The notes below the pieces were generated by a model. That model saw nothing but the letters and a program-made list of their open reading frames with translations. It made no database searches and was not told where the DNA came from. This document shows, in pieces, positions 1 through 58,038 of a DNA stretch of 58,038 nt. Source of the DNA: Clostridia bacterium (GTDB taxonomy: Bacteria > Bacillota > Clostridia > Christensenellales > CAG-314); the NCBI GenBank assembly GCA_028698585.1, contig JAQVWG010000007.1:1-58038 (forward strand), written 5' to 3'. The stretch's first letter is position 1; each line of letters starts with the position of its first letter. Position numbers and translations under genes: made by a program.

Positions 1-281
1 TACTGTGGCAATAATTAATGGAACTTTTCTGACGCTACCTACATGTATAATAAGTATCATTAATTCGCGATAATGGAACTATTCTGAAATGCTTCTATAA
101 TTCAGTTTAGTTTGGTGGTTTTTTATGCTCAAACAATAAGGTGAGCGTAATATGCGAAAATCACTCCCACCCTTAAAGATGTTAAATTGAACATAACTTT
201 ACCCACCGAAATATCGACAATATATAGGGCGAATTATGTAATATGCTGTACTACCGATAAGTAATTGAACAACACTCACAT

Positions 282-731
282 CTACTCTACGTATGCTAAC
301 ATATTTCCCAATGGAATCTTAAAACCAATTGACTTGTACATTTCAACATCACAGTTTGCACATCCGACCGTCAGAGAGCATACCTCGCTTTTTTCATATG
401 CATAAGCTACAAGCTTTCGTGCTATTCCTTTATGCCGAAAATCTGGCAAGATAAAAAAATCCTCAAATATACCTGCCTTTTCGTAATTATAAGTGGAATA
501 GGTAAAACATATTGAGCAACAGGCAACTAATGATTCCCCACAAATGCAACCATAAAAATGAATATGTCCCTGTTCTATAGCTTCGCGTAAACTTATAATA
601 TTCCCGTCCGTGGGAAGTTGTTCACCGATTTCTAATTTTTATGCCTGTTGTAACCTTTTTATCTCCTCAAAATAAGCAGTATTAACTTCGAAAAATTCCA
701 TAGATAATTCTTTTAGTTTTGATTCAGCCAT
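282..731 (-). pseudogene. GNAT-family N-acetyltransferase gene interrupted by an in-frame stop
   Basis: Read on the minus strand, an ATG at 731 with a good ribosome site (GGAGG eight bases upstream) opens a 149-codon frame ending at 282. It has one in-frame TAA at 639-641 (codon 31) and no frameshift. Everything downstream of the stop reads as a GNAT fold: an acetyl-CoA-binding beta4/alpha3 segment (FEDFFILPDFRHKGIARKL) followed by a YKSIGFK motif typical of the C-terminal strand. No suitable restart codon follows the stop, so the product would be truncated. Single-base change from GAA or CAA would restore it. A sequencing error is possible. The acceptor substrate cannot be read from the sequence. 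Confidence 0.75.
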
Positions 732-752
732 AGTATTTCCTCCATTTATTAA

Positions 753-923
753 GTGATGCAGTGCTATGTACTGTGACGTCGCTCATTTCACCCACTGTGA
801 TGTATACGGCTATCAGTCTCCCACGTCAGTGTATTCCATCTCACATACCGAAGGCGTGCATTACAGACGAAATCTGTATCACGCACGAAGTGTGCGTCGC
901 GTTCCTTACATGGAACGCATCAC
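753..923. repeat. Run of short stem-loops enclosed by an inverted repeat
   Basis: GTGATGC at 753-759 and GCATCAC at 917-923 form an outer inverted repeat. Inside it lie successive perfect small hairpins: ACAGA/TCTGT (863-877), ACGCAC/GTGCGT (881-897) and GCGTTCC/GGAACGC (899-918), with weaker ones to the left. The block sits in the 5' region of the interrupted acetyltransferase gene. The small reading frames across it have no protein-like character. Whether it is a structured leader, a mobile-cassette end or a repeat family is not decidable here. Confidence 0.55.
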
Positions 924-1700
924 TCATAATAAATCGTGGCACAATTTATTATGATAATTCTCACCATCACGGATAAATTATATCATATTTATGTCGAAAT
1001 CTCAAATTGGTATATAGGCAAAAAACAAATAAAAACCAAAAACGCAAAAAAGCCTCTCAAAAAGTTCTTTGGGTTCTGGCATGCGCTTGTCTTGTGATAC
1101 AAGTCGGTGTCGCTTCTCATGATTCTCAAGGTATTACTGACAGATTCATCATTCTATGCTTATGATAAGAAGTACTGTGTCCTATTCGACTAACAGCAAT
1201 CAGTTACTTAGATATGTTATCAAACAACCGAGATAGTCAACGGTATTACTTAACAACAGCATTCGGTTGGGTGTAACTGAGTCCAGCCTTGCATTGTGTT
1301 TTTGACCATAGGTGTATTCTGTCACTCATTGTGCTATGTGATATAGTAATTCTGCGAAAAGCGATACTTATCGTATGCCACTCTTTATAACTATCAATGG
1401 TGGAATAATCAGTAACCAATAGATTTCGTTGCAAGTTGGTGTGTTCCTGTTTATTGTTGTGTTAAATTATAAGCGTACTAGACACACTCACAATTCACAA
1501 TATAGGTGCAATGTACATACTTATTACGTAAGGTATCGGGTGTATAGATACACTTCCGTCAACGATAATAGTGCAGTACCCGAACCGCGCTCGACCTAAT
1601 GGAGCGTATTAACTAATAATTATTCACAGGTAATGATTGGGAAATGTGATAATGCGCTAATTGAATGTATAAACATACACGCTATTTAATAGTGAAAAAT
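924..1700. other. Intergenic stretch, no recognised feature
   Basis: About 780 bases between the hairpin block and the nrdD promoter. No convincing gene, RNA or terminator is seen; the short frames on either strand lack ribosome sites and protein-like composition. Confidence 0.5.
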
Positions 1701-1726
1701 TACTGTATTGTTAACTCAAAATAGTG

Positions 1727-1780
1727 TTGACAACACAACATATAGAGTGATACTCTCGTATAGAACACAATATATAGTAT
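1727..1780 (+). promoter_or_regulatory. nrdD promoter with two NrdR-type boxes
   Basis: A perfect -35 (TTGACA, 1727-1732) is followed after 16 bases by GATACT (1749-1754). Two sequences match the NrdR consensus ACACWATATATWGTGT: ACACAACATATAGAGT at 1733-1748 (14 of 16) and ACACAATATATAGTAT at 1765-1780 (15 of 16). Their starts are 32 bp apart, about three helical turns, which is the usual arrangement for paired NrdR boxes. The first lies between -35 and -10, the second just downstream, so NrdR binding would block transcription. NrdR itself is not in the window. Confidence 0.75.
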
Positions 1781-1809
1781 TATGGGCTCAACGCCTAGTG
1801 GAGAAGAAG

Positions 1810-4179
1810 ATGTTTAGAGTACGCAAGAGGGATGATAAGATAGTTGATTTTGACATCAGCAAGATAGTCAAGGCAATAGAGAAAACATTCATAGCAAGAC
1901 AAGCCAATTACAATGATGACATACTTAATATGTTAGCACTGCGTGTCGCAGCTGATTTTGACAAAAAGATAATAGACGGCATAGTGTCCGTCGAAGATAT
2001 ACAGGATAGCGTAGAAGTGGTGTTGATACAGGCTGGCTATGTAGATGTCGCCAAGAGTTACATTCTCTATCGTAAGATTCGAGAGAATGCTCGTAATCTC
2101 AGCACAACGCTACTCAACTATAAGGATTTAGTCAACAACTATGTCAAGATTGAGGACTGGCGCGTCAAGGAGAACTCCACTGTCACATATTCTGTAGGTG
2201 GACTCATTCTCAATAACTCTGGCGCTATCACTGCCAACTACTGGCTGTCTGAGGTGTATGATGACGATATAGAGAGAGCGCATAAGGAAGCAGACATTCA
2301 CATACACGACCTATCTATGTTGACTGGTTACTGTGCCGGTTGGTCGCTTAAACAGTTGATTAAGGACGGCTTAGGTGGTGTGGTTGGCAAGATAACTAGT
2401 CTACCATCCTCTCATTTGTCCACTCTGTGCAACCAAATGGTCAATTTTCTAGGTATAATGCAGAATGAGTGGGCAGGTGCACAGGCTTTTTCCTCTTTTG
2501 ATACCTACCTCGCACCCTTCGTTAAGGCAGACAACCTGTCATATAAGGATGTTAAACAATGCATACAGTCTTTCATCTATGGGGTTAACACGCCCAGCAG
2601 GTGGGGAACTCAAGCGCCCTTTACCAATATAACGCTCGACTGGGTGGTGCCGAGTGACCTGGCCGAACTCAACGCTATTGTGGGTGGCAAGGAGATGGAT
2701 TTCAAGTATAAGGACTGCGCCCAAGAAATGGCTATGATTAATAAGGCATTCATTGATATTATGCTTGAGGGAGACGCCAACGGCAGAGGTTTCCAGTATC
2801 CAATACCTACATATTCTATTACTAAAGACTTCGACTGGTCGGAAACTGAGAATAATAAACTGTTGTTCGAGATGACTGCCAAGTACGGAACACCGTACTT
2901 TAGCAACTACATCAATAGCGATATGGAGCCAAGTGATGTGCGCAGTATGTGTTGTAGGCTCAGACTAGACTTGAGAGAACTGCGTAAGAAGTCCGGCGGA
3001 TATTTTGGCAGTGGCGAGAGTACCGGCAGTATCGGTGTCGTGACTATCAATATGCCCAAGATTGCCTATCTGTCTAAGGACGAGGATGAGTTCTATCAGC
3101 GCTTGACTCATATGATGGATATTTCGGCACGCTCATTGAAGGTTAAGAGAGACACCATCACTACGTTACTTAATGCTGGTCTGTATCCATACACCAAGAG
3201 ATACCTAGGTAGTTTTGACAACCACTTCTCGACAATAGGATTATTAGGCATGAATGAAGCCTGTCTTAATGCCAAGTGGATAGGTCAAGACCTCACACAT
3301 AAAGTAAGTCAAGAGTTTACCAAGAACGTACTCAATTTCATGCGGAATAAGTTGAGCGATTATCAGGAGTTGTACGGCGATTTATATAACCTTGAGGCTA
3401 CGCCGGCAGAGTCTACATCCTATCGCCTTGCCAAGCACGATAAGAAGAAGTATCCCGATATTATCACTGCGTCGAGTAATGATTCAAGGCCATATTATAC
3501 CAATAGCTCGCACTTGCCCGTCGGTTATACCGATGACATTTTCACTGCTCTTGATATTCAAGATGAATTACAGCAGTTGTATACGTCAGGCACTGTTTTC
3601 CACGTTTTCTTGGGACAGAAACTGCCCGACTGGCGTTCTGCAGCTAATTTGGTCAAGAAAATTGCTGAGAATTATAGATTGCCATACTACACGTTGTCGC
3701 CCACATACTCTGTCTGTGCTCAGCACGGTTACCTAGAGGGAGAACATTTCGTATGTCCGATCTGTGATTCCAAGACAGAGGTGTATAGTAGAATTACAGG
3801 TTATTATCGTCCTGTGCAGAACTGGAATGACGGTAAGAGAGAGGAGTTCGAACATCGCAGAGTATATACTGTGGAGTCGTCCACACTAAAGGGCAAGAGT
3901 GTTACATCTCAACAGAAGTGTGATACTCAGAAGGTAGATTTTGGCAAGCCCATGCTCTTTACCTCTCCAACCTGTCCCAACTGTAAGATGGCCAAAATGA
4001 TGTTGGACAGAGCAGGCATTGATTACCAGTTGGTTGACGCAGAAGTGGACAGGGACACCACTATTAAATACAAGGTGAGTAAGGCTCCGACACTGCTTGT
4101 TCCGTTGAGTGATCATATTGAGCGATATGATAATGCCAGCGAAATTAAGAGATATATTGAGTCTGCGAGGGCATCATAG
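1810..4179 (+). CDS. nrdD: Anaerobic (class III) ribonucleoside-triphosphate reductase with C-terminal redoxin domain
   Basis: Makes deoxyribonucleotides from ribonucleoside triphosphates without oxygen, using a glycyl radical. The ATG at 1810 is chosen because GGAG lies six bases upstream and because an upstream in-frame TTG at 1708 falls before the promoter and NrdR boxes; product 789 residues. Domains in order: ATP-cone (about 3-95), catalytic barrel with ADIHIHDL and the MCCRLRLD active-site cysteine region plus FGSGESTGSIG, a zinc site with Cys636 and a CPIC pair near 649-652, the glycyl-radical motif RITGYYRPVQNWNDGK (Gly about 664), and a glutaredoxin/thioredoxin-like domain from about 713 with CPNC at 722-725. 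The fused redoxin fits NrdD types reduced by redoxins rather than formate. The trxB-like gene overlaps its stop codon by one base. Confidence 0.95.
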   Translation: MFRVRKRDDKIVDFDISKIVKAIEKTFIARQANYNDDILNMLALRVAADFDKKIIDGIVSVEDIQDSVEVVLIQAGYVDVAKSYILYRKIRENARNLSTTLLNYKDLVNNYVKIEDWRVKENSTVTYSVGGLILNNSGAITANYWLSEVYDDDIERAHKEADIHIHDLSMLTGYCAGWSLKQLIKDGLGGVVGKITSLPSSHLSTLCNQMVNFLGIMQNEWAGAQAFSSFDTYLAPFVKADNLSYKDVKQCIQSFIYGVNTPSRWGTQAPFTNITLDWVVPSDLAELNAIVGGKEMDFKYKDCAQEMAMINKAFIDIMLEGDANGRGFQYPIPTYSITKDFDWSETENNKLLFEMTAKYGTPYFSNYINSDMEPSDVRSMCCRLRLDLRELRKKSGGYFGSGESTGSIGVVTINMPKIAYLSKDEDEFYQRLTHMMDISARSLKVKRDTITTLLNAGLYPYTKRYLGSFDNHFSTIGLLGMNEACLNAKWIGQDLTHKVSQEFTKNVLNFMRNKLSDYQELYGDLYNLEATPAESTSYRLAKHDKKKYPDIITASSNDSRPYYTNSSHLPVGYTDDIFTALDIQDELQQLYTSGTVFHVFLGQKLPDWRSAANLVKKIAENYRLPYYTLSPTYSVCAQHGYLEGEHFVCPICDSKTEVYSRITGYYRPVQNWNDGKREEFEHRRVYTVESSTLKGKSVTSQQKCDTQKVDFGKPMLFTSPTCPNCKMAKMMLDRAGIDYQLVDAEVDRDTTIKYKVSKAPTLLVPLSDHIERYDNASEIKRYIESARAS

Positions 4180-5087
4180 TGTACGATGTTATTGTAATAG
4201 GTGGTGGCACTGCGGGACTAACCTGCGCACTGTACTCAGTTCGCAATGGTAAGAGCGTGCTGGTACTCGAAAAAGAGAATGTCGGTGGACAGATTGCTTA
4301 CTCTCCCAAGGTGGAGAATTATCCCTCCATTCAGCAGATAAGCGGACAGGATTTTGCTGATAATCTGTTCAATCAAGTGTTATCACTGGGTGTGGCACTG
4401 GAACTGGAAACAGTGGAGAGAGTAATCAAGAACGATAAACTATTCACTGTGCAGACTGACTACAACACATATACAGCCAAGAGTATTGTAATAGCTGTCG
4501 GCGTTAAACACAAGCACCTGCCATTCGAGAGAGGGGGTAGACTCCTAGACGGAGTGTCTTACTGCGCTATATGTGACGGTGCATTCTATAAAGGGCAGGA
4601 TGTTTCCCTGGTGGGTGACGGAAACACGGCATTACAATACATTCTTCTATTGGCTAACTACTGCAATAGAGTAACGGTGTTTACATTGTTTGATAAGTTT
4701 TTCGGTGATACCTGTCTAGAAAAATTAGTTAGTGCAAGGCGCAACGTTGAGATTAAACACAATACATGTCTATTATCCTATGTCGGCGAAGATAAACTAA
4801 GTGGATTTACCTATCGAAATCAAGATGGAAAGGTATGTACTTACAATACAGATGCATTGTTCGTGGCTATTGGGCAGGTGGCAGACAATAAGATATTTGC
4901 AGACCTTGTAAAACTAGACCAAGAAGGATTTATTGTAGCTATGGAAGACTGCAGAACAACGTGTGAAGGAATATTCGTAGCAGGGGACTGCCGTACAAAA
5001 AAAATCAGGCAACTCACCACTGCGACAAGTGACGGCGCAATTGCAGCGATGAATGCCTGCGACTATATTGAGCACCTAGGACAGTAG
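4179..5087 (+). CDS. trxB: Thioredoxin reductase-like flavoprotein
   Basis: A 302-residue FAD disulfide reductase that probably reduces the redoxin domain of the NrdD encoded immediately upstream. Starts at GTG, sharing one base with the nrdD TAG stop, with GAGG about nine bases upstream. Visible are the FAD motif GGGTAGL (8-14), the redox pair CAIC (Cys129, Cys132) and a C-terminal VAGDCR. The second nucleotide-binding site keeps GDGNTA (146-151), but the HRRxxxR motif that reads the NADPH 2'-phosphate is replaced by a segment around FTLFDKFF. Known clostridial relatives without this motif take electrons from ferredoxin or use other donors, so the electron donor is uncertain. Length is normal for the family. 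Confidence 0.88.
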   Translation: MYDVIVIGGGTAGLTCALYSVRNGKSVLVLEKENVGGQIAYSPKVENYPSIQQISGQDFADNLFNQVLSLGVALELETVERVIKNDKLFTVQTDYNTYTAKSIVIAVGVKHKHLPFERGGRLLDGVSYCAICDGAFYKGQDVSLVGDGNTALQYILLLANYCNRVTVFTLFDKFFGDTCLEKLVSARRNVEIKHNTCLLSYVGEDKLSGFTYRNQDGKVCTYNTDALFVAIGQVADNKIFADLVKLDQEGFIVAMEDCRTTCEGIFVAGDCRTKKIRQLTTATSDGAIAAMNACDYIEHLGQ

Positions 5088-5093
5088 AGCTGA

Positions 5094-5783
5094 TTAATAT
5101 CCTCTTAGGTACACATTATCAATAGTTTTACTTAATAAGCGCTTGTATTCGAGCGCTTGTTCCATATCTACGGCAGTTAATCCACTCTGAATACAATTAC
5201 CAACATCAATAAACTTCTGTAAATACAACTTATCTACGCCAGTAAGCCAGTCAGATAATTCCATAATATCCTCTGTGTTATGTAACTGGAGCACGAGAGT
5301 TGTTCTTAACTCGTAAGGTATGGCCCCCAACTTGAGTAACTCAATGCTTGCGTTAATATTAGATATATCTACACTTGCACCAGCAGTTAAGCTGTACTTA
5401 CTAGTGCAATTCTTGATATCCATTGCTACGTAGTCCAATAAGTCTGTTTTAATCAGTTGATTGAGCATTCTGGGGTTAGAACCATTTGTATCTAGCTTGA
5501 CCTTGACACCCAGTTGTTTGACACGCTGAATGAATACAGGTAAATCAGCATTGAGTGTGGGCTCTCCACCACTAATGCACAGGGCATCTATACAATTACG
5601 GCGCAGTTTAAGGTAATCTAATACTGATTCTATTGTGATGTTAGGTTGACTAGTGTGGTCGCATACCAGATGCGCATTATGGCAGAATGGACAACGGTAA
5701 TTGCACCCACCAAGGAATATTGTGCAGGCTGTATATCTGTCGAAGTCTACTAATGAGAGTTTTTCCATACCGCATATATGCAT
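5094..5783 (-). CDS. nrdG: Anaerobic ribonucleotide reductase activating protein (radical SAM)
   Basis: Radical-SAM enzyme that installs the glycyl radical in NrdD; 4Fe-4S ligands are in CNYRCPFC. Gene is convergent with trxB, six bases separating the stops. The open frame extends upstream to a TTG at 5819, but that TTG is the -35 box of the promoter. The family's N-terminus (M-x-I-x-G-x-x-K-x-S-L-V-D) matches best from ATG 5783 (MHICGMEKLSLVDF), giving 229 residues. No Shine-Dalgarno precedes it and the predicted transcription start is only one or two bases away, so translation may be leaderless; ATG 5768 is an alternative. Further motifs: CISGGEPTLN (SAM-binding GGE) and KLDTNG. Confidence 0.92.
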   Translation of the reverse strand: MHICGMEKLSLVDFDRYTACTIFLGGCNYRCPFCHNAHLVCDHTSQPNITIESVLDYLKLRRNCIDALCISGGEPTLNADLPVFIQRVKQLGVKVKLDTNGSNPRMLNQLIKTDLLDYVAMDIKNCTSKYSLTAGASVDISNINASIELLKLGAIPYELRTTLVLQLHNTEDIMELSDWLTGVDKLYLQKFIDVGNCIQSGLTAVDMEQALEYKRLLSKTIDNVYLRGY

Positions 5784-5791
5784 ACAACTAC

Positions 5792-5819
5792 ATTTTAACA
5801 ATTTTTGACATAATGTCAA
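5792..5819 (-). promoter_or_regulatory. nrdG promoter
   Basis: On the minus strand TTGACA (5819-5814), 16-base spacer, TAAAAT (5797-5792). The expected start of transcription is about 5785, practically at the nrdG ATG (5783). Confidence 0.65.
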
Positions 5820-5867
5820 TTCTTTTTAAGGTGCATTAAACAAAGTGTACATTTTTGGGCTATTCCC

Positions 5868-5896
5868 TTGTTTTTTGCACGGATATAGGCTAGAAT
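5868..5896 (+). promoter_or_regulatory. Promoter of the dehydrogenase-polA-coaE operon
   Basis: TTGTTT (5868-5873), 17-base spacer, TAGAAT (5891-5896), then AGAGGTG as ribosome site before the GTG at 5918. Divergent from the nrdG promoter. Confidence 0.65.
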
Positions 5897-5917
5897 AAAT
5901 GTAAGAGGTGATAATTA

Positions 5918-7168
5918 GTGGTTAAGATAGCAATCCTTGGCATAGGCAAAAGAGGTCAAAAGTACGGCAATATTGCAAGCAAACTTAAGAATGTTAGCAT
6001 AGTTGCGCTGTGCGAATCGAAGGAGCAGTTCTTGAACGCATATGCGCAGAAATGGGGCGTAGACAAGTCTAATTGTTATACTAGTGACAGCCAGTTTTTT
6101 GGCGAGGGCAAGTTGGCAGACGCTGTGTTCATTTGCACGCAAGACCGTGACCACTATCGACACGCCGTATTAGCACTTAATAAGGGATACCACGTACTGC
6201 TAGAGAAACCCGTTTCGCCCAACTATGACGAATGTGTCGAAATAGCTCGGTTAGCTAAACAAAAAAATCTACAAGTAGTAGTATGCCATGTTCTGCGCTA
6301 CTCACCATTCTATGTAGCAATTAAGAAAGCCATAGATGACGGTTTAATAGGTGATGTGGTTCATATTAATCACACCGAGAATGTAGGTTACTGGCACTTC
6401 GCTCATTCATACGTTAGGGGTAATTGGCGTAAAGAATCAGAGAGTAGTCCGAGCATTCTGGCCAAGTGCTGTCATGACCTAGATATGATATACTGGTGGT
6501 CAGGCAAAAAGGCCGTGACGGTTTCAAGTTATGGTAGACTTGATTTTTTTACCTCCAAGAACAGACCTGTAGACGCGCCATCCCATTGTGTGGACGGCTG
6601 TGATTATAGCGTCAAATGTCCATATTATGCGCCAAACATTTACTATCGCATAACTAGACACACTTTACCCAAAATGATAGTAAATGCTTTTTTAGTAACT
6701 GATAGTCCACACCCTACACTAAGGGAGATTAAGGATAAATTAGCCACATCACCCTATGGCAGATGTGTTTTTGCATGCGATAATGACGTTATGGAAGAGC
6801 AAGTGGTCAACCTCGTTCTTCAAGACGGAGTAACTGCAACATTGAATATGACTGCTTTTTCTAAGAGAATGTATCGTAAGACGCATATATATGGAACTAA
6901 AGGCGAGATATATGGCAATGATACTGACGGCGCGTTTACCATCAACACATTCGGTGGTCAATCTCGTAGAATTAGGACAAGTCGCAAGTCCATATCCATT
7001 CATGGCAGTTGTGACAGCAATACTGTCAAACAGTTCATAGCGCTATTAGATGGTCAATCTACGCACCAGGGACTTACATTTATAGATACCACACTCCAAA
7101 GCCATTTAGTAGCCACCTATGCCGAGAGAGCGCGCAAGAGCGGACTAACGGAGCAGATTAATGAGTGA
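5918..7168 (+). CDS. Gfo/Idh/MocA-family NAD(P)-dependent oxidoreductase
   Basis: A 416-residue member of the glucose-fructose oxidoreductase/inositol dehydrogenase family. The Rossmann motif GIGKRG (8-13) and the family EKP (96-98) are clear, and CCHDLDMIYWW (184-194) matches the region carrying the catalytic histidine. Residues 224-234 hold a C-x3-C-x5-C cluster, followed by YYAPNIYY, a feature of a subgroup annotated as sugar or cyclitol dehydrogenases. GTG start with AGAGGTG about nine bases upstream. It overlaps polA by eight bases, so the two are translated from one message; the pairing with DNA repair is not explained. Substrate unknown. Confidence 0.85.
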   Translation: MVKIAILGIGKRGQKYGNIASKLKNVSIVALCESKEQFLNAYAQKWGVDKSNCYTSDSQFFGEGKLADAVFICTQDRDHYRHAVLALNKGYHVLLEKPVSPNYDECVEIARLAKQKNLQVVVCHVLRYSPFYVAIKKAIDDGLIGDVVHINHTENVGYWHFAHSYVRGNWRKESESSPSILAKCCHDLDMIYWWSGKKAVTVSSYGRLDFFTSKNRPVDAPSHCVDGCDYSVKCPYYAPNIYYRITRHTLPKMIVNAFLVTDSPHPTLREIKDKLATSPYGRCVFACDNDVMEEQVVNLVLQDGVTATLNMTAFSKRMYRKTHIYGTKGEIYGNDTDGAFTINTFGGQSRRIRTSRKSISIHGSCDSNTVKQFIALLDGQSTHQGLTFIDTTLQSHLVATYAERARKSGLTEQINE

Positions 7169-9719
7169 TAATCCACATAAACTAGTTTTAATTGACGGTA
7201 ACTCTATACTTAATAGAGCATATTTTGCCATGAGTAAGAATCCTCTGACCGATAGTACGGGGCAGAACGTTAGCGCTGTGTACGGCTTTATTAATATACT
7301 GTTCAAAATTATTGCCGAACACCAGCCTACTAATATCGTCGTTGCTTTCGACGAGAGGGCGAAGACATTCAGACATAATATGTATGACGGATATAAGTCA
7401 ACTCGCAAGGGAATGCCAGATGACCTAGCAGTTCAACTACCCATTCTTAAGGAGTTACTGTCCGCCATGAAAATCAAAATGTTATCCAAGGAAGGATTCG
7501 AGGCTGATGACATAATTGGTACGTTGTCTAAACGATTCGACTGTCAAACTATGTTGTTTTCTGGCGATAAAGACTTGTTCCAGCTGATAGATGACAGCAC
7601 GACAGTACTATTGACAATTAAGGGCGTCAGTGAGATAGAGACTGTTGATGTGTGTCTGCTCAAAGATAAATATGGGTTGTCGCCTGAACAAGTTATTGAG
7701 TTCAAGGCACTAAGGGGTGATACGGCAGATTGTATTCCCGGAGTTAAGGGAGTGGGTGAGATAACTGCAAGGGAGTTGATAGCAACGTACCGTAGTATAG
7801 ACGGAGTATATGCTAATATCGACAGCATTAAATCAAGTGTTAGAGATAAACTACTAGCAGACCGAGATATGTGTTATCTATCTAAGCAACTGGCTACCAT
7901 AGATACTCAAGTGGACATCGACTGCACGTTAGATAATTGCCCTGTGCCCACAGAGTATGACGACAGTACACGCAGACTGCTTGAGAAACTACGATTCAAA
8001 TCCGTTCTAGCCAAGTTACATTTCGTTGGTCAGGCTCATGATGATACGCAGGCTACAACTCCAAGTGTTGATATAGTAGAGGTAGTCAGCATGGACCAGT
8101 TGACTCAACTTGCCGATAAACTGTCACGTTGCGAGCAAGTTAGCATTAACCTAGGCGAGGACATATGTTTAAGTAACAGTACGCAGAGGGAGTACGTTAT
8201 CAAGATATCTAACAACTTGTTGGATGGAGTTAGTTATGCTTGGGCATTGAATTGTTTACGCAACGTGTTCGAGGGACAATGTGGTAAGATACTGTATGAC
8301 GCTAAGGCAACAAGGCACGTACTTGACGACAACGGAATTAACCTTAATAATGTGGTTGCAGATGTAAGTATAATGCAGTATTTGATAGAATATAGGGTGT
8401 ATAAAGACTTGGATGCATTACTACATCAGTACAATTATCAACAGAGGGCCAGTGGCCTTATGGCTGTCAGTCAACTGCTCAAAACTCAACTAATCAATGA
8501 CGGACTTATAGACCTGTACGACAACATAGAGTTACCACTCAACCGTGTTTTGTTCGAAATGGAAAAGACGGGCGTCAAGATAGACTTGGACGCACTTAAT
8601 ACACTAAATGAGCAGTTTAGTATCGAGATTGACCAACTTAACGAGCAGGTGTATCAAATAGCAGGTGAGCGATTTAATATAGCCAGCACACAACAGTTGG
8701 CAGTCGTGCTGTTCGATAAACTAGGTTTGCCTGCAATGAAGAAGACTAAGACGGGTTATTCTACCGACAGCGAAGTCCTAGATACCCTCAAGTCAATGCA
8801 CCCAATAGTACCGTTGATTATCAAGATAAGGCAGTTATCCAAGTTAAACGGCACATATATAGTGGGTATGAAACAACACATTAAGAGTGGCAACCTTATC
8901 CATACCCAGTATAATCAAACGCTAACCAGTACTGGCAGACTATCTAGCAGTGAGCCCAATCTGCAAAACATACCCATTAGAGATGAAGAGGGCAGGAAGA
9001 TACGCAAGTTATTCATTCCACGCAATGACACACTTGTTTCGGCAGATTACAGTCAAATAGAACTGAGATTGCTTGCGCATTTTTCGCAAGATGAGAACAT
9101 GTTACATGCATTCAATTCCGGTGAGGATATACATGCTAAGGTTGCCAGTGAGATATATAATGTTCAACCTGAGCTGGTAACAGACAAGATGAGAAGAACG
9201 GCAAAGGCTGTCAATTTTGGCATAATCTATGGCATATCCGAATATGGCTTGGCAGAAGGTATAGGTATCGCACCCAGCAAGGCAAGGGAGTATATTAAGA
9301 AGTATTTTTCAAGTTACCCACGTATCAAGGCATATCTGGATAGCAGTATTCATCAAGCCGAAGAACTGGGATATGTTACCACGCTGACTGGCAGGAGAAG
9401 GCAGATACCTGAGTTGAAATCCAGTAATTATCAGCTAAGACAGTTTGGGCGAAGGGCTGCTATGAATATGCCTTTACAGGGGACTGCGGCAGACATCATT
9501 AAGATAGCCATGATTAACGTAGACAATAGGTTGAAGCGAGACAACCTTAAGAGTAGCCTGATTATGCAGATACATGATGAGCTGGTAATTGACTGTTATA
9601 GTGAGGAGACAGAGCAAGTTAAGACACTGCTCAAAGAGGAAATGGAGAATGCCATACAACTTAATGTCAAGTTGACTGTCAGTGTAGGAAGTGGGAGCAA
9701 TCTATATGACGCAAAATAA
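7161..9719 (+). CDS. polA: DNA polymerase I
   Basis: Repair and Okazaki-fragment polymerase, 852 residues. N-terminal 5'-3' exonuclease domain (about 1-290) with IDGNSILNRAYFA, FEADDIIGTL and GDKDLFQL acid motifs. The central 3'-5' exonuclease fold (about 300-460) lacks the DxE pair (SINLGEDICL at that place), so proofreading is probably lost, as in Bacillus and Thermus enzymes. Polymerase domain: motif A DYSQIELR (Asp about 629), motif B RRTAKAVNFGIIYG (about 678) and motif C QIHDELV (about 803-809). ATG lies in the end of the preceding gene; coaE starts inside the polA 3' end. Confidence 0.97.
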   Translation: MSDNPHKLVLIDGNSILNRAYFAMSKNPLTDSTGQNVSAVYGFINILFKIIAEHQPTNIVVAFDERAKTFRHNMYDGYKSTRKGMPDDLAVQLPILKELLSAMKIKMLSKEGFEADDIIGTLSKRFDCQTMLFSGDKDLFQLIDDSTTVLLTIKGVSEIETVDVCLLKDKYGLSPEQVIEFKALRGDTADCIPGVKGVGEITARELIATYRSIDGVYANIDSIKSSVRDKLLADRDMCYLSKQLATIDTQVDIDCTLDNCPVPTEYDDSTRRLLEKLRFKSVLAKLHFVGQAHDDTQATTPSVDIVEVVSMDQLTQLADKLSRCEQVSINLGEDICLSNSTQREYVIKISNNLLDGVSYAWALNCLRNVFEGQCGKILYDAKATRHVLDDNGINLNNVVADVSIMQYLIEYRVYKDLDALLHQYNYQQRASGLMAVSQLLKTQLINDGLIDLYDNIELPLNRVLFEMEKTGVKIDLDALNTLNEQFSIEIDQLNEQVYQIAGERFNIASTQQLAVVLFDKLGLPAMKKTKTGYSTDSEVLDTLKSMHPIVPLIIKIRQLSKLNGTYIVGMKQHIKSGNLIHTQYNQTLTSTGRLSSSEPNLQNIPIRDEEGRKIRKLFIPRNDTLVSADYSQIELRLLAHFSQDENMLHAFNSGEDIHAKVASEIYNVQPELVTDKMRRTAKAVNFGIIYGISEYGLAEGIGIAPSKAREYIKKYFSSYPRIKAYLDSSIHQAEELGYVTTLTGRRRQIPELKSSNYQLRQFGRRAAMNMPLQGTAADIIKIAMINVDNRLKRDNLKSSLIMQIHDELVIDCYSEETEQVKTLLKEEMENAIQLNVKLTVSVGSGSNLYDAK

Positions 9720-10281
9720 ACGTGTGATAGCCATAATAGGTGGTATCGGCAGTGGAAAAACGCAAGTGTGCAATTACTTGAAAGGTAAGGGATACTACGT
9801 AATATCTGCTGATGACATATCGAGAGGTGTAGCAGACTGTGACGAAGTATTAACACAGATTGCATCTGTTTTTGGCAATCAATATGTAGTCGACGGTCAA
9901 CTCAACCGTAAGGCATTAAGGCAATATGTGTTTGCTGATATGAGCAGAGTAGAACAGCTGAATAATATTTTCCTTAATAGAATTGCGCGCGTGCTCAAAG
10001 AACGGATAGAGCACAGCGAAACAGATGTGGTGTTCGTTGAGATAACCAATTATACTGGATTGCTTGACGATATGTTTAGCGCTAAATGGCTTGTTGAGTG
10101 TAGCGAAAACAACAGGATTAAGAGAGTCGTGTTCAGGGATAACGTTACCATTAAGCATACTAAACAACTCATTAAGGCACAGACTATCCCCAGCGCTGTT
10201 GACGAGATAATAGATAATAACGGCACAGTGGAGCAACTGCATAGTGTCATCAATCAACTTCTGAACACCAATAAATTATAG
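9706..10281 (+). CDS. coaE: Dephospho-CoA kinase
   Basis: Catalyses the last step of coenzyme A synthesis, phosphorylating the 3'-hydroxyl of dephospho-CoA. The P-loop GGIGSGKT is at 12-19, followed by ADDISRGV, which corresponds to the family's DADxIxR segment, and by LNRKALRQYVF. Start at ATG 9706 with GGGAG eight bases upstream gives 191 residues, normal for the family; an in-frame GTG at 9691 lacks a site. The gene overlaps the end of polA by 14 bases, a pairing (polA-coaE) common in Bacillota. Confidence 0.93.
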   Translation: MTQNKRVIAIIGGIGSGKTQVCNYLKGKGYYVISADDISRGVADCDEVLTQIASVFGNQYVVDGQLNRKALRQYVFADMSRVEQLNNIFLNRIARVLKERIEHSETDVVFVEITNYTGLLDDMFSAKWLVECSENNRIKRVVFRDNVTIKHTKQLIKAQTIPSAVDEIIDNNGTVEQLHSVINQLLNTNKL

Positions 10282-10300
10282 TGAATTATGGTATAATAAT

Positions 10301-10323
10301 GTCCACAACTAGTAATTGTGGAC
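10301..10323. terminator. Perfect hairpin between convergent genes
   Basis: GTCCACAA (10301-10308), seven-base loop, TTGTGGAC (10316-10323). It separates coaE from the convergent gene at 10356 and could end both transcripts, but the T-tract is poor on both strands. Confidence 0.4.
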
Positions 10324-10355
10324 AACCTTATTGTCATTCAATATGTCGCATTATG

Positions 10356-11117
10356 CTAGATAATATTGTTATCGACTAGTAATTGTTTCATCTTGCGAAG
10401 GTGCGTATCGGTTGACTTAGTGTTAACTGTTGCGTAATTCAATGCAACCCAGAGCAGTTTAATAAGGCGTGGGTTCTTACTGTATAGCGCCATTTGGAAT
10501 GCTTTCGCGATCTCGGTACAGTCTATCTTGTCTTGCGCAGAGTGGTATGTATCGTTCTGCAACTTAATTATTATTGATTCATTCTCATCACTTAATTGCT
10601 CAAGCACATAACTATTGATATATATCCTCTCGGCGCTAAAATATCTGTTGGCTGTCTGCTCCTGTTCTTTGTTAAAACTGGAAGGATCTATACTGCGCAG
10701 AATATTCTCTCCTGCACGCTTGAATGGACGAAGAAACTGCTCTGCAAATAACTGGTACGATGTGTCCACGTTGGGATTGCTGTAATACTGGTACAAAAAA
10801 TCAGTTAAATTGCGTCTGCCACTATCGAACTCGGTCAAAAGGCACATAACGAATGCAAAAATCCTGATTGGCGTAGGAGGAGTCTTAAGTCTGTACTGAT
10901 TGACTCCGTCAGGTGAAGTGAGGATAGTTTTGGCACGGGCAAACTCGCTAGGGTAAGAGTATTCGCTCAGCGATTGCATGGCACAATCCACCAGCAGTTT
11001 ATTAGATGCAACGCATTTAAGCACGGCAGAGATAGCCATATCGCTCAATATGACTTTAGATGTAATCAGTTGGTTGGCCTTGGTAGTGAACACCTTAAGA
11101 CTCTGGGTATTTGTCAT
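10356..11117 (-). CDS. Unrecognised protein, 253 residues
   Basis: I do not recognise a family. The protein is predicted mainly helical, without signal peptide, membrane segment, cysteine cluster or nucleotide-binding motif. The central part is rich in aromatic residues (DFLYQYYSNPN), and the end is basic. A consensus promoter and a GAGG site six bases before ATG 11117 make the gene real. It is divergently transcribed from the DUF4364 gene with 150 bases between the starts, so the two may share a control region. No tail duplication is present behind this gene. Confidence 0.75.
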   Translation of the reverse strand: MTNTQSLKVFTTKANQLITSKVILSDMAISAVLKCVASNKLLVDCAMQSLSEYSYPSEFARAKTILTSPDGVNQYRLKTPPTPIRIFAFVMCLLTEFDSGRRNLTDFLYQYYSNPNVDTSYQLFAEQFLRPFKRAGENILRSIDPSSFNKEQEQTANRYFSAERIYINSYVLEQLSDENESIIIKLQNDTYHSAQDKIDCTEIAKAFQMALYSKNPRLIKLLWVALNYATVNTKSTDTHLRKMKQLLVDNNII

Positions 11118-11137
11118 TGGTTATCCTCGTTTTCATG

Positions 11138-11166
11138 ATTATAGCATACACGGTAAGAATTATCAA
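11138..11166 (-). promoter_or_regulatory. Promoter of the 253-residue protein gene
   Basis: Minus strand TTGATA (11166-11161), 17-base spacer, TATAAT (11143-11138). Confidence 0.7.
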
Positions 11167-11203
11167 TCTATTTTAATTTTTTATTAAAAAAATGCTAAAA
11201 AGA

Positions 11204-11232
11204 TTGTCTAAAAAGTTATTATGTTGTATAAT
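11204..11232 (+). promoter_or_regulatory. Promoter of the DUF4364 gene
   Basis: TTGTCT (11204-11209), 17-base spacer, TATAAT (11227-11232), about 30 bases before the start codon. Confidence 0.7.
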
Positions 11233-11267
11233 TACTTAACGACAATGGCGGTCTATGCAGGGGGACT

Positions 11268-11804
11268 ATGGCAGGCTTAACTCAGGATAGCACACTTAAT
11301 AAGTTGATTCTATTGTTTATTTTTGACAAGATGGAGATGCCCTTGTCGGAGAACACAATAATAGATCTGTGTAAGAATAAGAACAACTGGATTGAGTATG
11401 TTGACCTCAAAATCGCCCTTGAACAACTGCTAGAAGCCAATTTTGTGTGCAAAATGCCCAACGGCACCGGTGAGCCCTTCTATAACATAACGGTTGAGGG
11501 CAGAGTGTGTCTGGCGCATTTTTTTGTTAGGATACCTTCTTCATCCAGAGAGATGATTAGTAATTATATTAAGAACAGCCGTATGAATTATCGCAGACGG
11601 CAGGAGTATAGTAGCAAGTATGAGAAGTGTGATGACGGAACATATGATGTTACATTATGTATTACTGATTCTATGCAAGTGGTGCTGGAGTTGAAAATGA
11701 ATGTGCCTAACCGTAGCACTGCTAAATACATAGATAAGAACTGGGGCGATAAGGCTGCTAAGGTTTACTCAGCAATATATGATAATCTAGTAGATCAACC
11801 ATAG
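11268..11804 (+). CDS. DUF4364 family protein
   Basis: A 178-residue protein that resembles the DUF4364 family of Clostridia: an N-terminal winged-helix-like part (LNKLILLFIFDKMEMPLSEN, then LKIALEQLLEANFV and an ITVEGRVCL turn) and a C-terminal beta-rich part. Members are thought to act as DNA-binding regulators, but none of this is proven from sequence. ATG follows a purine-rich AGGGGGACT. The last 38 codons or so, the stop and the hairpin behind it are repeated downstream almost three times. The gene itself ends normally at the first copy. Confidence 0.75.
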   Translation: MAGLTQDSTLNKLILLFIFDKMEMPLSENTIIDLCKNKNNWIEYVDLKIALEQLLEANFVCKMPNGTGEPFYNITVEGRVCLAHFFVRIPSSSREMISNYIKNSRMNYRRRQEYSSKYEKCDDGTYDVTLCITDSMQVVLELKMNVPNRSTAKYIDKNWGDKAAKVYSAIYDNLVDQP

Positions 11805-12270
11805 TATTATGATAAACGACTGTTTATAACAGTCGTTTTTACTTATACTCAACCCCGCGCCAGCAGTGAAAATGAATGTGCATAAACGCTAGAGTTGAAA
11901 ATGAATGTGCCTAACCGTAGCACTGCTAAATACATAGATAAGAACTGGGGCGATAAGGCTGCTAAGGTTTACTTGGCAATATATGATAATCTAGTAGATC
12001 AACCATAGTATGATAAATGACTGTTTATAACAGTCGTTTTTACTTATACTCAACCCCGCGCCAGCAGTGAAAATGAATGTGCATAAACGCTAGAGTTGAA
12101 AATGAATGTGCCTAACCGTAGCACTGCTAAATACATAGATAAGAACTGGGGCGATAAGGCTGCTAAGGTTTACTCAGCAATATATGATAATCTAGTAGAT
12201 CAACCATAGTATGATAAATGACTGTTTATAACAGTCGTTTTTACTTATACTCAACCCCGCGCCAGCAGTG
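11691..12270 (+). repeat. Tandem duplication of the DUF4364 gene tail and terminator
   Basis: Units begin at 11691, 11895 and 12096 (steps of 204 and 201 bp); the third is cut short near 12270. Each holds the last 38 or so codons, the stop, the terminator hairpin and a short spacer. Copies are nearly identical: one two-base change (TCAGCA to TTGGCA) in the second copy and a three-base deletion after the stop. A 15-base sequence, TGAAAATGAATGTGC, occurs twice in each unit and flanks the junction. Confidence 0.97.
11814..11841 (+). terminator. Terminator of the DUF4364 gene (first of three copies)
   Basis: AAACGACTG, loop TTTATAA, CAGTCGTTT followed by more T. Two further copies of this hairpin occur in the repeats at about 12016-12042 and 12217-12243, with a G-T wobble in the stem. 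Confidence 0.85.
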
Positions 12271-12391
12271 AGGTCAAATATTGCTTATTTGATAATCTAT
12301 AAGAGTGGGATTGTGTTGTTTAGTTGTGGATACTGTGATAACCCTTATACATAACTGTGGGAGAAACGCTCATACAGAGTGCGGTCATATG

Positions 12392-13399
12392 TTATTTCAA
12401 GTTGAAGCAGGTTATTAACTTGCCTACAGGGGTATCGTTATCGTTAATAATCGTTTTAGAGCATATAGAATCAATTTTGTCTATAGTAGATTGATTATCG
12501 TAGCCCAGTTGAATAAGTATCTGTTCAACTATCTGCGCCATTGTATGCTCAGAACCATCCTCGACTTTAACGCTCACGCCCAACTTCTCCTTTTTCATGC
12601 CGAAGCAGTACACGCCTTGCGCGCCCCCTTTGGCGATTATGTTATCATCCGTATTGAATATACTGCACAGGTAGTTGGTCCCACGCACGAATAGGGGGTG
12701 CCTGTTATAATAACTGGCGATTTTCCTTGCTCCCTCCCGCAGTGCCTGTTCTTCGATAAGTTCAGGGCGAGCCAAACGTAAGTACGCAAGGGAGATATTG
12801 CGCATAGGTGTGGCAAAAACAGGCACACCACAGCCGTCAACGCCTATACCTATCTGTTGAGACGGATAATCAGTCAATTTTGATATAACTCTTCTAACTT
12901 CCAATTGGGCAGGGCAGTCCACTTGCCAGTAGTTCTTGTGAGCATCCTTAGTATAATTACCTAGGTGCCGTGCAATGAGCATCAAGGCAAGGTGTTTACC
13001 TGAACAGTTATGGTGTATTCTGCGTGGTTGAGTGCCACTTGCATACATGGCTATCCTATCCTCTAGGCGAGCAGGATAAGTCGGTTTAGTAATGAAGTCT
13101 TGCTCTTGTATATCACACTTATTCATAATGGACTCTATAGTCTTGATATGATAACTCTCCCCTGCGTGAGAGGCAGCCATTATGGTCAGTTCTTCTTCTG
13201 TTAGGCCGTATTTCCTATCTAGTTGGTACTCGAAAAGGGGCAGTAGCTGAATCGGTTTAGAAGCCGAGCGAAAATATGTAAGTTGTTCTGTGTCGCCTAT
13301 TGAGTGTATAACTTTACCGTTATAATCTACTATGCATATCCTACCATTGTGATAATTTTCTACAATATTGTTACGGTACTCTTGAACTAAAACCGCCAT
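12392..13399 (-). CDS. L-asparaginase of the Rhizobium etli AnsA type (Asparaginase_II)
   Basis: A 335-residue enzyme of the asparaginase II family (serine-beta-lactamase-like), probably hydrolysing L-asparagine to aspartate and ammonia in the cytoplasm; no signal peptide. Key motifs fit the Rhizobium enzyme: a Ser-x-x-Lys pair in SASKP (Ser45, Lys48), AASHAGE (76-81) and NCSGKH (131-136), whose cysteine and lysine bind zinc there. ATG 13399 is preceded by AAGGTGG. The gene stands alone, facing the DUF4364 repeats; the 120 bases between the array and its stop hold no recognised site. Confidence 0.85.
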   Translation of the reverse strand: MAVLVQEYRNNIVENYHNGRICIVDYNGKVIHSIGDTEQLTYFRSASKPIQLLPLFEYQLDRKYGLTEEELTIMAASHAGESYHIKTIESIMNKCDIQEQDFITKPTYPARLEDRIAMYASGTQPRRIHHNCSGKHLALMLIARHLGNYTKDAHKNYWQVDCPAQLEVRRVISKLTDYPSQQIGIGVDGCGVPVFATPMRNISLAYLRLARPELIEEQALREGARKIASYYNRHPLFVRGTNYLCSIFNTDDNIIAKGGAQGVYCFGMKKEKLGVSVKVEDGSEHTMAQIVEQILIQLGYDNQSTIDKIDSICSKTIINDNDTPVGKLITCFNLK

Positions 13400-13436
13400 A
13401 ATCTTATAACCACCTTATATTAATAATCGCATACTA

Positions 13437-13465
13437 ATTTAATCACTTACAGGGCGTTTTGTCAA
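13437..13465 (-). promoter_or_regulatory. Asparaginase promoter
   Basis: Minus strand TTGACA (13465-13460), 17-base spacer, TTAAAT (13442-13437). Confidence 0.6.
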
Positions 13466-13537
13466 TATCTGCCTAATAAATATATAGTATAAAATGACTC
13501 TTTTTTTGATTACTTAACCGCGTCAACCATTCACCTA

Positions 13538-13566
13538 TTGATATCTGTTAAGCTATGTGGTAATAT
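13538..13566 (+). promoter_or_regulatory. Possible luxS promoter
   Basis: TTGATA (13538-13543), 17-base spacer, TAATAT (13561-13566). The -10 is weak. Confidence 0.4.
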
Positions 13567-13600
13567 TAATCTAATGAGATTGATTAGGGAGGGGGAACAA

Positions 13601-14062
13601 ATGAAAAATATAGATAGTTTCTTGGTTAATCACTTGACGCTTCAGAGCGGATTATACGTATCTAGGAGAGATAGACATAACGGTGTTACAGTTACCACAT
13701 TCGACCTTAGATTAACTCGCCCTAACGTAGAGCAACCTATAGACACCGGCACAATGCACACAATTGAGCACTTGGGAGCGACTTACCTGCGTAACAGCAA
13801 TAGGTCGGCTGATATTGTCTACTTCGGGCCTATGGGTTGTCGAACAGGATTCTACCTGCTGATGTTCGGCGAACTCAACAGCACTGATGTATTTGATTTA
13901 GTTATTGATATGTGTAAGTTCATTGTTCAATACGAGGGAGATATTGTGGGTGCAACGCCTAGAGAATGTGGTAATTACAGCGACCAGAATCTATCCTCAG
14001 CCATAATATATGCAAATCAATATATGCAATCTCTTATAGACAATAAACGATTGAGTTATTAG
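13601..14062 (+). CDS. luxS: S-ribosylhomocysteine lyase (autoinducer-2 synthase)
   Basis: Splits S-ribosylhomocysteine into homocysteine and the precursor of autoinducer-2 in the activated methyl cycle. From ATG 13601 (AGGGAGGGGGA upstream) the product has 153 residues. Metal ligands are in place: HTIEH (His53, His57) and Cys123 in ECGNY; catalytic Cys80 lies in FGPMGCRTGFYL. An in-frame extension to a TTG at 13538 overlaps the putative promoter and is rejected as start. The gene stands alone; no pfs or metabolic partner is adjacent. Two diverged copies of its last codons lie downstream. Confidence 0.95.
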   Translation: MKNIDSFLVNHLTLQSGLYVSRRDRHNGVTVTTFDLRLTRPNVEQPIDTGTMHTIEHLGATYLRNSNRSADIVYFGPMGCRTGFYLLMFGELNSTDVFDLVIDMCKFIVQYEGDIVGATPRECGNYSDQNLSSAIIYANQYMQSLIDNKRLSY

Positions 14063-14275
14063 TTGATATTGTAGGGTTAGCACGACAACTAGATAACCAG
14101 AGTAATTTATAGCATTTACCTAACAAATACGCACAATTTCTACTAGATGATACACCATTGAGCTATAGAGATTAACAATGTAAACGATACTAAACCTATT
14201 CTATCTTGTGTGCATATTAGCACACAAAAAAGGATATCTATTCTCTACTAGACGACACACCGTTGAGCTATCTAG
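14030..14275 (+). repeat. Diverged tandem copies of the luxS 3' end
   Basis: The luxS tail encodes SLIDNKRLSY-stop. Segments at 14137-14170 and 14245-14274 read FLLDDTPLSY and SLLDDTPLSY in the same direction. The shared TTGAG core falls at 14051, 14158 and 14263, steps of 107 and 105 bases, so this looks like an old tandem duplication of about 106 bp with decayed spacers. On the minus strand the copies superficially resemble tRNA D-arms. Confidence 0.6.
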
Positions 14276-14280
14276 CCTGA

Positions 14281-14510
14281 TAATATTGATAACATGAGTG
14301 CACAGAGATGTTTGTCTGTGACGGCTGCGTTCTGCCATAATTGTATATTAACATAATTTATTGGGCTTAATATAAGTGTCTTACGACTAGGTTGAGCGCC
14401 TTACACTGTCAATCACCACTAATGAGGTGTATAATGTCACCAATCCATCTAGACAATTAAGACATCCGTGTGCGTTATCGCCGACTAAGTGAGATATGAC
14501 CATTAATACA
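14281..14510. other. Intergenic, nothing recognised
   Basis: Between the luxS tail copies and the arsR promoter. ACATCCGT at 14462-14469 is the inverse of ACGGATGT at 14524-14531, inside the arsR promoter spacer; no other structure noticed. Confidence 0.4.
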
Positions 14511-14538
14511 TTGACAATCATCTACGGATGTGTATAAT
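14511..14538 (+). promoter_or_regulatory. Promoter of the arsR-permease operon
   Basis: TTGACA (14511-14516), 16-base spacer, TATAAT (14533-14538). The spacer contains CATC-TACG-GATG, a short palindrome where an ArsR-type repressor could bind. Confidence 0.75.
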
Positions 14539-14569
14539 ATAGATAATCATTAATATATGAGGTTACGGT

Positions 14570-14857
14570 ATGACTTCTAAATGTGCCCTGATTATGAAAG
14601 CATTAGGCGATGATACGCGTCTTGAGATATTCGAACTATTGCGAAACGGTTCGCTGTGTGCATGCAAGATACTCGATAAGTTCAATATTACCCAGCCAAC
14701 CCTTTCCCACCATATGAGAATACTATGTGACAGCGGTATCGTAATAGCCAATAAGGAAGGCAAATGGATACACTATTCTATCAACTGCGCATTGCTTAAT
14801 GAGTTGACGGAGTTTTTGAGCAATACGCCATGCAACAGGGACACAGTATGTGAGTGA
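14570..14857 (+). CDS. ArsR-family metal-responsive repressor
   Basis: A 95-residue winged-helix protein with the ArsR signature: KALGDDTRLEIFELL, a cysteine pair in LCACKIL (Cys30, Cys32), and the recognition helix in TQPTLSHHMRIL. In ArsR relatives the C-x-C of this helix binds As(III) or Sb(III) and releases the DNA; a soft metal is therefore the likely inducer. First gene of a three-gene operon under a strong promoter; likely represses itself and the permease. ATG follows a GAGGTTACGGT region. Confidence 0.9.
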   Translation: MTSKCALIMKALGDDTRLEIFELLRNGSLCACKILDKFNITQPTLSHHMRILCDSGIVIANKEGKWIHYSINCALLNELTEFLSNTPCNRDTVCE

Positions 14858-14921
14858 AATACTCATATATTTTTTGGTCTTAATATAGATAAATGTAAAT
14901 ATGTTAATATGAGGAGTATAT

Positions 14922-16049
14922 ATGAGACACAATAAAGGGTTGAGCGGTAAGCAAAAAGCACTAGTATGGGCAATAAGCATTATTGCGGTGATAGGTATAA
15001 CAATTGGCATCGCATTATTGGTGGACGGCATAAATGGGCTTAAGGTAATGGGTGAGTTCATATCTGATGAAGTATTGGGTATGAAATGGCTAAGTAGACT
15101 TATTGGCCTTGCTCTTACCGCAATGTGTGGTGCAGATTTTATGGCTACACACTGGGGGAATGCTATACAGTTTTTCATATACGACACGATAAAAATCTTT
15201 TTCTTACTGTGCCTGCTTATATATGTCATTTCGTATATACAGAGTTATTTTCCACCGCATAAGACCAAACAGATACTAGGCAAGTTTCATGGTATAGGCG
15301 CTAATATAATGGGTGCATTACTCGGTACAGTAACACCTTTTTGCTCTTGTTCATCAATACCTATCTTTATGGGATTCACTCGGGCTGGGCTTACAAGTGG
15401 GGTTACATTCAGTTTTTTGATAAGCAGTCCACTCGTAGACCTAGGTGCACTGATTATGCTTGCTTCGACTTTTGGGTTTCCTATTGCGTTAGCATACGTA
15501 GTTGTCGGCCTTATACTCGCAGTGATTGGAGGCACGATTATCGAAAAAACCGGTGTAGGTAGGAGCGTTCAGGACTTCGTGCTGGAAGGCTCTAATGTGG
15601 ATGTACGGGTGGAGACGATTACGAGGAAAGAGCGTTTAATATATGCAAAAGAGCAAGTGGCGATAACTCTAAAAAAAGTGTGGATATACATTCTTATCGG
15701 CGTTGGCATCGGTGCGACAATACACAATTTTATACCTACCGAATGGATTCGAATGGTGTTAGGTCAAGATAAATGGTATTCCGTGTTGGTCGCATCTGTT
15801 GTAGGTGTTCCTATGTATGCAGACATATTCGGCACCATTCCCGTTGCAGAAGCGCTGTTTGCTAAAGGAGTCGGCGTTGGAACAATCCTATCCTTTATGA
15901 TGAGTGTAACTGCTTTATCATTGCCGTCTATGGTTATGTTATCAAAAGTGGTTAAACCCAAGTTACTTGCTAGTTTTATCGGTATAGTAACGACGGGCAT
16001 AATCATTATCGGATATGTGTTTAACGTTTTTAATTTTTTATTCGTATAA
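14922..16049 (+). CDS. ArsP/SO_0444-type permease (UPF0718 family)
   Basis: A 375-residue inner-membrane permease with about eight to ten hydrophobic spans. The family hallmark is a cysteine motif in the first half, here TPFCSCSS (Cys141, Cys143), followed by IFMGFTRAGLTSGVTFSFLISSP split over two helices; a second similar half has GVPMYADIFGTIP. Relatives export trivalent organoarsenicals (ArsP) or copper/zinc (SO_0444). The upstream ArsR and downstream cysteine-rich redoxin favour a thiophilic toxic ion, but the substrate cannot be read. Ribosome site GAGGAGT before ATG 14922; 64 bases after arsR. Confidence 0.85.
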   Translation: MRHNKGLSGKQKALVWAISIIAVIGITIGIALLVDGINGLKVMGEFISDEVLGMKWLSRLIGLALTAMCGADFMATHWGNAIQFFIYDTIKIFFLLCLLIYVISYIQSYFPPHKTKQILGKFHGIGANIMGALLGTVTPFCSCSSIPIFMGFTRAGLTSGVTFSFLISSPLVDLGALIMLASTFGFPIALAYVVVGLILAVIGGTIIEKTGVGRSVQDFVLEGSNVDVRVETITRKERLIYAKEQVAITLKKVWIYILIGVGIGATIHNFIPTEWIRMVLGQDKWYSVLVASVVGVPMYADIFGTIPVAEALFAKGVGVGTILSFMMSVTALSLPSMVMLSKVVKPKLLASFIGIVTTGIIIIGYVFNVFNFLFV

Positions 16050-16074
16050 CAACAACTATTATGGAGGTATTAAT

Positions 16075-16419
16075 ATGTCATTATTCAAAAAGAATCCCGA
16101 AAAACAAACTACAGCTTGTTCGTGCAATGCGAGCTGTTCTAATGATGCGCGTGTTTGCGCTTGTGGGCATAGAGAAGAGTCTATACACAGCATTAAAGTG
16201 CTAGGTTCGGGTTGCCCTTCGTGCCACGCGTTGTACGAGAACTGTCAAGATGCCGTCAAAGAACTCGGACTATCCGTTGATGTCGAATATATAACCGATA
16301 TACAGATAATAATGTCATACGGCGTTATGAGCATGCCTGCACTTGTCATTAACGATAAGGTAATGTCTATGGGTAAAGTGTTAAAAGTGCCAGATTTAAT
16401 CGTGATGTTAAATAAATAA
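16075..16419 (+). CDS. Small thioredoxin-like redox protein with cysteine-rich N-terminus
   Basis: A 114-residue protein. Residues 38-114 match the small thioredoxin-like family found beside such permeases: KVLGSGCPSC (Cys47, Cys50), a central helix and the cis-proline strand MSMPALVIND. Residues 11-31 add an unusual metal-binding-like cluster (Cys15, 17, 21, 28, 30). ATG 16075 has TGGAGG eight to nine bases upstream; an in-frame upstream extension lies inside the permease gene. It probably reduces or hands over the metal/metalloid to the permease; this is inference from gene context. Confidence 0.82.
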   Translation: MSLFKKNPEKQTTACSCNASCSNDARVCACGHREESIHSIKVLGSGCPSCHALYENCQDAVKELGLSVDVEYITDIQIIMSYGVMSMPALVINDKVMSMGKVLKVPDLIVMLNK

Positions 16420-16573
16420 TGTTCATTATAAGTCAATCCAATAAAGCGCATTTATGCAGTTATTGGCAACTTAAGATTGTGTCATTACTGACCATGAGAG
16501 TGCATATGTTGTACAGCGCACAGGTGAGAGATTACTGAGTGCAGAGGTCACAAGATGTATTGTTCCACAAGAA

Positions 16574-16645
16574 AAGGCAGATGTCACAATCTATTCTAAG
16601 CCTATTGACAATAAAAGTGACGCTGCGTATAATAATAAAGAGGTA
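16574..16645 (+). repeat. 72-bp direct repeat, copy 1
   Basis: Matches 17005-17076, 431 bp away, with only a handful of substitutions and no indels. Carries a perfect promoter and the ribosome site of the gene at 16653. Confidence 0.95.
16605..16633 (+). promoter_or_regulatory. Perfect consensus promoter
   Basis: TTGACA (16605-16610), exactly 17 bases, TATAAT (16628-16633), 20 bases before ATG 16653 with AGAGGT between. In the second repeat copy it is weakened to CTGACA and TATAAC. Confidence 0.8.
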
Positions 16646-16652
16646 TTAGAGT

Positions 16653-16841
16653 ATGAACGAACAGATGAGTTTAGAAGACTTCAAGAAGCAAGTAGAGGAA
16701 TGTCTAAATCAGATGTTTCCGCTTATCAAAGAGGAGAACGACAGGTTGATGAAACTCTACGAGGACGACTTGCCAGAGCTTTTGAGTTGGAATTGCACTC
16801 CGCGAGGAGCAGCAGGCATTATAGCGTCAGGACTCTATTAA
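16653..16841 (+). CDS. Small acidic protein, 62 residues, function unknown
   Basis: ATG 16653 has AGAGGT eight bases upstream and a perfect promoter just before it. The product reads as a soluble helical protein (MSLEDFKKQVEECLNQMF, then ENDRLMKLYEDDLPELL and a TPRGAAGIIASGLY end); its pattern of a leucine-rich acidic helix followed by an N-x-TP-x-x-AA turn resembles small hypothetical proteins of clostridial mobile elements. It overlaps the degraded reading frame described at 16475 in another phase, and lies between the two 72-bp repeats. Confidence 0.55.
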   Translation: MNEQMSLEDFKKQVEECLNQMFPLIKEENDRLMKLYEDDLPELLSWNCTPRGAAGIIASGLY

Positions 16842-17004
16842 ACCCAAAGACCAACAAGCAAGTTAGCCTACTACAGAACGTCAACGGCGAGTTGTTTCAT
16901 GATATATTTGAGACGGCTCGTTTATATTTGAATAATGGCGAGCTTGTTGATATACACGATAATTATGGTACCGCAACGTGCTACTTATCACACGCAACAA
17001 GCAT

Positions 17005-17076
17005 AAGGCAGATGTCACAATCTATTCTAAGCCTACTGACAATAAGAGTGATTCTGCGTATAACAATCAAGAGGTA
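17005..17076 (+). repeat. 72-bp direct repeat, copy 2
   Basis: Second copy of 16574-16645. In frame 1 it ends an open stretch with KADVTIYSKPTDNKSDSAYN followed by a TAA about 30 bases on, as if it were the original 3' end of a gene. Confidence 0.95.
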
Positions 17077-17089
17077 AATAGTTTTTAAT

Positions 17090-17476
17090 TTTTATTATTA
17101 CTCTATTGTAAATACACGAGTCTGGATAATACTCTATTATAAACTGATAAAATAAAGCTTCTATGCATAAGCTTTCTTTTTCATTTTGCTCTTCGCAAAA
17201 TTAAACCAAGGGCATGTGGATGTTGTTCATTTGAAGGAATTGTAAAACACCGTATTTAGAATCCCTTGTATTCTCAAAATGATAGCTTAACGATTTAAGC
17301 ACAATTTACGATTTGAAATCAAAATCAGAAGCATTGTCGCGTTATGGTGTGCATATGATTCAAAACAGAGTTGCTAAAGAAACCAAATCATCTCCAAATA
17401 TCAATTTCGTCATCTTTATCACTTGAATCAACAATAAAACTCTAATGTATAATTAGAAACACCTAATTTTTCTATC
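17090..17476. other. Intergenic, possibly decayed coding sequence
   Basis: A+T-rich, many stops in all frames. No recognisable gene, RNA or mobile-element end. Confidence 0.4.
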
Positions 17477-17509
17477 AAAAAAGACCAAAAACGCTATTGT
17501 ATTGGTCTT
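17477..17509 (-). terminator. Terminator of tRNA-Leu(CAG)
   Basis: Minus strand AAGACCAA (17509-17502), 13-base loop, TTGGTCTT (17488-17481) running into six T. Confidence 0.8.
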
Positions 17510-17520
17510 GTGTCAAACGA

Positions 17521-17608
17521 TGGTGCGGATGACAGGACTTGAACCTGCATGGATTTAACCCCACTAGAACCTGAATCTAGCGCGTCTGCCAATTTCGCCA
17601 CATCCGCA
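17521..17608 (-). tRNA. tRNA-Leu(CAG)
   Basis: An 88-base gene with long variable arm. Acceptor TGCGGAT pairs with ATCCGCA, CCA is encoded (17523-17521), T-arm GGTTCAAGTCC, anticodon loop TTCAGGT between CTAGA and TCTAG, anticodon CAG. Divergent from the next tRNA-Leu gene 144 bp away. Confidence 0.96.
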
Positions 17609-17636
17609 TAGCATATAGCGACAATACGCAAGTGGA

Positions 17637-17665
17637 ATTATAGCTTAATACTCAAAAAAAATCAA
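17637..17665 (-). promoter_or_regulatory. tRNA-Leu(CAG) promoter
   Basis: Minus strand TTGATT (17665-17660), 17-base spacer, TATAAT (17642-17637). Confidence 0.75.
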
Positions 17666-17712
17666 CCAATAATAAATAGTTTTTAGATAAAACATTTTTT
17701 GTTTTTTTTGCC

Positions 17713-17742
17713 TTGACAAACCAGTGTCAACAGATATATAAT
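17713..17742 (+). promoter_or_regulatory. tRNA-Leu(GAG) promoter
   Basis: TTGACA (17713-17718), 18-base spacer, TATAAT (17737-17742), ten bases before the mature tRNA end. Confidence 0.8.
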
Positions 17743-17752
17743 TTATCAGCAA

Positions 17753-17836
17753 GCGAGGGTGGCGGAATTGGCAGACGCGCACGTTTGAGGGGCGTGTGGT
17801 ATTACCATGTGAGTTCAAGTCTCATTCCTCGCACCA
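17753..17836 (+). tRNA. tRNA-Leu(GAG)
   Basis: An 84-base gene. Acceptor GCGAGGG pairs with TCCTCGC, then A and encoded CCA. Anticodon stem CACGT/GCGTG encloses TTGAGGG, anticodon GAG. T-arm GAGTTCAAGTCTC. Variable arm shorter than in the Leu(CAG) gene. Confidence 0.96.
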
Positions 17837-17844
17837 ATAGATAT

Positions 17845-17882
17845 AGGTTTGATAAAGTAGGAATACATATCAAACCTTTTTT
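17845..17882 (+). terminator. Terminator of tRNA-Leu(GAG)
   Basis: AGGTTTGATA (17845-17854), 13-base loop, TATCAAACCT (17868-17877), then T to 17882. Confidence 0.88.
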
Positions 17883-17983
17883 ATATACTGTGATTATTTG
17901 CACACATTTGGCTCCTTGTGGGCCTTATGTGAGCTTTTTTTGTATTGAGTGTTTGCTGGCATTTGTGAGTCAGTTATAACATA

Positions 17984-18810
17984 GGCGAGATATAATGAGC
18001 AATCGAAAAGCTTACGAACAATAGATATCTCAACGAACAATCGAAAGTTTAACAAATATAGAAATCCCAACGAGCACTCGAAAGGCTACTGATTTGCCTA
18101 AATTGAGTGCAGGCGAGATATAACGAACAATCGAAAAGCCGACGAACAATAGATATCTCAACGAACAATCGAAAGTTTAACAAATATAGAAATCCCAACG
18201 AGCACTCGAAAGGCTACTGATTTGCCTAAATTGAGTGCAGGCGAGATATAACGAACAATCGAAAAGCCGACGAACAATAGATATCTCAACGAACAATCGA
18301 AAGGTTAACAAATATAGAAATCCCAACGAACACTCGAAAGGCTACTGATTTGCCTAAACTGAGAGCAGGCGAGATATAATGAGCAATCGAAATGCTTACG
18401 AATAATAGATATCTCAACGAACAATCGAAAGTTTAACAATTAATAGTAAGTTTAACGAATAACCGAAAGGCTACTGATTTGCCTAAACTGAGAGCAGACG
18501 AGATATAACGAGCAATCGAAAAGCTAACGAATAATAGATATCTCAACGAACACTCGAAAGTTTAACAAATATAGAAATCCAAACGAACACTCGAAAGGTT
18601 AACAAATATGAAATCTCAACGAACACTCGAAAGGCTTCTGATTTGCCTAAATTGAGTGCAGACGAGATATAACGAGCAATCGAAAAGCCGACGAATAATA
18701 GATATCTCAACGAACAATCGAAAGGTTAACAATTAATAGTAAGTTTAAAGAATAACCGAAAGGTTGTTGATTTGCCTAAACTGAGAGCAGGCGAGATATA
18801 ACGAGCAATT
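17984..18810 (+). repeat. Tandem array with 128-bp unit and internal sub-repeats
   Basis: Unit starts (GGCGAGATATAA or GACGAGATATAA) fall at 17984, 18112, 18240, 18368, 18497, 18661 and 18790: steps of 128, 128, 128, 129, 164 and 129 bp. Within each unit the motif ACGAACAATCGAAA or a variant occurs about four times, at 19, 19 and 37-bp spacings; the 164-bp unit has one extra sub-repeat. All frames are closed by stops. The first three units are nearly identical, later ones diverge. No parent gene tail is visible, unlike the other arrays in this window. Confidence 0.97.
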
Positions 18811-19116
18811 GAGCAGTTAATATTCTGATATAATAGAGATTAATCAGGGAAATCAAAGGTAGTTTAATTGGACTTATTGAAAAATACTTGATATAATATT
18901 ATCTATGATGAATGGAGGCAACATCGAATTAACAGACGCAGAAACTAAAAAAAATATGTCAAAAAAGTGCCTTACTCAAACTGAGTTCGGCGAGTGTCCA
19001 ATGTGTATTCGGGCACTGTAAGTTGATGGGATAGTGCAAGCATGGTTGTTCTGTGAATACTATAAGAATTGTGATTTATTGTTGAAAAAATATAAAATTA
19101 AAGTGGAGAAAATGAT
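18811..19116 (+). other. Intergenic with promoter-like site and a minute open frame
   Basis: TTGGAC (18868-18873) with TATAAT (18892-18897) at 18-base spacing. A 38-codon frame at 18905-19021 follows, with three cysteines near its end (CLTQTEFGECPMC). It has no clear ribosome site and I do not call it a gene. The promoter may serve the GNAT gene at 19117 by a long leader. Confidence 0.3.
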
Positions 19117-19554
19117 ATGGAGAGTAAACTTCTTACGAAAGACAATTTAGATGATGTAGTTCATCAATATATCAAGTATTACAATGAATGTGAAAATGGT
19201 TGTTGGACATATGAAAAGGCACATATAAGAATACATCAAGTAATGACAATAGAGGATTCCGAATGTAGGGTATTATACGATAATAATAATCTTGTTGGAT
19301 TTTATATGGGCTATTATAAGCAGTTTGATGATCTAAAAGCTTATTTCTTAGAGGAGATTGTTATTTTTTCAGAATATCAAAACAAAGGATATGGAACAGC
19401 ATTCTTACTAGAGTTGGAAAAAATAGTCAGGAATAATGGTGCTCAGCATATAGAGTTAATTAGCGTAAAGGATGAACATCACGAGCATTTTTACAATAAA
19501 CTCGGGTATTATTGTGCTAACAACTTGACTATGATGGGAAAGCATTTTTCGTGA
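19117..19554 (+). CDS. GNAT-family N-acetyltransferase
   Basis: A 145-residue acetyl-CoA-dependent acyltransferase. The acetyl-CoA pyrophosphate loop is QNKGYGTAFL (88-97), preceded by the beta4 strand LEEIVIFSEY; the end has HFYNKLGYY, the usual alpha4/beta7 motif. ATG is preceded by GTGGAG. Acceptor substrate unknown; the family includes antibiotic, amino-acid and ribosomal-protein acetylases. Codons are more A+T-rich (AAA, TTA, ATA) than in the housekeeping genes, and it stands alone next to the satellite array, which suggests lateral acquisition. Confidence 0.85.
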   Translation: MESKLLTKDNLDDVVHQYIKYYNECENGCWTYEKAHIRIHQVMTIEDSECRVLYDNNNLVGFYMGYYKQFDDLKAYFLEEIVIFSEYQNKGYGTAFLLELEKIVRNNGAQHIELISVKDEHHEHFYNKLGYYCANNLTMMGKHFS

Positions 19555-20033
19555 TAACGCATTATAATCTTACTGCCCAAGGAGAGAAGACATAAGGACA
19601 TGAATGAGTTGGTACCATAAGATATATTCAATGACAGCCATATCGATGATTAGATAGAGTTAAATGATACCGAGATTGAGTTTAACTAGATTTTTATACT
19701 TGGATTCAAGATATCAATTGGCCAGTTGCTCGATCAGTAATTAATGTAATGGTAGTTAATTAATAAATAATGCTTGATTGTTTGACTAGATTGTTGGATT
19801 GTATAAAAATGATGTTATATAGTAGTATTGGTTAATATCGGTGACATTATGATCGATAAAGAATCTATTATGTTTTGACTCCGTCTATCTAGCGCATTTA
19901 TTCATAAACCAACTCAACAGGATAACTTGAGGGTGTTCCAGAACCGATTAACAACTAGGGATTGTATAGATAATCTGTCCATAAACTGGTTGTAACATAG
20001 TATGGACGGCAGTCGAATAATGTAGAAAAACTA
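19555..20033. other. Intergenic, nothing recognised
   Basis: About 480 bases with stops in all frames and no clear hairpin, RNA or repeat. Confidence 0.5.
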
Positions 20034-20070
20034 TTTACTTTGGCACGGTACTATGATATAATTATTAAGA
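20034..20070 (+). promoter_or_regulatory. Superoxide reductase promoter with PerR-like box
   Basis: TTTACT (20034-20039), 17-base spacer, TATAAT (20057-20062). The sequence ATATAATTATTAAGA (20056-20070) matches the PerR box TTATAATNATTATAA at 11 of 14 fixed positions and overlaps the -10. PerR control would fit an oxidative-stress gene. An imperfect inverted repeat GAGAACAGT/ACTGCTCTC follows before the ribosome site. Confidence 0.5.
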
Positions 20071-20109
20071 GAACAGTAGTATATAAACTGCTCTCAACGG
20101 AGGTAAATG

Positions 20110-20496
20110 ATGGAACTAGAACTATTTTTTTGTCGTCACTGTGGCAACCTAATTGTCAAGATGAACAATAGTGGCGTTGATATGGTGTGCTGTGGCGAGA
20201 ACATGCAGAGGTTACTACCCAATGTCAATAGTGCATCAGCAGAAAAACACTTGCCAGTCGTTAAGAAGGAGGGTAACACCATAACGGCTAGTGTGGGACA
20301 GATTGAGCATCCAATGACCGAGGAACACTACATTATGTGGATAATACTAGTGTCTCCAGACGGTATATTGATGCATAAGTTAATGCCCGGCGATAAACCA
20401 ACGTGGGTTTTTCCCAACACAGTCAAGAAGGATATATCAGTGTACTCTTATTGTAATTTGCACGGTCTATGGAAGATAGATTTGACCATTAACTAG
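20110..20496 (+). CDS. dfx: Desulfoferrodoxin (superoxide reductase)
   Basis: Reduces superoxide to hydrogen peroxide in the cytoplasm of anaerobes. Both iron centres are present: the N-terminal desulforedoxin-like Cys4 site (Cys8, 11, 27, 28) and the catalytic His4Cys site with EKH (His47), HPMTEEHYI (His67, His73) and YCNLHG (Cys115, His118). These numbers match the classical desulfoferrodoxins almost exactly. Start at the second of two adjacent ATGs (20110), six bases after GGAGG; the first (20107) is only three away. 128 residues. Single gene with its own promoter and terminator. Confidence 0.95.
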   Translation: MELELFFCRHCGNLIVKMNNSGVDMVCCGENMQRLLPNVNSASAEKHLPVVKKEGNTITASVGQIEHPMTEEHYIMWIILVSPDGILMHKLMPGDKPTWVFPNTVKKDISVYSYCNLHGLWKIDLTIN

Positions 20497-20517
20497 AATA
20501 ACAATTATTACCTATAG

Positions 20518-20547
20518 GGGCAAGGCTACATAGTCTTGCCCTTTCTT
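20518..20547 (+). terminator. Superoxide reductase terminator
   Basis: GGGCAAG (20518-20524), ten-base loop, CTTGCCC (20535-20541), then TTTCTT. Confidence 0.85.
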
Positions 20548-20630
20548 CTGTAATTTAGTTTGCTATGGTAACCTCGCTATTTATTTTACAATTTTGTATA
20601 TAACTATATGAACAGTGTTGGTAATAACAT

Positions 20631-20657
20631 AAAAAAGGTTCAACACAACTTGAACCT
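20631..20657 (-). terminator. Minus-strand terminator, distal
   Basis: Minus strand AGGTTCAA, six-base loop, TTGAACCT followed by six T (20636-20631). May back up the hairpin at 20789 behind the tetR-like gene. Between this hairpin and 20788 no other feature is seen. Confidence 0.65.
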
Positions 20658-20784
20658 CAACCTTCCTTTATTAGCCGTCAATATATAGCGTTCGGTTAAA
20701 GTGCGACAATAAATGTTCAGGCAAAAACCCCAATCTCAACGTTCAATTATTAGCAGTTGTTACATATATCAATTGGCAAAAATA

Positions 20785-20814
20785 TTAAAAGATTCAAGTC
20801 TTAACTTGAATCTT
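20785..20814 (-). terminator. Terminator of the tetR-like gene
   Basis: Minus strand AAGATTCAAG (20814-20805), six-base loop, CTTGAATCTT (20798-20789), then TTAATATTTTT. Confidence 0.7.
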
Positions 20815-20889
20815 AATAGTAATAGTTACTGTCTATACCGTTGTCAGTAATCTTAATATCAATCAAATCAACTTAAATGGTGAGTATGT

Positions 20890-21513
20890 TTACTTATTGA
20901 GTGCTGAAGTTAATGTGCTTGCCCTATTAATAATGTCTTCTAGTGCACGGTCTATGTCATTATCTGCAATCTCTTCATCTGCCAGTTTAAGATATAGCAG
21001 GTTGATGCCACCTAGCAGAAAATACCACGGAGCGGTATTGCGTGAGCCATTCAACGGATGCTCGCCCTGTGTAACGTACTCTTCATACATCTTGGCAATA
21101 CACCTCATATAATCGTTATGTATCAGTCTATCTATGCCGGCACAGCCCATAGCTACCATGTAAGCGAACTTATAATCCAGCATGTATCTCATATATGTCT
21201 TGGCGAAGAGCATAAGTTTCTGGTTGAGTAACAATTCTTGCGTTCCTTGTAATTCTGTCTTGAGGTATTCTCCTAAATGGTACTTGATGTTGTCAATGAG
21301 AAATCTAAACAGCGTTACTCTGTCTTGAAAGTAGATATAAAAAGTACCGACAGCTATGTTGGCTGACTTGCATATGTCTTGTATTTGCGTATCAAAAATA
21401 CCGTTCTTGTAAAATAAATCAAGACAAGTATTACATATTATGTCGAGTTTACGTTTGCCAACCAGTGTTTTTGGGAAGTTAACCCCTTTAGTATCTGTAT
21501 TCACATATTCCAT
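20890..21513 (-). CDS. TetR/AcrR-family transcriptional regulator
   Basis: A 207-residue repressor-type protein. The N-terminal helix-turn-helix (about 20-66) has the TetR pattern: KLDIICNTCLDLFYKNGIF, then IQDICKSANIAVGTFYIYF with the recognition helix and the FYxYF signature. The C-terminal ligand domain is helical and has no recognisable ligand motif. It is divergent from the alpha/beta hydrolase gene with about 250 bases between, the classical arrangement for local control; the ligand may be a substrate of that hydrolase. Confidence 0.9.
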   Translation of the reverse strand: MEYVNTDTKGVNFPKTLVGKRKLDIICNTCLDLFYKNGIFDTQIQDICKSANIAVGTFYIYFQDRVTLFRFLIDNIKYHLGEYLKTELQGTQELLLNQKLMLFAKTYMRYMLDYKFAYMVAMGCAGIDRLIHNDYMRCIAKMYEEYVTQGEHPLNGSRNTAPWYFLLGGINLLYLKLADEEIADNDIDRALEDIINRASTLTSALNK

Positions 21514-21704
21514 CTAACTCGTATTCTCCTTGCATCTAACCAAGCGTATTCTATCACACTGCAATGTCGTTGGCAAGTGAATAATCCTTAATTATTATAT
21601 AATATTACCGATTTAATTACCATTAACAGGCATTATCAGTAAATTACTATACAATCAGCGTCATAAATACAATGATTTTGTGGTCATTGGACAAAAAAAT
21701 AACA

Positions 21705-21733
21705 TTGACATTCTAATGAGATTTTGATACAAT
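21705..21733 (+). promoter_or_regulatory. Hydrolase promoter
   Basis: TTGACA (21705-21710), 17-base spacer, TACAAT (21728-21733). Confidence 0.7.
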
Positions 21734-21762
21734 ACAGCTACAGTTAAAGTGACGGAGTGAAA

Positions 21763-22560
21763 ATGAGCGAGTTTATTTTCGAGCAAAAGACACTGTATTA
21801 TGAAGTCTATGGTAAGGGCAGGCCACTGGTGATACTTAATGGTCTACTGATGTCCACGACCAACTGGCGATACGCCAAGAACGTATTGTCCAAGAATCAT
21901 AAGGTTATCATTATAGATATGTTGGATCAAGGCAGAAGTAGTCGTATGCCCAGCAACTACTCGCACACATTACAGGTAGAGGCCATCAATCAATTATTAA
22001 TTAGCCTTGATATTATATCATTCTATATGCTCGGTGTGTCTTATGGCGGTAATATCGCCATTGAGTATGCAACTACATATCCAGACAGGGTGATAGGTCT
22101 AATACTGTCTAACACTGCAGCGGTCTATACCGAAGCATACGATATGTTGAACCTTATTTTTAGCAAAACCGCCAAGACCGGTAACGGACTAGAATGTTAT
22201 GATACCTTAATGCCATTACTATATTCTAAGGACTTCCTCGTTAATAGTTTCTATATCAAGAAGCATTACAGGGCGCTGGTAACATACTTGTCTAATAGGG
22301 CTATGAGCAGTGCATTAGCACGATTGACGCGCAGTGCTGTAGACTATAATCAACTTGCCAACCTTAAATCAATTTCCTGCCCAGTGTTGGTTATCGGTTG
22401 TGATAAGGATATACTTGTCCCCGTTAATAAACAACAGGATATATGTGATAGATTGCCTGATGCTAAACTGGTTGTTGTTGAGAACTGTGGTCATTCCGTC
22501 ATACAAGAAAAGCCAGCCGAGTTCCTCAACATCATATCTCGCTGGCTTATGGGTATCTAA
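21763..22560 (+). CDS. Alpha/beta hydrolase
   Basis: A 265-residue hydrolase of the alpha/beta fold. The nucleophile elbow is GVSYGG (Ser93), the acid lies in GCDKDILVP (Asp214 or 216) and the histidine in NCGHS (His244). The oxyanion region is LNGLLMSTTNW. ATG 21763 follows GGAG by five bases; an in-frame GTG at 21757 overlaps that site and is not used. No signal peptide, so cytoplasmic. Family members are esterases, lipases or C-C hydrolases; the substrate is unknown. Probably regulated by the divergent TetR-type protein. Confidence 0.88.
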   Translation: MSEFIFEQKTLYYEVYGKGRPLVILNGLLMSTTNWRYAKNVLSKNHKVIIIDMLDQGRSSRMPSNYSHTLQVEAINQLLISLDIISFYMLGVSYGGNIAIEYATTYPDRVIGLILSNTAAVYTEAYDMLNLIFSKTAKTGNGLECYDTLMPLLYSKDFLVNSFYIKKHYRALVTYLSNRAMSSALARLTRSAVDYNQLANLKSISCPVLVIGCDKDILVPVNKQQDICDRLPDAKLVVVENCGHSVIQEKPAEFLNIISRWLMGI

Positions 22561-22606
22561 TTATTAGTACTATGTAGCCCCTGTGGAGTGTTCATGGGGG
22601 CTATTA

Positions 22607-24268
22607 TTATAGCTTGAAACAACTGCCACCAATGAACTCCCTAATTAGTGAGTTACAGGGTATAATAGACTCATCCTCTATAGACTTGAAGTACTTAAGA
22701 TACTTAATCAATCTGTTGGCAACAAGGAAATGTGGGTCATCATACGCTATCTCACGCAGAGCAGGTAATGCTCTGTTGCGTAGTACACACAATTCGTACG
22801 GTAGCGCTGAGTTGAAAACGAAGTTGGCTCCCTCTTGATTGGGATATATCCACTTGAACTCGCCGTTACGTACTGATTGCCACATATCAATAGTAGTGGA
22901 TGCCGGACAATTACGGAAACTCATATCCCGAACAATACGGCGAATCAGTCGCAAGTCGGTAATGTTAAGCGGTGAATGGTTGTCGATATTGACCTGCATT
23001 TGTGGAGCAATATATATCTTATACTTCTGGTGCTTGGGAATGGACGAAGTCAGTTTTTCGTTGAGCGCGTGTATACCCTCAATAATTATTGGATTGTTAT
23101 GGTCTGTTCTGATTGTTCTGCCCACTTCACGCTTGCCAGTTACGAAGTTAAACCGTGGCAAAGTTACTTCTTCGCCGTTAATTAAGTTGAACAGGTCTCT
23201 GTTGAATAGTTGCACATCAAGGCAATCGACATGTTCGAGGTCTAGTTGTTCTATGGGCAAGTTCTGCAGGTCACATATCTTGCTCTTCTCTAGGTAGTAG
23301 TCATCCATAGATATCGTTACAGGATTGATACCCCTAGATAATAATTCAATCTTAAGTCTGTTGCAGAAGGTAGTCTTGCCACTAGAACTAGGTCCGGCAA
23401 TGCACAGTAATCTAAGATTGTCTATATCTTCTTCGATAGAAGAACCCAGTTGTGATAGCATATCATTGTGTTTGCACTCGCACATCTGTATGAAGTCCAC
23501 TATACTGTCATCTTCGATCTTATGGTTAATCTCGGCTATTGTCTGTGTCTTAGTCTTCTGCGACCAAGTATGAACCTTCTGTAGGGTCCTACCATAAGTG
23601 GTCTCTTCGACAAACTCTGGGATAGTAGCATTAAGTTCATATCTGGGGTATTGGATAATAATACCGGGACTGTACGGCACTATGCGGTAGTTCTTAATAC
23701 AACCAGTGGACGCCACCATGTAGGAGTGCATGTAGTTATAATATCCGTCACACTTGTATAAGTGAGCAGTTTTTTCGGGACGATATTTGAGCATTTCGGC
23801 CTTGTCCGGATGGTCATAGTCTCTATATATCTGCATTGCCTCCTCAACGGGTAGCGTTACCCTTTCGATAGGTAAATCTGCGTCAATTATGCGTCTAGCT
23901 TCTTGCGTGATACTCTCTACTGCCTTGTACATATTGAAATTATGTGGTGTTAGAGCCTGACAGAATATCGAGCGTGATACATTGTAACTGAACTTAATAT
24001 GGACGTCAGGATAAATATTGCGAAAAGCCATAGCGATAATAAAACGCAGGCTAGCCTCGTATGCCTTGCCACCCTCGATGTGTTCTAATCCTTTAAGCGT
24101 TATCTCCATACCGTCATTTCGTTCTGTCAGTTTGTATTTGAGCTCCTTGATTTGGGCTCCTATTTGACAGACTATATAGTCGTGTTGTTGTTCTTGTGTG
24201 AGTAAGTCTATTACTCTAGTGTTGGGCTCAACTTGATAAGTTTTACCATTGAACTTAATTGTTATCAT
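22607..24268 (-). CDS. Uridine kinase-family protein with N-terminal TGS/threonyl-tRNA-synthetase-like domains
   Basis: A 553-residue cytoplasmic nucleoside kinase of the bacterial long form. Residues 1-60 form a TGS-like domain (ITIKFNGKTYQVEPNTRVID); about 65-230 resembles the second additional (SAD-like) domain of threonyl-tRNA synthetase with a YMHSYM segment; the kinase follows with P-loop GPSSSGKTT (292-300), SMDDYY and the RLIRRIVRD arginines. Such proteins are taken to phosphorylate uridine or cytidine; the tRNA-synthetase-like part has no known role. ATG 24268 is preceded by AGAGGT. Single gene. Confidence 0.9.
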   Translation of the reverse strand: MITIKFNGKTYQVEPNTRVIDLLTQEQQHDYIVCQIGAQIKELKYKLTERNDGMEITLKGLEHIEGGKAYEASLRFIIAMAFRNIYPDVHIKFSYNVSRSIFCQALTPHNFNMYKAVESITQEARRIIDADLPIERVTLPVEEAMQIYRDYDHPDKAEMLKYRPEKTAHLYKCDGYYNYMHSYMVASTGCIKNYRIVPYSPGIIIQYPRYELNATIPEFVEETTYGRTLQKVHTWSQKTKTQTIAEINHKIEDDSIVDFIQMCECKHNDMLSQLGSSIEEDIDNLRLLCIAGPSSSGKTTFCNRLKIELLSRGINPVTISMDDYYLEKSKICDLQNLPIEQLDLEHVDCLDVQLFNRDLFNLINGEEVTLPRFNFVTGKREVGRTIRTDHNNPIIIEGIHALNEKLTSSIPKHQKYKIYIAPQMQVNIDNHSPLNITDLRLIRRIVRDMSFRNCPASTTIDMWQSVRNGEFKWIYPNQEGANFVFNSALPYELCVLRNRALPALREIAYDDPHFLVANRLIKYLKYFKSIEDESIIPCNSLIREFIGGSCFKL

Positions 24269-24604
24269 ATTAATATTTACCTCTTGTAATTACTTTATTT
24301 AACTGTCGCAGGCAATCACATCTGCGACTATAGTATATTATATCATAATTGACTAAATATGCAATCAGTTTATTCTTCGAGCATTAAAGTGATTACTAAT
24401 CACTTATTAGTAACCGTTAAAGCGACAATAATGACGTATTGTTCTTGCTCTCATATGGACTGACGTCGATTATTCAATCAATGGCTACGTGCAACTAATA
24501 GCCAGTTGACTATACGCAGGGTGCTCGTCCGTATTCAATACATTAATGCAGTGTTAAGGCTAGATGAGTAGGGCTATGTTGTGACAGATAATGTATTAGC
24601 TATC
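24269..24604. other. Intergenic, nothing recognised
   Basis: Upstream region of the kinase gene and downstream region of tRNA-Glu. No RNA or repeat seen. Confidence 0.45.
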
Positions 24605-24639
24605 AAAAAGGCTTGAACAATATCTCTATTGATCAAACC
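24605..24639 (-). terminator. Terminator of tRNA-Glu
   Basis: Minus strand GGTTTGATCAAT pairs with ATTGTTCAAGCC with two mismatches, then five T (24609-24605). Confidence 0.6.
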
Positions 24640-24651
24640 TCGCTAGAAATG

Positions 24652-24726
24652 TGGTACCCCCAAGGGGACTCGAACCCCTGATTCTGCCGTGAGAGGGCAA
24701 CGTCTTAACCGCTTGACCATGGGGGC
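24652..24726 (-). tRNA. tRNA-Glu(CTC)
   Basis: A 75-base gene with encoded CCA. Acceptor GCCCCCA pairs with TGGGGGT, first pair G-U. D-arm GGTCAAGCGGTTAAGAC, anticodon loop CTCTCAC (anticodon CTC) between TTGCC and GGCAG, T-arm GGGGTTCGAGTCCCC. The usual Glu(TTC) gene must lie elsewhere. Confidence 0.94.
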
Positions 24727-24746
24727 AAATACCAAATTGCTTTGCT

Positions 24747-24775
24747 ACTATATCATAGATGTTGTATTTTCGCAA
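24747..24775 (-). promoter_or_regulatory. tRNA-Glu promoter
   Basis: Minus strand TTGCGA (24775-24770), 17-base spacer, TATAGT (24752-24747). Confidence 0.65.
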
Positions 24776-24847
24776 GTAGTTTTTGACTGATATTCGCAAA
24801 AAAATATATCAATCGACATAAAAAACGTCTTAAACAGCGGCATACTC

Positions 24848-24876
24848 TTGCCAAGCCAATTACATTGTGATATAAT
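24848..24876 (+). promoter_or_regulatory. Promoter of the 141-residue membrane protein gene
   Basis: TTGCCA (24848-24853), 17-base spacer, TATAAT (24871-24876); AGGAG before ATG 24900. Confidence 0.7.
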
Positions 24877-24899
24877 GTCGTCCTAATTAGGAGAAAATT

Positions 24900-25325
24900 A
24901 TGGATTACAACGAAAGAAAAGGTCCGTACCATGGACTGTGGATACTTATAGTATTCGGGCTAGGATATCCAGCGCTAATGTATTTCGTGTTCAGTTGGAC
25001 ACTTACCAACAATGCTTGGAGAGTATATCCTACAGAATTCATCCAAAGTGAATCACTTGCGCTCGCAGGTCTCATCGGTACATTCGTTATCCTTGGGTTT
25101 ATAGTATCGGGTGGTTTAGCAAAACCATTCAAAACGGTGGTTAGTAGAGTTAAGGAACTGATAGAGGATTTATCTATATCTAAGACTGAGGCATTCAAGT
25201 GGTACTGGTATAGAGTCAAGACCGAGGGCGTGGTGCTATGGATAGTGCTACTGATACTCATTGCTAACATCATTCTGTTGACAATAGGTATCGTTTCCTT
25301 TATGAAAGTCAGTGCATTGGTATGA
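24900..25325 (+). CDS. Small membrane protein, function unknown
   Basis: I do not recognise a family. The 141 residues contain three hydrophobic spans: about 12-35, 54-75 and 112-137, with a basic/acidic helical loop (KPFKTVVSRVKELIEDL) between the second and third. Promoter and AGGAG site are good, so the gene is real. It stands alone between tRNA-Glu and the probable 6S RNA and gives no clue to its role. Confidence 0.72.
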   Translation: MDYNERKGPYHGLWILIVFGLGYPALMYFVFSWTLTNNAWRVYPTEFIQSESLALAGLIGTFVILGFIVSGGLAKPFKTVVSRVKELIEDLSISKTEAFKWYWYRVKTEGVVLWIVLLILIANIILLTIGIVSFMKVSALV

Positions 25326-25388
25326 TACAGTGATTAGCAATTTTTTACCTTTTTTTTAATTATTAGTGTAATTACCTATCCTTTATGA

Positions 25389-25394
25389 TATAAT
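25389..25394 (+). promoter_or_regulatory. -10 box of the structured RNA
   Basis: TATAAT eight bases before the presumed RNA start; the -35 is poor. Confidence 0.5.
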
Positions 25395-25400
25395 CACATT

Positions 25401-25616
25401 GTAAATGGTCCTGCCGGGTGCGTTAATCTTGTACGTGCGTCAACCACATTATAAAAATGGGAAATCTTGTCCGTTTTTCATATGCCAGGCCTCGACGGCT
25501 CAATATGGAGTTAGAAGGGCATTTGCCCTCGGTGGAAGACAGATTGAAAAGGCTGATTACCCCCCTGTTGAAACAGGTTGAGTTAAGCAAGATGACGGCC
25601 ACGGCGGGGTTTTTTT
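25401..25616 (+). ncRNA. ssrS: Structured RNA, probably 6S RNA
   Basis: A stretch of about 215 bases without a credible reading frame, between a -10 box and a T-tract. Its ends pair: CCTGCCG near 25410 with CGGCGGGG near 25602, and TCTTG at 25427-25431 with CAAGA at 25588-25592, giving a closing stem. Inside are AAAAATGG/CCGTTTTT, AGGGCA/TGCCCT and CCTG-TTGAAA-CAGG hairpins. Long rod with closing stem, size and position as a single gene fit 6S RNA, the RNA polymerase decoy. It lacks SRP (GGAAG/AGCAG loop), RNase P and tmRNA signatures. The assignment is from shape and memory of clostridial 6S ends, so moderate. Confidence 0.55.
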
Positions 25617-25669
25617 GTGTTCTATATGTCAATAGATGTACTATTTATTTATATATTTTGTCAATATTC

Positions 25670-25698
25670 TTTACTAAATGTACCATACTTGATATAAT
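25670..25698 (+). promoter_or_regulatory. Promoter of the glpA-like operon
   Basis: TTTACT (25670-25675), 17-base spacer, TATAAT (25693-25698); TAGGAG before ATG 25735. Confidence 0.65.
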
Positions 25699-25734
25699 TA
25701 ATCGAGTAATCATTGAGTTAGGAGATAGTAACTG

Positions 25735-27168
25735 ATGTACGACGTTATTGTAATCGGTGGTGGAATAGTTGGTTGTGCAATACTAGATAAGTTGAGCACA
25801 TATCAACTCGACTGCCTATTGTTGGAGAAGGAGGAGGATGTATCCTGTGGCTGTTCTAAGGCTAACAGTGGAATTGTTCACGCAGGGTATGATGCCCTTC
25901 CCAACACGCTTAAGGCAAGATTTAATGTGCGTGGCAATACTATGTATTACCCACTTGCAGAGCAATTAGGCGTACCGATTAACAAGTGTGGTTCGCTCGT
26001 ACTTGCCAACGAAAGTGGGCTTGAGCAACTACGCAAGTTGTATACTCGCGGAATTAATAACGGCGTTACTGATATGCAGATACTAGACAGGAATCAACTG
26101 TATAATTTCGAGCATAATATAGCTGACAATATTATGTATGGGTTATACGCCAAGAGCGCAGGAGTTGTTTCGCCCTATGAGATGACTATTGCACTTGCCG
26201 AGCGTGCTGTACTAAATGGTTCTCTAATAATCACTGACAGCGAAGTAGTGGGTATTAAGAATATCAACGGCAGTTATGTAATCAACACGCAGAATGGAGA
26301 GTACCGTGCACGAGTGTTGATTAACGCCAGTGGATACGGCGCAGACACTATCAATCGCCTTGCCAACCAAGCAAGGATTGACTATGTATTCTCTCGCGGG
26401 GACTATTACGTACTCGACAGTACCGAGAGACCTATTTTTAATCATATATGTTTCCCTTTACCTAACGAGAAGGGCAAGGGCGTTCTTGTTGCGCCGACTG
26501 CTGACGGTAACGTAATTGCAGGGCCAACATCAATGAGAGTTGAGAACGGAACGGATACTGCCGTTAAGAAGGATGGACTGGATTATATCAAGCAGAGCGT
26601 CAACACTATGCTGAAGAATGTCAACCTACGCAAGGTCATCAGGGTATTCGCTGGAGTGCGTGCCGTGGCGGGCGACGATTTTATTATCAATAGAAATAAC
26701 AACTTCGTCACAGTCGCAGGTATATGTTCACCCGGACTTACCTCTGCGCCGGCAATCGCTGAGTATGTAGTAGAAGAATTAGTAGCCCAAACAGGTCTAG
26801 AATTGCGCAAGAAGGATGTGTTGATTGATAGAAAGAAACCCATAATTACTCGCGATATGTCTAATCAACAGTGGCAAGAGTTAATTCGAGTCAACCCAGC
26901 ATACGGCAGAATGGTGTGTCGTTGCGAGCGCATTACCGAGGGCGAGATACTGGATGCCATTAATAGCCCACTATCGCCTAGTTCACTTGACGCACTTAAA
27001 CGCAGAGTCAGAGTAGGTATGGGGCGCTGTCAAGGAGGCTTCTGTACTGCGAGGGTAATGGAGATAATCGCCAGAGAGAAAGGTATCCATTTTGACGACA
27101 TCACTAAGAAAGGCAAGGGCAGTGAGGTGGTTGTCAGTGCGATTAAGGAGGCCATAATCAATGATTAA
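25735..27168 (+). CDS. glpA: FAD-dependent glycerol-3-phosphate dehydrogenase-type oxidoreductase
   Basis: A 477-residue flavoprotein of the GlpA/DAO family, likely oxidising glycerol 3-phosphate to dihydroxyacetone phosphate. N-terminal FAD motif GGGIVGCAIL, then SKANSGIVHAGYD with the substrate-side histidine, and RGDYYVLD in the middle. The C-terminal 90 residues carry a BFD-like Fe-S binding domain with CRCER and GRCQGGFC, as in anaerobic GlpA. First gene of a three-gene operon whose partners overlap (eight bases with the next). L-2-hydroxyglutarate oxidation is an alternative for this fold. Confidence 0.85.
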   Translation: MYDVIVIGGGIVGCAILDKLSTYQLDCLLLEKEEDVSCGCSKANSGIVHAGYDALPNTLKARFNVRGNTMYYPLAEQLGVPINKCGSLVLANESGLEQLRKLYTRGINNGVTDMQILDRNQLYNFEHNIADNIMYGLYAKSAGVVSPYEMTIALAERAVLNGSLIITDSEVVGIKNINGSYVINTQNGEYRARVLINASGYGADTINRLANQARIDYVFSRGDYYVLDSTERPIFNHICFPLPNEKGKGVLVAPTADGNVIAGPTSMRVENGTDTAVKKDGLDYIKQSVNTMLKNVNLRKVIRVFAGVRAVAGDDFIINRNNNFVTVAGICSPGLTSAPAIAEYVVEELVAQTGLELRKKDVLIDRKKPIITRDMSNQQWQELIRVNPAYGRMVCRCERITEGEILDAINSPLSPSSLDALKRRVRVGMGRCQGGFCTARVMEIIAREKGIHFDDITKKGKGSEVVVSAIKEAIIND

Positions 27169-28399
27169 TTATGATGTAGTAGTTATTGGTGGTGGTCCTG
27201 CAGGAATGGGAGCTGCAATATCCGCTAAGGAGAACGGGGCCAACGTACTGATTATAGAGAGAGATGACAAGTTGGGCGGTATACTTAACCAATGTATCCA
27301 CAATGGTTTTGGACTACATTACTTCCACGTCGAACTTACTGGTCCAGAATACGCTGACCGTTTCATACAACGTGTTCAAGAGTTGCAGATAGATGTAATG
27401 ACACAGACATTCGTTATCAATATCACAGCCGATAGAATGTTAACTGCAGTTAGTGCGACAGAGGGTATAGTGGAAATATCCGCCAAGGCAATAGTGCTTG
27501 CCATGGGTTGCCGTGAGAGAACGGCAGGTGCTATTCAACTAGGTGGGGATCGCCCTGCCGGAGTGTGGACTGCCGGACTGGCACAGAAACTATGCAATAT
27601 TGACGGTTATCTTGTTGGCAAGAATGTAGTGGTGCTTGGCTCGGGTGATATAGGTCTGATTATGGCACGTCGTATGACGTATGAAGGTGCCAATGTCATA
27701 ATGGTATGTGAGGTTATGCCCTACTCCAGTGGACTCAAGAGGAACATAGTACAATGTCTAAATGATTATAATATCCCACTGTATTTCAAGACAACTATAG
27801 CCGAGATTGTGGGCAAAGATAGGGTAGAGGGTGTAGTTATCGCTCAAGTAGATGATAGAATGCAGATTATCTCAAGTACAAGGAAATATGTCGAGTGTGA
27901 TTGTGTACTGTTATCCGTTGGACTTATCCCAGAAAACGACCTTGTAAATGGACTGGGTATCAAGATGAGCCCCGTAACCACCGGTGCAGAGGTAGATGAC
28001 TACCGTCATACAAGCGTCGAGGGCATATTCTCCTGTGGCAACGTACTGCATGTACATGATTTAGTTGACAACGTGTCCGCTGAGGCATTTATAGCTGGAG
28101 CAAGCGCTACAAAATACGCCAAGGGAGAACTACCACACGGACAATCATATAGAGTTATTCCACAGAATGGAGTAAGATACGCCCTTCCACAGAGGATAAT
28201 CGCTGGCGAGGGCAAGGTTAAAGTTTATTATAGGGTGGACAATATATACAAGGCACCTCGGGTTGTTGTCAAGTGTAATGGCGAGGAATTATATTCTAGG
28301 CGATATATGATAATGGCACCGGGCGAAATGGAGAGTGTCGAACTGGATAAGGAGAAGATTGTCGGTGACGTTGTCATAGAGTTGGAGGTGCAACAATGA
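27161..28399 (+). CDS. NAD(P)/FAD-dependent oxidoreductase, partner of GlpA-like protein
   Basis: A 412-residue pyridine-nucleotide-disulfide-type flavoprotein. FAD motif GGGPAGMGAA (about 10-19), NAD-type site VVLGSGDIGLIMARR in the middle, and FSCGNVLHVHDLVDN near the end, typical of this subfamily. It carries no CxxC redox pair in the active region, and the CGNVL motif takes the place of the usual GD. Overlaps the preceding gene by eight bases and the next by four, so the three are expected to form one complex that passes electrons from the dehydrogenase to a carrier. Confidence 0.85.
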   Translation: MINYDVVVIGGGPAGMGAAISAKENGANVLIIERDDKLGGILNQCIHNGFGLHYFHVELTGPEYADRFIQRVQELQIDVMTQTFVINITADRMLTAVSATEGIVEISAKAIVLAMGCRERTAGAIQLGGDRPAGVWTAGLAQKLCNIDGYLVGKNVVVLGSGDIGLIMARRMTYEGANVIMVCEVMPYSSGLKRNIVQCLNDYNIPLYFKTTIAEIVGKDRVEGVVIAQVDDRMQIISSTRKYVECDCVLLSVGLIPENDLVNGLGIKMSPVTTGAEVDDYRHTSVEGIFSCGNVLHVHDLVDNVSAEAFIAGASATKYAKGELPHGQSYRVIPQNGVRYALPQRIIAGEGKVKVYYRVDNIYKAPRVVVKCNGEELYSRRYMIMAPGEMESVELDKEKIVGDVVIELEVQQ

Positions 28400-28737
28400 A
28401 TATAACGTGCATTAATTGTCCAATGGGATGTCAGATGGTAGTCGATAAGATAGACGGCGTAGTAACCGTTAAAGGTAATACCTGCCCAAGAGGCAGAACC
28501 TATGGTATACAGGAGTATACATTGCCCAAGCGAATGGTAACCTCTCTTGTAAGAGTAAATGACGGCAGAGTGTTATCAGTCAAGACAAGTGATTCTATCC
28601 CCAAGGACAAGATAATCCATTGCCTTAATAGTCTTAAGGATGTTATCGTAGCGCCACCTATCCACATAGGGGACTGCATAGTTGCCAACATATGCAATCT
28701 AGGTGTTGATTTAGTCGCAACCAAGAACATATTATAG
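28396..28737 (+). CDS. DUF1667 protein of the anaerobic glycerol-3-phosphate operon
   Basis: A 113-residue protein of the DUF1667 family. Cysteines are CINCPMGC (5-12) and CPRG near 33, suggesting an iron-sulfur site. The family occurs almost only behind the two flavoprotein genes seen here, and probably serves as the small electron-transfer subunit, in the place of GlpC. Overlaps the preceding gene by four bases (ATGA). Confidence 0.88.
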   Translation: MNITCINCPMGCQMVVDKIDGVVTVKGNTCPRGRTYGIQEYTLPKRMVTSLVRVNDGRVLSVKTSDSIPKDKIIHCLNSLKDVIVAPPIHIGDCIVANICNLGVDLVATKNIL

Positions 28738-28745
28738 TAGTCTTT

Positions 28746-28769
28746 TGCCGTGTTCTGCACGGCATTTTT
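28746..28769 (+). terminator. Terminator of the glpA-like operon
   Basis: TGCCGTG (28746-28752), loop TTCTG, CACGGCA (28758-28764), then five T. Confidence 0.88.
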
Positions 28770-28794
28770 CTTTACACAGTTACAAGGAATACTA

Positions 28795-29310
28795 ATGAAG
28801 AAGTCTTTGGCAGTTATTTATATTGTTATAATGACAAGTCTAGTTGTAATCTCCGTTATCGTTATTGCACTTAACCGTCCTTATACCATAGCGAGCGATT
28901 ACTCCACAATTAAACTCGTTCAACAGTCTAAGCAACAGCACACGGTGTATATCGGTGGGGCAGTTATTAATGAGGGATATTACGTATGCACCGAGGGTGA
29001 TACATATTATGACTTATTGAGCAGGGCGGGACTGTTAAGTTGTAGTTATTGTCATGCCAGTTATTATGATCAGTATGATTTCTCTTCGACAACGCTAATT
29101 ATTGATTACATGATTAACGGTGAACTCTATTACTCTATTAACGCCAACGGAATATTCTTTGATGACTTTGCCAGTCAATACGGGATTACATCTGACCAGA
29201 TAGAACAATGCAAAACATCAGGTGCATTTACAAGCAAAACTCAACTACGGCAGTTATTCGGTACGCTATATGAACAGGTGCATTATATGATTTACGTAGG
29301 TGAATCATGA
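28795..29310 (+). CDS. comEA: ComEA-like competence protein (SLBB plus degenerate HhH)
   Basis: A 171-residue protein anchored by one N-terminal membrane span (about 5-27). An SLBB-like segment follows (TVYIGGAVINEGYY, then EGDTYYDLLSRAGL), and the last 60 residues (QYGITSDQIEQCKTSG, FTSKTQLRQLFG) look like a worn helix-hairpin-helix with none of the usual GIG turns. ComEA normally binds incoming DNA at the membrane; here DNA binding is doubtful. ATG 28795 is preceded by AAGGAA. Overlaps comEC by four bases, supporting the assignment. Confidence 0.65.
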   Translation: MKKSLAVIYIVIMTSLVVISVIVIALNRPYTIASDYSTIKLVQQSKQQHTVYIGGAVINEGYYVCTEGDTYYDLLSRAGLLSCSYCHASYYDQYDFSSTTLIIDYMINGELYYSINANGIFFDDFASQYGITSDQIEQCKTSGAFTSKTQLRQLFGTLYEQVHYMIYVGES

Positions 29311-31451
29311 AGAGATTGATTAACGTTAGACCTAGCGTACTCGTTTCGCTACTTTTCGCTATAGGTATACTACTAGGTTATGCATTCATGTGTGGGCGAT
29401 ACTGGATATGTATACTTTGCCTGACAGTCATTATAGCGTTCTTTCTAGTGTTCTTATTTCTCAAGAAGCAGTCTATATGGTTATTATTGCTAGCACTAAT
29501 TGTATCTTGTGTCGGGGGATTCTTGACATATCAACGGTCATATATAGTTAACACGCGCAATAGAATTGGTTGCCAGCAAGTACAGTTGACTGGATATATT
29601 ACTGACAAGAGCAACATCGAAAATTACTATCTTATCTTGCGCAACTGCACAATAACGCTAGACGACCAAAGCACGAGTAAACTTAATAGTCAGGTCAGGT
29701 TACTACTGTACAGTACAACGGATGTTGATGAATACGTAGTCGGATATAGCGTGGATGCTAGGTGTACATTAACTGACATTGACATATTTGCCGATGGCGT
29801 GGACACTTATGCATGTAAATCCAATGTGTTATATCTGGGCGAACATTCCAAGATTATATCTATACAGAGTGGTAAAGCACGACTGAATGAGAGGATACGA
29901 ATGTATGTAGTGAATAAACTCTATACATATATGAGTGCCAAAAGTGCATCAGTAATGCTTGGTATGATTATTGGCGACACAAGCAATATGAGTAGCGAGG
30001 ATATACAGGCGTTTAGGACCAGTGGTATATCGCATATACTGGCTGTGTCTGGACTGCATTTAGGCTTCATTGTAACTGTGCTGGATCAATTATTGCGCAA
30101 GTTGAAGGTTAGACACATTAAACGGCTCTTGATTGTACTGCCACCGCTGATAATTTATTCGTACATCGTAGGATTCACACCATCTGTAATGCGCGCATTG
30201 ATTATGACAAGTGTGTTGATGATACTAAGGGCGATGTCCGGACCGAGAGATATATTAACTTCGCTGTTTATTGCTGGTTTAATCATACTGGCGATACAAC
30301 CGTTCTATATATTCGATGCCGGATTCTTACTATCATTCTCTGCAGTCTATGGTATAGCTACCGTGTCAAGAATACTCAATTCCTACATAAGAAAATTGGG
30401 CACAACCGGGTTACTTGTTAACGTTTTATCTGCCATATCGGTATCTCTCGGTGCAACTATAGGTACATTGCCTGCCGTTGCATTTTTCTATGGAGAGGTG
30501 GCACTACTAGGTGTAATTGTCAATATTATCGTAATCCCACTTGCAACAGCTTGTTTCATTATAACTATGGTAACTCTACTACCCATACCGTTACTGGGAT
30601 ATATACTGTGGGCAGTTGATAAGTTGGTGTGGCTAATACGCAATATGGTGCTGTTGGTATTTAAACTCCCATTTGCTTCTGTGCGTGTGCCTATTGTTGG
30701 ATTAGAGTTTATTGTAGTGATAATATTATTATTTATTGTTGGCGGTTACGTTAATGTTAGAGGCAAGAGTAAAGTTATACTCTGTAGCATAATGTCTATA
30801 GTCGTGGCTGTTGGTATGATAATCAACGCCATACCACTCAGAATGACCGACAGGCTGTATTATCTGGATACATACAGCGGTGACTGCATTGTTGCCGTTA
30901 TAGATGAAGGACAGATACACATTGTGAGCGACGTGGCCTCCCTAGATGATGTGGTATCGATACTAGAAGTAATTGACAACTACACTAATTCACCGTGTTA
31001 TCTATATATACCACATTTTGGCAATACAGATGCAGGTTGTGTAAATATGCTGTTGCAGGAGATTCATATTAAGCGTGTTGCATTACTGCAAGAAGAGGGA
31101 AATGAGAGTGTTAAGGGCATACTAGACTATTATGACATATCTATAGGCTATGTAGGATATGACGAAGTAGTTGTCAACAAGGTTAGTCAGTGTGGTATCG
31201 TTGGTTATATTGTTAAATGTGGCGAAATGACATTAATGGTAGCTACAAGAGTGGAAAATGTGCTCTATAGACAGATATACGGCGTTGATGTGGTCGTAGC
31301 CAGCGAGAATGCTGTCGAGGTAGCCGGAATATATAGTAACAGCGTAGTTATCAGTGATTACTACGAGGAGAACGAGAATATTTTGCTCCTTTCTAGTTGT
31401 GGCAACTTTACATGTTGGCAGAAAAGAGGTATAATCAGCATAGACATTTAG
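29307..31451 (+). CDS. comEC: ComEC-type DNA uptake channel with degenerate metallo-beta-lactamase domain
   Basis: A 714-residue polytopic membrane protein. N-terminal DUF4131-like part, then the Competence domain with its signature FRTSGISHILAVSGLHLG and about ten spans. It forms the channel through which single-stranded DNA enters. The C-terminal 200 residues should be a metallo-beta-lactamase nuclease domain, but the HxHxDH metal motif is missing: the usual LDVGQGDS is DTYSGDC and the histidine loop reads LYIPHFGNTDAG. The fold may persist without catalysis. Starts within the comEA stop (ATGA). Confidence 0.88.
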   Translation: MKRLINVRPSVLVSLLFAIGILLGYAFMCGRYWICILCLTVIIAFFLVFLFLKKQSIWLLLLALIVSCVGGFLTYQRSYIVNTRNRIGCQQVQLTGYITDKSNIENYYLILRNCTITLDDQSTSKLNSQVRLLLYSTTDVDEYVVGYSVDARCTLTDIDIFADGVDTYACKSNVLYLGEHSKIISIQSGKARLNERIRMYVVNKLYTYMSAKSASVMLGMIIGDTSNMSSEDIQAFRTSGISHILAVSGLHLGFIVTVLDQLLRKLKVRHIKRLLIVLPPLIIYSYIVGFTPSVMRALIMTSVLMILRAMSGPRDILTSLFIAGLIILAIQPFYIFDAGFLLSFSAVYGIATVSRILNSYIRKLGTTGLLVNVLSAISVSLGATIGTLPAVAFFYGEVALLGVIVNIIVIPLATACFIITMVTLLPIPLLGYILWAVDKLVWLIRNMVLLVFKLPFASVRVPIVGLEFIVVIILLFIVGGYVNVRGKSKVILCSIMSIVVAVGMIINAIPLRMTDRLYYLDTYSGDCIVAVIDEGQIHIVSDVASLDDVVSILEVIDNYTNSPCYLYIPHFGNTDAGCVNMLLQEIHIKRVALLQEEGNESVKGILDYYDISIGYVGYDEVVVNKVSQCGIVGYIVKCGEMTLMVATRVENVLYRQIYGVDVVVASENAVEVAGIYSNSVVISDYYEENENILLLSSCGNFTCWQKRGIISIDI

Positions 31452-31472
31452 CGTAGAGGTAGACCAGTATTA

Positions 31473-32435
31473 ATGAAGTTCGCACAGCTCAAAAGTAAAT
31501 TGGAGAATAATTTCTTTCCCGTTATAGTGCTGGCAGGTGAAGACCTTTATCTGCTATCTAAGGGAATTGAGTTCATACGACAGAGCCTTAAGATTGCTTT
31601 TGAGGAGATGAATATCCATTACTTCGGCAGTGATGCTAATCTAGATGATATACTGATTGCCTGTCGTACTATGCCGTTATGCAGTGATAAGAAACTGGTA
31701 GTCGTGGAGCAATACACACCCCCAAAGCAACTGGCAAATGAACCCAAACTAATTAACAAAATGACAGCGTACATTAAGAATCCCAGTACAGACTGCTGTC
31801 TGGTCTTTATCACTAGCAAGGTCAACGACTTCTTTAATCTAGATGGCATAATTACTGTTGACTGCAATAGGCTAGAGAAGATAGTTATAATCAAGTGGAT
31901 AATGACCAAGTGTCGCATTGAGAGCGTAGATATAGACAAGCAATCAGCCGGACTTATTGCCGATTATTGTCTAGCAGATATGTCAAGAATAAGTAAAGAG
32001 GTAGAGAAACTGGTTGCACTTAAGCAGAGTATAACGCAGGAACTGGTAGAGCAACTGGTATATCAAGACATAGAGTATACAGCATTCGACCTCGCCAACT
32101 GTGTATGCTTAAAGAACAGCAAACGAGCTCTTCTGTTGTTGGATAAGATGTTGAGCGATAAGGAGAAGCCGAGGGAAGTGTTCGTAAGGCTATACGGTAC
32201 ATATCGCAGAATGTTCTATTCGTTGATTAGCAAGCAAACCAATGCAGAACTGGCAAGCCAACTTAATGTTAAGGAATATGCCGTAGTCAAGGCTAAGGAG
32301 TCTGCAAGGAGATATACGCCGGTACAACTTAGAAAAGCGTTAGACTTGTTCTATAGAGTTGACAAAAGCCGTTATTCTGTTATGATAACTGATGATGATG
32401 TTAAACAAGTAGTGCTAGAACTGCTCAACATCTAG
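31473..32435 (+). CDS. holA: DNA polymerase III delta subunit
   Basis: Clamp-loader subunit that opens the beta sliding clamp; 320 residues, usual length. N-terminal AAA-like domain without P-loop (PVIVLAGEDLYLLSKGIEFI, KKLVVVEQY), lid and C-terminal collar domain (YTPVQLRKALDLFYRVDKS). Lies 21 bases after comEC, the standard comEC-holA order of Bacillota. ATG has GTAGAGG upstream. Confidence 0.92.
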   Translation: MKFAQLKSKLENNFFPVIVLAGEDLYLLSKGIEFIRQSLKIAFEEMNIHYFGSDANLDDILIACRTMPLCSDKKLVVVEQYTPPKQLANEPKLINKMTAYIKNPSTDCCLVFITSKVNDFFNLDGIITVDCNRLEKIVIIKWIMTKCRIESVDIDKQSAGLIADYCLADMSRISKEVEKLVALKQSITQELVEQLVYQDIEYTAFDLANCVCLKNSKRALLLLDKMLSDKEKPREVFVRLYGTYRRMFYSLISKQTNAELASQLNVKEYAVVKAKESARRYTPVQLRKALDLFYRVDKSRYSVMITDDDVKQVVLELLNI

Positions 32436-32450
32436 CATGGGAGAACATAA

Positions 32451-32990
32451 TTGATACAAAGATTAAGAAACAACTACACATTAAGCAAGTGGTTAGCGCG
32501 GATACTGTACGTATTATGCTATACTTTTGGTAACTGGCAGTTATTAAAAAGCAGTGTTATCTCTGTAGTACAGACTAATAATGCCGTCATGAGTACACCT
32601 ATGTATGCGAGTTTCTGGCTTGTTCTACTGACAGGTATACTGTCTGGTGTGGTTGCTCTATTGATACTCAACCTGCTCTTAGTCATTCTGCTCAACGTTA
32701 CTCATGTGTACTATCTACCACGCAGTGAGTTCGCCACTGTCATTACTGGTATTGTCGCAATTAAACATTTACTGTTGGGTATTCTCAACTGCCTATATTT
32801 CATAACGCCATTAATTAGTGTATGGGGTGGACTGCTGTTCGAGTGTTTAGGCGTCACAGTGATGTTCGCATTGATATATATTGTATCCCGTAAACTGTAT
32901 TTAACCAACCAAACTGCACCATTCTTCTTCAAATCACTGCTAGTGTTGTATAGCATATTCATAGTAATAAGGGTGGTAATGTATATCTAG
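32451..32990 (+). CDS. Membrane protein, function unknown
   Basis: Starts at TTG 32451, eight bases after GGGAG. The 179 residues contain about four hydrophobic spans (near 55-85, 95-120, 122-145, 155-178). I do not recognise a family and see no charged active-site pattern. It is 15 bases behind holA and one base before the peptidase gene, so all three are likely co-transcribed. Confidence 0.7.
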   Translation: MIQRLRNNYTLSKWLARILYVLCYTFGNWQLLKSSVISVVQTNNAVMSTPMYASFWLVLLTGILSGVVALLILNLLLVILLNVTHVYYLPRSEFATVITGIVAIKHLLLGILNCLYFITPLISVWGGLLFECLGVTVMFALIYIVSRKLYLTNQTAPFFFKSLLVLYSIFIVIRVVMYI

Positions 32991-32991
32991 A

Positions 32992-34185
32992 ATGAGAAAA
33001 TTAATTTTTATTATCTTAATAGTGTGTCTAATATCATCACTGTTGCCACTCACAGCATACGCTCAGACTGCGGATTGGAGTACTTACTCTACGTATGATT
33101 ACTTGAGTCGATTCATTAACCAGTGTGGTAAGCGCGTAGCTGGAACATCTGGAGAAGTAACGGCCAGCAACTGGCTGAGAACAGAGTTCGCATCTATGAG
33201 TGGATTAGAAGTGTCCGTTCAGCCGTTTGATTATACCGATGAAGACAATGCTAAGGCATCTTCATCTAATGTCATAGCAATCAAGCAGTCATCTCAAGCA
33301 ACCGATACGCAAGTGATTATATGTGCTCACTATGATTGTGTGATGACAGGAGAAGGAGTATTCGACAACGGCAGTGGTGTGGCAGTACTGTTGGCAGTTG
33401 CTGACTCACTGGTTGCTCAAGACTTACCTTTCGATGTGGTTTTCGTTGCCATGGGAGCTGAAGAGGCGGGTATGTATGGCTCGCAGTACTACGTATCTCA
33501 AATGACTCAAGCCGACATAGGTAATACCCTGCTGGTTATTAACATTGACAGCGTATCCGTTGGAGATTATATCTATGTGTACGGTGAGGATGTCAAGACG
33601 GATTACACTCAATTATTCGTAAATGCAGGACAGAACAACGACTATGATGTTACTGTTAAATCCAAGCCGTTATATAAGGATATACAGCTAGCATATACCG
33701 GCTACGGTGGTTATCCATATTATCAAACTGCACAACTGAGCGACCATAGCAGTTTTAGGTCGGCTAGCATACCAACGGTATTCTTCTTTTCGGGCAACTA
33801 TGATGTGTCACTAGGTTATCAAGTAAGCAGTCAATCAACCAACGAAGTTATGCACACGTCTAGCGACACGCTATCTTACATTAATGAGAAATTAGGCATA
33901 TCACACGTTCTCAAGATGGAAACTGTCGTGCAATCAATCACAAAAACCTTGACATCACCTCAAAATGCTACTATAATATCTACTGCTAGAGAACATATGG
34001 TAGGTTGGTTCTGGTTACAGACATGGCCTGTCTGCATAGTAGTGGCTTTGTTATTCATTGTAAGCATGGTTATCGCATTGAGACATCTTAATAAGTTGAG
34101 GAAACAGGCAATACTTGATGACTACGAAGTCAAGACGGATACCCTATTCAAGAGTGTTCCGCCGGACGATATATATAAACTGTAG
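32992..34185 (+). CDS. M28-family metallopeptidase, membrane-anchored and exported
   Basis: A 397-residue zinc peptidase with a signal peptide (cleavage likely after TAYA, about residue 24) and a second hydrophobic span near 340-365 followed by a basic cytoplasmic tail, so the catalytic part is outside the cell and held at the membrane. Metal ligands of family M28: HYDCV (His, with the second-shell Asp), DNGSG (bridging Asp), GAEEAG (catalytic Glu-Glu), NIDS and SDHSSF (His). Probably an aminopeptidase; substrate unknown. ATG lies one base after the preceding stop. Confidence 0.9.
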   Translation: MRKLIFIILIVCLISSLLPLTAYAQTADWSTYSTYDYLSRFINQCGKRVAGTSGEVTASNWLRTEFASMSGLEVSVQPFDYTDEDNAKASSSNVIAIKQSSQATDTQVIICAHYDCVMTGEGVFDNGSGVAVLLAVADSLVAQDLPFDVVFVAMGAEEAGMYGSQYYVSQMTQADIGNTLLVINIDSVSVGDYIYVYGEDVKTDYTQLFVNAGQNNDYDVTVKSKPLYKDIQLAYTGYGGYPYYQTAQLSDHSSFRSASIPTVFFFSGNYDVSLGYQVSSQSTNEVMHTSSDTLSYINEKLGISHVLKMETVVQSITKTLTSPQNATIISTAREHMVGWFWLQTWPVCIVVALLFIVSMVIALRHLNKLRKQAILDDYEVKTDTLFKSVPPDDIYKL

Positions 34186-34193
34186 ATTTCTTT

Positions 34194-34270
34194 CTGGGTG
34201 TGGCGCAGCTTGGTAGCGCGCTTGAATGGGGTTCAAGAGGTCGCAAGTTCAATTCTTGTCACCCAGACCA
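34194..34270 (+). tRNA. tRNA-Pro(GGG)
   Basis: A 77-base gene. Acceptor CTGGGTG pairs with CACCCAG, then A and encoded CCA. Anticodon stem CTTGA/TCAAG with loop ATGGGGT, anticodon GGG. T-arm GCAAGTTCAATTCTTGT. Begins eight bases after the peptidase stop. Confidence 0.96.
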
Positions 34271-34276
34271 CCAACC

Positions 34277-34304
34277 AAAGGCTACCTTAATAATGGTAGC
34301 CTTT
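34277..34304 (+). terminator. Hairpin behind tRNA-Pro
   Basis: AAAGGCTACC (34277-34286), eight-base loop, GGTAGCCTTT (34295-34304). The T-tract is short. Confidence 0.75.
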
Positions 34305-34319
34305 AATTGTATAATCAAT

Positions 34320-34985
34320 ATGAAAGAGCAGATACAACAAGTACTACACAATATCGCCGTTGCTAAGTCGGCGGGAAATAACAGTGCAGATGTGTGTATT
34401 GTCGCAGCGACAAAAACACGCAGTATAGACACAATTAAACAGTTATTGGTTAACGGCGTAAATACTGTTGGCGAGAATCGGGTGCAAGAGTTATTGCTTA
34501 AATATGAGCAGATAGAAGGACTCAGTTGGCATTTTATTGGCTCACTACAGAGAAATAAAGTCAAGTATATCGTAGATAAGGTTGATATGATTCAGTCCGT
34601 TGACAGTATAGAGTTGGCAACAGAGATTGATAAACGATGCAGACTCATTGGTAAAGTCATGCCCATACTGGTCGAAGTCAATATAGGTGGCGAAGTACAG
34701 AAGAGTGGCGTGTCGGTAAATGAGCTCCCTCAATTATTGTCTAGTATTATCACGTTGCCTAACGTCGCACTGCGTGGGTTGATGACAGTTATGCCGATAG
34801 ATGCTCCAATTAGTTTGTATGCGCAGATGAAGTCACTGTTCGACAGTACTGCTGATATGCTTAATCTAGTTAACTTCGACCTGTTGTCTATGGGCATGTC
34901 TAGTGATTATCAAGTGGCTGTCCGTTCTGGTGCCAACATGGTTAGGCTGGGCAGATGTATATTCGGAGAGAGATACTATGAATAA
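34320..34985 (+). CDS. PLP homeostasis protein, YggS/PROSC family
   Basis: Pyridoxal-phosphate-binding barrel protein that balances the cellular PLP supply; 221 residues. The PLP lysine lies in AATKTRS, with GENRVQE, WHFIGSLQRNK and SMGMSSDYQVAV as family motifs. ATG 34320 is the only fitting start: upstream is the tRNA hairpin, and there is no Shine-Dalgarno. A TATAAT (34310-34315) ends four bases before the ATG, so the message could be leaderless. In-frame codons upstream run into the tRNA and are rejected. Overlaps lspA by eight bases. Confidence 0.9.
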   Translation: MKEQIQQVLHNIAVAKSAGNNSADVCIVAATKTRSIDTIKQLLVNGVNTVGENRVQELLLKYEQIEGLSWHFIGSLQRNKVKYIVDKVDMIQSVDSIELATEIDKRCRLIGKVMPILVEVNIGGEVQKSGVSVNELPQLLSSIITLPNVALRGLMTVMPIDAPISLYAQMKSLFDSTADMLNLVNFDLLSMGMSSDYQVAVRSGANMVRLGRCIFGERYYE

Positions 34986-35601
34986 ATTAAGCAAGAAAAC
35001 TACCATTATTATTATATGCCTGATTATTGCAGTTGGCATCGTATTGGATCAACTGACTAAAATGTTCTTCGAGAACTTATTCATTCAGGGCAAACTACCC
35101 ATGTACCTATTTGCTGACGTTGGATTCGAATATAGGTTGAACTACGGTGGGGCATGGAGCATAATGGCTGAGCTAAACAATCGAAACATTATTTTTTTCG
35201 TACTAAACTTACTGGCCTTACCCATATTTATCGTGTTGATGTACATGGGACGCAACAAGAGTCTATTTGGCATATTCGGTTATGCTTCTATTATCTCGGG
35301 TTCGATTGGTAATGCGCTGGATAGGGCACTGGGAGCTGAGACTTTCTTTGATGGTGCAGTTAGAGATTTTCTATCTGTTGGATCATGGTTTCCGGTGTTT
35401 AATGTGGCAGATTGTTTACTTGTATGTGGAACGATAAGCGTATTCCTCGCTCTATTATTCCTAGATGACGACGCACTATTTCGCAATATCAAGAAGAGAG
35501 AAGTTGCAGGAAACTCACCCGATAACAATTCTTCAATCACAATAGAGAGCACGGATAACGGTACGCGCGATACCGCGGACAGTCAAAATAATGGGAAATG
35601 A
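34978..35601 (+). CDS. lspA: Lipoprotein signal peptidase (signal peptidase II)
   Basis: Aspartic peptidase of the inner membrane that removes the signal peptide of prolipoproteins. Four spans and both catalytic aspartates are visible: VRDFL and FNVAD, with LNYGGAWSI and SGSIGNALDR as further motifs. ATG 34978 has GGAGAG seven bases upstream and lies inside the end of the YggS gene. At 207 residues it is about 45 longer than usual because of a hydrophilic C-terminal tail rich in Asn, Ser and Thr, which probably faces the cytoplasm. Confidence 0.93.
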   Translation: MNKLSKKTTIIIICLIIAVGIVLDQLTKMFFENLFIQGKLPMYLFADVGFEYRLNYGGAWSIMAELNNRNIIFFVLNLLALPIFIVLMYMGRNKSLFGIFGYASIISGSIGNALDRALGAETFFDGAVRDFLSVGSWFPVFNVADCLLVCGTISVFLALLFLDDDALFRNIKKREVAGNSPDNNSSITIESTDNGTRDTADSQNNGK

Positions 35602-36526
35602 TAGGTTAATGACACTCAGTTTCGTTGTAGAAGAGGAGCACGCCGGACTTAGATTAGATGTATATTTGAGCACCGTTATGGCTGATTGCTCACGCTCTGC
35701 AGTGGCTAATATGATAGACGAGGGTTTATGCAGAATAGGTGGCAAAGTGGCTAGTAAGTCATCTTATGCCGTTAGAGAGGGGGATAATATTACTCTTGAC
35801 AGAAAAGATGCCATCACACTTGAGGTTCTGCCGCAGAATATCCCTTTAGATATAGTCTATCAAGATTCATATCTGGCAGTGATTAATAAGCAACAAGGGC
35901 TCACCGTTCACCCCGCAAGTGGTATATATGTCAACACGCTAGTCAATGCCTTACTGTATCATATTAAGGACCTCAGCGGAATTAACGGAGTGTTGCGCCC
36001 CGGCATTGTTCATAGGCTAGACAAGGATACTTCAGGATTGATGATGGTTGCTAAATGCGACTCGGCACACATAAGCTTAGCTAATCAAATACAGTCCAAG
36101 CAATGCAGGAGAATATATACCGCGCTACTAGAAGGCGTGGTAAAAGAAGACAGTGGTGTGATAGATAAGCCTATCGGTCGTAGCAAGAATGACAGGAAGA
36201 AGATGACTATCGACTACTCAGGCAGGTCTGCAATAACGCACTATACTGTACTAGAACGATTCGATAAGTACACGCTAGTCAAGTTCGAATTGAAGACGGG
36301 TAGGACACACCAGATACGAGTACATGCTCAATATATGGGGCACCCCGTAGTGGGCGATAAGACCTATGGTTATAAGAATCAAAGGTTCAGCCTAGACGGC
36401 CAACTACTACATGCCAGCGAGATAGAGTTCTTACATCCATCAAACGAGCAACTAATGCATTTTACTGTGCCTTTACCTGATTACTTCGACAAGGTTATCA
36501 ACATATTGAGAAAAGAGAATAAATAG
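35591..36526 (+). CDS. rluD: Pseudouridine synthase, RluA/RluD family
   Basis: Modifies uridines in 23S rRNA; 311 residues. N-terminal S4 RNA-binding domain (about 10-70), then the RluA-type catalytic domain with HRLDKDTSGL, whose aspartate is the nucleophile, and KTGRTHQIRVH. Starts inside the end of lspA (11-base overlap); ATG 35591 or 35609 are possible, neither with an ideal ribosome site. The lspA-rluD order is standard in Bacillota. Which of the three RluA-type specificities it has is not certain. Confidence 0.9.
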   Translation: MGNDRLMTLSFVVEEEHAGLRLDVYLSTVMADCSRSAVANMIDEGLCRIGGKVASKSSYAVREGDNITLDRKDAITLEVLPQNIPLDIVYQDSYLAVINKQQGLTVHPASGIYVNTLVNALLYHIKDLSGINGVLRPGIVHRLDKDTSGLMMVAKCDSAHISLANQIQSKQCRRIYTALLEGVVKEDSGVIDKPIGRSKNDRKKMTIDYSGRSAITHYTVLERFDKYTLVKFELKTGRTHQIRVHAQYMGHPVVGDKTYGYKNQRFSLDGQLLHASEIEFLHPSNEQLMHFTVPLPDYFDKVINILRKENK

Positions 36527-36640
36527 CATTGTCAAGGGAACTAGGCTTATAAGAATAACGTGTGTAACAATAATTATATCAAGCTTATTCCCGCTTAAGG
36601 AAAATAACGAATAATCATTTATTGAATCTAAGGTTATGCA

Positions 36641-37440
36641 TAGAATGTCAACATAGTTAGTGCAAAACCTTATTTTAATGTGAAAGAAGCTCCTTATGTC
36701 GTTGGGTTCTACTATAAGTTTATTGTCAACATGGTTAGTGCAAAACCTTATTTTAATGTAAAGAAGCTCCTTATATGCGTTGGGTCTACTATGAGTATAT
36801 TGTCAACATAGTTAGTGCAAAACCTTATTATAATGTGAAAGAAGCTCCTTATGTCGTTGGGTTCTACTATGAGTATATTGTCAACATAGTTAATGCATAA
36901 CCTTATTTATTGTGATAGTAAATCCATATGCGCGTTGGGTTCTACTACGATAGTGTTGTACTGAGTGTATATCACATAGCCTAGTGGTGAAGCTGGCGGA
37001 TGATTGAGATACTTGCGCTTATTGTCAACATAGTTAGTGCAAAACCTTATTTTAATGTGAAAGAAGCTCCTTATGTCGTTGGGTTCTACTATAAGTTTAT
37101 TGTCAACATGGTTAGTGCAAAACCATATTTTAATGTGAAAGAAGCTCCTTATATGCGTTGGGTTCTACTATGAGTATATTGTCAACATTATATTGTGAAA
37201 GAAGCTCCTTATGTCGTTGGGTTCTACTATGAGTATATTGTCAACATGGTTAGTGCAAAACCATATTTTAATGTGAAAGAAGCTCCTTATGTCGTTGGGT
37301 TCTACTATGAGTATATTGTCAACATTATATTGTGAAAGAAGCTCCTTATGTCGTTGAGTTCTACTATGAGTATATTGTCAACATGGTTAGTGCAAAACCA
37401 TATTTTAATGTGAAAGAAGCTCCTTATGCGCGTTGGGTTC
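36641..37440 (-). repeat. Ten-unit array of the rqcH gene tail and downstream sequence
   Basis: The marker GTCAACAT starts at 36647, 36725, 36802, 36880, 37024, 37102, 37181, 37240, 37318 and 37377: steps of 78, 77, 78, 144, 78, 79, 59, 78 and 59. Each unit carries the reverse complement of the last 12-14 rqcH codons and the sequence just behind the stop; the true gene end is the right-hand unit. The 59-bp units lack about 19 bases. The 144-bp unit contains a longer copy: 36928-37020 matches rqcH 37426-37518, some 31 codons, with few changes. Most copies have lost one base and do not keep the frame. Confidence 0.97.
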
Positions 37441-39108
37441 TACTATGATAGTGTTGTACTGAGTGTATATCACATAGCCCAGTGGTGAGGCTGGCGGACG
37501 ATTGAGATACTTGCGCTTGGTGTAATCTATGACTGTCTTGCCACTATCAGCTGCTTCAGAATAATGTGCAATAATCTCAGCGCATGTAACTAATACTGCA
37601 TCCGGTACGACTCGGCCTTGCGTTAGAATAATTCCGTGCGCTGAGTGTATCTGGTGGGTGTGCAACCATAAATCGTCAGCCTTAGACAACCGCCTTACAA
37701 GTAAATCATTCTGGCAGTTATTCTTACCGACCAGCAGTGTGTAATCACCTACTAGATACTTGAGGGGCTGTGAGGGTCTGTTACTCTTATCTGCAGTTCG
37801 CTTGCCCTTAATTATCCCTTGCGATACCATTTCCTCGTATATCTCTGCCAGTTCATCGTTGGTCTGGCACATTTTGATTGATTGTGCTATACTCTTGACA
37901 TAATCAAGGAAAGCAGTATTCTCCTCTATCAGTTTCGTTACGTGAATAATCGTATTCTTCTGCTTATGATACTTCTTATAATAATCCTGAGCATTCTGTT
38001 GCGCTGTCTTGCCCTTATCAAGCGCTATAGCAATGGTTGGACAGTCAGGTTGATAATAGTTGACTGCATTTAGTGTTGATAAGCCTTTAGGTATGCAGTG
38101 CAGGTTAGCGATAATTAAATCACCCTTGATTCTATTCTCAGTGCAGTCCTGTGCTTCATGCAAATCTTGCATTTGCAGGGCAATCTTCTTCTCTAGCCGT
38201 GCGACGGTATTCTTGATAGTTGTGTTAATAACCTTGGATTTTTGGCAGAATCGCATCGCCCTATCCTTGAGTACATAATAACTCTCATGCGCTTGGTTAA
38301 GCGTATCATAATACTTCTTCTGTCCCTTAACACTCACGTAATCGAATGGATAGACCTCGACGGGAGTGTTATTAACGAACAATATATTAGGGATAGGACG
38401 AGCTATATTAGTTATAAGCAATTCCATTGCCTGCACAACTCTATCTGCGTTGAATGGGCTGTGGTTATTACAATCGATACCGTAGAGCAATTCGCGCACC
38501 GTCTCCTTGGAGATACCGAGTATGTTGTTGGTCAACACTTCATCTATTGGTTGTTGATAATCCGTTACTAATTGTGCGATTCTTGCGCTCTGGTCAATAC
38601 TGACTAGGCCTCTGTCACAAAAGAACTTATACGTTGCGCCCACTAACAGTATGCGTTGTGCATCTATGTTGGTGGGTAAGTGTTTAAGCATGTCAATTAT
38701 TCTGTAGTCCTCATCTGTAAGTATTATATTGGCAGTCTTGCCTGTCAACTCATATATTAAGCGTTTAGTCTGTTTATAGCCCAACTCGTTCTTGGCGTCT
38801 ATAACCAACTCCACGACCCTTTCATACGGCATCTGCTTAATGTCTATTATCTGCGCGTTGGTGAGGTGCTTACGCAAAAGCATACAGAAGTTGGGTGCAA
38901 CTTGTGGATTATCCTTGAATTGAGATGTTAAATGAATACGATTAATTGATGCATTGGCACTAATGAGCAGTCTATAATTGCCCTTGTTATAGATTGATAG
39001 CGTGATTTCGTCCTTCTCGGGTTGCTGTATTTTCGTTATTTTGCCACCGATTAGGACGCTAGATAATTCACTAACAATAATGCTGAGCGACAAAGAATCA
39101 AATGCCAT
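37405..39108 (-). CDS. rqcH: Ribosome quality-control protein RqcH (NEMF/FbpA family)
   Basis: Binds stalled 50S subunits and adds C-terminal alanine tails to nascent chains so that proteases such as ClpXP destroy them. 567 residues: NFACT-N domain (GGKITKIQQPEKDEITLSI, then SANASINRIHLT), HhH and coiled-coil middle, NFACT-R domain with DDLWLHTHQIHSAHGIIL near the end. ATG 39108 follows AAGGTGG by six bases. The gene neighbours tig-clpP-clpX-lon but is divergent from them. Its 3' end is the source of the repeat array behind it. An older name in some species is fibronectin-binding protein. Confidence 0.93.
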   Translation of the reverse strand: MAFDSLSLSIIVSELSSVLIGGKITKIQQPEKDEITLSIYNKGNYRLLISANASINRIHLTSQFKDNPQVAPNFCMLLRKHLTNAQIIDIKQMPYERVVELVIDAKNELGYKQTKRLIYELTGKTANIILTDEDYRIIDMLKHLPTNIDAQRILLVGATYKFFCDRGLVSIDQSARIAQLVTDYQQPIDEVLTNNILGISKETVRELLYGIDCNNHSPFNADRVVQAMELLITNIARPIPNILFVNNTPVEVYPFDYVSVKGQKKYYDTLNQAHESYYVLKDRAMRFCQKSKVINTTIKNTVARLEKKIALQMQDLHEAQDCTENRIKGDLIIANLHCIPKGLSTLNAVNYYQPDCPTIAIALDKGKTAQQNAQDYYKKYHKQKNTIIHVTKLIEENTAFLDYVKSIAQSIKMCQTNDELAEIYEEMVSQGIIKGKRTADKSNRPSQPLKYLVGDYTLLVGKNNCQNDLLVRRLSKADDLWLHTHQIHSAHGIILTQGRVVPDAVLVTCAEIIAHYSEAADSGKTVIDYTKRKYLNRPPASPLGYVIYTQYNTIIVEPNAHKELLSH

Positions 39109-39167
39109 TTTGCACCACCTTATATTAACATTTTACAATATATTGACTAAATACTCAACTAAAAAGA

Positions 39168-39196
39168 TTGATTATTTACACTCCTTATGATAATAT
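39168..39196 (+). promoter_or_regulatory. tig promoter
   Basis: TTGATT (39168-39173), 17-base spacer, TAATAT (39191-39196). Confidence 0.5.
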
Positions 39197-39232
39197 TAAA
39201 AGGCTAGTCATTAACTAAACGGAGGCATATCA

Positions 39233-40516
39233 ATGAAGTACACAATCAAAAGACAAGACGGTAAAGCCATAATCAAGTTCACAATTCCTATGGATAAATG
39301 GGAAGAATGTATGGAAAATGCTTACCAGAAGAACAAGAACAAGTATTCACATCAGGGATTCAGGAAGGGACACGTCCCACGCAAGGTGATAGAGAACATA
39401 TATGGCCCTCAAGTATTCGTTGAGGACGCATTCAACGATTCTTTTCTACAATTCTATGGCGCTGTACTAGATGAGAATAAGGACTTGTTCCCTGTTGAGA
39501 TGCCGAGCGTTGATTTCGATGCGTTGAATGATGATGGATTCAAGTTCAGTGCTACCGTAACACTTAAACCAGAGGTAACGCTAGGTAAATATACCGGTCT
39601 TAGCATACCTAAGGTTAAGGTTGAGATAACTGATGATATGATAGACAGTGAGTTGAAATCCGTGCAGGATAAGAATGCTCGCTTGATTGACGTTGATAGA
39701 CCCGTTCAAGATGGTGATGAGATTAGTCTTGACTATTCTGGCGCTGTAGACGGTGTCAAGTTTGACGGAGGTACAGCTCAGAATCAACACCTAGTTATAG
39801 GCTCCAAGACATTTATACCAGGATTCGAGGAGCAACTGATAGGTGTTAATAAGGGCGAGACTAAGGATATCAATGTCAAGTTTCCTAAGGAGTATCATGC
39901 TAAAGAATTGGCAGATAAAGACGCAGTGTTCACTGTAGTTGTACACGACATTAAATGCAAGGAGTTGCAAGAGATAAATGATGACTTTGCTAAGGATTTC
40001 AGCGAATTCGACACGCTAAATGAATATAAAGAGGATATTAGGAAAAACTTGTTTGAGAGGAAGCGCAAGAGTGCAGATACCGAAGAAGAGAACAAGTTGC
40101 TCGAAGAGATAGTCAAGCAGGCACGTATGGATATACCACAGTGCATGATTGAGACGCAGATTGATTCTTATATTGAGGAGTTCGAATACAGTCTCAAGTA
40201 TCAAGGTCTTAATATGGACGATTATCTCAAGTACACTAATACCACTAAAGAGGATTTACGCAAGCAGTATGCCGAGCGTGCTAACAAGGCAGTGCAGACA
40301 AGACTCGTATTAGAGGCAATTGTTAAGGCGGAGAAGATTAAGGTTACCAAGAAAGAGACAGATAGCAAGATTGCCAAGTTGGCTAAAGAAGCGCAGAAGT
40401 CTACAGATGAGTTCAAGGAATCAATGAATGCTAGTTACCTTGAGTATATCGAGAACCAGTTGTTGGTCGAAAAAGTATTAGCGTTCTTGAAAAAAGAGAA
40501 CAGTATTATAGACTAG
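39233..40516 (+). CDS. tig: Trigger factor
   Basis: Ribosome-bound chaperone and peptidyl-prolyl isomerase, 427 residues, full length. Ribosome-binding domain carries the signature loop GFRKGHVPRKVIE (the family's GFRxGxxP); PPIase domain around 150-245 begins at VQDGDEISLDYSGAVDG; the helical C-terminal arms follow. ATG has CGGAGG seven bases upstream. First gene of the tig-clpP-clpX run, the usual order in Bacillota. Confidence 0.96.
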   Translation: MKYTIKRQDGKAIIKFTIPMDKWEECMENAYQKNKNKYSHQGFRKGHVPRKVIENIYGPQVFVEDAFNDSFLQFYGAVLDENKDLFPVEMPSVDFDALNDDGFKFSATVTLKPEVTLGKYTGLSIPKVKVEITDDMIDSELKSVQDKNARLIDVDRPVQDGDEISLDYSGAVDGVKFDGGTAQNQHLVIGSKTFIPGFEEQLIGVNKGETKDINVKFPKEYHAKELADKDAVFTVVVHDIKCKELQEINDDFAKDFSEFDTLNEYKEDIRKNLFERKRKSADTEEENKLLEEIVKQARMDIPQCMIETQIDSYIEEFEYSLKYQGLNMDDYLKYTNTTKEDLRKQYAERANKAVQTRLVLEAIVKAEKIKVTKKETDSKIAKLAKEAQKSTDEFKESMNASYLEYIENQLLVEKVLAFLKKENSIID

Positions 40517-40553
40517 CTGGCATAGAGTAGAATAGTTGGGAGGTTAGATAAGT

Positions 40554-41150
40554 ATGAATAGAATGCTTATACCTATGGTGGTAGAGAAGACAGATATGGG
40601 TGAAAGAGCGTATGACTTATATTCTCGTTTACTGGAGGACAGAATTATATTCCTGTCCGGAACAATAACTGATGAAGTCGCTAACACCGTTGTAGCTCAG
40701 TTAATCTATCTAGAAGGTAAGAATCCCGATAAGGACATAAGTATATACATCAATTCACCCGGTGGCGTTATAACGGCTGGCATGGCAATATATGACACAA
40801 TGAATTATGTCAAGTGTGATGTATCCACAATTTGCGTGGGTATGGCAGCCAGTATGGGCGCATTCTTGCTATCAAGTGGCACCAAGGGCAAGAGGTATGC
40901 CCTGCCCAATAGCGAAGTAATGATTCATCAACCACTCGGCGGTGCACAGGGTCAAGCCAGCGATATAGAGATACAGGCTCAACAGATACTTAAGGCTAAG
41001 GATAAGATTAACAAGATACTGGCTGATAATACGAACCAGCCTATTGCCAAAATAAGAATTGACACCGACAGAGATTTTTACATGTCTGCAAAAGAAGCGT
41101 TGGACTACGGTCTTGTTGATAAGATATTCAGTTCAAGGAAATCCAAGTAA
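40554..41150 (+). CDS. clpP: ATP-dependent Clp protease proteolytic subunit
   Basis: Serine protease that forms the double heptameric ring of ClpXP. Catalytic triad: Ser100 in GMAASMGA, His125 in MIHQPLGG, Asp174 in DTDRDFYM. 198 residues, normal, with the start [20 protein letters not shown] typical of the mature form with a very short propeptide. GGGAGG precedes ATG 40554 by about eight bases. Works with ClpX encoded directly downstream. Confidence 0.97.
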
Positions 41151-41166
41151 ATCTTAGGAGTAGATA

Positions 41167-42384
41167 ATGGAGAAGTGTTCTTTTTGTGGCAGGACGGAGG
41201 ATAAGGCCAGTCCATTGATTGCAGGTCCGAACGACGTTTTTATCTGCGAGGATTGTATCAATATCTGTCAGGCGCTACTAGATAAGGAGAAGGGGCCAGC
41301 GTCAAAGACAGTGTTGGATGACCTCCCCACACCCAGTCAAATCAAACAGCAATTAGACCAGTATGTAGTAGGTCAAGACAAGGCCAAACGCATACTATCC
41401 GTTGCAGTGTATAATCATTATAAGAGGATTCAGTCTGATAAGACTCAGGATGATGTAGAGTTAGAAAAGAGCAATATCTTAATGCTCGGACCTACAGGCT
41501 GTGGCAAAACTTTGCTTGCCAAAACTCTTGCGAGAATACTTAATGTACCGTTCGCCATTGCAGATGCCACGACTCTGACAGAGGCTGGATATGTAGGCGA
41601 GGACGTTGAGAATATTCTGCTTAAACTTATCAAGAATGCCAATTACGACATAGAGAGAGCGCAAAAAGGTATAGTATACATTGATGAGATTGACAAGATA
41701 GCCAAAAAATCCGAGAATGTATCTGTAACTAGAGATGTATCTGGTGAAGGCGTTCAACAGGCATTACTCAAGATAATCGAGGGAACGATTGCCAGCGTGC
41801 CACCTCAGGGCGGTCGTAAGCATCCACAACAAGAGTTTATTACTATAGATACTACCGATATTCTGTTCATCTGTGGTGGTGCCTTCATTAGACTAGACAA
41901 GATAGTCGAGAAGCGTATACAGGATAAGGCACTCGGTTTTGGCAGTCAAATAGTCGACCAAGAGAGCATTGACATGGCTCAACTTGTAGAAGTAAGTCAG
42001 CCTCAGGATTATATCAAGTACGGCCTTATACCTGAGTTCGTTGGCAGATTACCTATAGTTGTTGGGTTGTCGCCACTTGACACAGACGCGTTGGTTAGCA
42101 TACTAACTCAGCCCAAGAACTCACTGGTCAAGCAGTACCAGAAGTTATTCAAGATAGATAATATTGACCTCCACTTTACTAAGGAAGCAATAGTATCAAT
42201 TGCGCAGAAGTCTATTGCGCTCAAAACAGGTGCTAGAGGTCTGCGTTCTATTATTGAGAACGTACTGTTGGAGTTCATGTTCGACGCACCTAGTGACAAA
42301 ACGATAACCAAGATAGTTGTGGACAAGAATTGCATAGAGGGAAAATCAAAACCCAAGATTACTCATGCTCAAAAATCAGCATAA
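41167..42384 (+). CDS. clpX: ATP-dependent Clp protease ATPase subunit ClpX
   Basis: Unfoldase that feeds substrates to ClpP. N-terminal zinc-binding domain with Cys4, Cys7, Cys27 and Cys30, AAA+ domain with Walker A GPTGCGKT, Walker [10 protein letters not shown] and the pore-type GYVGEDVE loop; C-terminal sensor-2 [10 protein letters not shown]. 405 residues. TAGGAG seven to eight bases before ATG 41167, 16 bases after clpP. Confidence 0.97.
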
Positions 42385-42392
42385 TGTTCAAG

Positions 42393-42423
42393 TAGTCGGT
42401 TTTGGATAATCGACTATTTTTTT
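42393..42423 (+). terminator. Terminator of tig-clpP-clpX
   Basis: TAGTCG (42393-42398), 12-base loop, CGACTA (42411-42416), seven or more T. Confidence 0.85.
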
Positions 42424-42432
42424 GGCTAATAC

Positions 42433-42498
42433 TTGCAATAAAATGTTAAACAAATTATAATACTAATACAATAAAGGTTGACGAAAAAGAAGTCGACA
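42433..42498 (+). promoter_or_regulatory. lon promoter and possible operator
   Basis: TTGCAA (42433-42438), 17-base spacer, TATAAT (42456-42461). Downstream, GGTTGAC (42477-42483) and GTCGACA (42492-42498) form an imperfect inverted repeat in the leader; a heat-shock repressor site is conceivable but it matches neither CIRCE nor the CtsR heptads well. Confidence 0.55.
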
Positions 42499-42512
42499 GA
42501 GAGGTACACTGA

Positions 42513-44819
42513 GTGGAAGAAAAAGTAATAAGTTTGCCTATGATTGCCTTAAGAGGCTTAGTTGCATTCCCCGATACTACTATACAGTTGGATTTAGGGC
42601 GAAAAAAGTCTATTGCTGCGCTTAAAAATGCTGTTGATAAAGGTAGTAGCGTTTTTGTTGCAACCCAAAAAGACTTATCAGTGGACAATCCCACTCCTCA
42701 AGATATCAATAAAGTTGGGGTTATTTGTCGTGTCGTCCAAGTTACAGAGGTAGCCAACGACAGTGTGCGCATTATAATAAATGGGCTGGAAACGGCAGAG
42801 ATTATAGACTATATAAACACCGATAAGTTTTTCTATGTTACAGTCAGTAAACAAGAGTATGCTGTAGCTGACAGCATAGAGGTCGAGGCTCTCTTGCGTA
42901 GGGCGAGAGAGTTAATGGCTCAATTAGGGTTGAGTTCAACCAAGACTGACAAGGATTTCCTTATACGGATTGCAGGCATTTATTCACCTAACGAATACGT
43001 CAATATGGTTGCCAATGAGATAGTATATAAAGATGATGAGAAGCAAGATATTCTTCAGACTCTAGATACTGCCCAGAGGCTCGCCAAACTATGCTCTATA
43101 CTCAATAAGGAAGTTGAGATAGCTAGAATAGATCGCAAGATTGCCACACGCGTGAGAAGGCAGATAGACAAAGGACAGAAGGAATACTACCTCAAAGAAC
43201 AGATAAGAGCCATATCTAAGGAATTAGGCGAGGACGAGGACGAAATAGCAGAGTTAGAAGACTTAGTCAAGAAGGCTAAGATGCCGGCAGAGATTGAGGA
43301 AAAGGCGCTCAAAGAGGTGCGAAGGCTGTCTAAGATGGCACCATCATCACCAGACTCAGCAGTGATACGCAACTATGTCGAATGGTTGACAGATCTAAGT
43401 TGGAATAACAAGACAGATGACAATAAGGACCTCAAAAAAGCTAAGGAAATACTGGACTGCGATCACTTTGGACTAGAAAAAATCAAACAGAGGATAATTG
43501 AGTACCTTGCAGTTATGCAACTGACAGGTGGACTGCATGGTCCAATACTGTGTTTTGTAGGACCACCTGGAGTTGGTAAAACGTCAATTGTCAAGTCTAT
43601 CGCAAGGGCGCTTGACCGCAAGTACGTTCGTATGAGCCTAGGCGGTGTCCGTGATGAAGCAGAAATTAGGGGACATCGCAGAACATATATTGGCGCAATA
43701 CCCGGCAAGGTAATCTATATGATGAAACAGGCTCAGTGTATCAATCCGGTACTGTTATTCGATGAGATAGATAAGATGAGCAGTGATTTTAGAGGGGATC
43801 CGGCCAGCGCTATGCTAGAAGTGTTAGACCCTGAACAGAACTTCTCTTTCGTAGATCACTATCTTGAAGTACCCTACGATTTATCTAACGTGCTATTCGT
43901 ATGTACTGCCAATACTGTTGAGAGTATCCCTGCACCACTCCTAGATCGTATGGAAATCATTGAGTTGTCTGGCTATGCCGAAGAGGAAAAGATACAGATA
44001 GCTAAACAGTTCCTACTGCCCAAGCAAGAGAAGTTGCATGGCATACAGGAACATAGTGTCCGTATTACTGATGATGCACTACGAGGAATAATAACTAGAT
44101 ACACTAGAGAGTCAGGCGTCCGCTCATTAGAGCGAGAGATTGCAACGATATGTCGCAAAGTGGCATTAGGAATAGTTAACGAAGGTATTACGGGGTTCGA
44201 GATAAGCGACGATAACCTCGAGAGTTATTTAGGCATTGCCAAGTTCAAGAACGATTACATTGACACTAAGGACGAGGTCGGCTCCGCAACAGGACTGGCA
44301 TGGACTGCAGTTGGTGGCACAACGCTCACTATAGATGTTACTCTGTTCGACGGCAAGGGCGAGATAACACTTACCGGTATGCTGGGAGATGTGATGAAAG
44401 AGTCTGCGCGCACGGCAATCAGCCTCGTCAAAAGTAGGGCAAGAGAATATGGAATAGATCCAGCAGTTTTCCAAAAGACAGATATACACATTCATATCCC
44501 AGAAGGCGCTATACCTAAGGACGGTCCAAGTGCAGGTATAACTATGGCAACTGCTATTATGTCTGCTTTTTCACACCGTGCAGTTATCAAGAAGGTCGCA
44601 ATGACTGGCGAAACCACTCTGAGAGGTAAGGTACTGCCCATAGGTGGACTTAAGGAAAAAACGCTAGCAGCATATAGAGCGGGCATTCGCAAGATAATAG
44701 TGCCAGAGGATAACCAACCTGACTTGAAGGAAATACCCAAGGAAGTGCTAGGGGACATAGATATTGTGCTAGCCAACGATATTACTACTGTGTTCGACAA
44801 CGCACTCGCAAGATTATGA
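42513..44819 (+). CDS. lon: ATP-dependent protease Lon
   Basis: Single-chain AAA+ protease for damaged and regulatory proteins, 768 residues. Lon substrate-binding domain (about 1-200), coiled-coil linker, AAA+ with Walker A GPPGVGKTS and Walker B LLFDEIDKM, and the Ser-Lys protease domain with PKDGPSAGI (Ser about 673) and GGLKEKTLAA (Lys about 716). Starts at GTG 42513; GAGAGG about eight bases upstream. Its stop overlaps the start of engB, as in Bacillus. Confidence 0.97.
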   Translation: MEEKVISLPMIALRGLVAFPDTTIQLDLGRKKSIAALKNAVDKGSSVFVATQKDLSVDNPTPQDINKVGVICRVVQVTEVANDSVRIIINGLETAEIIDYINTDKFFYVTVSKQEYAVADSIEVEALLRRARELMAQLGLSSTKTDKDFLIRIAGIYSPNEYVNMVANEIVYKDDEKQDILQTLDTAQRLAKLCSILNKEVEIARIDRKIATRVRRQIDKGQKEYYLKEQIRAISKELGEDEDEIAELEDLVKKAKMPAEIEEKALKEVRRLSKMAPSSPDSAVIRNYVEWLTDLSWNNKTDDNKDLKKAKEILDCDHFGLEKIKQRIIEYLAVMQLTGGLHGPILCFVGPPGVGKTSIVKSIARALDRKYVRMSLGGVRDEAEIRGHRRTYIGAIPGKVIYMMKQAQCINPVLLFDEIDKMSSDFRGDPASAMLEVLDPEQNFSFVDHYLEVPYDLSNVLFVCTANTVESIPAPLLDRMEIIELSGYAEEEKIQIAKQFLLPKQEKLHGIQEHSVRITDDALRGIITRYTRESGVRSLEREIATICRKVALGIVNEGITGFEISDDNLESYLGIAKFKNDYIDTKDEVGSATGLAWTAVGGTTLTIDVTLFDGKGEITLTGMLGDVMKESARTAISLVKSRAREYGIDPAVFQKTDIHIHIPEGAIPKDGPSAGITMATAIMSAFSHRAVIKKVAMTGETTLRGKVLPIGGLKEKTLAAYRAGIRKIIVPEDNQPDLKEIPKEVLGDIDIVLANDITTVFDNALARL

Positions 44820-45412
44820 TAATCAAAAAAGCGTTTTTTACCTTTTCTAAGGCCAAATATGAGCATTTGCATGGGGATGATATCCCACAGATAGCCATAG
44901 TCGGCAAGAGTAACGTTGGTAAGAGTACGTTTATCAACTTCATTTGTGATAACAAGAAACTAGCAAGAACGAGTAAGTCGCCTGGTCGCACTCGATTGAT
45001 TAATTATTTCCTTGTTAATGACAACTTCTATTTAACTGACTTGCCCGGATACGGATTCGCTAACGTGTCGCAGGAAGAGAAATCCAAGTGGGCAGACATG
45101 ATAGAGGATTACTTAGATAAGGAAGAGAATCTTGTCCACATAATTATGCTTGTAGACATACGACACGAGTTGGGCGTCAACGATAAATTAATGTATAATT
45201 ACATAGTCAGTCGCAATATTCCTTTTACCGTGATTGCCACCAAGAGCGACAAGATATCGAGGAGTCAAGCTCAGAACTCACTTCGCAGTATATCTACTAC
45301 ACTTAAGATTGGATTAAACAACGTTTACGCTGTATCTGCTATCACGCAATACGGCAAGGATAAGGTGCTAGATAGGTTGGAGCAGATACTTACTCCACGG
45401 ACAGACATCTAA
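44816..45412 (+). CDS. engB: Ribosome-biogenesis GTPase EngB (YsxC/YihA)
   Basis: Essential GTPase for late 50S assembly, 198 residues. G1 GKSNVGKST (30-38), G2 region SPGRTRLINYF, G3 DLPGYG, G4 TKSDK and G5 VSAI are all present. ATG overlaps the lon stop (ATGA). The lon-engB pair is the standard order. The last 37 codons, the stop and the terminator are duplicated immediately downstream. Confidence 0.97.
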   Translation: MIIKKAFFTFSKAKYEHLHGDDIPQIAIVGKSNVGKSTFINFICDNKKLARTSKSPGRTRLINYFLVNDNFYLTDLPGYGFANVSQEEKSKWADMIEDYLDKEENLVHIIMLVDIRHELGVNDKLMYNYIVSRNIPFTVIATKSDKISRSQAQNSLRSISTTLKIGLNNVYAVSAITQYGKDKVLDRLEQILTPRTDI

Positions 45413-45655
45413 TTTACGTATTATGCAGAATTGAATCTGTATAGCTCAACTTAACAGTTGGGCTATTTTGTTGCACATTACTTAAGATTGGACTAAACAA
45501 CGTTTACGCTGTATCTGCTATCACGCAATACGGCAAGGATAAGGTGCTAGATAGGTTGGAGCAGATACTTACTCCACGGACAAACATCTAATTTACGTAT
45601 TATGCAGAATTGAATCTGTATAGCTCAACTTAACAGTTGGGCTATTTTGTTGCAC
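45302..45655 (+). repeat. Tandem duplication of the engB tail and terminator
   Basis: 45302-45480 is repeated at 45481-45655 (step 179 bp). The two differ at very few positions (GGATTA to GGACTA, GACAGACAT to GACAAACAT), so the event is recent. The copy begins at an ACTTAAG shared by both junction sides. Confidence 0.97.
45442..45473 (+). terminator. engB terminator (first of two copies)
   Basis: TAGCTCAACT, loop TAAC, AGTTGGGCTA then TTTTGTT. Second copy at 45621-45651. Confidence 0.85.
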
Positions 45656-45702
45656 TTTTATTAAATCAATGTCATACAATGAGTATTAGAGAGGTAGCCA
45701 AA

Positions 45703-46326
45703 ATGTCATTATGTGATGTGAACAACAACAGTTGTAAAGAGAAGATATGTATAGAGACTCGCAGAGTTTTTGATGCCTGTGTTAAGCAGATAGTCAATCT
45801 GGAGCAGACGATACAGGTTACCGATGTAACGCCTGAAGATCCAGTTGTACCATTGACATTCGTCAGTGGAAGAACTAATAATGTAGAGGCCGAAATTACC
45901 GATTTAGTAGTAGACGTTATATCAACAACTCCACGGTGTGGAAGGGCAAGAGGTAACATCGTTCTGCCTGTCACGGTACATTATACAGATGATAATGACG
46001 TAGCAGGTAGTGGAAGTGCGACTGTTACAATACCATTTGACATAATAGTTAATCTGCCTCAGCCGTCAATCCTACCTTATGAGATTAGGGCAGTTGGTTC
46101 GGGCGTGTTGACTGCCGGCGAGTTTACGGGGACGGAGGTTATTGATGATCAAACATTCTACATATTTGATATCAGTATTTGCGCAACGATAATCATTAAA
46201 GTAATAGTGCTGGTTGATATCGTAATCCCAATATACGGATATGCAGTGCTTCCTCCTTGTACTGAGTACTCGCAGGAGGTCTGTCAAGGTTTCTTCGAAC
46301 TGCCGATATTCCCAAGTAGCGACTAA
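45703..46326 (+). CDS. Conserved clostridial protein, possibly sporulation- or envelope-associated
   Basis: A 207-residue protein from ATG 45703 (GAGAGG about eight bases upstream). It opens with MSLCDVNNNSCKEKICIET followed by RRVFDAC, a cysteine pattern I associate with clostridial proteins of spore or coat-like type. The rest is beta-rich, with long Val/Ile-Thr strands and a hydrophobic stretch (ICATIIIKVIVLVDIVIPI) that looks like a strand rather than a membrane span, then a cysteine-bearing end (PPCTEYSQEVC). No signal peptide. The assignment is tentative; the final nine codons are copied downstream. Confidence 0.5.
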   Translation: MSLCDVNNNSCKEKICIETRRVFDACVKQIVNLEQTIQVTDVTPEDPVVPLTFVSGRTNNVEAEITDLVVDVISTTPRCGRARGNIVLPVTVHYTDDNDVAGSGSATVTIPFDIIVNLPQPSILPYEIRAVGSGVLTAGEFTGTEVIDDQTFYIFDISICATIIIKVIVLVDIVIPIYGYAVLPPCTEYSQEVCQGFFELPIFPSSD

Positions 46327-46580
46327 CCATAATAAATCATCTCAACATCAAGGACTGTCTATTTACACAGACAGTCCTAAATGCGTGTTACCTGACTGGG
46401 TACTCACAGTGACTATGTCGGGTCTACTTCGAACTGCCGATATTCCCAAGTAGCGACTAACCATAATAAATCATCTCAACATCAAGGACTGTCTATTTAC
46501 ACAGACAGTCCTAAATGCGTGTTACCTGACTGGGTACCCACAGTGACTATGTCGGGTCTACTTCGAACTGCCGATATTCT
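46293..46580 (+). repeat. Tandem duplication of the 45.7-kb gene's tail and hairpin
   Basis: CTTCGAACTGCCGATATTC starts at 46293, 46427 and 46561: two full 134-bp units and a 20-base beginning of a third. Each unit has the last nine or ten codons, the stop, the hairpin and spacer. The two full units differ by about one base (TACTCAC/TACCCAC). Confidence 0.97.
46351..46378 (+). terminator. Hairpin behind the 45.7-kb gene (first of two copies)
   Basis: AGGACTGTCT, eight-base loop, AGACAGTCCT, a perfect ten-pair stem, but with no T-tract. Second copy at 46485-46512. Confidence 0.65.
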
Positions 46581-46676
46581 CAAGCAATACACAGCGCAAA
46601 ATTATTACCATGAAATAAGGAATATCCATTAACACAGACAGGAATTAATTCATACCATATTGTACAGGGGAGTGAT

Positions 46677-46892
46677 ATGGAATACAACAGATGCCCAAGG
46701 TGTGATCTCAACTATAAACTGATAGATGAGCAATACTGCAGTGTATGTCAAAAAGAACTGCGGGGGGAGTACTCGATAGAAGAAAGCGATATGATATGTC
46801 CTATATGTTTCAAGAATGTTATTGGCTACGATGACATTATGTGTGCCAGTTGTCAAAGGAAAAGAAAATATCAAGGGAAGCAAAAACTATAG
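46677..46892 (+). CDS. Small zinc-ribbon protein
   Basis: A 71-residue protein with four CxxC pairs (CPRC, CSVC, CPIC, CASC), enough for two zinc ribbons. Resembles small clostridial zinc-finger proteins of unknown function, and the N-terminal NRCPRCDLNYKLI is typical of them. GGGGAG five to six bases before ATG 46677. Followed after 44 bases by the phosphoesterase gene, possibly in one transcript. Confidence 0.8.
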   Translation: MEYNRCPRCDLNYKLIDEQYCSVCQKELRGEYSIEESDMICPICFKNVIGYDDIMCASCQRKRKYQGKQKL

Positions 46893-46936
46893 ACTTAAGT
46901 TGTCAACTGTGTTAATATTTAACTGAGGTGAGGACA

Positions 46937-47635
46937 ATGAAAGTTTTCGCTATTTCAGATTTTCATTTATCAAATGTAGTCAATAAACCTATGGATTTAT
47001 TCGGTGCTAGCTGGGAGAATCACTTTAGCGCTATTAAACAAGACTGGATTAATAAGGTGGCCGATGATGACATCGTATTAATATGTGGTGATTTTAGTTG
47101 GGCAATGCAGGGTCAGGATGTATTGGCCGATTTTGCAGTTTTTGACGGACTCAAGGGTAGTAAGGTAATAATTAGGGGCAATCATGATTACTGGTGGAAT
47201 ACGATTAGTCAAGTTAGGGCGCTATTGCCTAACAATTTTTTTGCCATTCAGAACGATTGTTTAAGGCTAGGTAATGTACTTCTCTTCGGCACTCGTGGAT
47301 GGATATGTCCTGAGGATAATAACCCCATGAGCGAACACGACAACAAGATATATCTGCGTGAGATAGAGCGATTCAAGTTATCACTTAATAGTATGAACGG
47401 GCAGAGATTGCCAAACGACAGAGTGATATGCATGATGCACTTTCCACCCTTTAATTCTCGTTATCAAGACTCAGCATTTATTAGACTGCTTATTGAGAAC
47501 GATGTAGATACGGTTGTGTATGGTCATCTACATGGCAAGGATTGCAGGGCAGAGTTGATTGTCAAAAAATACGGTATCACATTCTACCTGACCTCTTGCG
47601 ACTTACTGTGCAATAAACTCGTTGAGATTACGTAA
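46937..47635 (+). CDS. Calcineurin-like metallophosphoesterase
   Basis: A 232-residue enzyme with all metallophosphoesterase motifs: DFH (Asp8, His10), CGDFSWAM, RGNHDYWW, MHFPPF and YGHLHG. The family hydrolyses phosphomono- or diesters with two metal ions; this clostridial subgroup has no defined substrate. Start ATG 46937, six bases after GAGGTG; the in-frame GTG at 46928 overlaps that site. No signal peptide. Confidence 0.9.
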   Translation: MKVFAISDFHLSNVVNKPMDLFGASWENHFSAIKQDWINKVADDDIVLICGDFSWAMQGQDVLADFAVFDGLKGSKVIIRGNHDYWWNTISQVRALLPNNFFAIQNDCLRLGNVLLFGTRGWICPEDNNPMSEHDNKIYLREIERFKLSLNSMNGQRLPNDRVICMMHFPPFNSRYQDSAFIRLLIENDVDTVVYGHLHGKDCRAELIVKKYGITFYLTSCDLLCNKLVEIT

Positions 47636-47695
47636 ATTAGTTGATATAGTTTTAACATAGTATAACAGCATTGTTTATATTACGTGTATATGGAG

Positions 47696-47726
47696 TCATA
47701 GTGTCTACTGATACTATGATTTTTTT
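47696..47726 (+). terminator. Terminator of the phosphoesterase gene
   Basis: TCATAGT (47696-47702), ten-base loop, ACTATGA (47713-47719), seven T. Confidence 0.85.
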
Positions 47727-48170
47727 CTGAGAATACGGGTAAATATGTTGAGACGAATGTGTAGAGGGGGGACCACTATTATGCATTGTTCGATATGTTC
47801 TTAGTGCATGATATGGTTAAGTAACTTGCCAATGTTACTAGTTGTTTCGTATACTAGTTGTGCTTAACTAATTGTATTTTAATTACTAGCGTTATATAGA
47901 TGCCGTTAACTCTTATATTGACAATGTAGGTATTCTAGCATGTAAGAGTAGGATAGAATTGTTATTATATCGTGTTATTCGACCATTGCTACAGCACAAT
48001 TCTCGCGTGTAACGTAACTATCATTCTTAGTTAACAGTCCCTGCGTGATACTGTGAGCTTAAGCTATTGCCTAGAACGTATGTAAACGAGGCCAATACGA
48101 ATGTGCAAGAGGTAGGATTACCTATCTAATGGACAATAGATTAGCATTTTATAAAAAAAAATTAAAAAAA
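47727..48170. other. Intergenic, nothing recognised
   Basis: A+T-rich stretch before the division cluster without gene, RNA or clear repeat. Confidence 0.45.
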
Positions 48171-48212
48171 TGGTTAAAATAGGTTGAAAGTGGTTAAAAT
48201 GTGTGCTATACT
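48171..48212 (+). promoter_or_regulatory. mraZ promoter with three phased MraZ-type repeats
   Basis: TGGTTAAAAT (48171), AGGTTGAAAG (48181) and TGGTTAAAAT (48191) are direct repeats with a 10-bp step. The -35 TTGAAA (48184-48189) lies in the middle repeat and, 17 bases on, the -10 is TATACT (48207-48212). Phased GTGG/TGGT-type repeats upstream of mraZ are the known binding sites of MraZ, which would here compete with RNA polymerase and repress its own operon. Confidence 0.7.
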
Positions 48213-48245
48213 TAACGCAAGCAAAAATAGGGGAGGACTAATGTC

Positions 48246-48686
48246 TTGGGACACTACTACGGCGAAAACACCTATCAACTAGATGCCAAGTGTAGGATGA
48301 GAATGCCTGCTAAGTTTCGTTTAGAGATGGGTAGCGAGTGCCTGATTGCCAAGGGCACCGGCGGATGTCTATTCGTGTTCGATAGTCAGGCTATGGATAA
48401 ACTTAATGCCAAGATAGACGCTATCCCCATATCAGATATAGATGCGGGCAATGCACTTAGGAGATTTACTGCGTCTGCTGTTAAGGTTGAGTTCGATGAG
48501 CAGGGAAGATTCACACTCCCTGCACACCTCAAGCAATATGCTCGAATAGAGAAGAACGTAAGTATAATCGGCGCAGGGTCTAAGGTGGAGATATGGGCGC
48601 AAGAGATATGGAATCAACAGTATGCTAATGACCAGATTGAGTCCTATGAAAGTGCGTTTAGCAGTCTAACCAAATACGGAGTATAA
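48246..48686 (+). CDS. mraZ: Transcriptional regulator MraZ
   Basis: Double AbrB-like (SpoVT-AbrB) DNA-binding protein that controls the division/cell-wall cluster; 146 residues. First repeat has DAKCRMRMPAKFR (the usual DxKGRxxxP, glycine replaced by cysteine), second DEQGRFTLPAHL. Start is TTG 48246, nine bases after GGAGG, giving the normal family N-terminus. An ATG at 48241 lies closer to that site but is in another frame and opens only 13 codons. The stop is two bases before rsmH. Confidence 0.92.
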   Translation: MGHYYGENTYQLDAKCRMRMPAKFRLEMGSECLIAKGTGGCLFVFDSQAMDKLNAKIDAIPISDIDAGNALRRFTASAVKVEFDEQGRFTLPAHLKQYARIEKNVSIIGAGSKVEIWAQEIWNQQYANDQIESYESAFSSLTKYGV

Positions 48687-48688
48687 CA

Positions 48689-49618
48689 ATGGAATACATA
48701 CATGTGCCCGTGTTGAGGGATGAATGCATTAATGCTCTTAACATTAATCCTGAGGGTACGTATCTAGACTGTACGCTCGGTGCGGGTGGACACAGCTGTT
48801 GTATTCTACAAAGGCTAACAACGGGTAGATTGATAGGTATCGATAAAGACAAGGACGCCATTAAGCACTGTGAGTACGAGTTCAGGAATTACGGCGACAA
48901 GATGCTCATCGTTCAGGATGATTATAAGAACGCCATTGAGGTGCTGAACAATAATGGTATCGGCAACGTTGACGGCGTATTGATGGACTTAGGCATCTCA
49001 AGTTGGCAGATTGATAACTACGACAGAGGATTCTCGTATATGCACGACGGTCCGCTTGATATGCGCATGAACGTAGAACAACGCCTATCAGCGTATGAGG
49101 TAGTTAATAACTACAGCGTAGAGAAATTAACCGATATCATATATAAGTATGGTGACGAAGAATATGCCAAAAGGATAGCGCAGGGCATAGAGCTGCAGAG
49201 AAGATTCGGCGAGATTAAGTCAACACTTGATTTGGTCAAGATAATTGATGATGCAGTGCCTCAATCCTATCACAAGAGAGGACATGTCGCCAAAAAGACA
49301 TTCCAAGCAATAAGAATAGAAGTCAATCAAGAAATGGAAGGGCTGAGAGAAATAGTCCAGAAACTTATAGACAGACTTAATCCTCAAGGACGCATTGTAA
49401 TTATATCATTCCACTCATTAGAAGACAAGACTGTCAAAGATTGTTTTAGAGATAACGCTATAGATTGTATATGTCCCAAGGATTTTCCAATATGTATATG
49501 TGGGCACAGAGCCAAGGTTAAGATAATAACCAAGAAACCAATAATAGCGAGTTTTGAAGAATTGATGAAAAACTCACGGGCAGGGAGTGCTAAACTCAGG
49601 GTGGCTCAAAGGCTGTAA
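48689..49618 (+). CDS. rsmH: 16S rRNA N4-methyltransferase
   Basis: Methylates C1402 of 16S rRNA, 309 residues. SAM-binding region YLDCTLGAGGHS, then GIDKDKDA, MDLGISSWQID and the end KPIIASFEELMKNSRAGSAK, all typical of RsmH (MraW). Second gene of the cluster; follows mraZ by two bases. Confidence 0.95.
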   Translation: MEYIHVPVLRDECINALNINPEGTYLDCTLGAGGHSCCILQRLTTGRLIGIDKDKDAIKHCEYEFRNYGDKMLIVQDDYKNAIEVLNNNGIGNVDGVLMDLGISSWQIDNYDRGFSYMHDGPLDMRMNVEQRLSAYEVVNNYSVEKLTDIIYKYGDEEYAKRIAQGIELQRRFGEIKSTLDLVKIIDDAVPQSYHKRGHVAKKTFQAIRIEVNQEMEGLREIVQKLIDRLNPQGRIVIISFHSLEDKTVKDCFRDNAIDCICPKDFPICICGHRAKVKIITKKPIIASFEELMKNSRAGSAKLRVAQRL

Positions 49619-49642
49619 TAAATAACGAGGAGGTAGAGTATA

Positions 49643-50320
49643 ATGTTAACAACTAGCAGAGGACAAGTTATAGTAGATAATAACTTATATGGTGGTCAAT
49701 CTTATAATCAAGAGCTGCCATCTGCTACGCTTCAACGCTCATTCTCACCGGTACAGAGTGATATGGAGAATGAATACTCACTGGCTGAGATAACCAAAAA
49801 GATACTGGGTGATTCAACAACGCTACCCAATGAATATGATGAAGTTGTAGACAATAATCCAATGTATGCACCTTCTAATAAAACAATGAGCTATGCAGAT
49901 GACGGAATACGGCGTGCAACTCTACCAACAGATAATTCCAGCGTAATAGTCAAGAAGTCATCTCTGACCAATGCACAGATTAAGATAGCGCTGGCGTCAT
50001 TCGGCATTGTTGTGCTAGTGTTGGCTATGCTGATTGCATTTGCGTCGGTTGGCGTTAACGCAGTTTACGGCGAAATTGCTGTTGCAGAGAGTCAACTGAT
50101 TGCGCAGAGCGAAGTTATCAATACGCTGAACGAACAATCAGCAAACGTTGACGAGGCAACAGTACTATCTCTCGCCAATGCGCTAGGATACTCTGTGCCG
50201 GACAGCAGTAACACCGTGCTTTATGAAGTCCCGACCAAGAGGCCTGCTGTGTCATACGACATAGAGAGTAATTGGTTCGATGAACTATGTGATTCCATAT
50301 CTAGAATGTTTGGAGGCTAG
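49643..50320 (+). CDS. ftsL: FtsL-like division protein with long cytoplasmic N-terminus
   Basis: Position between rsmH and the transpeptidase gene, one membrane span (about 113-137) and a following helical, heptad-like segment (AVAESQLIAQSEVINTLNEQ) indicate the FtsL role, bridging the divisome to the septal transpeptidase. Sequence similarity to FtsL is low, as usual. At 225 residues it is about twice the common length because of an acidic, Asn/Ser-rich N-terminal region of 110 residues. GAGGAGG precedes ATG 49643. Confidence 0.7.
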   Translation: MLTTSRGQVIVDNNLYGGQSYNQELPSATLQRSFSPVQSDMENEYSLAEITKKILGDSTTLPNEYDEVVDNNPMYAPSNKTMSYADDGIRRATLPTDNSSVIVKKSSLTNAQIKIALASFGIVVLVLAMLIAFASVGVNAVYGEIAVAESQLIAQSEVINTLNEQSANVDEATVLSLANALGYSVPDSSNTVLYEVPTKRPAVSYDIESNWFDELCDSISRMFGG

Positions 50321-50323
50321 TAT

Positions 50324-52063
50324 TTGCATATAACCAACTTAACGGTTCGAAAAAGATTGCTTGTAGCACTGATTACAGCAATCTTTCTTTTTTTGGGCAT
50401 ATTTACCAGATTTTTTTATATACAAGTAGTTTGGGGCAAGCAACTGCGTCAAAAAGCGGTAGACCAGTGGACAAGAGATTTACCCATAACTGCTGATAGG
50501 GGATTAATTACAGATTGTAATGGTAATGTGATAGTAAATAACGTAACTGCTTATACAGTGTATGTAAGAGCCAAGAATGTAGTAGACGCCGACAAGGTAT
50601 CAACGATACTTAGTCAGCACCTTAACATAGATTATGACCGTATATATTCTAAGGTGACTGATAAGAGTTCATCGGAGTGGACAATTAAGCGTCAGGTGTC
50701 AGCAGATACAGTGTCGGCACTGAGGGAGTATAATCTCGAAGGAGTATATTATGCAACCCAATCTGTACGCAACTATGTCTATGGGGATTTTCTTACCCAA
50801 GTTCTAGGTTTCGTATCTGTAGACAGTGTTGGACAGACTGGGATTGAAGCATATTATGACAAATATCTATCTGGTATTGACGGCGCACTACTCACCCAGT
50901 CTGACCTGGTTGGCAAGGAGTTGTATGATACGAGTATGCAGTATGTTGCACCGATAGATGGATTTACTATCCAGTTGACTATTGACTGTATTATACAACA
51001 GATAGTCGAAAATGTGTTAAAGGTGGCCATGCAAGCGCATTCGCCTAAACACGTTCAATGTGTGGTACTTGATGTGACCAATGGACAGATACTGGCAATG
51101 GCGCAGAACCCAAGTTACAACCTCAACGACATCCCGAGAGATGATATTTCTACACTTATGGAATTGTCTCGTAACACTATAATTACTGATATATATGAAC
51201 CGGGCTCGACTTTTAAGGTGCTGACCGCTGCTGCCACGCTAGAAGAATCACGTAAGGGCAATCCTAAGGCATTCGACGAAAATCATGTTTTTACTAATAA
51301 CAGTGACGTTAGGTATCTTGACGGAACCAAAATTAAGTGTTGGACCAAACATATAGGGAATAAACACGCCAATCAAACGCTCGCCATGGCTCTTAATCAC
51401 AGTTGTAACCCGATTTTTACAGACATTGCATTGGCGCTGGGCACGCAGACATTCTATGGTTACCTGCAAGCATTCGGTTATGGAAGCAAGACTGGAGTGG
51501 ATTTCCTTGGTGAGCAAGCGGGATTGCTAGTTGATGAACAATCAGTAACTGTTAATGACCTAGCGAGAATAGGATTCGGTCAAACCATAGCAGTTACAGC
51601 TCTTCAATTGGCAGTTGCAACTGCTGCATGCGTGAATGGTGGATACCTTTATCAGCCATATTTCGTCAAGCAAATTATCGACCCAGTTACAGGTAATGTG
51701 GTAAAAACCATGTATCCTACTCTTATCAATAGACCAATCAGTCAAGAGACTAGCAAGTTGCTGGCTACTATGTTACAAGGCGTGGTAACAGAGGGCAGTG
51801 GTAAACAAGCGTATATTGAAGGCTATCAGGTAGGAGGCAAGACTGGTACGGCGCAGAAGTACGTAAACGGCGCTGTAGCTACTGGTAAGAACATATCATC
51901 ATTCGTAGGCTTCTTCCCTGCAAGCGCACCCAAGTATCTGTGCCTATTTATCGTAGATGAACCTGTTGGAGTAACTTACGGGTCTGTTGTTGCTGCACCG
52001 TATACTAGAATGATTTTCCAATCTATCATCGATTATTATGACATAGCGCCTATTCAGCCGTAG
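50324..52063 (+). CDS. Septal penicillin-binding protein (FtsI/PBP2B-type transpeptidase)
   Basis: Class B PBP that cross-links septal peptidoglycan; 579 residues. One N-terminal span (about 9-31), PBP dimerisation domain, transpeptidase domain with PGSTFK (active Ser about 295), SCN (about 360) and KTGTAQ (about 506). No PASTA domains follow, so it resembles the minimal FtsI rather than SpoVD or PBP2B with PASTA tails. TTG start 50324 seven bases after GGAGG. Confidence 0.92.
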   Translation: MHITNLTVRKRLLVALITAIFLFLGIFTRFFYIQVVWGKQLRQKAVDQWTRDLPITADRGLITDCNGNVIVNNVTAYTVYVRAKNVVDADKVSTILSQHLNIDYDRIYSKVTDKSSSEWTIKRQVSADTVSALREYNLEGVYYATQSVRNYVYGDFLTQVLGFVSVDSVGQTGIEAYYDKYLSGIDGALLTQSDLVGKELYDTSMQYVAPIDGFTIQLTIDCIIQQIVENVLKVAMQAHSPKHVQCVVLDVTNGQILAMAQNPSYNLNDIPRDDISTLMELSRNTIITDIYEPGSTFKVLTAAATLEESRKGNPKAFDENHVFTNNSDVRYLDGTKIKCWTKHIGNKHANQTLAMALNHSCNPIFTDIALALGTQTFYGYLQAFGYGSKTGVDFLGEQAGLLVDEQSVTVNDLARIGFGQTIAVTALQLAVATAACVNGGYLYQPYFVKQIIDPVTGNVVKTMYPTLINRPISQETSKLLATMLQGVVTEGSGKQAYIEGYQVGGKTGTAQKYVNGAVATGKNISSFVGFFPASAPKYLCLFIVDEPVGVTYGSVVAAPYTRMIFQSIIDYYDIAPIQP

Positions 52064-52185
52064 TGAGCATTCACGCAACTTATCTATAGTCTTATGGAGT
52101 CGATAACGCGCTTGCTATCATAATGGCGTGTAGAGAATAATAGAATACTTCATAGGAATGGTTGGCATTTAAGGGAGAGTATTTT

Positions 52186-53634
52186 ATGCATTTAACTCAA
52201 CTGCTTAATGGGATATGTTGTAAGGTCATCGGCAATGCCGATATAGTTATCGATAGTCTGTGTTGTAAGTCTAGCGAAGCATCCCCTAACTGTATGTTCA
52301 TATGCTTATGTGGTGGACAAGCAGATGGGCACGAATATGCGTATAAAGCTGTCGAGAGTGGTGCTATAGCACTGGTTGTAGAAAGGATTCTGCCGCATAT
52401 AAACGTAACGCAAGTAATTGTGAGTGATAGCAGAGCATGTATGGCGCTTATCGCCAAGCACTTCTATAATAATGCCGTGGATAAGTTAAGAGTTATTAGC
52501 GTTATTGGCACTAATGGCAAGACATCAACTACCTATCTTGCATCATCAGTGTTCGCACATGCAGGCTACATAACTGCAATCGTAGGCAGTAACGGTATAT
52601 TCATCAATGGTCAACACTACATAACCTCTTTAACAACTCCGGATCCCATTGAGTTACATAGGTATTTCGCTTTGATGGTAGATATGGGTGTAAAATATGT
52701 TTTTATCGAAGTATCTGCGCATGCCATTTACTACAAAAAAATGGAAGGTATAATATCAACGGCAACCGTTTTTACCAACTTTTCTCAAGACCACCTAGAT
52801 TTTTTTGGAGATATGGAGCATTATGCGAGTGTCAAGAAGGGGTATTTTACCACTGCTTATACCCGAATATGCGTTATTAACGCCGACGACGCATTGGGCC
52901 AAAAAATAATTTTCGAAGAAAAATTGCCCTGTATAACCTACGGATTAACATGTCCTGCTGATGTATTCGCAATCAATTGTGCGTGTGATAATGATGGCAT
53001 TCACTATGTAATCAATCTACTTGATGACGTGTATAAGGTGGATTATAACTTGCAAGGACAGTTTAATATATACAATACGCTGTGTGTGTCTGCGCTTGCC
53101 AGAGTGTTCGGCATTAGAATGGAACAGATATATGAGGGAATATTGGCTGTCAGGAGAATAGAGGGCAGAAACGAAACGTTTATTGCCAAGAATGGTGCTA
53201 AGGTGGTGGTAGACTTTGCACATACGCCCGACGGATTCGTCAATATACTGGAGTATCTTAAGTCAATCACAAAAGGAAAACTGATAGTAGTGTTCGGGTG
53301 CGGTGGCGATAGAGATAGATTCAAGCGACCGCTCATGGGTAAAGTCGTATCAACGCTGGCAGATTACGCCATACTAACTAATGACAATCCACGCCAAGAG
53401 CCTCAAGATCAGATAATTAACGAGATAGTGTGTGGGTTGACAATAGAGCATAATATAGTTTATGACCGAAAATCGGCCATATTGCAGGCGCTTGACATGG
53501 CAAACGATGGCGATACTGTAGCTATACTTGGTAAAGGTGCAGAGTCTTATCAAGAAATTAGCGGTGATAAGATACCCTATAGTGACATTGATACAGTTCA
53601 ATCGCTAATCAGTGCAGATATCAATAAAGGGTAG
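52186..53634 (+). CDS. murE: UDP-MurNAc-tripeptide synthetase
   Basis: Adds the third amino acid to UDP-MurNAc-L-Ala-D-Glu; 482 residues. ATP site GTNGKTS (about 108), FVNFSQ-type FTNFSQDHLDFFG, and DNPRQEP (about 400), whose DNPR selects meso-diaminopimelate. ATG 52186 is chosen (GGGAGAG upstream); an in-frame TTG at 52162 lacks a site. Gaps of 122 bases before and about 160 after the gene are larger than elsewhere in the cluster, and no murF is found behind it. Confidence 0.95.
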   Translation: MHLTQLLNGICCKVIGNADIVIDSLCCKSSEASPNCMFICLCGGQADGHEYAYKAVESGAIALVVERILPHINVTQVIVSDSRACMALIAKHFYNNAVDKLRVISVIGTNGKTSTTYLASSVFAHAGYITAIVGSNGIFINGQHYITSLTTPDPIELHRYFALMVDMGVKYVFIEVSAHAIYYKKMEGIISTATVFTNFSQDHLDFFGDMEHYASVKKGYFTTAYTRICVINADDALGQKIIFEEKLPCITYGLTCPADVFAINCACDNDGIHYVINLLDDVYKVDYNLQGQFNIYNTLCVSALARVFGIRMEQIYEGILAVRRIEGRNETFIAKNGAKVVVDFAHTPDGFVNILEYLKSITKGKLIVVFGCGGDRDRFKRPLMGKVVSTLADYAILTNDNPRQEPQDQIINEIVCGLTIEHNIVYDRKSAILQALDMANDGDTVAILGKGAESYQEISGDKIPYSDIDTVQSLISADINKG

Positions 53635-53793
53635 GATTCTCTATATGCTTGACAACTAGACTTGAGCTAATAACACGGCTAACGCAGTAATTTGATTGAC
53701 TATTGATGACTACTAGCAGTGCGTTAAAGCAGTCAATTGAAGTGGTGTAGTTACTATATCGTACACCAGAAGTGCACAGTGGGGGTATAAACA

Positions 53794-54813
53794 ATAACGA
53801 CAGTATTACACAATTTGATAGCAATCTTGACGTCAATAGTGGTTGGCATTGTAATTAATAATATCGTGCTTTCTTTACTGCGTAAGGCCAAGGCTGGACA
53901 AGAAGTGCTTAAGTACGTGACCGAACACCAGTCTAAGAGTGGGACACCCACTATGGGTGGAATAGGTATAATAATTACGCTCCTTATGTGCTGTCCACTG
54001 TTTATTAGGAATAATTCCAGACTGGCATGCTTGACACTGCTTGTAACTCTTGCATATGGCATAGTTGGATTGCTTGATGATTACATTAAGGTTAAACGTC
54101 ACCAGAACGAAGGGCTTAAGCCATATCAGAAGATTATGATGCAGTTAAGTATTGCTATTATAATTGCAGTTTTCTGCTATAGAGATTCTATCGTGGGACA
54201 TACGTTAGTTCTCCCTTATGGACATGACATTGACATATCATATTGGATAATACCACTTAATATATTCATTTTCTTAGCAGTTACGAACGGCGTTAATTTG
54301 ACTGATGGACTCGACGGATTGGCTAGTTGGACCACCATAGCCTATATGCTAGGTACTTCGGCATTAATTGCGTTAGAGATTGTTCAAGCGCAAAGTGCAG
54401 GTGATACACTCCTGGCTATTGAGTACGGTAATATGCTTACGTATTGCCTAATTATGAGTGGTGCATTGCTGGCATTTCTTCTACTTAACTGTTTTCCTGC
54501 TAAAGTGTTCATGGGGGATGTCGGTTCGCTTGCCTTAGGTGCCAGCGTGGCGTGTGTCTCAATATATACCAGAATGAGTTTGTTCATTCCCATAATGGGC
54601 GTAATGTTCGTCGTGTCCTGCGCATCTGTTGTTATACAGGTTACTTATTTCAAGGCGACTAAAGGTAACAGAGTTTTTCTTATGGCGCCGTATCACCACC
54701 ACTTGCAAAAAAAAGGGTTATCCGAAAGTAGAATCTCCTATATATATTTCCTAATTACTGTAGTAATGGCATTACTACTTGTCGGACTCAAGGTATTAGA
54801 GGTGGTTATATGA
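53794..54813 (+). CDS. mraY: Phospho-MurNAc-pentapeptide translocase
   Basis: Transfers phospho-MurNAc-pentapeptide to undecaprenyl phosphate, forming lipid I; ten-span membrane enzyme. Motifs: SGTPTMGG, LLDDYIKV (DD pair), NLTDGLDGLA, FMGDVGSLALG, APYHHHLQ. The frame contains no ATG or GTG near its start. TTG 53815 has no ribosome site, whereas ATA 53794 lies seven bases after GGGGGT and gives the family's N-terminal length (GQ at 35-36, as in Bacillus). I set the start there, as inference; from TTG the protein has 332 residues, from ATA 339. Confidence 0.9.
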   Translation: MTTVLHNLIAILTSIVVGIVINNIVLSLLRKAKAGQEVLKYVTEHQSKSGTPTMGGIGIIITLLMCCPLFIRNNSRLACLTLLVTLAYGIVGLLDDYIKVKRHQNEGLKPYQKIMMQLSIAIIIAVFCYRDSIVGHTLVLPYGHDIDISYWIIPLNIFIFLAVTNGVNLTDGLDGLASWTTIAYMLGTSALIALEIVQAQSAGDTLLAIEYGNMLTYCLIMSGALLAFLLLNCFPAKVFMGDVGSLALGASVACVSIYTRMSLFIPIMGVMFVVSCASVVIQVTYFKATKGNRVFLMAPYHHHLQKKGLSESRISYIYFLITVVMALLLVGLKVLEVVI

Positions 54814-56120
54814 GCGTATACATGATATACGGTGGTGGGCGGAGTGGTCAAGCACTGTATCGAGCACTTAACAATGATAAAGATACTGCGTACATATATG
54901 ATGATAATCAAAGCATTGTTAATGCCATATCCATTAGCCAATGTATACAGTTATTGGACAGGATTGAGTGCTTGATACTCTCTCCCGGGGTACCACGACA
55001 GTCTCAGCTCGTTAGAATGTGCCATAATAAAGGTATACCTGTCTACGGCGAGGTCCAATTCTGTCTTAAACGATGTCAGCCCAAGGTAATTGCTATAACT
55101 GGGACTAATGGTAAAACAACCACTGCGAGTCTACTACACCATATTCTACTGTGCAGTGGGGTAAACAGTTATCTGCTGGGTAATATTGGTTCGCCCGTTT
55201 CCACTGTGTTAAGGACACTTCTTCCTAGTGATATTGTCGTACTAGAATTATCCAGTTTTCAATTAGAGCGTTATGACGATTTCAATCCGTATATAAGTGC
55301 TCTACTTAACGTTAAACAGGACCATATTGACAGACATGGCAGTATAGAAGAGTATATTCGGTGCAAGTGCAATGTGTTCGCTCATCAATCGTCTAACAAT
55401 CACGCCATATTTAACTATGATGATACTGTGGTGCGCGAGTTATCTAATATTTGCCTAGCGCAGGTGCATTACTATGGATTAACGTGCGATAAGGGCACAC
55501 AGTATTCTACAATTGATAATTGTATCAACTACTATGACAGTAATAATAGTCTACAAACTGTCCAGCTACATAGACAAGAGTATAAACATAATGTAAGTAA
55601 TATCGCATGCTGTATAACTGCCTCGTCCATAATGGGAATAGAACCAAGCATTGTGGAACAAGCTGTATCATCATTCGTATACCCTCCTCACAGATTGAGT
55701 AGGGTGGCTACTGTCAACGGCGTAGATTTTGTTAATGATTCTAAGTCTACTAATTGCGCATCTACAATATCTGCTATTGAGAACTTCGCTACATATTGTT
55801 TAATACTGGGTGGGAGTGATAAAAATGAGGATTATACACAGTTAAGGAATCAACTGGATAAATGCGTTTTTGTCGCATGCTACGGGCAGACAGGTAGCGC
55901 AATACGAGATGCATTACGCAATATTGGCTGTGATGTGATGTTATATGACTGCTTGTGCGACGCAGTATATGCATGCTATGAGCAAGCTTGCAATTACCCC
56001 TGTCCAGTCCTGTTCTCGCCAGCATGTGCTAGTTTCGACCATTATACAGATTATGCGCATAGAGGAGAATGTTTTGTCCATATTGTCCAATCGATTGCTG
56101 ACAAAGTACAAAAAAATTGA
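54810..56120 (+). CDS. murD: UDP-MurNAc-L-alanine:D-glutamate ligase
   Basis: Adds D-glutamate to UDP-MurNAc-L-Ala; 436 residues. Nucleotide site GTNGKTT (about 97-103), ELSSFQLE, LNVKQDHIDRHG and NDSKSTN are all MurD hallmarks. Start ATGA overlaps the mraY stop. Somewhat rich in cysteine. ftsW begins inside its 3' end. Confidence 0.95.
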   Translation: MSVYMIYGGGRSGQALYRALNNDKDTAYIYDDNQSIVNAISISQCIQLLDRIECLILSPGVPRQSQLVRMCHNKGIPVYGEVQFCLKRCQPKVIAITGTNGKTTTASLLHHILLCSGVNSYLLGNIGSPVSTVLRTLLPSDIVVLELSSFQLERYDDFNPYISALLNVKQDHIDRHGSIEEYIRCKCNVFAHQSSNNHAIFNYDDTVVRELSNICLAQVHYYGLTCDKGTQYSTIDNCINYYDSNNSLQTVQLHRQEYKHNVSNIACCITASSIMGIEPSIVEQAVSSFVYPPHRLSRVATVNGVDFVNDSKSTNCASTISAIENFATYCLILGGSDKNEDYTQLRNQLDKCVFVACYGQTGSAIRDALRNIGCDVMLYDCLCDAVYACYEQACNYPCPVLFSPACASFDHYTDYAHRGECFVHIVQSIADKVQKN

Positions 56121-57240
56121 TTACATATTGTTGTTCAGTTGCTTAACACTAGTCATCATTGGACTAGTGTTCGTGTTCAGTGCGAGCTACTATACTGCAG
56201 AGGAGGATTTCGGCAACAAGTTCTACTACCTCAATAAGCAGGTCATTGGCGCAATTACAGGCCTCATATGTATGAATGCAGTAATTCTAATTGACATCAA
56301 CATTCTTAAAAAACTGTACTTGCCGTTAATAGTTGTCAGTATTCTGTTGCTTGTACTGGTATTCATACCTTTTTTTAGCATAGAGAGTTATGGCGCTAAA
56401 CGGTGGATTGGGATTGGTCATTTCTCGTTTCAACCATCAGAGATAGCCAAATTCGCTTTTGTACTCTTCTGTGCAGTATATTTGTCTAATAGTAATGTCA
56501 ATATTACTAAATTACATCATACTATACCTGTCATAGTAGTTGGGATTATCATATGTGCACTCATCATAATGGAGCCTAACATGTCTGTCACGGTCTGCGT
56601 AGCGATGTTAATGGTGTGTATGCTATTCATAGGTGGTGTTCCCATTAAGCACTTGCTATTATGTCTAATACCCGCAGTTATTGCCGTGCCCATCTTAATA
56701 CTTATCGAGCCGTATAGACTGGCTAGGTTAATGGCGTTTATTGATCCGTGGGCCACTCCCAAGGAAGAAGGCTATCAACTAATTCAATCATTATATGCCC
56801 TAGGTAACGGTGGATGGTTCGGAGTAGGGCTATTCAACAGCAGGCAGAAGTACGAGTTTTTACCTTTTGCAGAGAGCGACTTCATACTGTCTATTATAGG
56901 AGAAGAAACGGGTATTGTAGGCTGTTTTATCCTCTTCTGCATATATGTAACGCTGATACTTAAGGGCGTTAAATTGGCTACCAAAGCGCCTAACAGGTAT
57001 CTGTCATTACTATCTGGAGGAATCACATTTGTTATCGCCATTCAGACTCTTATTAATCTGGCCGTGGTGTCTGGCTGTATTCCACCTACTGGCATACCGT
57101 TGCCATTTATTAGTTATGGTGGAACGTCACTTGTTATGTTCATGAGTGCAGTTGGTATATTGTTGAATGTGTCCAGCTTATGCGCAAGTGAACAGAATAT
57201 CGCTAAACCCCATATTATAAACAAGAGGGTGCGCAAATAA
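56074..57240 (+). CDS. ftsW: Lipid II polymerase FtsW (SEDS family)
   Basis: Septal peptidoglycan glycosyltransferase partner of the PBP encoded upstream; ten spans. Signatures: KRWIGIGHFSFQPSEIAKFA, EGYQLIQSLYALGNGG, FLPFAESDFI with the catalytic-type aspartate, and PPTGIPLPFISYGGTS. TTG 56074 follows GAGGAG by six bases and gives 388 residues; ATG 56053 in the same frame precedes that site. SpoVE, the sporulation paralogue, cannot be excluded. murG, the usual next gene, is not found in the remaining 800 bases. Confidence 0.92.
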   Translation: MSILSNRLLTKYKKIDYILLFSCLTLVIIGLVFVFSASYYTAEEDFGNKFYYLNKQVIGAITGLICMNAVILIDINILKKLYLPLIVVSILLLVLVFIPFFSIESYGAKRWIGIGHFSFQPSEIAKFAFVLFCAVYLSNSNVNITKLHHTIPVIVVGIIICALIIMEPNMSVTVCVAMLMVCMLFIGGVPIKHLLLCLIPAVIAVPILILIEPYRLARLMAFIDPWATPKEEGYQLIQSLYALGNGGWFGVGLFNSRQKYEFLPFAESDFILSIIGEETGIVGCFILFCIYVTLILKGVKLATKAPNRYLSLLSGGITFVIAIQTLINLAVVSGCIPPTGIPLPFISYGGTSLVMFMSAVGILLNVSSLCASEQNIAKPHIINKRVRK

Positions 57241-57521
57241 TCGACCTAAACACAATCCCTGGCAGAACATGGTTGGCTACACCATTCTCCAGCTATCGTG
57301 CAGACGCACTGTACTGATATTATGTATTACCGATACATATATTCACATTCACAACAGGGTGTAATGTCATTAAGTATTAAGGTTGTGCAGGTGATGAACG
57401 ATGTATATGGTAGAGTTATTATCACATAGGGTTGCCTAATAAAGTGCTATCATAACAACAGCAAAGATAGTCATTAACCGATTACGCATTGATAATTAGC
57501 ACATAAGTCCATAAGAATTAT

Positions 57522-57595
57522 TCAGTGTGGATATGCATGCGGGAAGCACTATATTGACTCAGTGTGGATATGCATGCGGGAAGCACTATATTGAC
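57522..57595 (+). repeat. 37-bp tandem duplication
   Basis: A 37-bp unit beginning TCAGTGTGGATATGCATGC occupies 57522-57558 and again 57559-57595, identical. The 280 bases from ftsW to here hold no recognised feature. Confidence 0.97.
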
Positions 57596-57692
57596 TAGGT
57601 AGGATATACATAAGTATGTTGTAATTGACCGATTAGGATATAAATTAAGGTCGTCAACGGACGACTAGGCAACGGGCAATCATGGCGAGCAT

Positions 57693-58038
57693 TAATCATA
57701 ATTGTCATGCGTGCGCGTTCGAGTCTGACAACTATCATGGCATTCTATCTAGTTGGATACCATTGCCATGTGTGAGCCGACCAAAAGAGTGGTTCATATT
57801 GGAGAGGTGTATGTAAGAATGTAGTCTATGCATAAGTACATCATATAAGAGCACACTGTGCACAAGTAAGTTATACAGAAGGATTATCAATGGCAATCAG
57901 TAATCATAATCGTCATGCGTGCGCGTTCGAGTCTGACAACTATCATGGCATTCTATCTAGTTGGATACCATTGCCATGTGTGAGCCGACCAAAAGAGTGG
58001 TTCATATTGGAGAGGTGTATGTAAGAATGTAGTCTATG
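57693..58038 (+). repeat. 138-bp repeat with 208-bp step, running off the window
   Basis: 57693-57830 recurs at 57901-58038 with one substitution visible (AATTGTC/AATCGTC). The 70-base spacer between them differs. The array reaches the window edge, so more units may follow. A GGAGAGG followed by GTATG at the end of each copy looks like a ribosome site and start but opens only two codons. Confidence 0.95.

Follow-up and report, generated by a model that had tools for sequence, protein, structure and literature searches.

What gave rise to a ten-unit tandem array at the 3′ end of rqcH in a Clostridia bacterium, and do its units serve a function? The array (36646–37448, minus strand) lies on contig JAQVWG010000007.1, in the 58,038-nt stretch of DNA that we analysed as a whole (hereafter, the window). 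It occupies the gap between two convergent genes. On one side is a rluD-like pseudouridine synthase gene on the plus strand (35591–36526; Pfam PseudoU_synth_2, 1.1e-31; S4, 6.4e-8), whose stop codon is 119 bp from the array, and on the other is rqcH on the minus strand (37405–39108; NFACT family; Pfam NFACT_N, 3.3e-112; NFACT-R_1, 2.1e-10). Gene ends at this locus and in the genome-wide census below were taken from a simple open reading frame caller.

Origin and growth of the rqcH array

The anchor TGTCAACAT is found at ten positions, namely 36646, 36724, 36801, 36879, 37023, 37101, 37180, 37239, 37317 and 37376, giving the unit steps of 78, 77, 78, 144, 78, 79, 59, 78 and 59 nt listed in a preliminary description of this DNA. 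The Tandem Repeats Finder (TRF) score of 633–733 is far above chance, and the head-to-tail direct repeats, with units of 59–79 nt and one 144-nt step, have the form of a minisatellite, whose units measure at least tens of bases. Read on the minus strand, a unit starts at AGTAGAACCC in the rqcH C-terminus, runs through the last 14–15 codons, crosses the stop and adds a spacer of roughly 38 nt. The unit next to the gene consists of the rqcH end itself (AGTAGAACCC...TCACATTAA) followed by this spacer, and is the only array copy that rqcH includes. One-base deletions (AACGCGCATAAGG to AACGACATAAGG) have mostly destroyed the frame of the remaining units, except in a single deep copy described below.

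Unit alignment supports the proposal that the array arose from the rqcH 3′ end. RqcH homologues across the family stop at the same place as the protein here, which indicates that the rqcH end is ancestral and that the array derives from it. A dispersed repeat family found away from rqcH had been named as the observation that would overturn this origin; a search of the bacterium's own genome returned matches only inside the array. Beside rqcH in family relatives, the array was present in 0 of 19, the nearest of which shares 57% protein identity and none of which belongs to the genus of this bacterium, so that across its own genome and the rqcH loci of relatives the array is confined to a single locus. 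The nearest relative (G003) carries no rqcH array; it has a 63-bp repeat of 2.1 copies (L006, 4537–4665) that, judged from its translation, is where the neighbouring gene, that for trigger factor, ends.

Comparison of the units revealed copying on two scales. Next to the gene, a 137-bp block of two units (59 + 78) is present twice on the minus strand (37156–37291 and 37293–37428) with 1 mismatch in 136 positions; these near-identical copies support the earlier suggestion that a two-unit block was itself duplicated. Further out, 36646–36759 and 37023–37136 differ at 1 of 114 positions and end at the same point, TTGACA, and 37023–37136 is followed by rqcH sequence whose start lies 74 nt further into the gene than that of the other units. 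This deep copy (36907–37020, minus strand) accounts for the 144-nt step: 37020–36947 matches 37518–37445 of the gene, and with its tail the match is continuous over 114 nt with 10 substitutions, keeping both frame and stop (TIVVEPNAHMDLLSQ versus TIIVEPNAHKELLSH). A protein search also recovered it, at 86% identity. The long unit thus does reach deeper into rqcH, by 74 nt; the 93 bp first given for it depends on where the unit is cut. The different start point bears out the claim of at least two events. Together with four units the deep copy makes up an outer block of about 377 bp (36646–37022, minus strand) that begins inside rqcH and also appears to have been copied, probably from the inner block as it stood earlier.

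Compared with the gene, the deep copy plus its tail unit shows 14 differences in roughly 150 positions, as against 1 in 114 for the outermost unit pairs (exact test, run with 171 positions, p = 0.006). This contrast implies either later homogenisation of the outer units or a block that formed in more than one event. The copies are read directly from the sequence, and their order we infer as follows. Growth would have begun with a tandem duplication of the rqcH end and its 3′ spacer, later copies involving single units, the 137-bp block and the roughly 377-bp block begun 74 nt deeper in rqcH. On the simplest reading, the segment duplicated in the last of these would have run from AAGCGC in rqcH as far as the outer edge of an array that was then shorter. 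Afterwards the inner copy would have acquired the 137-bp block, and one of its unit types would have lost 19 nt; this deletion made a 59-nt form out of a 78-nt unit, and the shortened unit was next copied along with its neighbour.

A genome rich in unrelated arrays

The rqcH array belongs to a set of about 80 comparable arrays in this genome, which the window alone could not show. We sampled 1.21 Mb of the 1.49-Mb genome as stretches, of which about 62 kb reads N, counting arrays with a TRF score of at least 150 and a period of 40–400. This census gave 80 arrays (66 per Mb), compared with 12 in 1.46 Mb sampled from ten family relatives (8 per Mb), 5 of the 12 in the relative G008. Per base, arrays are about eight- to tenfold more frequent in this genome than in its array-poor family. 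This ratio and the coding and positional figures below are indicative, because the relatives' stretches were not randomly drawn and the gene caller is crude. At the level of individual stretches, G008 (L088, L089) and G029 (L090, L091) hold 5 arrays each in 40 kb, mostly with periods of 40–88 bp. With the same simple caller, the coding fraction is 0.78 (about 0.82 without N), compared with 0.82–0.95 in family relatives.

Most arrays lie outside gene interiors, and at gene ends they favour the 3′ side, 26 being at 3′ ends and 6 at 5′ ends. Divergent gaps hold 4 arrays where 12.3 are expected from a count per base pair (p = 0.007), a depletion that is not seen in a count per gap (p = 0.24). Units compared among the first 55 arrays were nearly all unrelated, the few related repeats being mainly inside coding genes. 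The window itself has five further arrays with unrelated units (11684–12271, 17983–18809, 45301–45655, 46293–46584 and 57522–57611); those starting at 11684, 45301 and 46293 likewise span a gene 3′ end.

Some loci have near-identical direct copies of 83–430 bp parted by 7–33 bp of filler mostly unlike either flank (among them L041, 8592–8913; L107, 19064–19453; L118, 9030–9259; and L115, 15013–15889). No filler would be expected from plain slippage or from unequal crossing over; as about ten of the two-copy arrays carry such fillers, we reject the idea that all of them are plain tandem duplications. Resemblance to the right-hand flank at p < 0.02 was found for 2 of 10 fillers tested. End joining by Ku was rejected as the source of the filler DNA, there being no Ku in the genome. 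It is conceivable, if doubtful, that a lineage-specific active process duplicates short 3′-end segments of transcription units, often with 7–33 bp of non-flank filler, laying down unrelated arrays about every 15 kb of which the rqcH array would be one product.

Repair genes, promoters and terminators

Loss of mismatch repair might instead have allowed the rqcH array and the others to accumulate, an explanation that we consider unlikely, although the genome has features that fit it. No mutS1 scores over the cut-off in the assembly. Whereas relatives have mutS just upstream of mutL, here the stretch that separates mutL from a miaB-like gene (L116, 7579–8549, equivalent to G000 contig C2, 47579–48549) lacks mutS and holds a 144-bp array of 3.8 copies; the names miaB, mutL and miaA at this locus come from a mutL profile match and from reading the translations. 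The mutL gene has itself diverged, scoring 268.9 bits as against about 420–550 in most relatives. Assembly completeness is 95%, but with the gap next to mutL itself free of mutS, the gene is unlikely to be absent because a contig is missing. However, two relatives (G002 and G006) with no match to mutS or mutL have only 3 arrays in 466 kb together, and G008, with 5 arrays in 40 kb, has mutS. It also counts against this explanation that the main targets of mismatch repair are single-base errors, short slippage and recombination events that join diverged copies. Given the array-poor G002 and G006, mutS loss and arrays are associated in a single genome only, and loss of mismatch repair is insufficient as a sole cause. 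Among other repair genes, recA, polA and recJ were found; the sbcD-like match is weak, and equally weak in most relatives.

A regulatory role for the units is more improbable still. Each unit would be a minus-strand promoter or source of antisense RNA toward rluD, as the preliminary description had hinted on seeing TTGACA in every one of them. The motif is indeed present on the minus strand in all ten units, and promoter-like sites in the array number 11 against 5.2 expected in shuffled sequence, a comparison in which the repeated units are not independent of one another. No per-unit promoter was found, however: a single TTGACA, in the 144-nt unit, has a −10-like partner at 16–18 nt, which leaves this part of the claim unsupported. 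Other promoter-like pairs are restricted to some units, TTTGCA-16-TATACT being reported in three only. RNA folding of the units is no better than that of shuffled sequence, and a search of Rfam gave no match for the array up to E 1.

There is slightly less still to favour an array that insulates or terminates transcription between the convergent rluD and rqcH. The location would suit such a role and is shared by 14 of the 67 classified intergenic arrays, but no unit has a terminator-like site (a GC stem and then a T run) and only 5 of the 80 arrays do. Least credible is an assembly artefact: tandem repeats are a known source of assembly errors, as noted in PMC6868369, but a collapsed or looped assembly could not invent nested substitutions and indels among units, even if the exact unit number may be off.

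With no fold, terminator, consistent promoter or Rfam signal, a neutral by-product is most likely, neutrality being judged from these absent signals. The array may nevertheless have a function that leaves no sequence signature, such as spacing rluD and rqcH apart.

Known repeat systems and the place of the array

Mycobacterial interspersed repetitive units (MIRUs) are direct repeats of about 40–100 bp that lie close to gene ends, in some cases across a stop codon, and they form one dispersed family. The rqcH array resembles them in position and in overlapping a stop codon, but it has no copies elsewhere in its genome, and in the comparison of the first 55 arrays the others were unrelated to it; we therefore reject a dispersed family of the MIRU type, related copies at several loci not having been found. 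Closer in form are the Wolbachia VNTR-105 and VNTR-141 (PMC3287509), which are likewise locus-specific and intergenic; some of their units carry internal deletions, and copies have been homogenised. Unlike the rqcH units, however, they have reported hairpins. For arrays made from gene 3′ ends, a search of the literature available to us gave no closer precedent.

At the scale of the genome, the nearest likeness is to the intergenic tandem repeats of Ehrlichia ruminantium (described by Collins et al. 2005 and by Frutos et al. 2006, both as cited in PMC10710844, PMC7343930 and PMC3287509). Both genomes have many arrays, mostly non-coding, with periods around 100–140 bp, and a lowered coding fraction. 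Repeat coverage is given as 0.38% in E. coli, 1.6% in Wolbachia wMel and 6.3% in E. ruminantium (PMC3287509), compared with 2.6% here under the same TRF settings. The lineages differ, and active copy-number change is reported for E. ruminantium, whereas here one genome was read. Raised array formation or retention in our genome may parallel the E. ruminantium report.

We conclude, with a probability of roughly 80%, that the rqcH array is a lineage-specific, probably neutral minisatellite that grew as sequence was duplicated locally in tandem and blocks were copied, in a genome where more arrays than usual form or are retained. Because it is one of about 80, a genome-wide cause is likely, which we take to be that short tandem duplications form at a raised rate or are only weakly removed; they would be tolerated chiefly in intergenic DNA and at the 3′ ends of genes. 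On its own the array is an ordinary kind of element, and it is more interesting within the genome-wide population. That population is a natural case for asking whether array birth follows transcription ends or arrays merely escape selection there, and for asking whether the loss of repair genes plays a part.
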